Origin: Clostridia bacterium | GTDB taxonomy: Bacteria; Bacillota; Clostridia; Christensenellales; Borkfalkiaceae | Reading direction: 5' to 3' | Assembly (NCBI GenBank): GCA_017463425.1 | Contig: JAFTPE010000039.1 | Span: 1 to 35,701 of the forward strand | Length of the DNA stretch: 35,701 bases | In this document: in pieces, positions 1 to 35,701 of the stretch | Layout of the letters: each line of letters starts with the position of its first letter | How positions within the stretch are numbered: the first letter of the stretch is position 1 | Translations under genes and position numbers: made by a program | Notes under the pieces: generated by a model | The model's input: the letters and a program-made list of their open reading frames with translations, nothing else | The model's database searches: none | Told to the model about the DNA's origin: nothing

Positions 1-58
1 GTAGCTCGCCGGGCTCATAACCCGGAGGTCGCAAGTTCGAATCCTGCCCCCGCAACCA
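1..58 (+). tRNA. tRNA-fMet (CAT), 5' end cut by window
   Basis: This is the 3' part of a tRNA ending in an encoded CCA. The anticodon arm reads CCGGG-CTCATAA-CCCGG, which gives anticodon CAT. The run of three G:C pairs next to the anticodon loop is the hallmark of initiator tRNA. The T-arm with GTTCGAATC is present. The acceptor 5' strand and part of the D-arm lie outside the window. Confidence 0.9.
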
Positions 59-61
59 AAT

Positions 62-138
62 GGCGGCGTAGCTTAGTTGGTTAGAGCGATCGGTTCATAC
101 CCGATAGGTCATAAGTTCGAATCTCATCGCCGCTACCA
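62..138 (+). tRNA. tRNA-Met (CAT), elongator type
   Basis: Complete 77-nt cloverleaf. The acceptor strands GGCGGCG and CGCCGCT pair with one G-U, the anticodon loop TTCATAC gives CAT, and the T-loop is GTTCGAATC with an encoded ACCA end. The anticodon stem ATCGG/CCGAT lacks the initiator GGG/CCC signature, so it is elongator Met. A tRNA-Ile with lysidine-modified CAT cannot be fully excluded from sequence alone. It lies 3 nt after the preceding tRNA, so the two are probably co-transcribed. Confidence 0.9.
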
Positions 139-196
139 CGACAACAAACGATTTATTCGTTTTATATACCGACGCGCGACTGCGCGTTTGATTGAT

Positions 197-271
197 GGCC
201 CCATGGTCAAGCGGTTAAGACACCACCCTTTCACGGTGGTAACATGGGTTCGAGTCCCGTTGGGGTCACCA
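197..271 (+). tRNA. tRNA-Glu (TTC)
   Basis: Complete 75-nt cloverleaf. Acceptor GGCCCCA pairs with TGGGGTC, the anticodon arm CCACC-CTTTCAC-GGTGG gives anticodon TTC, the T-arm contains GGTTCGAGTCC, and CCA is encoded. It is last in the three-tRNA cluster and is followed after 5 nt by an intrinsic terminator. Confidence 0.95.
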
Positions 272-276
272 AACTT

Positions 277-316
277 AGGCATTTATGCAGTTAATCATTG
301 CATAAATGCCTTTTTC
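277..316 (+). terminator. Intrinsic terminator of the tRNA cluster
   Basis: A perfect 13-bp inverted repeat (277-289 against 299-311, AGGCATTTATGCA and its complement) with a 9-nt loop is followed by a T-rich tract. It sits directly after tRNA-Glu and probably ends the fMet-Met-Glu transcript. Confidence 0.9.
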
Positions 317-902
317 TTTGTATATTTTTATAAAATTTCGACCAAATTTCTGTTTTATTCTTCGATTTAGGACAGTATTTTGGACAGCATGTAAAAAAGG
401 GCTCTGAGTCAAATGTTGGGGTGGGGTAAAAAGAAGTTAAAATAAATTCAAATCTGAAAAGAATAAAAAGATTATACAATTAAGATATTCCCTGCTTTGT
501 CATTCAAATCAACTAAGTGTAAGGATTAACAGCCAGGTTCCTTAAAATTTTTAAATCGCTAGAACCCTTTATTTTAAAGGGATTCCGTAATCGATAAAAA
601 TTTCACGCTTCATTTACGCTTCACTTTTTTAAAGATTTTCTACACACAGATTAACAGCTATAAAAAGCAATTTTTAACACGCTAACCCCCTTTATTTTCA
701 AGGCTTTCAGCGTGTTAATTTTTACACCAAAATCTATACCAAAAAATTTGACATTTAGCTATGTATTTATTTTTTTCATTTTACATACAACTTTTCTTTA
801 AACTTACGACACCCGAACCAACTGTCCGTGTGTCTTTTATGTAATCTGCGCACATTCCTATATATCCTCTTTAGATGATTACATATTGTTTTATAGTGCG
901 TT
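317..902. other. AT-rich non-coding stretch, element remnant
   Basis: I see no convincing gene here: open frames are short and lack ribosome sites. The only structure I can support is a pair of related palindromic segments at 557-587 and 680-712 (listed separately). The stretch lies between the tRNA terminator and the remnant oxidoreductase, and probably contains ends of a decayed integrated element. Confidence 0.5.
557..718. repeat. Two imperfect copies of a palindromic ~31-bp motif
   Basis: Copy A (557-587) and copy B (680-712) share CGCTA, then an ACCCTTTATTTT-like core, then a partly complementary AAGG..TTC segment. Copy B is framed by a perfect 10-bp inverted repeat, TTAACACGCT (674-683) against 709-718, followed by T-rich DNA. 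They could be integrase core or arm sites, or terminator-like hairpins. An integrase remnant lies about 1 kb to the right. Confidence 0.4.
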
Positions 903-1691
903 TTATATTTCTATTCTTTTACCTTTTGAATGATACAATGCAGTAAACATTTTTACAACTTTGCTCGCCTCGGCAAAATCCACTGCGAACGGTCTCCCCT
1001 CTTTTACGCAAATATAGAAATCCTCAATTAGTTTCTCGTGCCCGCTTCCGTAACAATCTTTCCCTAAAGGTTTTTTCTCTTCAAACGTTCTATATCCCTC
1101 TTTTGTAAGTAGTGCCGCAGGAAACATAATTACTTCTTCTCCACCCTTAAGCTTGAATATCAAATGCACGTCGCAATCTACTTCGGCCGTATTAACGGCA
1201 AAAATCTCAAACGAGCCCTTATCAAGGTAGAATCTGCCAACGGCAGTATCTTCCACTTCTACGCCTGTTTTAGGCTGAAAAATACTAACGTCTCCACACA
1301 CGGTTTTAGGCATACCCATAAACCATTGCAACAAATCAAGCGTGTGCAGCGCCTGATTGATAATTACGCCACCGCCTTCTGTTTCTAGTTTACCATGCCA
1401 TTCAGTTGCGCCGTAATAACTCTCGTCCCTATTCCAAACGAGTGTGGCATACCCTGTTACAATCTCCTTGTCTTGTAGATATTCCTTTAAGCACTTCGCA
1501 CTCTCGTTATAACGGTTTTGTTGCACAACGCCCACTCTTGCTTTGGAAGTTTTTAAAACGGGTTCAATTTCTGCTATCTCTTCCGTTCTCATACACAGCG
1601 GTTTCTCGCAAAGCGCGTTAATATCTCGCCTTAAACACTCGATTACCATATCTTTATGTAAATAATGCGGAGTACAGATATGTACGATAAT
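903..1691 (-). pseudogene. Gfo/Idh/MocA-family oxidoreductase, N-terminus missing
   Basis: The remnant encodes the later part of an NAD(P)-dependent sugar or inositol dehydrogenase. Reading from 1691 leftwards gives VHICTPHYLHKDMVIECL followed by CEKPL, the conserved end of the Rossmann domain with the EKP motif. The (alpha/beta) C-terminal domain then runs to the stop at 903. The first ~60-70 residues, including the GxGxxG dinucleotide-binding loop, are absent. In-frame DNA upstream of 1691 no longer resembles the family and reaches a stop near 1739. The ATG at 1649 lies inside a conserved motif and is not a real start. The protein cannot bind NAD normally and is probably non-functional. The break coincides with the start of the opposite-strand integrase, pointing to a deletion or insertion junction. 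Family call is firm; substrate is unknown. Confidence 0.8.
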
Positions 1692-2618
1692 ATTTCGGCT
1701 TCTTCCACTGATTTGGCTGAAGCTAAAAGAAAATTTTTAGAAAAAACTACGCCGAATGAAATTGAAAAATATCAAGTTAAAAGGCGAGACAAAAACAATA
1801 ATTCGCTAGAAAATGTTTTTGAAGAATGGTATCAATATAAACAAGGTACCATTACGGAAATTACATTAAAAAAGACTCGTTCCCATTTCATCTCTTTACC
1901 TGAATCTCTTCGACAACAAGCCATCTCCACTATCCGAACAGGCGATTTAGACAAAATTATGAAAGAAGTAAAACCACGAAAATATGAAGAATTACGTACA
2001 CTTTTTAACGGCATTTTCAAATACGCCATTGCTAGCGGAATTATTCAACATAATCCTGTATCTTTAATTAAATTTAAACGAGCAGAAAGACAACCACGGA
2101 ATGCTTTCTCTGAAAAAGAAATAGAATTATTTTTTAAACGTATAACGCTCCTTGAGTTTGAGCTCATAAAACAAGGTGCTTACTTGCTTTACTTCTTTGG
2201 ACTTCGTCCTTGTGAAGTAGACGAAGAAACGCATATTGAAGGAGATTTCTTAATCACGCGTAACAGAAAACGAAAAAATGGAAAAATTGAATACAAAAAG
2301 ATTCCTGTGCCAAAAGAGGCTCAAATTTTTATTGATTGGAATAAACCATTAGTATTTAACTGTACACGGATCACCAGAGATAGACTCTTTAAAAAATTAC
2401 TTGGCAATAATGACAAAACCGCTTATTGTTTTCGACATACTTTCTGCACTACGTGCCAACAATACGTTCGTCAAGATATCGTTGACATCTGGATGGGTGA
2501 TTCTGCACAAAGACTGATTGGAAAAGTGTACACACATTTCCCCGACAAGTTTATGAAAGAACAAATGGATTTGGTTAAATTCAAACGCTTTAACTCATTG
2601 CAAATTAACAACTTTTAA
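1665..2618 (+). CDS. Tyrosine recombinase/integrase, probably 5'-truncated
   Basis: Site-specific integrase of a phage or integrative element. The N-terminal SAM-like core-binding domain spans roughly residues 45-140. The catalytic domain carries the box I arginine in GLRPCEV, the YCFRHTFCT box with its arginine, the WMGDS motif in place of the commoner MGHS, and the nucleophile tyrosine in VYTHF near the C-terminus. P4-like relatives have an additional arm-binding domain. Here only its last piece (TDLAEAKRKF, near residue 12) is visible, and the first residues read through the antisense of the broken oxidoreductase. There is no ribosome site before 1665, so the natural 5' end is probably lost. 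The gene ends 124 bp from the 3' end of tRNA-Ser, a typical place for an integrase next to its target tRNA. It may be inactive. Confidence 0.75.
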   Translation: MRSTDMYDNISASSTDLAEAKRKFLEKTTPNEIEKYQVKRRDKNNNSLENVFEEWYQYKQGTITEITLKKTRSHFISLPESLRQQAISTIRTGDLDKIMKEVKPRKYEELRTLFNGIFKYAIASGIIQHNPVSLIKFKRAERQPRNAFSEKEIELFFKRITLLEFELIKQGAYLLYFFGLRPCEVDEETHIEGDFLITRNRKRKNGKIEYKKIPVPKEAQIFIDWNKPLVFNCTRITRDRLFKKLLGNNDKTAYCFRHTFCTTCQQYVRQDIVDIWMGDSAQRLIGKVYTHFPDKFMKEQMDLVKFKRFNSLQINNF

Positions 2619-2696
2619 AAGATTTTATTCACCAAATCCTTCACCAAACCACCTCAAAAACGTATTTTAGCCGTGTATTTTTATAAATATATACAT

Positions 2697-2740
2697 AAAA
2701 ACAGCGAGTTTATACAATGTTTTTTGCATAAACTCGCTGT
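2697..2740 (-). terminator. Terminator of tRNA-Ser
   Basis: A perfect 13-bp inverted repeat (2701-2713 against 2728-2740) with a 14-nt loop. On the minus strand it is followed by TTTTTATG. It begins 2 nt after the tRNA-Ser 3' end. Confidence 0.85.
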
Positions 2741-2742
2741 TT

Positions 2743-2833
2743 TGGCGCAGAGAAGAGGATTCGAACCTCCGGTAGGTTTCAGGCCTACACACGATTTCCA
2801 ATCGTGCTCCTTAAACCACTCAGACATCTCTGC
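2743..2833 (-). tRNA. tRNA-Ser (GGA)
   Basis: A 91-nt class II tRNA read on the minus strand. Acceptor GCAGAGA pairs with TCTCTGC, the anticodon arm ACGAT-TGGAAAT-CGT region gives GGA, there is a long variable arm (GTAGGCCTGAAACCTAC), then GGTTCGAATCC and an encoded CCA. Its 3' end faces the integrase remnant. Confidence 0.93.
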
Positions 2834-3076
2834 ATAAAATATGGTTTTCATAAAATGCTTATTTATATTACTGTATTTTTTGAAAAAATGCAAGCGTTTT
2901 TGCCTTGCTTTCGCAAAATTCTTGAAAAATATTAAAATTCTTTATTTTTTCGTTACATTTTTTTAATTTGTAAAACCACTAAATTTTCTTGATATTCTTT
3001 TCCCTGCATAACCCTTGAGAAGACACACAAACCAAAAACAGGCATACCAGGTACGCGTTGAAATAAAAAACACGGA
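2834..3076. other. Intergenic stretch, promoter side of tRNA-Ser
   Basis: AT-rich DNA with no gene that I can support. It must contain the minus-strand promoter of tRNA-Ser. Near its right end, at 3041-3060, lies one copy of a short intergenic motif (GGCATACCAGGTACGCGTTG) that recurs elsewhere in the window. Confidence 0.5.
3041..3060 (+). repeat. Dispersed intergenic motif, copy 1
   Basis: GGCATACCAGGTACGCGTTG. It shares the core CCAGGTAYGCGTT with 5319-5332 (minus strand) and 19476-19489. All three lie within about 20 bp of an intrinsic terminator. Confidence 0.55.
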
Positions 3077-3103
3077 AAAACGCCGCGAATTTCGCGGCGT
3101 TTT
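3077..3103 (-). terminator. Intrinsic terminator after the 710-aa glycosidase gene
   Basis: The inverted repeat CGCCGCGAA/TTCGCGGCG (3081-3089, 3091-3099) is flanked by A-run and T-run, so it can terminate on either strand. It lies 3 bp past the stop codon at 3107. Confidence 0.85.
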
Positions 3104-3106
3104 CGT

Positions 3107-5239
3107 TTAACTTAACTCTTGGATAAAACGTTCCATTTGTAATATTTTTTCAATCAAATTGCGCGTATTATAAAAATAATGATTGGACGCTTCGTATCCG
3201 ATTTTCGCATCTACATACACAAGACCAAGCAACGTTTCTGCGTTTTTCTTTTCTTCCTCGCACAGTGTTTTCAATTCCCCTTTATTCTTTTCCTTATCAC
3301 GTTTTAAATAGGAAAATTTGGATTGCAACAAGTCCGTTTTAAAATGGATATAAATCGCCTCGCTACAACGCAACAATTCGTCCACGCGCGGAGACGACGG
3401 CGCAGTTTTCAATATATCCAAGCCCTCTTTCCAACCTTTTAACAGCTTTTCAAATTGAGATACGTACACTTCGTACGGATACGGATTCATCCATTTTTGA
3501 TAATCGTCAAACGCATAGCACACCATAGAAGATTCTTTCTCCTCCGCATTGAGCGACCACAGATTGGCAGGACCTAACGTTTTGGGCGAAAAGTACAAGG
3601 GGTCAATCGCGAACGGATATTCTCTAAAACCGTCGCAACATTTCTTCACCGCGTTTGCGACAATTTCCGCCGCCTCGCCGTAATACGAACGATACCATTC
3701 GCGCAAATCAAAATTCTCCCCGTACGCCGCCACAAGATTGAGCGCGGGCGAAGGATATCCGCCTAACGTCCACGACAACATATAATTATTTACGCCGATT
3801 TTCGCCAAGTTATCCAAATGCTCTTTCACCAAATCAAACACGGGCATATAAGGCGCGCAGGAGGCTTCCCAACTGTTGCTTACCTGCATTTTGGCATACA
3901 CTTTATGTCCCTTCTCGCGGGCGTGCGATAAAGATTTTATCGTAATTTCACTAGGTCCAGGATTGGAAATCGAATAATCTACAAGAGTGGACTTCACGCC
4001 CCCTTTTTCCAAAGGCAAACCGTATTCGCTAACGCTAAGCACGGAAACGTCCTTATCTAAATAATCAATTCCCTCCAACGTCATTTCATCCGTCCAACCC
4101 ATGAACTCTGACCAGCCCCAAAGGTTGGCAATCAGTTCCGTTTTCGCGCCGCTATCGCGAATGGCGCGCATAATCGTATTGTTCACGCTCGCAGCCGATT
4201 GTTGGGGGGGGATTTTTGAGCAGCGCGGACAATTACATTTCAAATGCGTGCTGTGGCAATGCGTCATATATTCAGACATAGTGATTGTAATGATACCGCC
4301 AAGTTCCTGTAAATCCCCAACGAGGTCTTTCACCGCCGTATATAAATATTCGCGCACTTCTTCTTGTTCCATACAAAACGCAAGGTTTCCGTCGCTGTTT
4401 TTATGTCCTAATAAATGCGAAAATTCTTTCGTATCGTCGATAGGCAAAAACCGAGGTTCGCAAAAATACAGCCACACTTTAATCCCGTATTTTTTACAGC
4501 GCGCAATCAAATTTTTCAATTTCTCGCGCCGTTCTTGATATCCCTCAGACAACGAGGGTTTGAACGGATACGGCGACAGCGCGGACAACAGTCCGTGCAT
4601 CCAAAGCCCGTTAATTCCCTGCAATTGATATTTTTGCAACAACGTATCAGGCAAATAATCTTCGCTATTTTGCGCAAACGGGTCGCCGCAAGGCGTTAAA
4701 AATCCGTGTACGATACGTACGCTCTCGTCGCCTTTTTGCATTGTGATTTCACCGCTTGTCAATTCCGTTTCGTCAAAAAAAGCAAACGGACGCGCCGTCG
4801 GTTTTTGCAACAAACTGCGCACCTTATCCCCGATTGCTCGCGTTTCCTTTTCCGCCTGTTCGTCAAGAGGCGCATACGCCACCTTTTCACATTCAGGCTT
4901 AACCTCGCCGAGTTTGACAGACAAAAAGTCTTCTTCTTTTAAAACGAAATCGAGTTTTGTTTCAGAAAAACCAAGCAAGGTTGTCAGCTGTTCGTACGGC
5001 AACAAAAACCAGTTGTTGCGGATAATCGTAATATACCCCGATTTTTCCCACTGTTCGTCAAAATCGATATTTGCAAGCCCCAATTTTTCCGCCTCGACTT
5101 TTACGGTTTCTTCGCTACATTCTATCGTTTTTGCAATTTTATCCGTCGATACGTAACCGTAATTGCGAAAAATCACAGTTTGCCATTTGGTAGGAAGATT
5201 CAAATCGGGTAAAACCACCCGTTTTATATTCGGTAACAT
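3107..5239 (-). CDS. Putative glycoside hydrolase with TIM-barrel and CxCxxC motif
   Basis: A 710-residue protein without a signal peptide, hence presumably cytoplasmic. Residues ~20-130 are helical and contain two short helix-turn-helix-like segments (VSTDKIAKTIECSEETVKVE; PYEQLTTLLGF). A barrel-like region follows, with GINGLWMHGLLS near 210, KYGIKVWLYFCEPRF near 250, and GGIITITMSEYMTHCHS then CNCPRCSK near 315-340. Aromatic-rich strands (NLWGWSEFMGW, NYMLSWTLGGYPSP) come later. This resembles large uncharacterised hydrolases loosely related to hexosaminidase/GH20-like barrels. The E in MSEYMTHC is a plausible catalytic residue, but I cannot name the CAZy family. It is last in the leftward amino-sugar locus, 122 bp after the aldolase and behind that gene's terminator, so it may have its own promoter. 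Role as a glycosidase is inference from fold and context. Confidence 0.6.
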   Translation of the reverse strand: MLPNIKRVVLPDLNLPTKWQTVIFRNYGYVSTDKIAKTIECSEETVKVEAEKLGLANIDFDEQWEKSGYITIIRNNWFLLPYEQLTTLLGFSETKLDFVLKEEDFLSVKLGEVKPECEKVAYAPLDEQAEKETRAIGDKVRSLLQKPTARPFAFFDETELTSGEITMQKGDESVRIVHGFLTPCGDPFAQNSEDYLPDTLLQKYQLQGINGLWMHGLLSALSPYPFKPSLSEGYQERREKLKNLIARCKKYGIKVWLYFCEPRFLPIDDTKEFSHLLGHKNSDGNLAFCMEQEEVREYLYTAVKDLVGDLQELGGIITITMSEYMTHCHSTHLKCNCPRCSKIPPQQSAASVNNTIMRAIRDSGAKTELIANLWGWSEFMGWTDEMTLEGIDYLDKDVSVLSVSEYGLPLEKGGVKSTLVDYSISNPGPSEITIKSLSHAREKGHKVYAKMQVSNSWEASCAPYMPVFDLVKEHLDNLAKIGVNNYMLSWTLGGYPSPALNLVAAYGENFDLREWYRSYYGEAAEIVANAVKKCCDGFREYPFAIDPLYFSPKTLGPANLWSLNAEEKESSMVCYAFDDYQKWMNPYPYEVYVSQFEKLLKGWKEGLDILKTAPSSPRVDELLRCSEAIYIHFKTDLLQSKFSYLKRDKEKNKGELKTLCEEEKKNAETLLGLVYVDAKIGYEASNHYFYNTRNLIEKILQMERFIQELS

Positions 5240-5303
5240 TTTTGCACCTCTATCGTCTATTTTTTATCTCGTTTTCTATCCTTCATAATATTGCTTTAAA
5301 TAT

Positions 5304-5346
5304 GTAAAAGCAGACACTCAACGCATACCTGGGTGTCTGTTTTTAC
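5304..5346 (-). terminator. Hairpin terminator after the aldolase
   Basis: A 14-bp stem with one G-T pair (5304-5317 against 5333-5346) is flanked by A and T runs. Its 15-nt loop carries a copy of the dispersed CCAGGTATGCGTTG motif on the minus strand (5319-5332). It separates the aldolase operon from the downstream glycosidase gene. Confidence 0.75.
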
Positions 5347-5361
5347 AATTTTTTGTTGTTT

Positions 5362-6222
5362 TTACGCTTTGTTTTCCGAGCCGAACAAACGGAGTTTTGC
5401 AAGGGTTGCTTCTTTGATATCATTCACTTTCTTATTACGAAGTTCGAGATATCCCATGCCTTGCGACAAACCCTCTGCCGTTGCTTTCGCACCTGCCAAA
5501 CAGATATCGGTGAAGATGTTTACTTTTGCAATACCGCATTTGATACAGTTGCGGAAATCGTCGTCGGAAAGCCCGCTGCCGCCGTGCAATACAAGGGGTA
5601 CGTCCACCGCCGCGCGGATTTCTTGCAATCTCTTCAAATTCAAAATGGGTTTGGATTTGTATTCGCCGTGCGCCGTACCGATTGCAACCGCCAACGCGTC
5701 AACGCCCGTCAAACGCAAAAATTCTTTCGCTTCTTCGGGGGTGGTATACATATCCTCCCTCTCTGCAACAGGTCCGTCGTGTTTTTCATAAGAATCCTCA
5801 GATGCCTGTCCAACGTGTCCGATTTCGCCTTCCACGCTCACACCCATCATATGCGCAATTTCCACCATTTCACGGGTTTCGCGAACGTTTTGCTTGTATC
5901 CTTTCGCCGACCCGTCGTACATCAACGCCGAAAAGCCCACCTGCAACGCTTCCACACATCTTTCAAACGTAAGCCCGTGGTCAAAGTTTACCGCTACGGG
6001 TACTTTCGCGCGTTTTGCCGCATCTACGAGCGCAGGTCCGAGCAATTTAAGTTCGCCGTAAGGCAACAATACTTCCGCCGTACCGATAATGATGGGAGAA
6101 TTAAGTTCTTCCGCCGCGGCGATAACCCCTTCCAACATATCGGTATCCGTCGTATTGAACAAACCAACGGCATAGCCGCCCTCTTGCGCCTTTTTCAGTA
6201 TTCCTTTTACGTTTACCAACAT
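5362..6222 (-). CDS. Class II fructose/tagatose-bisphosphate aldolase
   Basis: Zinc-dependent aldolase that should split a ketohexose 1,6-bisphosphate (or a related phosphosugar) into dihydroxyacetone phosphate and an aldehyde. The 286-aa length matches GatY/KbaY/FbaA. NFDHG (residues 79-83) supplies the catalytic Asp and a zinc His. VEGEIGHVG (130-138), GTAHGEYK with zinc His185, and VLHGGSGL with zinc His213 follow in family order. The usual first His of HLDHG is Asn here, but that position is not a metal ligand. The ATG overlaps the kinase gene by 10 bp, indicating translational coupling. Kinase plus aldolase form the lower arm of the catabolic route. Fructose-1,6- versus tagatose-1,6-bisphosphate specificity cannot be decided by eye. 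Confidence 0.9.
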   Translation of the reverse strand: MLVNVKGILKKAQEGGYAVGLFNTTDTDMLEGVIAAAEELNSPIIIGTAEVLLPYGELKLLGPALVDAAKRAKVPVAVNFDHGLTFERCVEALQVGFSALMYDGSAKGYKQNVRETREMVEIAHMMGVSVEGEIGHVGQASEDSYEKHDGPVAEREDMYTTPEEAKEFLRLTGVDALAVAIGTAHGEYKSKPILNLKRLQEIRAAVDVPLVLHGGSGLSDDDFRNCIKCGIAKVNIFTDICLAGAKATAEGLSQGMGYLELRNKKVNDIKEATLAKLRLFGSENKA

Positions 6223-7181
6223 AATTCTTTCCTCTCTAAATTTTTACATAATTCCTTAATCTCGTCCGCGCTTTTCATACCGCCGATTGCGTCGGGCGCG
6301 CCCAATGCCGCCACGGCAGCCATCGAAGCGAATTCGAGAATTTCTTTATCGCTTTTACCCTCGTAAATTCCAAGCAACGCCCCTGCGCAGAACGCGTCGC
6401 CTGCGCCCGTCGTACCTTTGATATACCCGTCGGGCAACGAGAACGACGGCACGATTGTAAAGCCCTCGTCGGACAGACATACGCCCACTTCGGGCATATG
6501 AATAATAACGCGTTCTTTCACCCCGTAAGAGCGAATCTTTTCCGCTATCGCGCGAAGATTGTCTTTCGTCGGCTCGATATCTGCAATCCGTCCTGCTTCC
6601 GTTTCATTGATAATTACGTTGTCCGTGTACGGCAGACAGGGAATCACCACTTTGTATCTGTCGGAATTTTCGCTGACAAGGTCAATCGAAGTTTTTATTC
6701 CTTGCGCTTTCGCCTGTTTTAAAATCTTTAATCCGTCGCCGTTATCTACTTTATCCAAAAGCAAGAAATATCCCAAATGCAACATTTCCGCTTTGAAATT
6801 TTCAAAATCGATATCGTCGCAACCAAATTCCGCGCTCGCGCCAGCGTGCGTGAAAAACGTACGCTGACCACCGCTTACACTCATAACTTCGGTAAAGCTG
6901 GTACGCGCGTTTTTACTTTCGGTTAAACCCGTTATATCCACGCCCCGAGAGGAGAGTTGTTGTTTTAAAAACGCCGCGTCGTCGTCCACGCCGACCTTTG
7001 CAACCGCGTAAACGTCGGTTTGTTTGGACATCAATTTTATATCGATCCCGACGTTTGGCACGCAACCGCCCACCGCCTGTTGAACCCCGACGATTTTTGT
7101 CAATTCTCCTGCCTTGGGATACGCGGAAATTTCATTGATTTTATCTACGAGAATCGTTCCCGCAATCGCTATTCCTTTCAC
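6213..7181 (-). CDS. PfkB-family sugar kinase
   Basis: Ribokinase/PfkB-fold kinase of 322 residues that transfers phosphate from ATP to a sugar or sugar phosphate. The N-terminal substrate side is visible (AIAGTILVDKI, then AVGGCVPNVGIDIKL). The signature near the C-terminus, GTTGAGDAFCAG (256-267), contains the anion-hole glycines and the catalytic base Asp262. The gene lies 16 bp after the NagB-like gene and overlaps the aldolase start by 10 bp. Next to an aldolase it most simply acts as a 6-phosphofructokinase/tagatose-6-phosphate kinase, or as a C1 kinase. A fructokinase or glucosamine kinase role is also possible if the upstream steps use unphosphorylated sugars. Confidence 0.88.
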   Translation of the reverse strand: MKGIAIAGTILVDKINEISAYPKAGELTKIVGVQQAVGGCVPNVGIDIKLMSKQTDVYAVAKVGVDDDAAFLKQQLSSRGVDITGLTESKNARTSFTEVMSVSGGQRTFFTHAGASAEFGCDDIDFENFKAEMLHLGYFLLLDKVDNGDGLKILKQAKAQGIKTSIDLVSENSDRYKVVIPCLPYTDNVIINETEAGRIADIEPTKDNLRAIAEKIRSYGVKERVIIHMPEVGVCLSDEGFTIVPSFSLPDGYIKGTTGAGDAFCAGALLGIYEGKSDKEILEFASMAAVAALGAPDAIGGMKSADEIKELCKNLERKELCW

Positions 7182-7197
7182 TTTTAACTTACCTTTC

Positions 7198-8142
7198 TTA
7201 GTTCATTTCAGGAACAAGAGGTCCTGCCAATTCTTTCAAGAAGAACAACTTACCAGGAATGGTAGGAATGAACGTAGACGTTACGAAACGCGTAGGTTGA
7301 TAACGAAGCGTCATCCAAAGGGACATACCCTGCCATTGCATACCGCGGGAAAGCGCGCCGTCTGCGCCGCCGATTGCGTAATCCGCTTGGAACATAAGAC
7401 CAGGGCCAATCGTGTTCGCGCGGCAAGGCACGAGAGAAGTTCTGCTCTTGAACGAAGTAACTGCGTTTTGTTCTACCGTCAACGGATGCAATTTTGCGCC
7501 GATTCTGTACGGTTGTTTAATCCATTCTTCGTCGCTGGTAAATTCCGAACCGAATTGGGGTTCCCAGAACGCGATATGGCACATTCTGCCGATACCGTAA
7601 ACCAAAACGAGCTTTGCGCCTTCCGCTTTGAGCGCCGCAATTTTTTCGGGGTATTTGGGCAGATTGTCTTTGGTTGCAAAGTTTCTGTGATCCTTGGGTA
7701 CGGTCAATTCGCCAAGGGGGTTATAGAACGCCTGTTCCATAGCGTTTTGGAAAGAAGCGTCGCCCGTAACCGTGTTACCGTCGCCGTCCGCCCATTCGTC
7801 CATGTTAAAGCACCAAACGTTCTTACAGGAAACGTTCCATTCTTTCAAGAAATATACAGCCCATTTGTACATACCCATAGGGCCTACGGGCAAAATGAAC
7901 GCGAGCTTTTGGTTTGCTTCGTTTGCTTTTTTGATTTCGTTTGCGATTTCGTGTCCCATCTTCACGTCGAATTCAGCAACGTCGCCACATTGAATGGGCG
8001 TAAAGCCTTCATTCCAGAAAGATTGTCTTTCCGTAATTTCTTCGGGCTTGTGCGAACAACAAGCGTCAATCTTTTCAAAATCCCATCCTTCGGGATAGAA
8101 ACCTTCCAACAAACTACCTTTTACCGTCGAATTAAAATCCAT
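7198..8142 (-). CDS. NagB-like sugar isomerase/deaminase family, altered active site
   Basis: A 314-aa protein with the NagB/6-phosphogluconolactonase fold. FNMDEW (112-117) matches the NMDEY motif with the catalytic Asp (D72 in E. coli NagB). [14 protein letters not shown] (182-195) matches GVGNDGHIAFNEP, keeping the His (189) and Glu (194) but replacing the Asp of NDGH by Met187. The phosphate loop LPTGGTPMTTY of NagB reads LPVGPMGMY (84-92), about two residues shorter with the G-T lost. These changes suggest a related but different reaction, possibly on an unphosphorylated amino sugar. The gene lies between the PIG-L deacetylase and the kinase, so it plausibly acts on the de-N-acetylated product. 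Fold assignment is good; the reaction is inference. Confidence 0.75.
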
Positions 8143-8225
8143 AATATGTATCTCCTTTTCTTGGCTCTTTCATTTTATCGCCATTTTTTATTTTTTAATT
8201 TTTATTCTTTGATTTCTGCTTTTGT

Positions 8226-8930
8226 TTACGGCAACAATCTCTTTGTCGTGCCTTTCAAATACACTTGACAAGGACGGAAACCCTCAGCGTATTCCGCGCC
8301 GCATTGATACCCTCTGTAACGGCTGCACGTTCTTACCATATCCGCAAAATCGATACCGTCGTGTTCGCGCATCCATTCAAGCTGGCTCTTATGACATTCC
8401 AACATTTCCAACTTCAAATCGATTTCGTCCGTAATATCCACGAATTCGGTGGGGTTGAAATTGACGCCGGCAAGCGTGTCCATATAATAGATAGGCACCA
8501 ACTTTGCAGGGTCTTTATACTTGCTCTTATAATTGGGCAAAGTAGCCGTAAAGCTGGCGTCGAACACCAATCTCGACACCGCCGTATGATCGGGCATATA
8601 ATCGTCGGGATTGTGCGTAATGATAAAATCGGGATTTGCGTATTTAATCACGTCCACCATCATATCGCGCGCCTTTTTATTGTTATCGTAAATATCCAAA
8701 TCGTCAAACCCTGCGGTAATCACTTCAATTCCAGCCAACTTCCCTGCGCTACGCGCCTCTTCCGCGCGGATTTTCGTCAATTCGTCGGGCGGTATAATAA
8801 CGTGCCCCAAATTTCCGCTGGACGCGTGGCACACGATTACCGTATCGCCGCGCTTAACGCATTTCGCCAACGTACCCGAACAAGCAATTTCTACGTCGTC
8901 GGGATGACACCCTACAGCCAATACTCTCAT
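8226..8930 (-). CDS. PIG-L family de-N-acetylase
   Basis: Zinc-dependent deacetylase of the PIG-L/LmbE family (234 aa). GCHPDDVEIACSGTL (7-21) holds zinc ligands His9 and Asp12 and the catalytic Asp11. THNPDDYMPDHTAV (105-118) holds the third zinc ligand His115. Members remove N-acetyl from GlcNAc-containing molecules such as GlcNAc-PI, diacetylchitobiose or mycothiol precursors. As first gene of the leftward operon, before a NagB-like protein, it probably opens an amino-sugar catabolic route. AAGGAG-like bases precede the ATG, and a minus-strand promoter is visible at 8963-8991. No signal peptide is present, so it acts on imported sugar. Confidence 0.9.
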   Translation of the reverse strand: MRVLAVGCHPDDVEIACSGTLAKCVKRGDTVIVCHASSGNLGHVIIPPDELTKIRAEEARSAGKLAGIEVITAGFDDLDIYDNNKKARDMMVDVIKYANPDFIITHNPDDYMPDHTAVSRLVFDASFTATLPNYKSKYKDPAKLVPIYYMDTLAGVNFNPTEFVDITDEIDLKLEMLECHKSQLEWMREHDGIDFADMVRTCSRYRGYQCGAEYAEGFRPCQVYLKGTTKRLLP

Positions 8931-8962
8931 ATCTAAATCTCCTTAAAATATTCGTTACGTAT

Positions 8963-8991
8963 ATTCTATAATAAAACGCGTGGAAAAGCAA
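8963..8991 (-). promoter_or_regulatory. Promoter of the deacetylase-aldolase operon
   Basis: On the minus strand TTGCTT (8986-8991), a 17-bp spacer and TAGAAT (8963-8968) precede the PIG-L start by about 30 bp. It is back to back with the regulator promoter at 9047-9075. Confidence 0.55.
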
Positions 8992-9046
8992 TGTCCTAAA
9001 ATCGACAAAAAGAGTAAAATAATCCACTAAATTTTATTAAAAACAA

Positions 9047-9075
9047 TTTACTTATCAAAAAAAATTTGTTATACT
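9047..9075 (+). promoter_or_regulatory. Promoter of the AraC regulator gene
   Basis: TTTACT (9047-9052), a 17-bp spacer and TATACT (9070-9075). The 10-bp palindrome TATACGTATA at 9075-9084 covers the expected transcription start and could be an operator. Confidence 0.6.
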
Positions 9076-9135
9076 ATACGTATACCCTAATTATAGCGTA
9101 TTCAACCAAAAAAGTCAATCGTAGAATGAAAATTT

Positions 9136-10014
9136 ATGAAAACTTATTACAAACACAAAATTGAAAATCTGTTAAACGTCAACAAGATTATCACGATACA
9201 TTATTTCGAGTTTGGAAAAAATTTTAAAAGTCAAGGCGAAACACACGATTTTTGGGAGCTGGTGTATGCCGATAAAGGCGATATTATCTGCACCGCAGAC
9301 GAGAAAGAATTCCTTTTAAAACAAGGGGAAATCTTTTTCCACAAACCCGACCAATACCATACGTTGTCGGCAAACGGAATCACCGCGCCCAACGTCTTTA
9401 TCATTTCGTTTGAATGTAAAAACGAGGCTATGCGGTTTTTCGAGGATAAAAAAATCGCCTTGGATAAATCGTATTTAAAATTCGTCTATCTTTTGATTGA
9501 AGAGGGCAAAAGTACGTTCAATCTCCGCCACGCCAATCCCGACACGAAAAAAATGGAACTTTTAAAAAAACCGAGCCTTGGCGGACAGCAACTGATTAAA
9601 AATTATTTGGAAATTTTGCTAATCAATCTTTTGCGGAACGAGGCGGAAAAGGACAACCCCGAAACGGTGTTTTTGTTCAAAGAAGAATTTGACAGCCGTA
9701 TCGCCAAAACCGTAATACGCTTTTTAAAAAGCAAAGTGTACGAAGAAGTGTCCATCGCGGATATCTGCGCGCAGCTTAGTTACAATAAATCGTACATATT
9801 CAAGCTCTTTAAAAAGGAAACGGGCGCGACAATTATGCAATATTTTACACAGCTTAAAATAGAAAAAGCCAAACAACTACTGCGTGAGGGCAATATGAAC
9901 GTGGCGCAAATTGCCGACGCTTTGTCGTTCGATACCCCCAATTATTTTACAAAAACCTTTAAACGTATCACTTCCCTTACCCCTATGCAATACAAAAAAA
10001 CGCACGAACGCTAA
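9136..10014 (+). CDS. AraC-family transcriptional regulator
   Basis: A 292-aa regulator with an N-terminal cupin-like sensor and a C-terminal double helix-turn-helix. The sensor shows THDFWELVYADKGD and GEIFFHKPDQYHTL near residues 35-80. The DNA-binding part covers about residues 190-290: ISIADICAQLSYNKSYIFKLFKKETG-type first HTH, then NVAQIADALSFDTPNYFTKTFKRITSLTPMQYKK as the second. It lies between the two diverging arms of the sugar locus and is followed after 62 bp by the transporter, so it very likely senses the imported sugar and activates one or both arms. The effector is unknown. The start at 9136 has only a weak ribosome site but fits the family's N-terminus. Confidence 0.9.
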   Translation: MKTYYKHKIENLLNVNKIITIHYFEFGKNFKSQGETHDFWELVYADKGDIICTADEKEFLLKQGEIFFHKPDQYHTLSANGITAPNVFIISFECKNEAMRFFEDKKIALDKSYLKFVYLLIEEGKSTFNLRHANPDTKKMELLKKPSLGGQQLIKNYLEILLINLLRNEAEKDNPETVFLFKEEFDSRIAKTVIRFLKSKVYEEVSIADICAQLSYNKSYIFKLFKKETGATIMQYFTQLKIEKAKQLLREGNMNVAQIADALSFDTPNYFTKTFKRITSLTPMQYKKTHER

Positions 10015-10076
10015 CAACGTTTTATGCAACAATGCACATATACACGAAAGCGCATACCTCGCGCAAGGAGGATTTT

Positions 10077-11426
10077 ATGATAAACGCAAATTCTTTTGGC
10101 AAACGCAATTGGTGGATTTTGATGTTGTTCGGTCTAATCGGACAAATCGCTTGGTCGGTGGAAAATATGTATTTCAACCTGTTCGTTTTTGAAACGGTTT
10201 CCCCCGATTTAAACACCGTTACCCTAATGGTGCAATTATCCGGCGTCGCCGCCACCGTAACCACCCTGCTTGCCGGCACGCTGTCCGATAAAACGGGCAA
10301 TCGGCGGAGTTTTATTGCTTACGGTTACGTCATTTGGGGCGTTACCGTCGCTCTGTTTGGCACGCTGTCGCCAAATTTGATGCAATCGGTTTTCGGCGTG
10401 GATATGCAAAAAGCCGTGTCTATCACTCTCGTTGCCGTCGTCGTGGGCGATTGCGTTATGACCGTGTTCGGTTCGACAGCCAACGACGCGGCGTTTAACG
10501 CTTGGGTTACCGACAACACACGCGCGGAATTTAGAGGAAAAGTGGAAAGCGCGCTGTCCGTTCTGCCCCTCGTGGCTATGCTAATCGTCGCAGGCGGTTT
10601 TGGAATTCTCGTCGAACTTTTGGGATATACGGGCTTGTTTATCCTGCTTGGCGCAATCATTTCCCTTTGCGGTATCGCAGGGATTTTCACCATTCAAGAC
10701 AGCCCGACGTTGGAGAAAAAAGGCACGTTAAAAGACGTCTTTTTCGGGTTTAAACCCAGCGTCGTCAAAGGCAACCCTTCTCTGTATCTCACCCTCTGTA
10801 TCGTCGGAGTGTATGGCATTGCCTGTCAAATTTTTATGCCGTACCTTATTATTTATATGAAAACGGTATTGCATTTTACCGTAATCGAATACAGCGTCGT
10901 GTTCGGTTTGGCGATCGTCCTTGGCGCAGTCATCAATCTGTGCCTTGGCCGTATCGTGGACAAATTGGATAAAACCAAACTCCTTTATATTGCCTCCGCG
11001 GTATTTGCAATCGGTTTGGCAGGTATGTATTTTGCCAATTTCGACAGCAAAACCGTTACCCTCGTTACGTTCGGAATCGCAGGATTCGTTATGATAACGG
11101 GCTATATCCTCGTTTCCGCGCTCTGTGGCGCATTGACCCGTGATTACACCCCTGCCCACGACGCAGGAAAATTGCAAGGCGTGCGTATGGTTTTCAGCGT
11201 CCTTATCCCTATGCTGCTTGGCCCTATGATCGGCAACGCCATTAATCAAACTCTTGGCGCGCCTTATCTCGACGCAGGCGCGGACATTATGACAACGCAA
11301 TATATCCCTGCGCCCGAAATCTTCCTTGCCGGCGCAATCACGGCGGTTTTGATGTTCGCTTTAATCCCTTTATTGAATAAAAAAACCAAGAACAACACCC
11401 ATTCGGAGGAAATAATATGCGATTAA
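10077..11426 (+). CDS. MFS sugar transporter
   Basis: A 449-aa integral membrane protein with about 12 hydrophobic segments, of the MFS type resembling SLC45/GPH-like sugar transporters. Segment 1 is WWILMLFGLIGQIAW. The cytoplasmic loop GTLSDKTGNRR after segment 2 is the classical MFS motif A (GxLsDrxGrR). The longest frame begins at 10032, but the ATG at 10077 has an AAGGAGGA site at 10064-10071 and gives a normal N-terminus, so I use it. The last 10 bp overlap the GH2 gene, indicating one operon. It probably imports the glycan fragment cleaved by the GH2 enzyme. Confidence 0.85.
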   Translation: MINANSFGKRNWWILMLFGLIGQIAWSVENMYFNLFVFETVSPDLNTVTLMVQLSGVAATVTTLLAGTLSDKTGNRRSFIAYGYVIWGVTVALFGTLSPNLMQSVFGVDMQKAVSITLVAVVVGDCVMTVFGSTANDAAFNAWVTDNTRAEFRGKVESALSVLPLVAMLIVAGGFGILVELLGYTGLFILLGAIISLCGIAGIFTIQDSPTLEKKGTLKDVFFGFKPSVVKGNPSLYLTLCIVGVYGIACQIFMPYLIIYMKTVLHFTVIEYSVVFGLAIVLGAVINLCLGRIVDKLDKTKLLYIASAVFAIGLAGMYFANFDSKTVTLVTFGIAGFVMITGYILVSALCGALTRDYTPAHDAGKLQGVRMVFSVLIPMLLGPMIGNAINQTLGAPYLDAGADIMTTQYIPAPEIFLAGAITAVLMFALIPLLNKKTKNNTHSEEIICD

Positions 11427-13153
11427 AAACAGCTTACACCATTCCCGATATCCCTCACGCGGAACACCCCCGCCCACAAGCAGAACGCAAACATTGGCTT
11501 TGCCTTAACGGAACGTGGAAATTGCAAAAACTCGATATTCAAAAAAACGTAGCGTTTGACGGCGAAATTCTCGTACCCTTTTCCCCCGAAACCTTAAACA
11601 GCGGTTTGGACGAAGATTTCGTTTTACAATCGGGCGAAACTCTCGTTTATACTCGTTCGTTTACGCTGGATAACAGCCTACTTCTTGGCGTTACCCTGCT
11701 CCATTTCGGCGCGGTAGACAGCGTTTGCGAAGTGTATTGTAACGGCGAAAAGGTCGGCAAACACCGCGGCGGTTTCACACCCTTTACCATGGATATTACC
11801 CACGTTGTAAAATCAGGCGAAAACCAACTGAAAATCGTATGCGCGGACGAGGCAACGCGCGACCACGGCGCAAGAGGCAAACAGAGCGACAACCGCGGTG
11901 GGATTTGGTATACCCCCCAAAGCGGTATTTGGCAAACGGTGTGGATAGAGAGTATGCCGAAAAATTATATACGGGATTTGCGTATCACGCCGAACGCGGA
12001 AAATAAAACCGTGCGTATTTCCTCACTCAGTCAAGGTGAAACACAAACGATTACCGTCTATGACGGTGAAAAGACGATTTTGCAAGCGGAATATGAAAAG
12101 GAAATCACGCTTTCTTACGATTTCACGCTATGGTCGCCCGAAAACCCGAAATTGTACGATTTCACCATCACCAACCAATCGGGCGACGAGGTAAAATCCT
12201 ATTTCGGCGTACGCTCGTTTGGCAAAACACACGATAAAAACGGCATAGCACGATTGACTTTGAACGGCAAACCCTACTTTTTCAACGGCGTTCTTGACCA
12301 AGGGTATTGGTCGGACGGAATGTTGACCTATCCTTGCGACGAGGCGGCGATAGACGAATTGCAAATGCTGAAAGATATGGGCTTTAACACCGTCCGAAAG
12401 CATATTAAATTAGAGCCTATGCGTTGGTATTATCATTGCGATAGATTGGGCTTGGTCGTTTGGCAAGATTTTGTCAACGGCGGCGGTGAATATAAATTCA
12501 CCCACGTAGCGGCGTTCCCTTTCCTCGGATTTCATCACCGCGACGACGATTATCGGTACTTTGCGCGTGAAAACGAGGGGGGCAGGTACGAGTTTATGCA
12601 GATGACAGACGAAATTATCGACAATTTATATAACGTCGTCAGTATCGGCGTTTGGGTTCCGTTCAACGAGGGTTGGGGACAATTCGATTCGGCAAAAATC
12701 ACCGAATACGTGCGTGAAAAAGACCCTACGCGCATTATCGATTCGGTCAGCGGTTGGCACGACCAAGGCGTGGACAAAACCGAACTTAGAAGTTTGCACA
12801 CCTATTATACGCCGTTAAAAGTGCCGAAAGACAGCCGACCCGTCGTATTGAGCGAATTTGGCGGCTATTCTATGAAATGCGAGGGGCATGTATTTGACGA
12901 AAGCAAAGAATTTGGCTATAAAAAATTCAACGACCCCGAAAAATTGGCGACGGCGTTGGGCGTTTTGTACCGACAAAAATTGTTACCCTTGATTAAAAAA
13001 GGCTTGTGCGGTTGTATTTACACGCAAGTTTCGGACGTAGAAGAAGAAATCAACGGATTGGTTACGTACGACAGAAAAGTGATAAAAATCCCCGTAAAAA
13101 TTATGCGCGCAATCAACGACGATATCGCCGCCGAGGCAAATAAAGTAGAATGA
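11417..13153 (+). CDS. Glycoside hydrolase family 2 enzyme (beta-glycosidase)
   Basis: A 578-aa GH2 hydrolase. It has an N-terminal jelly-roll domain (HWLCLNGTWKLQK near 30; GKHRGGFTPFTMDIT), a middle Ig-like domain and a C-terminal TIM barrel with GFNTVRKHIKLEPMRWYYHCDRLG. The acid/base Glu is in PFNEGWGQFD (Glu418) and the nucleophile Glu in LSEFGGYS (Glu480). The length is short for LacZ and fits the compact beta-galactosidase/beta-glucuronidase-like group. No signal peptide is seen, so it hydrolyses imported substrate. GGAGGA at 11405-11410 positions the start, inside the end of the transporter gene. Sugar specificity (galactoside, glucuronide, mannoside) is not decidable by eye. Confidence 0.9.
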   Translation: MRLKTAYTIPDIPHAEHPRPQAERKHWLCLNGTWKLQKLDIQKNVAFDGEILVPFSPETLNSGLDEDFVLQSGETLVYTRSFTLDNSLLLGVTLLHFGAVDSVCEVYCNGEKVGKHRGGFTPFTMDITHVVKSGENQLKIVCADEATRDHGARGKQSDNRGGIWYTPQSGIWQTVWIESMPKNYIRDLRITPNAENKTVRISSLSQGETQTITVYDGEKTILQAEYEKEITLSYDFTLWSPENPKLYDFTITNQSGDEVKSYFGVRSFGKTHDKNGIARLTLNGKPYFFNGVLDQGYWSDGMLTYPCDEAAIDELQMLKDMGFNTVRKHIKLEPMRWYYHCDRLGLVVWQDFVNGGGEYKFTHVAAFPFLGFHHRDDDYRYFARENEGGRYEFMQMTDEIIDNLYNVVSIGVWVPFNEGWGQFDSAKITEYVREKDPTRIIDSVSGWHDQGVDKTELRSLHTYYTPLKVPKDSRPVVLSEFGGYSMKCEGHVFDESKEFGYKKFNDPEKLATALGVLYRQKLLPLIKKGLCGCIYTQVSDVEEEINGLVTYDRKVIKIPVKIMRAINDDIAAEANKVE

Positions 13154-13160
13154 AACTATC

Positions 13161-13268
13161 GTCATTGCGAGCGTAACGAAGTGTAGCGTGGCAATCTATT
13201 AGATTGCTTCACCTACGGTTTGCAATGACATTCCAACTCGCCCCGTAGGGAACGGTCTTGACCGTTCC
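13161..13268. repeat. Composite palindromic repeat, left copy
   Basis: First part (13161-13229) is a cruciform-forming repeat: GTCATTGC at the left, GCAATGAC at the right, and GCAATCTATTAGATTGC inside. The second part (13245-13268) is GTAGGGAACGGTCTTGACCG plus TTCC, itself palindromic. It is matched exactly by its reverse complement at 14049-14072. GTCATTGCGAG-type palindromes are a common REP/MITE-like repeat class. Confidence 0.8.
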
Positions 13269-13280
13269 GATATAAAACCT

Positions 13281-13320
13281 AACCGAGCCGACAGGTTTCA
13301 CCCTATCGGCTCGGTTTTTT
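13281..13320. terminator. Terminator between GH2 gene and the opposing small gene
   Basis: An 11-bp stem AACCGAGCCGA (13281-13291) against 13306-13316 is followed by six Ts on the plus strand. On the minus strand the same hairpin follows the stop codon of the 145-aa gene, though its downstream tract is less T-rich. Confidence 0.85.
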
Positions 13321-13757
13321 CATTCTTCTTGAAATAATAAAATTGCCCTACATCTTAAACACAGTATTTTTAACCGTTTCAACGTTTTCTTGCTCATTAT
13401 ACCTTGCATAAATTCGTCTTTGTTTTTTATAGTGCGTTTTATCGATTTTGGTAACCGCGCATACATCTCGTCGTTCTTTTCTTCCTTTTCTTTGACCTTT
13501 ATTTTTAATTCCGCGTAATATTCCGCTTTCTCCTTTTTAATTTCTTCTCTTCGGTCTTGTATATCCAATCTTTCCCTTACCTTCGCCCAACTTGCTTTCA
13601 TCTCTTTCGACCAACCCTTGCACTCTATGATTTGGCGCGCGTATTCTTCCTGTGTTTCCCATTCGCGAGATTTTCGGCTCAGTTCCAATATTTCTTCTAT
13701 CCAAGTCAACAATTTTTTTCGGCGTTCATTCGCCATTTTTCTTTTTCTGTTCCACAT
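13320..13757 (-). CDS. Small charged helical protein, unknown function
   Basis: A 145-aa protein I do not recognise. It is dominated by Lys/Arg/Glu-rich helices with probable coiled coil at about residues 60-100 (REEIKKEKAEYYAELKIKVK). Tryptophans lie at 2, 19, 33, 49 and 57. A basic C-terminus contains CLRCR near residue 134. There is no signal peptide or membrane segment. AGAGGTAAGGT before the ATG provides a ribosome site; Met8 is an alternative start. The gene starts 24 bp downstream of an intrinsic terminator that ends a folded RNA (13782-13992) made from its own promoter, so expression would depend on read-through. The whole set lies between 24-bp inverted repeats. The basic character fits nucleic-acid binding, but that is speculation. 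Confidence 0.6.
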   Translation of the reverse strand: MWNRKRKMANERRKKLLTWIEEILELSRKSREWETQEEYARQIIECKGWSKEMKASWAKVRERLDIQDRREEIKKEKAEYYAELKIKVKEKEEKNDEMYARLPKSIKRTIKNKDEFMQGIMSKKTLKRLKILCLRCRAILLFQEE

Positions 13758-13781
13758 ACCTTACCTCTTTCGTTTTTCTGC

Positions 13782-13992
13782 AAAAAAAATGCCGTCCTCT
13801 TTCGAGAACGACACCGTAGACAATATCTTCCTCAAAAGCGCGAACTTTTCAAAACACCTTTACACGATATAGCCTCAACGGGATTCCATATAAAAGGGAG
13901 TAAGATATAATCCACCACGATTATATCCCGTTAATTGCTATATTAAAATAAAAGCGTAAAGTTCTCCTTTTTGTGTAGTTTTGAAAGTTCGC
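13782..13992 (-). ncRNA. Candidate ~210-nt structured RNA with own promoter and terminator
   Basis: On the minus strand, a promoter at 13999-14027 predicts a start near 13992. The RNA folds as a long rod by exact complementarity. P1 pairs 13978-13992 with 13840-13855 (15 bp, one bulge). P3 pairs 13956-13961 with 13858-13863. P4 pairs 13937-13943 with 13867-13873. P5 pairs 13926-13932 with 13877-13883. The tip hairpin pairs 13919-13927 with 13904-13912 (GATATAATC, 9 bp). Asymmetric internal loops of 16 and 12 nt lie on the 5' side. A 9-bp hairpin with a GAAA tetraloop (13791-13812) followed by eight Ts (13782-13789) ends it. The rod with closing stem and large internal loops recalls 6S RNA; an attenuator leader for the downstream 145-aa gene is the alternative. 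I match it to no known riboswitch or T-box motif. Confidence 0.6.
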
Positions 13993-13998
13993 ATTTTC

Positions 13999-14027
13999 AT
14001 TCTACCACTTTTTATATTTCTTGTCAA
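13999..14027 (-). promoter_or_regulatory. Strong promoter of the structured RNA
   Basis: On the minus strand TTGACA (14022-14027), an exact 17-bp spacer and TAGAAT (13999-14004). Start of transcription is expected near 13992, exactly where the long closing stem of the RNA begins. Confidence 0.8.
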
Positions 14028-14048
14028 CGATTTTTTTGTTGAAATTGT

Positions 14049-14144
14049 GGAACGGTCAAGACCGTTCCCTACAATTCTACCGTCATTGCGAGGCAGAGCC
14101 GTGGCAATCTTAGATTACTTCGTCGCTTTGCTCCTCGTAATGAC
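14049..14144. repeat. Composite palindromic repeat, right copy
   Basis: The palindromic 24-mer at 14049-14072 is the exact reverse complement of 13245-13268. It is followed by a GTCATTGCGAG..GTAATGAC cruciform repeat (14082-14144) related to 13161-13229. The order of the two parts is mirrored relative to the left copy. Confidence 0.8.
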
Positions 14145-14170
14145 AGGGGGCTTTTGTAGGAAATGTTCCT

Positions 14171-14311
14171 GTCATACCGAGCGTAGGCGTAAACCAATTT
14201 ATGTGCCACATTGTCATACCGAGCGAGCATAGCGAGTCGAGTGTATCTAATTGCAAAATTCTTTTTTTAAGATACACTCCACGCGGTTGCTATGCAACCT
14301 TGGTCGGTATG
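14171..14311. repeat. GTCATACCGAGCG palindromic repeat cluster
   Basis: GTCATACCGAGCG occurs at 14171-14183 and 14213-14225, and its complement GGTATGAC ends the unit at 14304-14311. Inside, GAGTGTATCT (14239-14248) pairs with 14270-14279. This is a MITE/REP-like cruciform with no coding capacity. Confidence 0.75.
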
Positions 14312-14391
14312 ACAACAACCTACCGTTCAACACGTACCTGCCATATTGGTTTTAAATATTTTTAATTTTTTAAAAAAATACGAACAAATGT

Positions 14392-14420
14392 TTGACTTTT
14401 TAATTTTTATCTGTTATAAT
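14392..14420 (+). promoter_or_regulatory. Promoter giving an apparently leaderless transcript
   Basis: TTGACT (14392-14397), a 17-bp spacer and a perfect TATAAT (14415-14420). The start codon at 14427 is only 6 nt past the -10 box, so transcription should begin at or next to the ATG. There is no room for a Shine-Dalgarno site. Confidence 0.75.
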
Positions 14421-14426
14421 AGTGTT

Positions 14427-15698
14427 ATGATTACGCAGGAGAAATTGACAATTTTAACCGAGAGCGCAAAATACGACGTGTCTTGTTCGTCGTCGGGGAG
14501 CAATCGGAAAAATACGGGCGGCATTGGAAACGGATACGTTTCGGGGTGTTGCCATTCGTTCACGCCCGACGGACGGTGTATTTCTCTTTTAAAAATTTTA
14601 CTCAGCAACGATTGCATTTATAATTGCAAGTATTGTCCAAACCGCTTGGACGCGGACGTACCGCGCGCCACCGCTACGCCCGACGAGATATGCGAACTTG
14701 TAATCGATTTTTACAAGCGGAATTATATCGAGGGGCTGTTTTTGTCCTCTGCGGTGTGCAAAAACCCTGATTACACTATGGAACGCCTGCTTTTAACGGT
14801 GAAAAAATTGCGGACGGAATACCATTTTCAAGGATATATACATCTCAAAGGGATTCCGCGCGCCGATTCTCTCCTTATGCAAGAAGCGGCAAAATACGCC
14901 GACAGAATGAGTTATAATATCGAATTGCCATCGGAACAGAGTCTAAAATTGCTCGCGCCGCAAAAAAGCAAGGAAAGCCTGTTGTTGCCTATGAAAGAAC
15001 TGACTCAGCAGAAAATTCGGTTTACGGAAGAAAAACGCAAGGGACAATACAAGGGGCATTTCTTGCCTGCGGGGCAAACCACGCAGATGATTATCGGCGC
15101 GTCGCCCGAACGCGACGGACAAATTTTGCGTTTGACGCAATCGCTGTATCGAAAAATGGATATGAAACGGGTGTATTATTCGTCTTACGTACCTATCGTT
15201 CGAGATTCACTTTTGCCAGATATCCCTGCGGGGCAACTGCGCGAACACAGGCTGTATCAGGCGGATTGGCTGTTGCGGTTTTACGGGTTTACGGTGGAAG
15301 AACTGCTGACGGAAAATGAAAATTTATCGACGGAATTTGACCCCAAATGCGCTTGGGCGTTGAAAAATATGCATTTGTTTCCCGTGGAAATCAACCGCGC
15401 GCCCCTTGAATTGTTGTTGCGTGTGCCAGGGATTGGCGCGAAAAACGCGCACAAAATTTTAACAGCGCGAAGATACGCCGTTTTGTCTTTCGAGGACCTT
15501 GCAAAAATGCGTGTAGCCTTAAAGCGCGCCAAACATTTTATCACTTGCAACGGCAAATTTTTCGGCGCAAAAAACGAAAACGCGGTGCGTGGTTTACTCG
15601 CCGCGGCGGAAACACAAGACAGCGCGCAGCAAATGGATTTGTTTCATTTGCTTTCCACGCCCCAAAACGCGCTTATCTCCTTACACGGGCAATTATAG
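14427..15698 (+). CDS. Putative DNA modification/repair radical SAM protein (TIGR03916 type)
   Basis: A 423-aa radical SAM protein of the family always found with a UDG-like partner. The CxxxCxxC cluster motif is at Cys63, Cys67 and Cys70 (NDCIYNCKYCPNR). The N-terminus ITQEKLTILTESAKYDVSCSSSG-like segment is characteristic of the family. A helix-hairpin-helix DNA-binding motif (LLRVPGIGAKNAHKIL) lies around residues 327-350. The longer frame from 14346 would start upstream of the promoter and contains no family sequence. The ATG at 14427 fits both family and promoter, giving a leaderless mRNA. The partner gene follows after 9 bp. The exact chemistry is unknown; a role in DNA base repair or modification is inferred from the partner and HhH. 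Confidence 0.88.
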   Translation: MITQEKLTILTESAKYDVSCSSSGSNRKNTGGIGNGYVSGCCHSFTPDGRCISLLKILLSNDCIYNCKYCPNRLDADVPRATATPDEICELVIDFYKRNYIEGLFLSSAVCKNPDYTMERLLLTVKKLRTEYHFQGYIHLKGIPRADSLLMQEAAKYADRMSYNIELPSEQSLKLLAPQKSKESLLLPMKELTQQKIRFTEEKRKGQYKGHFLPAGQTTQMIIGASPERDGQILRLTQSLYRKMDMKRVYYSSYVPIVRDSLLPDIPAGQLREHRLYQADWLLRFYGFTVEELLTENENLSTEFDPKCAWALKNMHLFPVEINRAPLELLLRVPGIGAKNAHKILTARRYAVLSFEDLAKMRVALKRAKHFITCNGKFFGAKNENAVRGLLAAAETQDSAQQMDLFHLLSTPQNALISLHGQL

Positions 15699-15707
15699 AG
15701 GCGACGT

Positions 15708-16427
15708 ATGATTTATTTTTTCGACGGAACAAAATCAGGGTTTTTAACGGCTTTTCTACACGCATTCGACGACCCCGATGCCTTATTGACTTCTAAAAAG
15801 GCGCAGTTGACCTTAGGGCAAACGCCCGTTTTTATACAGACGGACGAAAGCAAAGCCGCGCGCGCTTTGCAACGGCTGCGTTCGTTCGATTGCGAATTTG
15901 AACACGATTTGGATTTTTTATTGCGAAGCGGCATGGAAAACAACGAACAGATTGCTTTCCGCTACGTTCGATTTCTTGCAAAAATCAAACGGCCTATCCG
16001 CAACCAACTTGCGGAATCGGACGTTTTCGCGGCGGTAGAATGTATGAAAAAAATCGGGCTGGAAATACATCATTTTCACGGCTTTATACGGTTTATGGAA
16101 ACGCAAAGCGGCGTGCTTTACGCGCCTTTTTCGCCCGACAACGATATTTGCGATTTGCTCGTACCGCACTTTCGAGCCAGACTTCCTCAATATCCGTTTG
16201 TGTTGCACGACGTGAAACGGAAAACAGCAGCGGTTTACGACGGGAAAAATTATTTTATTGCGCCTTTGGATAAAGCGGACGTTTTGCTTTCCGCAGACGA
16301 AACCGAATGGCAAGCGCTTTGGAAAAAATATTATAACGCCGTTAATATTCCTTCGCGCGAACGGTTGAAACAGATGCGCGGTTTTATGCCCGTACGGTAT
16401 TGGAAATTTATGCCCGAAAAGCAATAA
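15708..16427 (+). CDS. TIGR03915 family putative DNA repair protein (UDG-like)
   Basis: A 239-aa protein matching the conserved partner of the radical SAM protein upstream. It begins MIYFFDGTKSGFLTAFLHAF, typical for this family, and ends with a DUF4130-like region containing IHHFHGFIRFMETQSGVLYAPFSPDNDI and RERLKQMRGFMPVRYWKFMPE. The arrangement FHGFxRFxE..YAxxxPD is the conserved core. The family is described as uracil-DNA-glycosylase-like in its linkage, but enzymatic activity has to my knowledge not been settled. The start has GAGGCG 5 bp upstream and lies 9 bp after the previous stop, so the two are one operon. Confidence 0.85.
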   Translation: MIYFFDGTKSGFLTAFLHAFDDPDALLTSKKAQLTLGQTPVFIQTDESKAARALQRLRSFDCEFEHDLDFLLRSGMENNEQIAFRYVRFLAKIKRPIRNQLAESDVFAAVECMKKIGLEIHHFHGFIRFMETQSGVLYAPFSPDNDICDLLVPHFRARLPQYPFVLHDVKRKTAAVYDGKNYFIAPLDKADVLLSADETEWQALWKKYYNAVNIPSRERLKQMRGFMPVRYWKFMPEKQ

Positions 16428-16474
16428 ACTTCCTTTTTTTAAATTTTTTATAAAGGATATCCCCCTCTCAACCG

Positions 16475-16504
16475 TTGACAAACGGACGAAAAATAAGGTA
16501 TAAT
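16475..16504 (+). promoter_or_regulatory. Promoter of glutamine synthetase gene
   Basis: Consensus TTGACA (16475-16480), an 18-bp spacer and perfect TATAAT (16499-16504). It leaves a leader of about 85 nt before the start at 16599. Confidence 0.8.
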
Positions 16505-16529
16505 AAACGTATTCTTAGACAAATAACAA

Positions 16530-16571
16530 GCAAAGGCGAAAAAATAACCTGCCTTTGCCGTTTTACGTTTT
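16530..16571 (+). promoter_or_regulatory. Leader hairpin, possible attenuator
   Basis: An 8-bp stem GCAAAGGC (16530-16537) against 16551-16558 with a 13-nt loop is followed by CGTTTTACGTTTT. It lies in the 5' leader of the glutamine synthetase gene. The broken T tract makes termination only partial, so it may be an attenuator or an mRNA-stabilising element. Confidence 0.45.
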
Positions 16572-16598
16572 ATTTTTTATTTACAAAGGAGCAATTTT

Positions 16599-18689
16599 AT
16601 GAAACTCGTGTCAGACTATTTCGGCTGTATGGTCTTTAACGACGAAGTGATGAAACAACGGCTTGCGCCCGACGTGTACAACACGTTGATACGCACGGTG
16701 GAACACGGCAGAAGCCTCAATCTTTCCGTGGCGAACGAAGTGGCACGCGCTATGAAAGATTGGGCTGTGGAATTGGGCGCAACGCATTATACGCATTGGT
16801 TCCAACCTATGACGGGCATCACCGCCGAAAAACACGACAGCTTCATTTCCCCCGGCGAAGGCGGAAAAGTGATTATGGAATTTTCGGGCAAAGAACTCGT
16901 TCGCGGTGAAACGGACGCGTCCTCTTTCCCCTCCGGCGGACTTCGCGCTACGTTCGAGGCGCGCGGATATACGGCTTGGGACGCAACGTCGTATGCGTTT
17001 ATCAAAGACGGCGTTTTGTGTATTCCCACGGCGTTCTGTTCGTACAGCGGCGAGGCGTTGGACAAAAAAACCCCGTTACTTCGGTCAATGGAGGCTATCA
17101 ATCGCCAAGCAATGCGCGTTTTGAAATTATTCGGAAACGAGGACGTTGCCTCCGTCAAAACGACGGTTGGCGCGGAACAGGAATATTTCCTCGTCGATAA
17201 AAAGACTTTTAAACAAAGAAACGACCTTATCTTTACGGGTCGTACTTTGTTCGGCGCAAAACCGCCCAAAGGTCAAGAAGTGGAAGGGCATTATTACGGC
17301 GTAATCAAACCGCGCGTACAGGCGTTTATGAAAGATTTGGACGAGGAGCTTTGGAAACTCGGCGTTCTTGCTAAAACCGAACACAACGAGGCTGCCCCCT
17401 CGCAACACGAACTTGCGCCCATTTTCGCCTCAACGAATATTGCCGCCGACCATAACCAATTAACGATGGAAATTATGCAAAAGGTAGCAAAAAAACACGA
17501 TTTCGTCTGTCTTTTGCACGAAAAACCGTTTGCAGGTGTAAACGGCAGCGGCAAGCATAACAACTGGTCTATGTCCACCAACACGGGCGTGAATTTGTTA
17601 GAACCCGGCGATACGCCAAGTGAAAACGCACAATTTTTATTGTTCCTGTGTTCAATTATCAAGGCGGTAGACGAATACCAAGATTTGTTGCGCGTATCCG
17701 TTGCCTCGGCAGGAAACGACCACCGTTTGGGCGCGCACGAAGCTCCGCCTGCCGTCGTGTCTATTTTCCTCGGCGACGAATTGAACGAAGTTTTGGAATC
17801 GATTGAAAAAGAAACGCCTTACGGTGTGAAGGAAAAAGAACTGCTTAGAATCGGCGTACATACGTTGCCGAAATTCCCCAAGGATACCACCGACCGCAAC
17901 CGCACTTCGCCGTTTGCATTCACGGGCAACAAATTTGAATTCCGTATGCTTGGGTCGGCGGCGTCCATTTCTGATGCGAACACCGTTTTAAACACCGCCG
18001 TTGCGGAAATTTTAAAACGTTTTGCCGACGAATTGGAAAACGCGGAAAATTTTGAAACGGCTTTGCACGATTTGATAAAGCGCGTTATCACAGAACATAA
18101 ACGCATCATTTTCAACGGAAACGGTTACGACGAGGCGTGGCTGAAAGAAGCGGAAAAACGCGGTCTTTTGAACTTGCGTTCCACCCCCGACGCATTGCCC
18201 TATTTCATCAAGGAAAAGAACGTTCGCCTGTTCACCGAACATAAGGTGTACACCGAACGGGAAATGCATTCGCGGTATGAAATTTTGCTCGAAAGTTATT
18301 GCAAATTAACGAATATCGAAGCGCATACTATGGTGGATATGGCAAAGAAAGAAATTTTGCCTGCGGTCAGCGCGTACAGCCAAACGCTTTGCAATACGTT
18401 GCTTGCGAAAAAAGCCGTTTGCAAGCATCTTGACAACACCTACGAAACGGAAACGTTGAATGAAATTTCCGACCTGTCCGCAAAGGCGTACGCTGGCGTA
18501 AAAGCATTGGAAAACGCCTTGGACGGAGCAAAAAATATCACCAACGTAACCCAGCTTGCCATTTGGCACAAGGACAAAATCCTTTCGGCTATGAGCGAAT
18601 TGCGCGCTGCGGCGGACGCTTTGGAGGGTATCGTTTCGGCGGAATATTGGCCTATCCCCACTTACGGAGATTTGCTGTTTGAAATTTAA
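16599..18689 (+). CDS. glnN: Glutamine synthetase type III
   Basis: GSIII (696 aa) makes glutamine from glutamate, ammonia and ATP and is the large dodecameric form typical of Bacteroidetes, cyanobacteria and many clostridia. Family features include FPSGGLRATFEARGYTAWD near 110, GAEQEYFLVD near 190 (metal-binding glutamates), HNEAAPSQHELAPIF near 260, KHNNWSMSTNTG near 320 (catalytic His region) and NRTSPFAFTGNKFEFRMLGS near 430. The length is as expected and the frame is intact. AAAGGAG lies 8 bp before the ATG. It has its own strong promoter with a hairpin in the leader. NAD synthetase follows after 23 bp, so the two may be co-transcribed; NAD synthetase uses ammonia or glutamine-derived nitrogen. 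Confidence 0.95.
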   Translation: MKLVSDYFGCMVFNDEVMKQRLAPDVYNTLIRTVEHGRSLNLSVANEVARAMKDWAVELGATHYTHWFQPMTGITAEKHDSFISPGEGGKVIMEFSGKELVRGETDASSFPSGGLRATFEARGYTAWDATSYAFIKDGVLCIPTAFCSYSGEALDKKTPLLRSMEAINRQAMRVLKLFGNEDVASVKTTVGAEQEYFLVDKKTFKQRNDLIFTGRTLFGAKPPKGQEVEGHYYGVIKPRVQAFMKDLDEELWKLGVLAKTEHNEAAPSQHELAPIFASTNIAADHNQLTMEIMQKVAKKHDFVCLLHEKPFAGVNGSGKHNNWSMSTNTGVNLLEPGDTPSENAQFLLFLCSIIKAVDEYQDLLRVSVASAGNDHRLGAHEAPPAVVSIFLGDELNEVLESIEKETPYGVKEKELLRIGVHTLPKFPKDTTDRNRTSPFAFTGNKFEFRMLGSAASISDANTVLNTAVAEILKRFADELENAENFETALHDLIKRVITEHKRIIFNGNGYDEAWLKEAEKRGLLNLRSTPDALPYFIKEKNVRLFTEHKVYTEREMHSRYEILLESYCKLTNIEAHTMVDMAKKEILPAVSAYSQTLCNTLLAKKAVCKHLDNTYETETLNEISDLSAKAYAGVKALENALDGAKNITNVTQLAIWHKDKILSAMSELRAAADALEGIVSAEYWPIPTYGDLLFEI

Positions 18690-18712
18690 AAAACGAGTGT
18701 AAGGGTATTTTT

Positions 18713-19453
18713 ATGTTTAACGTAGAAAAGACAACGAAACAAGCCGTTGAATGGATTCGAGATTGGTTTGAACAAAACGGAAAAGATTGCAACGCGGTAG
18801 TCGGCATTTCAGGCGGAAAGGATTCCAGCGTGGTTGCCGCGCTGTGCGTGGCGGCGCTTGGCAAAGAACGGGTAATCGGCGTATTGATGCCCAACGGTGA
18901 ACAGAGCGATATCGATTGTTCAAAACAACTCGTCGCGTACCTGGGTATTCCCAATTATACTATCAACGTCCAAGCAGGCGTAAACGGCGTACTTTCTTCT
19001 TTGGAAAATGCAGGGGTGGAACTCAGCCGTCAAACGAGAGTCAATTTGCCTCCTCGCGTGCGTATGGCAACGTTGTACGCTCTTTCACAATCTATGAACG
19101 GACGTGTGGCAAATACGTGCAATTTATCCGAAGATTGGGTAGGATACTCCACCCGTTACGGTGATGCGGCAGGCGATTTTTCACCGCTTGGCAAACTCAC
19201 GGTGCAAGAAGTAAAAGAAATTGGACGGTTTTTGAGGTTGCCTGAAAATTTGGTGGAAAAAGCCCCCTCGGACGGACTTAGCGGAAAAACGGACGAGGAC
19301 AATTTGGGATTCACCTATGCTATGTTGGATGAATATATCCGCACGGGCGTATGCAACGATTTAGAAAAGAAGGAACGAATTGACCGTTTGCACGTTATGA
19401 ACGAATTTAAATTGAAACCGATCCCCTGTTTTGAATACAATCCCGAAAATTGA
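18713..19453 (+). CDS. nadE: Ammonia-dependent NAD synthetase
   Basis: Converts nicotinic acid adenine dinucleotide, ammonia and ATP to NAD, the last step of NAD synthesis. The 246-aa length matches the NH3-dependent form without a nitrilase domain. The PP-loop GISGGKDSSVV is near residue 34. The NaAD/Mg site NLSEDWVGYSTRYGDAAGDFSPLGKLTVQEV follows, with GY-T-GD in family order, and KAPSDGLSGKTDEDNLGFTY forms the C-terminal P2 loop. It stands directly after glutamine synthetase, so a nitrogen-linked operon is likely. An intrinsic terminator follows 39 bp downstream. Confidence 0.92.
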   Translation: MFNVEKTTKQAVEWIRDWFEQNGKDCNAVVGISGGKDSSVVAALCVAALGKERVIGVLMPNGEQSDIDCSKQLVAYLGIPNYTINVQAGVNGVLSSLENAGVELSRQTRVNLPPRVRMATLYALSQSMNGRVANTCNLSEDWVGYSTRYGDAAGDFSPLGKLTVQEVKEIGRFLRLPENLVEKAPSDGLSGKTDEDNLGFTYAMLDEYIRTGVCNDLEKKERIDRLHVMNEFKLKPIPCFEYNPEN

Positions 19454-19469
19454 TAAATATATAGATTAC

Positions 19470-19489
19470 GGCATACCAGGTATGCGTTC
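19470..19489 (+). repeat. Dispersed intergenic motif, copy 3
   Basis: GGCATACCAGGTATGCGTTC. It contains the perfect odd palindrome GCATACC-A-GGTATGC (19471-19485) and precedes a terminator by a few bases, as do the related copies at 3041 and 5319. Confidence 0.55.
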
Positions 19490-19492
19490 AAC

Positions 19493-19526
19493 AAAAAAAT
19501 CTTTCCTTTTTAGGAAAGATTTTTTT
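19493..19526. terminator. Bidirectional terminator between convergent genes
   Basis: A perfect 15-bp inverted repeat (19493-19507 against 19512-19526) with a 4-nt loop and A/T runs at both ends. It serves nadE on the plus strand and the SGNH hydrolase gene on the minus strand. Confidence 0.92.
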
Positions 19527-19529
19527 GTT

Positions 19530-20351
19530 TTATTCTTTATCCAACGTTTCTGAATATTGCGGTTTTCCGATAAAACCTACTTGTCGAAAGGCTTTCGGGT
19601 CTTTTCGGATATAATAATCAATATACGAGGCTATCATTTTCGCCGTCAGCTGATATCCCATAGGATTCAGATGCCCGTACAGGTAAAATTTTTCTCTAAA
19701 CGCAGCGTCGTATACAGGTGCGTACGTATTCAAATCAATCACGTACGAATTGGAAAATACCTTTGTCATATCACGGAGCAGTTGCGCGTGCGCTTTTTTA
19801 TGCGCTGCCTTTTCTTCCGAATCATTTTCCGACCTCGGCATTGTAACGAAGAAAAATTTCGCCTGTGGTTGAATTTCTTTATATCTTTGCACGATTTGCC
19901 CGTAATATCCCGCAAACGTCGGTTGATTGTTGTTGCAATCTTCAAAATCGATATCGTCCACACTACCGATTTTAAAGCCACGATTGATATCGTTTGCGCC
20001 AAGCGCAATCACGTATGCTTGCGCCGCTTTTTCGGGCGCCCAAGCGTTGATTGCAGAGGCAAACGTATCCAAATATTGTTTCGCCGTCATTCCGCCACGG
20101 GAAAAATTGTATACCGACGCGCCTGTCATACGCGCCATAAATTGTCCCCAAGAATATTCGTAATAATCGTGATACGAGCGCACGCCGTTTTCATCCAAAG
20201 CCTCAAATTCACCCGAATCAAGGCTGTCGCCTACACATGCAATGGTACGAAAAATTGCCGTATACCCACCGTCGTCTACAATCCTATCAAGCGGTTTTTC
20301 CTCGTTCGACATTGTTTTTCCTACGTTTTGCACGTATTCCGTAATATTCAT
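19530..20351 (-). CDS. SGNH/GDSL-type hydrolase (carbohydrate esterase candidate)
   Basis: A 273-aa SGNH-fold hydrolase. Block I CVGDSLDSGEFE carries the nucleophile Ser43. The oxyanion Gly is in NFSRGGMTAKQY, the Asn in ALGANDINRG, and the catalytic His227 in YGHLNPMGYQ near the C-terminus. Such proteins deacylate glycans or lipids. There is no signal peptide, so it is cytoplasmic. It lies 12 bp downstream of the GH78-type gene in a three-gene leftward operon with two glycosidases, which favours a sugar O-acetylesterase role. Specificity is inferred from neighbours only. Confidence 0.82.
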   Translation of the reverse strand: MNITEYVQNVGKTMSNEEKPLDRIVDDGGYTAIFRTIACVGDSLDSGEFEALDENGVRSYHDYYEYSWGQFMARMTGASVYNFSRGGMTAKQYLDTFASAINAWAPEKAAQAYVIALGANDINRGFKIGSVDDIDFEDCNNNQPTFAGYYGQIVQRYKEIQPQAKFFFVTMPRSENDSEEKAAHKKAHAQLLRDMTKVFSNSYVIDLNTYAPVYDAAFREKFYLYGHLNPMGYQLTAKMIASYIDYYIRKDPKAFRQVGFIGKPQYSETLDKE

Positions 20352-20363
20352 GCTATTTTCTCC

Positions 20364-22274
20364 TTATTTTAAAATCCAATAATAATAAATGGGGGTTGCC
20401 GTCCAGCCGTGGCAAAGACTGCCTGCATCATCAAACGCTGCCTCGCCGTCAATCGTTTCCCACGTCGCCGTTGCTCCGTTGTCCAACATATGTTGATAAT
20501 CTGCGCGGATATCTGCCCAAATCCAATCGCGGTATTTTTCTTTATTTACCTTAATCAATGCGTCGTATTTCAACGTTTTCATACTCAAAGCGCACGGGGT
20601 TAATTCACCTTTTGCCAACTTTTCGCAAATTTCTTCCGCCAAAGCTCCGTCCGCAACGCCCGTCAACACCGCCAACGTATTGACGAGTTCGGTATATTCC
20701 GCGCCACCGATATTCATAGCAAATACACCCTTTCCCTTATGGAAGAAATTTTCGCGTATTTTGCTTTTTAACGATTCGATTTCGCCGTGATACGGATATT
20801 CCAAACCGCTCAACCCGCAAATTTTTTGCAAACATTGCAAGGCAAACACCGTCAACAAATTTACCATTGCATCGGGTTTAACTTCTTCCGTTCCGTTCAG
20901 TACGCCGTCGGAATATTGCGACCAATCGTAAAAATTCCAATGATTTATGCCCTCAAATTTGCAAACCAAGCCGTTTTGGCGATTGTTTAAAAAGGTGTTG
21001 AAATATTCAATCATTTTGGGATACGCCTCTTTTGCCAAACTAATATCCCCCGAATATTCAATATATTCTTTTACAGACAACGTATAATACAACGAGAACG
21101 ACGGAATGGTTAAATCGATTCCGCAAGGATACGTAATGGCAAGCAAGCCGTCGTCGCGTCTGTCCTTGTTCATCAGCGAAAGATTTGCGCGCGCGTAGTC
21201 CACGTTCCCGTCCTCAAACGCATAATATCCGCAAAGGATTTGATTTCGCGAATCGAATGCATACAGGCATTGTTCACGCCAAGGACAATCCACGTAATGC
21301 TCCATCATACAGAGTTGCAAAGTTCTTAAACACAAATCGTAAATTTTTTGGTCTAACTCGCTTTCCGCTTGAAAAGGCTTTACCTTAAATGGATATACCT
21401 GCGGAACAACCCCTACGTATTCGATATCAATTGGAGATTCGCTCTCGATTTGCAAATATCTGCACCCCAAACGCAACATAGGATTCAAATACTCGTTTTC
21501 TCCCACCTTTGTCACATACTCAAACGAGAAATCTCTCGATTCGATAATCCGACGAACGCAGCCGTCTGCCAAATGTTCCCCGTACGAAATCAACAAAGTT
21601 TGCGCCGTTTCCGAACGAACTTTTATCCCAAATAAACCTACGGTTTCCTCGCCGATATCAAAGATATACTTAGTTTGCCCATCCTGTTTTACAAGCGTGC
21701 CTTTCTTCATTTCCTTTAATTGCAATTTTTTCGTCGGACGAGGGAAAAATTGACGTTGTTTGTTTATAAGCACGGACGGCGCAAAGCCCGTTCCGTTCCC
21801 GTTTTTCCAATCGTCCTCTTTCGTCGCGTCATATTTATAGCTGTACCCAAGTTGTGGAGTCAGCCATTTTTCACGTCCACTTTCATACGCCAAACTAAGA
21901 CGGGAAAGGGTACTTTCGTTGCTTTCAACGCATACCTGCCCCCCTTGTTCGATTTCAAAAATCAATCCCGCAGGCGCGGAGATATGCCGCATGGTACTCG
22001 TTCCAAAATGCCATACCACGACAGCCAAAGCGTTGTCGCCCTTTTTTAAATACGGCGTAATGTCCAACGTATCGTACGTTTTATAATGTTCGTAATCGCC
22101 GTACTGATTGCTAAACGCAAGCACGCCGTTTATGTACAAAGCGTAATCCCCGTCGCACGAAAGCCGACAAACCGTTTGTTCGCCGTTCCAAGTAAGCGGA
22201 ATCAAAAATTCGCCGTATTCGTCGGGTTTGTAATCTTCTCTTACCCAAATCCATTTCGCATTTTCAAAAGCCAT
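20364..22274 (-). CDS. GH78 alpha-L-rhamnosidase-like protein
   Basis: A 636-aa protein with the layout of family 78 rhamnosidases. It has an N-terminal beta-sandwich carbohydrate-binding part (AKWIWVREDYKPDEYGEF near residue 5; LYINGVLAFSNQYGDYEHYKTYD near 46), a concanavalin-like domain, and an (alpha/alpha)6 barrel containing MEHYVDCPWREQCLYAFDSRNQ near residue 325. That segment corresponds to the family's DCPtREe motif with the active-site carboxylates. A second typical stretch, GATATWETIDGEAAFDDAGSLCHGW, is near the C-terminus. No signal peptide is visible, so it is cytoplasmic. It is flanked by an alpha-glucosidase and an esterase, suggesting breakdown of a decorated plant or host oligosaccharide. 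Activity on rhamnose itself is not certain. Confidence 0.82.
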   Translation of the reverse strand: MAFENAKWIWVREDYKPDEYGEFLIPLTWNGEQTVCRLSCDGDYALYINGVLAFSNQYGDYEHYKTYDTLDITPYLKKGDNALAVVVWHFGTSTMRHISAPAGLIFEIEQGGQVCVESNESTLSRLSLAYESGREKWLTPQLGYSYKYDATKEDDWKNGNGTGFAPSVLINKQRQFFPRPTKKLQLKEMKKGTLVKQDGQTKYIFDIGEETVGLFGIKVRSETAQTLLISYGEHLADGCVRRIIESRDFSFEYVTKVGENEYLNPMLRLGCRYLQIESESPIDIEYVGVVPQVYPFKVKPFQAESELDQKIYDLCLRTLQLCMMEHYVDCPWREQCLYAFDSRNQILCGYYAFEDGNVDYARANLSLMNKDRRDDGLLAITYPCGIDLTIPSFSLYYTLSVKEYIEYSGDISLAKEAYPKMIEYFNTFLNNRQNGLVCKFEGINHWNFYDWSQYSDGVLNGTEEVKPDAMVNLLTVFALQCLQKICGLSGLEYPYHGEIESLKSKIRENFFHKGKGVFAMNIGGAEYTELVNTLAVLTGVADGALAEEICEKLAKGELTPCALSMKTLKYDALIKVNKEKYRDWIWADIRADYQHMLDNGATATWETIDGEAAFDDAGSLCHGWTATPIYYYWILK

Positions 22275-22287
22275 ATTTCTTTTCCTA

Positions 22288-23904
22288 CTATTCCTTTTTA
22301 TTTTTCATAATTACAAAACTTCTGCCCAGCAAGCAAATGGTTTCGCCTTGCTGTTTACAATGATTCTGCAATAAAATCTCGCCCATCTTTTCCACGTCCA
22401 CAGCCACGTCGGCAGGGTTTACCGCTATCGTAAACGAACCGTTTTTATCGCTACGTTTATACACCAACGGATACCCCCCGTTGTTCGACGATACGATTTC
22501 CAAATCCCCGTCCGCGTTAAACGCCGAATATTCCTTACGCAATTTTATCAAATCCTGCACGGTACGCAACAGTGAATTTTCACGCGCCGACATACTCTCC
22601 ACGCTTTGGGCAACGTCGCTATTTACAGGCAAGTACAAATCCTTTTCGTCTGCCTTAGAAAAGCCCCTATTTCGTCCGTTCGTCCATTGCATAGGCGTAC
22701 GGCAGCCCGTACGAATAAATCCGCCGTCCTTGTTTATCGTATAATTATGCGTCATACCTATCTCGTCGCCGTAATAAATAAACGGCACGTGTTTATAGGT
22801 CAACAAAAACGCAAAAATCCCTTTCAGCGTTTCCTCGTCTTTCTTTTCCCCTACGCGTATAATGTCGTGATATCCGCTCGGCACGGAAAAATATCCTTTC
22901 CCCTGAATTTCTTTATACAACCGCGCGGTATATGCCAAAAACGAATCCACACTCCCTTTGCCCTCGGGCGAAAAATAATTATGACCTCGCTCCAACGCAG
23001 GCAAAATGTTTGTGTTTTTCTCGTTCCTTATCAAATCGTTGTATTCGGGTCTATCGTGCGCGAGATAATCCAAATCAAATCCGCATTTGCCCACGGAATT
23101 GGACGGATACACCCATTCCGCGATAAACGCCGCGTCGTGATATTCCGATTTTATCGTGCCTATCAGGAGATTCCACAGCCATTTCAGTCCCTCTACGTCC
23201 TCGTCGTTGTCCGAATCGTATACGCAATCTTTCACTAGCGAGTTTGCCATATCGACGCGGAAACCGTCTACCCCTTTATTTAACCAAAACCGCATAATAT
23301 CCAATATCTTTTCCCGAAGCGGTTTCAATCTTTCGTCCGTATAATGCATCTTCCAATTTTCACCCATATCGTAGGCGTTATTGGGGTCTGCCTCTCTCGG
23401 CGGCTTGTTAAAGCCGAAATTCAGCGCAGGCTGACAGGCATAATAATTGATAACGTAACCGCCGTCGCGAGGGTATAATCCGTGAATGGATTTATCTTTA
23501 TATTTATTGAAATTGTTGTCCGTCCAAATATACCAATCGGAATACTCGTTCTTTTCGTCTTTCGTTGATTGTAAAAACCAAGGATGTTTATCCGAAGTAT
23601 GCCCGATAACCAAGTCGATAACGACGCGAATCCCAAGCGTTTTGCACTTTGCAATCAACGCCTCAAAATCCGCCATCGTGCCAAATTTTTCGTTTACGGC
23701 GCAATAATCCGCTACGTCATACCCTCCGTCCATAAACGGCGAAACGTAAAAAGGATTTAGCCAAATCGCATTTACACCCAAATCTTTGATATAATCGAGC
23801 TTTTCCGTAATTCCCTGCAAATCCCCAACGCCGTCGTTGTTGCTATCAAAAAAGCTGGTGGGATATACTTGATAAAAAATACTGTCTTTTAACCACGTAT
23901 TCAT
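22288..23904 (-). CDS. GH13 alpha-glucosidase / alpha-amylase family enzyme
   Basis: A 538-aa enzyme of the oligo-1,6-glucosidase/alpha-glucosidase branch of GH13. It opens with WLKDSIFYQVYPTSFFDSNNDGVGDLQGI. Region I is DLVIGHTSD (the usual Asn before His is Gly). Region II GVDGFRVDMA holds nucleophile Asp218, region III IAEW holds acid/base Glu263, and a YHD motif followed by FIYYGDEIGM completes the site. The SNNDGVGD loop is the calcium-binding motif common in this branch. It is cytoplasmic, first gene of the three-gene leftward operon, and ends 13 bp before the GH78-type gene. Likely substrate is an imported alpha-glucoside; sucrose, isomaltose or malto-oligosaccharide cannot be told apart here. 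Confidence 0.9.
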   Translation of the reverse strand: MNTWLKDSIFYQVYPTSFFDSNNDGVGDLQGITEKLDYIKDLGVNAIWLNPFYVSPFMDGGYDVADYCAVNEKFGTMADFEALIAKCKTLGIRVVIDLVIGHTSDKHPWFLQSTKDEKNEYSDWYIWTDNNFNKYKDKSIHGLYPRDGGYVINYYACQPALNFGFNKPPREADPNNAYDMGENWKMHYTDERLKPLREKILDIMRFWLNKGVDGFRVDMANSLVKDCVYDSDNDEDVEGLKWLWNLLIGTIKSEYHDAAFIAEWVYPSNSVGKCGFDLDYLAHDRPEYNDLIRNEKNTNILPALERGHNYFSPEGKGSVDSFLAYTARLYKEIQGKGYFSVPSGYHDIIRVGEKKDEETLKGIFAFLLTYKHVPFIYYGDEIGMTHNYTINKDGGFIRTGCRTPMQWTNGRNRGFSKADEKDLYLPVNSDVAQSVESMSARENSLLRTVQDLIKLRKEYSAFNADGDLEIVSSNNGGYPLVYKRSDKNGSFTIAVNPADVAVDVEKMGEILLQNHCKQQGETICLLGRSFVIMKNKKE

Positions 23905-24032
23905 ATTGGTTTCCTCTCTTTTATTTCCTCTACAATTATCTTATCATAAAACTTTATCAAAAGCAAACATTTGAATAAAAAAAAGGAAGAAGAATCTCCC
24001 TTTTTTGTCTTTATATCGCACAAATATCTTGA

Positions 24033-25574
24033 TTACACCTTTTTCCACGTTTTGGGATTAAACAAAATCAACACAGGCAAAATTTCAAGACGTCCAAGCA
24101 ACATTGTCAACGATAAAACGATTTTGGAAAAAGGACTGTACCCTATATAACAAGCGTACGGTCCAACCGCCTCGAACGCAGGGCCTATATTGGAAATACA
24201 GGCAAGTGCAGCGGAAAAATTGCTAAAAAAACCATGCTCTACCGTATACGTCCCCGCGTCAGAAACAACGGTTACGCTCTGTCCGTTTATCGGGTCGAAC
24301 GACAGCACCAACACCGCTAAAAACAATAAGAAGAAATAAATGGTGATAAATGCAAACACGTCGTTTAACGTCTTTTCTTCCAACGTTTTCCCTTCAAATT
24401 TCACCTTGGGTACGTATCGCGGATTGACGAGCTTTCTTACGTTGATAAATCCTCCTTTTACCGCTATAATAATCCGTGATAACTTAATTCCGCCTGCCGT
24501 CGAGCCTGCCATACCGCCGATAAACATCAGCACGATCAACGTCGTAACACCCGTCGTGGGCCAAACGTGGTAATCGGTAGTGGTAAATCCCGTCGTCGTC
24601 ATCAAAGAGGCGACTTGGAACAGCGAATGTCGAAACGCTTCCTCCGTTGAATACATTTGCGGAAAGCTCTCAAATCTCGTCAATAAAGAAATAAACACGA
24701 GCGAAATCGCGCCGACGACGATAAGGAAATACGCCCTAAATTCTTCGCTTTTCAAAACATCTTTCACTTTGCCTATCAACAGCAAATAATAAAGGCTAAA
24801 ATTGACTCCAAACAGAATTAAAAATATGGATATCACGTATTGCGAAAAAGGATTCATCATTTCCATACTGCCGGGAAGAAACCCAAATCCGCCCGTTCCT
24901 GCGCAACCGAACGTCGTAAGTAAACTGAAAAAGAATTGTTCGTCTTCATAGCCTGCAATTGGTTTGTCGAACATCAAAACGGCAATCTCTAACACCGTCA
25001 TTCCCAAATAAATCAAGTATAGTATCCGCGTCGTTACTTTCATTTTAGAAACGATTTTACCCACTTTTGGACCTGGGCTTTCCGCGCGCAATAAGTGCAT
25101 GGACGACCCATCGTTGCTTTCGGGGATAAAAATTAAGACGAATACCAAAATTCCCATACCGCCTATCCAATGCGAAAAGCTACGCCAAAATAGCGAGGAA
25201 TGTGAAATTTTGGTTATATCGGAAATTATACTCGCCCCCGTGGTTGTAAAACCCGACATAATTTCAAAACAAGCGTCGACATAATTTGGAATATCGCCGT
25301 TGATAACGAAAGGTATCGCCCCAAACAGCGTCATTACAATCCACACGATTGCAACCAACGCAAACCCTTCCTTTTGATACAAAGTTTCCCGTTTGGGTTT
25401 GGGAATTTGCAACAAAACGCCTATCGATAGCAATACCGCTATCGGTACGACAAACGCCAACACGTGCGTTAGGCTTTCCTTGTATATCAGGCTTACGAGC
25501 AGCGGAGCGAGCATTAAAATCCCCTCCAAAATCATAATTTTGCCTAAAATCTTACCTAATTTTTTATAATTCAT
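24033..25574 (-). CDS. TrkH-family potassium uptake protein
   Basis: A 513-aa membrane protein of the TrkH/KtrB superfamily, forming the K+ translocating pore. Four pore-loop repeats are visible: SGFTTTGAS (107-115), GCAGTGGFGF, TTTGFTTTDYH and CISNIGPAFEAVG, each with the conserved filter glycine. Hydrophobic segments occur throughout. The long form with two additional N-terminal helices indicates TrkH rather than KtrB. It follows its regulatory partner by 25 bp, so the two form an operon. Confidence 0.93.
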   Translation of the reverse strand: MNYKKLGKILGKIMILEGILMLAPLLVSLIYKESLTHVLAFVVPIAVLLSIGVLLQIPKPKRETLYQKEGFALVAIVWIVMTLFGAIPFVINGDIPNYVDACFEIMSGFTTTGASIISDITKISHSSLFWRSFSHWIGGMGILVFVLIFIPESNDGSSMHLLRAESPGPKVGKIVSKMKVTTRILYLIYLGMTVLEIAVLMFDKPIAGYEDEQFFFSLLTTFGCAGTGGFGFLPGSMEMMNPFSQYVISIFLILFGVNFSLYYLLLIGKVKDVLKSEEFRAYFLIVVGAISLVFISLLTRFESFPQMYSTEEAFRHSLFQVASLMTTTGFTTTDYHVWPTTGVTTLIVLMFIGGMAGSTAGGIKLSRIIIAVKGGFINVRKLVNPRYVPKVKFEGKTLEEKTLNDVFAFITIYFFLLFLAVLVLSFDPINGQSVTVVSDAGTYTVEHGFFSNFSAALACISNIGPAFEAVGPYACYIGYSPFSKIVLSLTMLLGRLEILPVLILFNPKTWKKV

Positions 25575-25599
25575 ACGCCACCTTACACCTATCGTCCAC

Positions 25600-26955
25600 T
25601 CACATAAAAATATCCGTCAAATCGTCAAAATTTTTATGCGTCGTTACGACGATTACGTTATCGCCCTGTTGAATATGCGAATTACCGTCGGGAATCATCA
25701 CTTGATTTTTTCTTATAATACAAGCAATTAGGCAGTTTTCTTTTATTTTTAATTCTTTTAAAGGCTTGTCGTATATTTTCCCTTGCTTTTTTGCGGCAAA
25801 TTCCAACGCCTCCACTTGACCGTTTACCAACCGCGACAACGTTAAAACGTTACTGCCGCGCTTGTTCGCAAGGGCGCGCGTGTAACTTGCGATTCTGTTC
25901 GCCACGACGTGTTTTGGCGATACGTTGTTGTGCATACCAAGCTCTGCAAGCATACCGCTTAAATCGTCGCTCCTTATCTGCGTAATCGCCTTTTTGACTT
26001 TCATTTTATGCGCAAACATAGAAACGACCATATTTTCTTCGTCGATATTCGTCAAGGAAACGAACGCGTCCATCGCCTCCAAGCCCTCTTCTATCAATAC
26101 GTCGTGCCTCGTTCCGTTTGCGTGAATCACCGTTACGGAAGGTAAAATTTCCGCCAATTCTTCCGCGCGTTGTTTATTGTTTTCAATCAATTTCACCTTA
26201 TATTTCTTTTTCGCCAACTGTTCGGCAAGGTACAAACTGATGTTACTGCCCCCAACAATCATAACCCGTTTGAGGGGCGAGTGCACGAGATTGATTTCAG
26301 ATAAAAAATCCCCAAGCGTATGCACGTCCGACGTAAAATGGATTCTGTCGCCCTCCTCCACAACGAAATTCCCCGAGGGAATGAATACGTCGTCGTTTCG
26401 TTGCACGGCGCAAATCAGCACTTTTGTAGACAGTTTTTTTCCCAACGCCCACAACGTTTCGCCAATCAGCGAACAACCTTTTTCCACCAAGATTTCCACA
26501 AGCAACACTCTGCCTTTTGCAAAATGTTCCACCTGCACGATAGAGGGCAAGTTGATAAGATTAAAAATTTCATTCGCGGTATCCTTTTCGGGATTGACCA
26601 ACATAGAAATCCCCAAATCCTCTTTCATTTCCGAAATTTGAACGCTGTAATCGGGATTTCTCACACGCGCAATGGTATTTTTCGCGCCTACTTTTCTCGC
26701 GACCATACAGGCAAAAATATTCAGCTCGTCACTTTCGGTCAACGCAATCACCAAATCGGAATCTTGCACGTTCGCTTCTTTTTGAATGTCCATACACGCG
26801 CCGTTTCCCACCACGCCGAATACGTCGTATCGTTCGATAAGGTCTTCTATCTTTTCCTTATTTTCGTCGATAATCGTTATCGTATGGTTTTCGTTGGAAA
26901 GCGTTTTTAATATCGTCCTACCGATTGTCCCCAGCCCTATAATCACTATTTTCAT
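25600..26955 (-). CDS. trkA: Trk system potassium regulator TrkA
   Basis: A 451-aa cytoplasmic gating subunit of the Trk K+ system. It contains two RCK repeats. The first begins MKIVIIGLGTIGRTIL (GxGxxG nucleotide fold) and the second begins RVMIVGGSNISLYLAEQL near residue 215; each is followed by a TrkA-C domain. The acidic end of beta-2 (IIDENK) favours NAD(H) or ATP binding. The longest frame starts at 27012 with a hydrophobic extension. The Met codon at 26955 has GGAGA 7 bp upstream and starts exactly at the Rossmann strand, so it is used. TrkH follows. Confidence 0.92.
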   Translation of the reverse strand: MKIVIIGLGTIGRTILKTLSNENHTITIIDENKEKIEDLIERYDVFGVVGNGACMDIQKEANVQDSDLVIALTESDELNIFACMVARKVGAKNTIARVRNPDYSVQISEMKEDLGISMLVNPEKDTANEIFNLINLPSIVQVEHFAKGRVLLVEILVEKGCSLIGETLWALGKKLSTKVLICAVQRNDDVFIPSGNFVVEEGDRIHFTSDVHTLGDFLSEINLVHSPLKRVMIVGGSNISLYLAEQLAKKKYKVKLIENNKQRAEELAEILPSVTVIHANGTRHDVLIEEGLEAMDAFVSLTNIDEENMVVSMFAHKMKVKKAITQIRSDDLSGMLAELGMHNNVSPKHVVANRIASYTRALANKRGSNVLTLSRLVNGQVEALEFAAKKQGKIYDKPLKELKIKENCLIACIIRKNQVMIPDGNSHIQQGDNVIVVTTHKNFDDLTDIFM

Positions 26956-27096
26956 AAATATCTCCAAAATGAAAAGAAATTGAAAAATTCCTAACAAAGT
27001 ATAGTATAGCACACAGCTAAAAATAAGTCAAACAGTTTTTTCGTTTAAAAATTTTACCATAAGACAAGCAAACGGCAAGATAAATCATAAAATCGC

Positions 27097-27125
27097 TTGA
27101 CTATTCAACGTAAATATGCTAAACT
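27097..27125 (+). promoter_or_regulatory. Promoter of the intergenic RNA candidate
   Basis: TTGACT (27097-27102), a 17-bp spacer and TAAACT (27120-27125). The predicted start near 27131-27132 coincides with the first base of the outer stem of the RNA. Confidence 0.65.
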
Positions 27126-27130
27126 GTATT

Positions 27131-27267
27131 TGACACACAAATTGAATACGCCCATATTGGAGTACAACTATGCGAACGTGTACTTCTATTTCCGTATGGG
27201 TGAATTTGTGTGTCAACAAGTGAAGTACATTTCGGGGTGTGCTTTGCTTGCAAGGCGCACTTTTTTT
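27131..27267 (+). ncRNA. Candidate ~137-nt structured small RNA
   Basis: Three nested stems lie directly after the promoter. The outer stem TTGACACACAAATT (27130-27143) pairs perfectly with 27203-27216 (14 bp). The middle stem CCCATA (27151-27156) pairs with 27195-27200. The inner stem GGAGTACA (27159-27166) pairs with 27179-27186 and has a 12-nt loop. Asymmetric internal loops (7/2 and 2/8 nt) separate them. A terminator hairpin (GTGC..GCAC, 27239-27260) with seven Ts (27261-27267) follows. No plausible open frame lies inside. I recognise no known RNA family. An unexpressed palindromic repeat is the alternative. Confidence 0.6.
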
Positions 27268-27311
27268 ATTCCCGATTTTTATCAGCCAATACCTCTTTCA
27301 CTTTGTGCGAC

Positions 27312-27355
27312 ACAATAAAGGAAACATAGGCCAACGCTTATGTTTCTTTTATTGT
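27312..27355. repeat. Large inverted repeat, hairpin
   Basis: Arms of 17 nt (27312-27328 against 27339-27355) pair with a single mismatch around a 10-nt loop. It is followed by TTT. It may be a second terminator for the RNA candidate or for read-through from the left. Confidence 0.6.
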
Positions 27356-27365
27356 TTTAAACGAC

Positions 27366-27393
27366 AAAAACGCCCCAAAACGGGGCGTTTTTT
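27366..27393. terminator. Terminator at the end of the restriction operon
   Basis: An 11-bp stem AAAAACGCCCC (27366-27376) against 27382-27392 has a 5-nt loop and A/T flanks, so it works on both strands. It lies 37 bp beyond the stop of the last gene of the leftward restriction island. Confidence 0.85.
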
Positions 27394-27429
27394 CACTTGG
27401 TGGAGCGAGTTAAACGTAAGTTGAACCGA

Positions 27430-28308
27430 TTATTTGTTTAATCCTATTTTATTTTTATGCTTTTGAATTGTTTTGGAATAAATATTATTATAATTATCTA
27501 CTAAAAACGCTTCAAGTATCATTTGATATGCGGTATCGTAAACCTCCTCCCATTCTTTGGGGGTATATTTAGTAAGTGGCTCTTTATAATATTGTGTTAT
27601 ATTTGAATCAAGATTAGGATGCCTTATTTCAAAATTATTAAAAAGTATCCCTAAATCCTTGAATATGTCGTGTCCTAAACCGCTTGTATATTTTGCGCTA
27701 TACGTTTTAATTATTGGCTCAATTTTGTTTGAAAGCAATTTCAAAATTTCCCGTTTCTTCTTATAATTACCTTTTAGTAAGGGCGATGTATATTCATAAA
27801 GCAAAATTGCCGTATCTTTGTCTGTACTTTCAGCGACAGTTCTAACCTTGTCATCGCGCGGAACAACCATCATATACTTATTTTCTGTATGCTCCACAAG
27901 TTGTAAGCCAGCCTTATCCATTATGTATAAACATTTTTTCATTGTTTCCGTGAAAAATTTGTCTAAATCACAACTGTAATCCACAAAGGCTTTTTGATGA
28001 TTTTTTGCATACAAGAGCATATTTATGTTGAATTGCAAACAAAGATATGCCTGTTGTTCATTTTCAGGCTTTTTAATAATTTTTCTTTTATCGCTATGAT
28101 TATATAAATTAAGGTCGGAAAAAAGTTCTTCAAATGTAAGCCGCCCCATAGAATAGTTCCAAGAACGCAATAAATTTTTCTCAAATACTTCTGCAAAAGA
28201 ATAATACACATAGTAAAAAAGCGGTTTTTCTCTAAAAAGCATTGTATTTAAGCCGTCTACTTGATTACATAAATTAAATTTGCTATCCAATAATTCAAAA
28301 ATATCCAT
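27430..28308 (-). CDS. Unknown helical protein in the restriction island
   Basis: A 292-aa protein that I do not recognise. It is predicted mostly helical and AT-rich in codon use compared with the chromosomal neighbours. It has no signal peptide or membrane span. Visible features are a Lys/Asn-rich middle (NYKKKREILKLLSNKIEPIIK), a GLGHDIFKDLGILFNNFEIRHPNLD segment near residues 215-240, and a long C-terminal helix after PKEWEEVYDTAYQMILEAF. The NFEIRHPNLD stretch is loosely reminiscent of C-terminal parts of HEPN-like or abortive-infection proteins, but the RxxxxH motif is not cleanly present, so I make no call. It lies 43 bp after vsr and before the island's terminator, so it belongs to the restriction operon and may be a defence component. 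Confidence 0.65.
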   Translation of the reverse strand: MDIFELLDSKFNLCNQVDGLNTMLFREKPLFYYVYYSFAEVFEKNLLRSWNYSMGRLTFEELFSDLNLYNHSDKRKIIKKPENEQQAYLCLQFNINMLLYAKNHQKAFVDYSCDLDKFFTETMKKCLYIMDKAGLQLVEHTENKYMMVVPRDDKVRTVAESTDKDTAILLYEYTSPLLKGNYKKKREILKLLSNKIEPIIKTYSAKYTSGLGHDIFKDLGILFNNFEIRHPNLDSNITQYYKEPLTKYTPKEWEEVYDTAYQMILEAFLVDNYNNIYSKTIQKHKNKIGLNK

Positions 28309-28351
28309 ATACTTTTTACTCTCTTTCTTTTGCTTAATTAAAAAGTCGCAA

Positions 28352-28759
28352 TTATATACGATTCAATAGTTTTTCTTTCAAGTTTTCAAAATTTTTCTTT
28401 TTCAATTCGCATTCCCAAATACGAATTACCGTCCAACCGCGATTTTCAAACAGCGCGGTTATTTCTTTATCGTGGCGCATATTACGCTCGCGCTTTTTCT
28501 GCCAATACTCCGCATTATCGGCAGGGCGCGTATTTCTACAATCGTGTCCGTGCCAAAAACAACCGTCAACGAAAATAGCGATTTTCTTATCGGGGAATAC
28601 GAAATCGGGATGTCCTTTGACTTTATAATTACGCCGCCAACCGACAATCCCGTTTTCCTTAAAAATCTTTATCAACTTCATTTCCGTCGATTTATTTTGC
28701 TTGGAATGTACTGCGCTCATAATTTTAGAGCGTTTTTCTTTCTCGAAAATATCCGCCAT
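28352..28759 (-). CDS. vsr: Very short patch repair endonuclease
   Basis: Vsr nicks DNA 5' of the T in T:G mismatches that arise when 5-methylcytosine deaminates, protecting cells that carry C5 methyltransferases. The 135-aa protein has the family's N-terminus ADIFEKEKRSKIMSAVHSK. It also has the RRNYKVKGHPDFVFPDKKIAIFVDGCFWHGHDC core with the metal-binding Asp and the zinc-site His/Cys, and RDKEIT-like then GWTVIRIWECEL at the end. The frame extends to 28777, but Met at 28759 matches the usual start and lies one base after the endonuclease stop, giving tight coupling. Its place beside a double C5 methyltransferase makes functional sense. Confidence 0.93.
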   Translation of the reverse strand: MADIFEKEKRSKIMSAVHSKQNKSTEMKLIKIFKENGIVGWRRNYKVKGHPDFVFPDKKIAIFVDGCFWHGHDCRNTRPADNAEYWQKKRERNMRHDKEITALFENRGWTVIRIWECELKKKNFENLKEKLLNRI

Positions 28760-28760
28760 A

Positions 28761-30233
28761 TCAACTATTCGCCGCAAATTTATTCAAAGTCAAATCGGAA
28801 ATCAAACCGCTAACGTCTTTACCGAGATTATTTACGATAATATCGTCGAAATCCTTATAATCAATTTCTCTAACTTCGTGGAAAATATGGTTATAAAGAT
28901 ATTCCGCAAAGGTACTTGCCAAAATAATAACGATAGGCGTTCCTTTTATATCGCGTTTCGTAGCAGGAACGTATCTTGAAGTTACGACAATCGTATAATC
29001 GCCGCCGATTTCTTCGCGGTGTTCTCTCAAACGACCTGCGTTAATACCGAGTAATTTGTTTGCCGTCGATTTTGATTCAACCGCAAATTTCTTTCTACGG
29101 GAAACGTTAATCTTATACAAACACTCAATATCCGTATGCGCCGCACCGCCGCGTTTGTTTGCTTCTACGTTATAGAACATATTAAAGCCTTCCGTAAGTA
29201 CGTCTTCAAACAAATATGCGGTATCGTTATCGGGGTTGTTCGAGTATTCTTCAATGAGTTTGGGCAATTCAAGCAATTTGCTCAAATCGTCGTCTTCTCC
29301 GATTTCTTCCAACAAAATTTGCGGATAGAAATTATAAATTTCCTTTACGCAATCAACGTATAATCTTTCGGAATCGCTTAACGAAATCGGCGTATCGAAA
29401 CAAGAATACTGCGTAAACATTTTTTCAATAAACGGCTTTACTTCTTCGCTTATTTCAATATAACCCAACGTTGCTTTTCTGCCCGTCGGATTGCTCCGCG
29501 AGTTCGTTTTTGTAGGGTGGTAAAGCTTACAAACAAGCTCGCCGCTAAAACGTTTGATTATGCCGACTTGCTCCAACAAGGTTTGCGTGTAATACTCCCA
29601 CTCATATACGCTTTTAACGTAAACGTGTTCGTTTTGCTTGAATAACGCCGCCATTTCCGTAGCGTTGACTTCTCTTAATTTCAACATTTCCGCCACAAGT
29701 TTTTCGTAAGATTGAGGCGTAACGGATTTCTCAAACACGACAAGATATTCGACTTCGTTATTATACAACTTGCCACCGAGCCTTTCGTCTAAAAGAAGTC
29801 GTAAAATCAAGCGAAAAGGATATAATTGGAAATCGGGGCTTGTACCGTTTGCAGGGTGTTGTAATTGAATTGCAAACAGCATTGCCGTAAAGATTTTTCT
29901 CAATTTTGCTTCGTTGGATATATATTTTAAGAACAAGTTTCCCAACGGGCTGAAAATGAACTTATTTTCGCCGTTGATTTTATTTTCATATCCGAACATC
30001 CAATATTCCAACGTGTTAATTCTATGGTTAATAGAATCCAAAGGCTTTTCTTCGGGATTTCTGGTTTTATATAAATCCAAAGCCGCCAATCTATCTTGCA
30101 TTCTATGGCGTTCCACGTCGGATATATCAGTTTTACAGCTATTTTTAACATCCAAAGCAACCGCCTTGACCATTTCATAACTGCTTGTATGCTTATATAA
30201 AATCCATTTATCGCTATCTAAAATTCTTGGCAT
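28761..30233 (-). CDS. AlwI/BstNBI-like type IIS restriction endonuclease
   Basis: A 490-aa endonuclease candidate. N-terminal and middle regions resemble the winged-helix recognition part of BstNBI/AlwI-type enzymes: NTLEYWMFGYENK..FIFSPLGNLFLK, then FQLYPFRLILRLL near 140 and NNEVEYLVVFEKS. The C-terminal PD-(D/E)xK nuclease core is seen as TDIECLYK with Asp368, then FAVESKST with Glu386 and Lys388, then GDYTIVVTSRYVP. It starts 4 bp after the methyltransferase stop and has AGGAG within that gene's end. Type IIS enzymes recognise asymmetric sites and so need two methyltransferase activities, which fits the fused double methylase. In the family members I know the partners are adenine methylases, so a C5 partner would be unusual. 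Recognition sequence unknown. Confidence 0.7.
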   Translation of the reverse strand: MPRILDSDKWILYKHTSSYEMVKAVALDVKNSCKTDISDVERHRMQDRLAALDLYKTRNPEEKPLDSINHRINTLEYWMFGYENKINGENKFIFSPLGNLFLKYISNEAKLRKIFTAMLFAIQLQHPANGTSPDFQLYPFRLILRLLLDERLGGKLYNNEVEYLVVFEKSVTPQSYEKLVAEMLKLREVNATEMAALFKQNEHVYVKSVYEWEYYTQTLLEQVGIIKRFSGELVCKLYHPTKTNSRSNPTGRKATLGYIEISEEVKPFIEKMFTQYSCFDTPISLSDSERLYVDCVKEIYNFYPQILLEEIGEDDDLSKLLELPKLIEEYSNNPDNDTAYLFEDVLTEGFNMFYNVEANKRGGAAHTDIECLYKINVSRRKKFAVESKSTANKLLGINAGRLREHREEIGGDYTIVVTSRYVPATKRDIKGTPIVIILASTFAEYLYNHIFHEVREIDYKDFDDIIVNNLGKDVSGLISDLTLNKFAANS

Positions 30234-30237
30234 AATT

Positions 30238-32385
30238 TTATTCTCCTATTTTACTAACGACTTCCATCATAAGTTTAGGGGGAATGGATTCCCCGATAAC
30301 CGTTCTTATAAACGTATCCGTAGAATCTTTCGGGAAGTCAATATCTTCGGGAATGGAAGATACGATAAAAGTTTCCAAAAGCGTTAAAACGCGCGCGTCG
30401 GAATACGTTCCGTCGGGAAGTTTGCGCCCAGGGTGCACGTTGTTATGAGAACTCATACTACCGCTAAACGTTGTACGCGTGGGGCAAGGTTGATCCCACA
30501 CCATTCTTTTGAACGTATTATGAAAACCTTTAATCCGCGTACCGTCTTCTTTCTTGGGGTAATACACGGGATTTGCAATGGCGCTTTTCCCCGACGGAGT
30601 ATGCTTTAACGCAAGAACAGCGCGTTCGTTTTGGGATTTTGCGTAGTGCCACGGAATCCCCGAATCTTCCCCTGCTTCAAGGGACGGTAAATGACCGATT
30701 GCGGCAGACAGCGGAATTTCGGGCTGTTCCGTCGGCCACGCCCATTTAAGCCCGTGTTTATACAGCTTAATTATGGCGCGCGGACGGGATTGACAAATAC
30801 CGTAATCCTTTGCGTTTAATACGCGAATGTCAATTTCGTATTTATCCGCATACTTCTTTTTGAGTATTTCTTCCAAGAGCAAATATTCGCCGTCATACGG
30901 GAAATACATTTCAATAAAACGAGGAACGTTTTCAATCAAAATATAATCGAAATCGCATTCGTCGATAATTTCCAACGCTTGCAAAATTAAGAAATTGCGT
31001 TTATCTACTTCAAAATGCGCTTGTTTTTTATTCTTGCCGAGCGTACTCAAACCTTGACAGGGCGGCGTTGCAATCAGCATTTTAACGTTGTTATTCTTCA
31101 CAATCGAAACCATATAATTTTTCGTTTCGTCTTGCGTAATATCGCCGCAATACATTTCGGAATTAGGATAGAAATGCTGATAACATTCTGCGCGCTTGGG
31201 AAGTAATTCGTTCCCTGCGATAACTTCAACGTTTGTTTTATGCAACAATAATTCGCCGATACCCGCGCTTGAAAATAAGGAAACGGCTTTTATTTTTTCT
31301 TTCTTTTCCATATTTGTTTTTCCTATCATTCCCACGATTGCCTTTAACATTAAAGGGGGAATAGATTCCCCAATACATTGACGAATCAATAATTCGGGCG
31401 TATCGTCGGGTATATTCCAATCGGTAGGCAAAGAATCCAATATTATCAATTCCAACGGAGTTAAAACGCGCGCATCGGAATACGTTCCGTCGGGCAGTTT
31501 TCTGCCCGGATGAACGTTTCTTTGAGAAGCGATACAATCGTTTCTCATTGTAATCGTAGGCGCAGGTAAATCCCAACGAATACGCCTATACGAAGACTCA
31601 TAACCTTTTACGCGCGTACCGTCTTTCTTTTGCGGATAATATACGGGATTTGAAAAAGCCGTTTTTCCCGTAGGCGTATGCTTCATCCATAAAATATTTT
31701 CGGGCGAATGCGGACGGGCGAAATGCCATTTAATATCCGATTTTTCACCTGCTTCCAAAGACGGCAAATGTCCTATTGCTTCTTCAACGGTAATTTTCTT
31801 TTCTTGTTCTTTCGCCCAATCCCAAACCAAACCAAATTTGTGCATTTTGATAATTGCGCGCAAACGGGTTTGCGGAACGCCGTAATTAGAAGAATCGACC
31901 ACCTTGCTATCTATATCGTATTCGTCGCCAAATTCCAATCGTAAAATATCTAAAACCGTTCTCATTTCGCCTTTATAATTCAAAAGCAATTTAAGAAGCG
32001 CGGGAACGTTTTCGATTAAAATATAATCGGGCTTTGTTCTTTTAATCGCTTTTACAACGTAGGTAATAAGATAATTACGCTCGTCGGCTTCCATTTTCGT
32101 TTGACAACGATTTTTTCCTGCGACGCTCATTCCTTGACAGGGCGGCGAAGCCAACATAAAATCCACCTTTTCGGGCGCGGCAGCCATAATACGTTCAAAA
32201 ACTTCTTCTTTTGTAATATCGCCGCAGATAACGTTTGTTTCGGGCGAAATCGCCTTGTATAAATCCGCGCGATTTTGAAGCAATTCATTAGCGACCATTA
32301 TATCTACGCCGACTTGCTTAAAATACGTTTCGCCAATCCCTGCGCTTGCAAATAAGGAAATACCTTTTAATCTTTTTTCACTCAT
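30238..32385 (-). CDS. Fused tandem C5-cytosine DNA methyltransferase
   Basis: A 715-aa protein made of two complete Dcm-type methyltransferases. Domain 1 (about 1-355) has [10 protein letters not shown] (AdoMet loop), PPCQG with catalytic Cys83, [14 protein letters not shown] and a final IGESIPP. Domain 2 (about 360-715) repeats them: [15 protein letters not shown] with Cys443, [14 protein letters not shown] and IGESIPP. The target-recognition regions are near-duplicates (NPVYYPxKxDGTRxKG and [19 protein letters not shown] in both). They differ sharply between, NDCIASQRN (282-290) against SGSMSSHNN (641-649). This implies internal gene duplication, with each half methylating one strand of an asymmetric site. 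Domain 2 begins at Met359 with AGGA upstream, so a separate second product is conceivable. The start overlaps the XRE gene by 4 bp. Confidence 0.93.
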
Positions 32386-32579
32386 AATACCACGTCCATA
32401 ATATCGCCAATGTTACAGTTAAGAGCAACGCAAATTTTTATCATAACGTCCATAGAAACGGGTTCGTCATTATTCAACTTTGTTAAAGTCGTAGAGCCGA
32501 TTCCCGTCGCTTCTTTTAACTCCCGTTTCTTCATATTTAAGTCAATCAATTTCTTCCATAATTTATTGTAGCTAACCAT
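32382..32579 (-). CDS. XRE-family controller protein
   Basis: A 65-aa Cro/CI-type helix-turn-helix protein of the YozG-like short class. It reads [61 protein letters not shown]: helix 2 is KRELKEATG and recognition helix 3 is STTLTKLNN. It is first in the restriction operon with a 4-bp ATGA overlap into the methyltransferase, the position of restriction-modification controller (C) proteins. Three regularly spaced boxes in its promoter are probable binding sites. Likely role: delay or balance expression of the endonuclease, by autoregulation. Confidence 0.88.
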
Positions 32580-32610
32580 AAATACGCTCCAATTTTTCGC
32601 TATTACTTAC

Positions 32611-32639
32611 AGTATATCATATTTTTACCGATATTTCAA
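32611..32639 (-). promoter_or_regulatory. Promoter of the restriction-modification operon
   Basis: On the minus strand TTGAAA (32634-32639), a 17-bp spacer and TATACT (32611-32616). It lies about 30 bp upstream of the controller gene start. The first of three repeated boxes overlaps the -35 element and spacer. Confidence 0.8.
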
Positions 32640-32681
32640 GCAAATTAAACGATATTTCATACGCTTTTGCCGATATATCGG
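32628..32681. promoter_or_regulatory. Operator with three boxes at exact 21-bp spacing
   Basis: CCGATATTTC (32628-32637), ACGATATTTC (32649-32658) and CCGATATATC (32670-32679) are repeated at a period of exactly 21 bp, two helical turns. The third lies in the perfect palindrome CCGATATATCGG (32670-32681). The first covers the -35 region, so binding there should repress, while upstream boxes could act in cooperative or activating binding by the controller protein. Confidence 0.7.
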
Positions 32682-32726
32682 TTATTTTTATTTGCGAAAA
32701 CAATAATCGAAAATTTTTAATGGCAC

Positions 32727-32789
32727 TACGGCGTGCGCTTGTAATATACGAGTCGGCTCGCTACGCTCGCCGAACAAGCGCACGCCGTA
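32727..32789. repeat. 16-bp-arm inverted repeat, possible element end
   Basis: TACGGCGTGCGCTTGT (32727-32742) is perfectly complementary to 32774-32789. The 31-nt loop contains a further TCGGC..GCCGA hairpin. It is GC-rich compared with its surroundings and lies between the restriction operon promoter and the replication region. It may be a transfer or recombination site or a strong terminator-like structure. Confidence 0.6.
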
Positions 32790-32823
32790 AAAACAAAACT
32801 GAACGAAAAAATGGGCAAATAAA

Positions 32824-32882
32824 GCCGCGCGAAAAAGCCGTCCACGCTGAACCGCTTGTGGATCGGCTTTTTTTCGTGCGGC
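32824..32882. repeat. Second large imperfect hairpin with T tract
   Basis: GCCGCGCGAAAAAGCCG (32824-32840) pairs imperfectly with 32864-32882, with a small inner TCCA/TGGA stem. The 3' arm contains seven Ts. It could act as a terminator shielding the replication region, or be part of the element's structured end. Confidence 0.5.
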
Positions 32883-32970
32883 GTATTGTTTTATTTTGAT
32901 ACCCCGTTTTGCTATACGTTCAAGATTTTTATTTTTCAACGGCAATCACGCTTGTTATAAACGGCTGTAA

Positions 32971-33240
32971 ATGAAAACTTTGTGAAAATTTCAGAAAATA
33001 CCCTGATAAATCGCCTTTCCCGTGGCTTATATATGAGAGCATTTTTAGATTCTTCAAAAATTTTTCTAAAAATACCCCCTAATTTACGCCCCAAAATATC
33101 CGTATTATAAGGGGATATGTAAAAATTTTGTGAAATCTTCAAAAATAGGGTCAATTTTTACCCCTTAAAATCTCCGTATAGTGAGAGCCTTTTGTGGAAA
33201 TCTCAAAAAATATTTTTTAAAACGTGCAAATACCTTGCAC
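32971..33240. other. Degenerate ~75-bp tandem repeats, candidate replication origin
   Basis: Three degenerate units (about 32971-33040, 33041-33114, 33115-33189) and a partial fourth share TGTGAAAATCTTCAAAAAT-like, TACCCC and TCCGTATTATA-like blocks in the same order. A 6-bp hairpin GTGCAA..TTGCAC follows at 33224-33240. No gene is present. Lying 5' of a rolling-circle initiator gene, this could be the double-strand origin with initiator-binding repeats. Function is inferred from position. Confidence 0.5.
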
Positions 33241-33446
33241 CTTTACCCGTTATCATATCAAAACTTAATAGGAAAACAGCATAAAAATCGAGCGTATAGC
33301 GAAAACGGCAAGCCGAGCGTTAGTATCTCCGAAAAATGAAAAGGAGCAGTGGTTGCGTTTTATGGACGAAGTACGAATTAACTGTCGTGGAGTTAGTCGT
33401 ATTACGCCCTTTTTTGTGCCGAAAATATAGGAGGTACATTAAATAA

Positions 33447-33590
33447 ATGCAACAACAAACACTAACACTCATTTTTGACGGCGAGCCGAATATCAACGCT
33501 CTACCCGAAAGCGAACAAAGGGTATTTTATACCACGCTTTTGGAGCGTATATTCGAGCTGTACCGCGCAAAAGACAAGGACGAGCAATGA
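33447..33590 (+). CDS. 47-aa small protein coupled to the Rep gene
   Basis: A short frame beginning MQQQTLTLIFDGEPNINALP and ending RIFELYRAKDKDEQ. TAGGAGGTAC (AGGAGG about 12 bp upstream) is a good ribosome site. Its stop overlaps the initiator start in an ATGA, so the two are translationally coupled. It is acidic to neutral with a probable C-terminal helix (ESEQRVFYTTLLERIFELY). I do not recognise a family. A role as a replication-control or accessory protein is a guess from position only. Confidence 0.65.
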   Translation: MQQQTLTLIFDGEPNINALPESEQRVFYTTLLERIFELYRAKDKDEQ

Positions 33591-34618
33591 TAGAAAATTG
33601 CAAAGTCAATTTTGACGGCAGTAATTATCTTGCTAAACTTCCCCAACCCTGTCCGTTCAAAAAGGGAAAACCGAAAAAGTTTCTAAAAACTATCGAAATC
33701 CCTGCGGACAACCAAGCAACCACGACTTGCGAGAACGCCCAAGACAATATTTGTGATGAAGTAGTCAAGTATGCGGAAAAGGCGCGCGCAGAAAACGACG
33801 GCAAAGAGAAAAAGAGAGCGCAAACAAAAAAGATAGTAGTAGATTTGAAAGAGATATTTAACGAACTCTATCTTGCCCACGCAGGCAAAACGTATAACGA
33901 GAAGAAAAACGCAATTATAGACGGCTTGCGCCCGTACTTTGAAAACGATAGAAAAACGGTGGCTTTTGTAGATATGCAGTTGGAACGCGTTCGACATAAT
34001 CAAGGGCAACGAAACGCACGTTTATGGAAGAAACTCAACAACGTTCCTTTTAACTATTTCATAACTGTTACTTACGATAGCAAAAAACACACGGAAGAAT
34101 CTTTCCGCAAGGCGTTTACAAATTTTCTCAAACACGCCGTATATCGTAAAAATTGGCGATACATAGGCGTATGGGAACGCGGAAACGCAACGGAGCGATT
34201 ACATTTCCACGCGCTTGTCTATATCCCCGACGGGCAGATGATAGGCGAACTGTTTGAACAGCGTGATTACAGTACCAAGCAAAAGCGTATGCAAACGACT
34301 ATCCAAAACACCCATTTTAACGAAAAATTTGGGCGAACGGATTTTGAAGTGATAACGACGGACAATCATTTGACGGAATGTTATTACTATCTCAAAAAAT
34401 ATATGGAAAAATCGGGCGAAAAACTGATAGTCAGCCGAAATTGTCCTACGCATTTTAATTTGTCGGTATTCAAGGACGATATGATATGCCCTTTGGAAAA
34501 CAACGAATACAAGCATATTTTAGCGGACGATTTCAAAGGCGTAAACGCGGACGGCGAAATTATTGAAGATATTACGCGAGAAAAGCTACTTGCGTTATAC
34601 GATGAAAAAAGAATTTAA
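33587..34618 (+). CDS. HUH-family rolling-circle replication initiator (Rep)
   Basis: A 343-aa replication initiator that should nick the element's origin and stay covalently bound through a tyrosine. The Rep catalytic domain lies at about residues 155-285. Motif 1 is NYFITVTYDS, motif 2 is the HUH metal site RLHFHALV (His206, His208), and motif 3 is ECYYYLKKYMEK with candidate nucleophiles Tyr266-268/Tyr272. The N-terminal ~110 residues are charged and low in complexity. It is preceded by tandem repeats and hairpins and followed by a cruciform. Its partner downstream is a large serine recombinase, so the unit resembles a small integrative element replicating by rolling circle. A relaxase role is less likely given the motif order. 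Confidence 0.85.
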   Translation: MIENCKVNFDGSNYLAKLPQPCPFKKGKPKKFLKTIEIPADNQATTTCENAQDNICDEVVKYAEKARAENDGKEKKRAQTKKIVVDLKEIFNELYLAHAGKTYNEKKNAIIDGLRPYFENDRKTVAFVDMQLERVRHNQGQRNARLWKKLNNVPFNYFITVTYDSKKHTEESFRKAFTNFLKHAVYRKNWRYIGVWERGNATERLHFHALVYIPDGQMIGELFEQRDYSTKQKRMQTTIQNTHFNEKFGRTDFEVITTDNHLTECYYYLKKYMEKSGEKLIVSRNCPTHFNLSVFKDDMICPLENNEYKHILADDFKGVNADGEIIEDITREKLLALYDEKRI

Positions 34619-34623
34619 ACCTA

Positions 34624-34780
34624 TTTTATCTTTCGAGCTGTCGGAGCGTAAACGAAACCGCCCTTTTATACAAGGGTAAAATGCATTGCTTGGCGCAACC
34701 CTTGTATAAAAGTTTGGGCATTAAAATAAGCAAAATTATCAATGCGATTTCGTTTTGGTTGCTCCTGTCGAAAGACAAAA
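34624..34780. other. Nested cruciform, candidate single-strand origin
   Basis: The inner perfect 15-bp inverted repeat (34663-34677 against 34698-34712) lies inside imperfect outer arms (34624-34661 against 34744-34780). The outer arms share TTTT-TCTTTCGA, GGAGC, AAACGAAA and CGC in complementary order. It occupies nearly all of the gap between the Rep and recombinase genes. Large hairpins downstream of Rep are typical of single-strand origins in rolling-circle replicons. A recombination or termination structure is the alternative. Confidence 0.55.
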
Positions 34781-34809
34781 TAAATACATTATAAGGAGTA
34801 AAAAACTAT

Positions 34810-35701
34810 ATGAAAACAGCAGTAATTTATGCCCGTTACTCGTCCGATAACCAAACGGAACAGTCTATTGAAGGGCAACTTCGCGTATGTCAAGAATACG
34901 CGAAAAACAACGACATTTTGCTACTCGATACCTATATCGATAGAGCAATGACGGGTACAAACGATAATCGCGCCGACTTCCAACGTATGTTAAAAGACAG
35001 CGCGAGAAACCATTGGGATTACGTTCTTGTTTACAAGATAGACCGATTTTCCCGTAATAAGTATGAAACGGCTATACACAAAAAGACTTTGAGAGATAAC
35101 GGAACGCGTTTGCTTTCCGCTACGGAATACATACCCGATTCACCCGAAGGTATTATCCTTGAATCTATGCTTGAAGGCTATGCGGAATATTACTCCGCGG
35201 AACTTTCTCAAAAGATTCGCCGTGGTATGAACGAGAGCCGACAAAAAGGCAATTATACAGGCGGTTACGTTCTTTACGGATATAAAATCGTCGATAAAAA
35301 GGTTGTAATTGACGAATACCAAGCGGAAATTGTGCGTTATATCTATGAACAATATTCGACAGGCGTTTATGTGAAAGACATTCTCAAAGCGTTAAACGAA
35401 AAAGGCGTTATCCATCGCGGAAAACCGTTCGCCGCAAATACCGTTTACGGAATACTGAAAAACGAGAAATATTCGGGTACTTATAAACGCGGAAACGAAA
35501 TTTTTGAAAAGACCTTTCCGAGAATCGTTCCCCAAGAAGTATTTGAAAAAGTCCGTAAAAAAGTAGAGCAAAACAAATACGGCAAGAAGAACGAAAAGCA
35601 ACCGTATTTATTGCGCTTTAAGGTAACGTGCGGATATTGCGGTAAACCGATAAGCTCCGATACGGGTACAGCAAGAAACGGTACTGTAAAATATTATTAC
35701 A
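34810..35701 (+). CDS. Large serine recombinase, 3' end beyond window
   Basis: The first 297 residues of a large serine integrase/transposase. The resolvase domain starts MKTAVIYARYSSDNQTEQSI, with the nucleophile serine at about position 11. It continues with DRAMTGTNDNRADFQRML and YKIDRFSRNKYE. The recombinase domain follows (GGYVLYGYKI, YVKDILKALNEKGV, TVYGILKNEKYSGTYKRG). Near the edge the zinc-ribbon begins (VTCGYCGKPISSDTG). AAGGAG precedes the ATG by about 10 bp. It should integrate and excise the element that carries the rolling-circle Rep. No stop is reached before 35701, so length and coiled-coil part cannot be judged. Confidence 0.93.
   Translation, partial: MKTAVIYARYSSDNQTEQSIEGQLRVCQEYAKNNDILLLDTYIDRAMTGTNDNRADFQRMLKDSARNHWDYVLVYKIDRFSRNKYETAIHKKTLRDNGTRLLSATEYIPDSPEGIILESMLEGYAEYYSAELSQKIRRGMNESRQKGNYTGGYVLYGYKIVDKKVVIDEYQAEIVRYIYEQYSTGVYVKDILKALNEKGVIHRGKPFAANTVYGILKNEKYSGTYKRGNEIFEKTFPRIVPQEVFEKVRKKVEQNKYGKKNEKQPYLLRFKVTCGYCGKPISSDTGTARNGTVKYYY

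What the first reader, a model, noticed from the sequence alone, without database searches (positions are those of the whole stretch)
13245..14072. Cassette bounded by perfect 24-bp inverted repeats: promoter, folded RNA, terminator, small protein
GTAGGGAACGGTCTTGACCG plus TTCC at 13245-13268 recurs exactly inverted at 14049-14072. Between them, all on the minus strand, lie a consensus promoter, a rod-like RNA with its own terminator and, 24 bp on, a 145-aa basic helical protein. The order promoter - RNA - terminator - protein is that of type III toxin-antitoxin loci and of some RNA-guided or RNA-regulated elements. However, the RNA has no tandem repeats and the protein matches no toxin I know. 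It could be a non-autonomous mobile cassette. The repeats may instead be ordinary REP-like palindromes that happen to flank it.
Basis: partly seen in the sequence, partly recalled or inferred. Interest (0 to 1): 0.78.

Follow-up and report, generated by a model that had tools for sequence, protein, structure and literature searches.

The report
New switching leader RNA in Clostridia
The folded RNA at this spot is one copy of an RNA that the RNA-family library does not hold; it sits in front of many different genes in Clostridia, and its conserved, mutually exclusive folds suggest that it switches those genes on or off, while the flanking repeats look like ordinary scattered palindromes.

Summary
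In detail: perfect 24-mers, near-consensus promoter, rod-like RNA, terminator, 145-aa ORF. The 24-mers are REP-like palindromes that also lie alone elsewhere. The protein is an orphan family with nine loci in this genome (one weak), all behind the same RNA. The RNA is the real finding. A covariance model finds it in 47 of 57 genomes of the genus; a second model in 70 of 391 sampled from the class; a phylum-wide sample of 299 gave only this genome. No Rfam 15 family matched. In sister genomes it precedes unrelated genes (BspA-type leucine-rich-repeat proteins, a divergent SLOG/YpsA subfamily, Zn-ribbon, SPFH, orphan families), in four genomes of the genus as two or three tandem units. The promoter is locked to the RNA: the -10 box ends 6 nt before the first pair in 96 of 106 copies. 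The strand after stem P1 can pair downstream (antiterminator, competing with the terminator) or upstream (P4 loop, 3' strand, linker); both pairings covary. Best reading: a transcription-attenuating, riboswitch-like leader with unknown signal. Type III toxin-antitoxin and 6S RNA are rejected.

The parts
13999..14027 (-). sigma-70 type promoter: TTGACA (14027-14022), 17-nt spacer, TAGAAT (14004-13999)
   Evidence: family-wide the -10 box ends 6 nt before the model start in 96 of 106 copies
13782..13992 (-). structured leader RNA, predicted transcript start at 13992 to end of the terminator T run
   Evidence: z = -6.0 for 13783-13999; CM match 13784-13991
13978..13992 (-). P1, 5' strand (GCGAACTTTCAAAAC), predicted first bases of the transcript
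   Evidence: family-wide the 5 modelled P1 pairs are formed in 98.7% of cells over 107 rows
13904..13927 (-). P4 apical hairpin GATATAATC-GTGGTG-GATTATATC
   Evidence: helices 3 and 4: 6 of 7 and 3 of 3 pairs with two-sided changes, 85% of cells paired
13886..13903 (-). linker 3' of P4 (UUCGCGUUUACAAA-like in much of the family, divergent in this copy)
   Evidence: by eye; coordinates
13840..13855 (-). P1, 3' strand (GTTTTGAAAAGTTCGC)
13814..13838 (-). switching strand after P1 (CTTTTGAGG AAGATATTGTCTACGG): pairs either with the terminator 5' half (antiterminator) or with P4 loop/3' strand/linker
   Evidence: family-wide permutation tests; pair counts; in this copy the antiterminator is the predicted best fold of the 3' part taken alone
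13782..13814 (-). intrinsic terminator with GAAA tetraloop and T run
   Evidence: terminator stem pair counts
13320..13757 (-). ORF of 145 aa, lysine/glutamate-rich orphan family (9 matching loci in this genome, one weak); a chimera of two paralogue lineages, switch point near nt 315 of the gene
13281..13316 (-). intrinsic terminator after the ORF
13245..13268 (+). REP-like palindrome, right end of the described unit
14049..14072 (-). REP-like palindrome, starting 76 nt before the RNA (as in 6 of the other 8 paralogue copies)

Best explanation
The RNA is a cis-acting leader that controls read-through into the gene behind it by transcription attenuation. Supported by sequence and covariation: transcription is predicted to start at the first base of stem P1; the transcript folds into a rod (P1 to P4); the strand right after P1 has two conserved alternative partners. 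Downstream it pairs with the 5' half of the intrinsic terminator (antiterminator, similar in predicted stability). Upstream it pairs with the P4 loop, P4 3' strand and linker (about 18 bp), displacing the P4 5' strand that it resembles. Inferred: with rod and P4 intact the switching strand is free to form the antiterminator and the gene is transcribed; when the strand invades P4, or the terminator wins, transcription stops after about 210 nt. A signal acting on the rod, perhaps at the conserved internal loop and the P4/linker region, sets the balance. The signal (metabolite, second messenger or protein) and the direction (on or off) are not known. In the window the controlled gene is an amplified small protein of unknown function.
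For: Same RNA before unrelated genes. An ATG ORF of 60 aa or more starts within 150 nt in 74 of 101 copies, most at 15-38 nt, against 1487 of 5000 random positions. Antiterminator: own partner -10.97 kcal/mol against -7.42 when partners are dealt among 106 copies, 0 of 5000 permutations as low; strand x P4 loop/3' strand -12.22 against -9.38, 0 of 5000. In 30 class-level copies: -13.26 against -8.80 and -16.28 against -11.44, 0 of 5000 each, control null. Pair counts: antiterminator 85.1% and 77.6% of cells against 39.6-50.9% and 36.2-53.6% when slid; terminator 96.4% and 98.9%. P1 98.7% with all four Watson-Crick pairs at one position. Linked changes at one antiterminator/terminator triple: G-C-G 27, A-T-G 9, A-T-A 6, others 7 of 49. 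Best fold of the 3' part averages -19.2 kcal/mol, the forced antiterminator -17.1; in 37 of 106 the antiterminator is at least as good. Tandem units in 4 genomes of the genus. A divergent SLOG subfamily follows the RNA in 11 of 40 cases, high-scoring YpsA in 0 of 56.
Against: 27 of 101 copies have no such ORF within 150 nt, and one viral-contig copy (L197) is followed by what looks like a second hairpin instead of an ORF (by eye), so some copies may be stand-alone RNAs. The control pairing AT strand x P4 was not fully null (14 of 5000). AT x linker alone is weak within the two subfamilies (96 and 318 of 3000 permutations reach it). The antiterminator's excess over shuffles is modest on some measures: covariation score 17 of 500 and pairs with two-sided change 33 of 500 in A5, 39 of 500 and pair types 61 of 500 in A6; in A5 the triple is mixed. 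The upstream pairing is disfavoured if the rod must open: -45.2 against -61.4 kcal/mol for rod plus best 3' part, so its topology is unresolved. A promoter at a fixed distance in each unit is unusual for riboswitches (own knowledge). Permutations do not remove relatedness. No expression or binding data.
Confidence: 0.82

Rival explanations
1. Independent trans-acting small RNA: a strongly promoted, terminated RNA of about 150-210 nt whose neighbourhood to genes is incidental, with occasional read-through.
For: Promoter locked to the RNA start in 96 of 106 copies and within 6-7 nt in 29 of 30 class-level copies; in the tandem units looked at, each has its own promoter; 27 of 101 copies without a close ORF.
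Against: Tight ORF spacing (most 15-38 nt); recurrence before a divergent SLOG subfamily (11 of 40 against 0 of 56 high-scoring YpsA matches, tallied); a covarying antiterminator that overlaps the terminator, which a plain sRNA does not need.
Confidence: 0.12
2. Type III toxin-antitoxin locus: the RNA is the antitoxin, the 145-aa protein the toxin.
For: Gene order only.
Against: No tandem repeats; no Pfam match above cut-off for the protein; no toxin family among the 18 Pfam families of the 79 downstream proteins, nor among the 25 of 31 NCBIfam families shown; the same RNA precedes lipoproteins, SLOG and other unrelated proteins.
Confidence: 0.01
3. Non-autonomous mobile cassette: the palindromes are the ends of an element carrying RNA and gene.
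For: 9 paralogue loci in one genome, all with RNA; 7 of 9 with a palindrome starting 76 nt before the RNA, 2 with one 51-52 nt after the ORF.
Against: The palindromes lie alone elsewhere; the copies seen in sister genomes show no such palindrome to the eye; the gene copies show mosaic exchange, which recombination explains. Target duplications were not looked for. In 3 relatives the gene on the right lacks both the RNA and the ORF nearby, but the left neighbour gene is not there either, so no clean empty site was seen.
Confidence: 0.05

Closest known systems
Riboswitches with an intrinsic-terminator expression platform, including tandem pseudo-cooperative ones (PMC9481103, passages seen)
   Same: 5' leader, conserved fold, terminator/antiterminator exchange, tandem copies each with a terminator, several unlinked genes per genome.
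   Different: No ligand known; promoter fixed to the RNA start and, in the units looked at, duplicated with it; the switching strand can also invade the apical hairpin; no Rfam match.
Protein-dependent attenuators such as the rplJL leader (PMC4538822, search listing and start of abstract only)
   Same: antiterminator and anti-antiterminator logic.
   Different: No single gene follows the RNA; many unrelated genes.
Clostridiales-1 RNA (RF01699)
   Same: Clostridial RNA of similar length (166 positions).
   Different: No match in 8 genomes that carry this RNA.
6S RNA (RF00013)
   Same: rod-like RNA of about 180 nt.
   Different: A separate 6S RNA is found in 51 of 61 genomes searched, this one and 60 relatives; this RNA is multicopy and did not match RF00013.

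Membership tests
Riboswitch | lies in the 5' leader of the regulated gene | tested here: met
   74 of 101 copies with an ATG ORF within 150 nt, random 29.7%; 27 of 101 without
Riboswitch | conserved secondary structure with compensatory changes | tested here: met
   91.4% of cells paired, 392 two-sided-change cells against 118.5 shuffled, 0 of 500 (alignment fitted to the model, which favours it)
Riboswitch | expression platform with mutually exclusive folds | tested here: met
   (sequence level only)
Riboswitch | direct binding of a small ligand | not testable with these tools
   needs in-line probing or SHAPE with ligands
Known Rfam family (any of 4227) | score above the family's gathering cut-off | tested here: not met
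   the window, its 901-bp core and 51 further carrier loci; only tRNAs passed a cut-off. On or across the RNA only sub-threshold matches, e.g. PyrR 20.9 bits (cut-off 54) and tmRNA 16.5 bits on the minus strand of L121 (cut-off 47)
Type III toxin-antitoxin | RNA made of tandem repeats | tested here: not met
Type III toxin-antitoxin | ToxN/CptN/TenpN-type endoribonuclease downstream | tested here: not met
   (sequence profiles only; no structure could be predicted); unrelated partners
6S RNA | match to RF00013 | tested here: not met
   separate 6S in 51 of 61 genomes
Transposable cassette | terminal repeats specific to the element | tested here: not met
   palindromes alone elsewhere
Transposable cassette | empty sites | tested here: inconclusive
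   RNA and ORF absent beside the right-hand gene in 3 relatives, but the left neighbour was not found there within 1.5 kb
Transposable cassette | target-site duplication, transposase in trans | not tested
   not looked for

The most novel reading that the evidence does not exclude
An unrecognised riboswitch class spread over the class Clostridia, with 11 model matches in this genome, that reads a nucleotide-type or envelope-stress signal and sets surface lipoproteins together with a SLOG-family protein that may make, bind or destroy the same signal. Its promoter is fused to the RNA, so the whole promoter-switch unit spreads and stacks (up to three in a row) as a plug-in regulator.
Probability: 0.3. 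Interest if true: 0.9.

Novelty: new variant of a known kind. Interest (0 to 1): 0.77.

Why it matters
It adds a broad, multicopy candidate regulatory RNA class of Clostridia that Rfam 15 lacks. It links BspA-type surface proteins, SLOG proteins and several orphan families into one predicted regulon, and it has a concrete, mutable switching strand. If the ligand is found, it would reveal what these bacteria sense before changing their surface.

Tried and rejected
Considered and rejected: 6S RNA; PyrR leader (20.9 bits, cut-off 54); Clostridiales-1; type III toxin-antitoxin; an anti-phage role for the downstream genes (1 of 79 weak PADLOC match; one weak Thoeris-type match in NCBIfam; 84 PHROG families, mostly tail-type and unknown proteins among the 25 shown); solved-structure relatives of the 145-aa family (best E 0.93). 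A resemblance of the linker to the tetrahydrofolate riboswitch was recalled and noted; no such family appeared in the Rfam scans.

Literature: the listings (0 to 20 titles each) showed no paper describing this RNA. Passages were seen in PMC8040213, PMC9481103, PMC11109978, PMC8632094 and PMC2864571; no paper was read whole and supplements could not be read, so an unnamed motif in their tables is possible.

Led nowhere: slow regular-expression scan (time-out); plasmid search (no match).

Rows dropped: the antisense match L076:2866-3015 and two duplicate matches were dropped before the counts on 106 copies (109 rows); 5 of 106 copies with under 400 nt of DNA behind them; 2 of 106 without a clear P4. 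The alignments hold 42 and 49 of the 106 copies (91 in all); 15 outlying or near-identical ones were left out by eye before counting.

Full report
What is in the window. The described elements exist at the stated places: two perfect inverted 24-mers, a promoter with 11 of 12 matches on the minus strand, an RNA folding six standard deviations below shuffles, a terminator, and 24 nt further a 145-aa ORF with its own terminator.

The repeats. Each 24-mer is itself a palindrome. Its 20-mer core occurs at 18 places in the 1.34-Mb assembly with up to two mismatches, none for the reversed control. The six places outside the window that were held as loci are intergenic and hold no copy of this RNA. 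They behave as dispersed REP-like palindromes. One reservation: in 7 of 9 copies of the RNA+ORF unit in this genome a palindrome (up to 3 mismatches) starts exactly 76 nt before the RNA; in 2 copies one starts 51-52 nt after the ORF, in two more at 124 and 162 nt, and one copy is cut by a contig end. The palindrome thus travelled with the amplified unit.

The protein. P0001 has nine matching loci in its own genome: eight at E below 1e-16 (one cut by a contig end) and one weak, E 0.02. Nothing convincing was found in 60 relatives; the best was E 4.9e-5 inside a 707-aa frame. No Pfam family above its cut-off (three at E 0.05-0.23); a close paralogue (L046) has none in Pfam, NCBIfam, PADLOC or PHROGs at E 0.001. 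The window copy is a chimera: up to about nt 315 it is 84-100% identical to the C25/C40 copies in 45-column steps, after that 89-100% identical to the C44/C29 copies.

The RNA is the wider thing. All nine loci carry promoter, RNA and terminator upstream; two further RNA copies in this genome precede other genes. The rod sequence differs but the pairing is kept. In sister genomes the same RNA precedes other genes. A covariance model R1 (23 sequences) matched 47 of 57 genomes of the genus with 149 rows, at least one of them antisense to another, 11 in this genome, and 41 of 297 sampled genomes of the order in 17 of 125 genera. A second model R2 from 26 diverse copies matched 70 of 391 sampled genomes of the class in 44 of 223 genera (only 7 candidates per genome were scored there). 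A phylum-wide sample of 299 genomes, which included some of the same class, gave only this genome and so serves as a negative control. With R1 the class search had given 8 of 391. A 20-base pattern hit 26 stretches of named genomes: 24 of them hold the RNA by R1, uncultured Clostridia or Clostridiales, many from deer or sheep gut; the two with other labels (Sedimenticola, Prevotellaceae) do not and are probably chance matches. Twelve IMG/VR contigs hold it, five of them with the same RNA; two unannotated human-faecal phage records hold similar DNA. No plasmid record matched one class-level query.

Independent check of the models. The promoter is not part of either model. In 96 of 106 copies a promoter of 10 or more matches of 12 lies upstream (1.2% of random windows), the -10 box ends 6 nt before the model start in 96 and the spacer is 17 in 98. 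In 30 class-level copies 24 have 6 nt and 5 have 7 nt. So the predicted transcript begins at P1. Tandem units occur in 4 genomes of the genus (G027 three; G011, G024, G064 two each); in those whose sequence was looked at, each unit has its own promoter (and L213).

Genes behind it. 74 of 101 copies have an ATG ORF of 60 aa or more within 150 nt, mostly at 15-38 nt; random positions 1487 of 5000. Of 79 downstream ORFs (which also took shorter ORFs cut by a contig end), 18 match BspA-type LRR_5, 11 YpsA (SLOG), 3 Listeria-Bacteroides repeats, 3 zinc ribbons, and single ones SPFH, TIR, sigma-70 region 4, Rho_N, collagen and Ig-like domains. NCBIfam an LRR adhesin. Among the 96 YpsA matches in the genus, 11 of the 40 below 45 bits begin within 150 nt behind an R1 match on the same strand (15 within 1000 nt), and 0 of the 56 above 45 bits do (Fisher p = 2.6e-5, relatedness not removed). 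A SLOG gene also follows the RNA in a genome of another order (L204).

The switch. The strand after P1 can pair with the 5' half and loop of the terminator, forming an antiterminator hairpin. The best fold of the 3' part averages -19.2 kcal/mol and the forced antiterminator -17.1; in 37 of 106 copies, this one included, the antiterminator is at least as good. The same strand can pair with the P4 loop, its 3' strand and the linker (18.2 bp on average). Both pairings are better within a molecule than with partners from other molecules (0 of 5000 permutations). The segment x apex control is null; the AT x P4 control is weakly positive (14 of 5000). In 30 class-level copies both hold (28 of 30 and 30 of 30 better than the row mean) with a null control (three of these copies were also among the 26 behind R2). 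These permutations do not remove relatedness, so the within-subfamily tests matter: AT x apex and strand x P4 remain at 0 of 3000 in both subfamilies, whereas AT x linker alone is weak (96 and 318 of 3000). Pair counts with slid controls support terminator and antiterminator, though some antiterminator measures exceed shuffles only modestly (A5: 33 and 17 of 500; A6: 39 and 61 of 500). Linked three-way changes are clear in A6 (27, 9 and 6 of 49) and mixed in A5. P1 shows GC 53, UA 20, AU 16 and CG 14 at one pair (that alignment is fitted to the model).

Limits. The upstream pairing and the full rod are hard to hold at once. If the rod opens, the cost is large (-45.2 against -61.4 kcal/mol), so melting of the top half or help by a factor would be needed; this part is inference. 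27 of 101 copies lack a close ORF. No ligand, expression or direction is known.

Novelty. No Rfam 15 family matched. Paper searches and passages of five discovery or review papers do not describe it, but supplementary motif tables could not be read. It works like a riboswitch or attenuator; membership of the riboswitch kind is not claimed because ligand binding is untested.

Noticed in passing
13320-13757: The 145-aa gene is a mosaic: first ~315 nt from one paralogue lineage (C25/C40), the rest from another (C44/C29), pointing to exchange among the amplified copies.
   Followed up: partly
G000, 7 of 9 RNA+ORF copies: A REP-like palindrome starts exactly 76 nt before the RNA start in 7 of 9 copies, with paired changes in its arms in some; it could also be a regulator site.
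   Followed up: partly
L022/L076 (G027), L012/L065 (G011), L135 (G064), L134 (G024): Two or three complete RNA-terminator units in tandem before one gene.
   Followed up: yes
L242-L252, L197: The RNA occurs in IMG/VR contigs; all 11 have an ORF with a Shine-Dalgarno-like motif close behind (small lipoprotein-like, PASTA-like by eye, or unknown), while L197 has a second hairpin instead.
   Followed up: partly
G000: 6S RNA was not found in this genome although 51 of the 61 genomes searched have it (strict filters); the assembly is 82% complete, so this may be a gap.
   Followed up: no
L069, L076, L090, L097, L102, L103, L156, L164: A recurring small protein type behind the RNA, grouped by eye (..RSYGR..PTKLKK..LI..I..VLCGE..RGAP); only one of the 79 proteins scanned matches Rho_N.
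   Followed up: no
window 14430-15698: Gene with a CxxxCxxC motif, resembling a radical-SAM DNA repair or spore photoproduct lyase-like protein (name recalled, not searched), present in 40 of 57 genus genomes.
   Followed up: no
L184 and L192: The 20-base pattern also hit MAGs labelled Sedimenticola and Prevotellaceae; the model finds no RNA there, so these are probably chance matches.
   Followed up: yes
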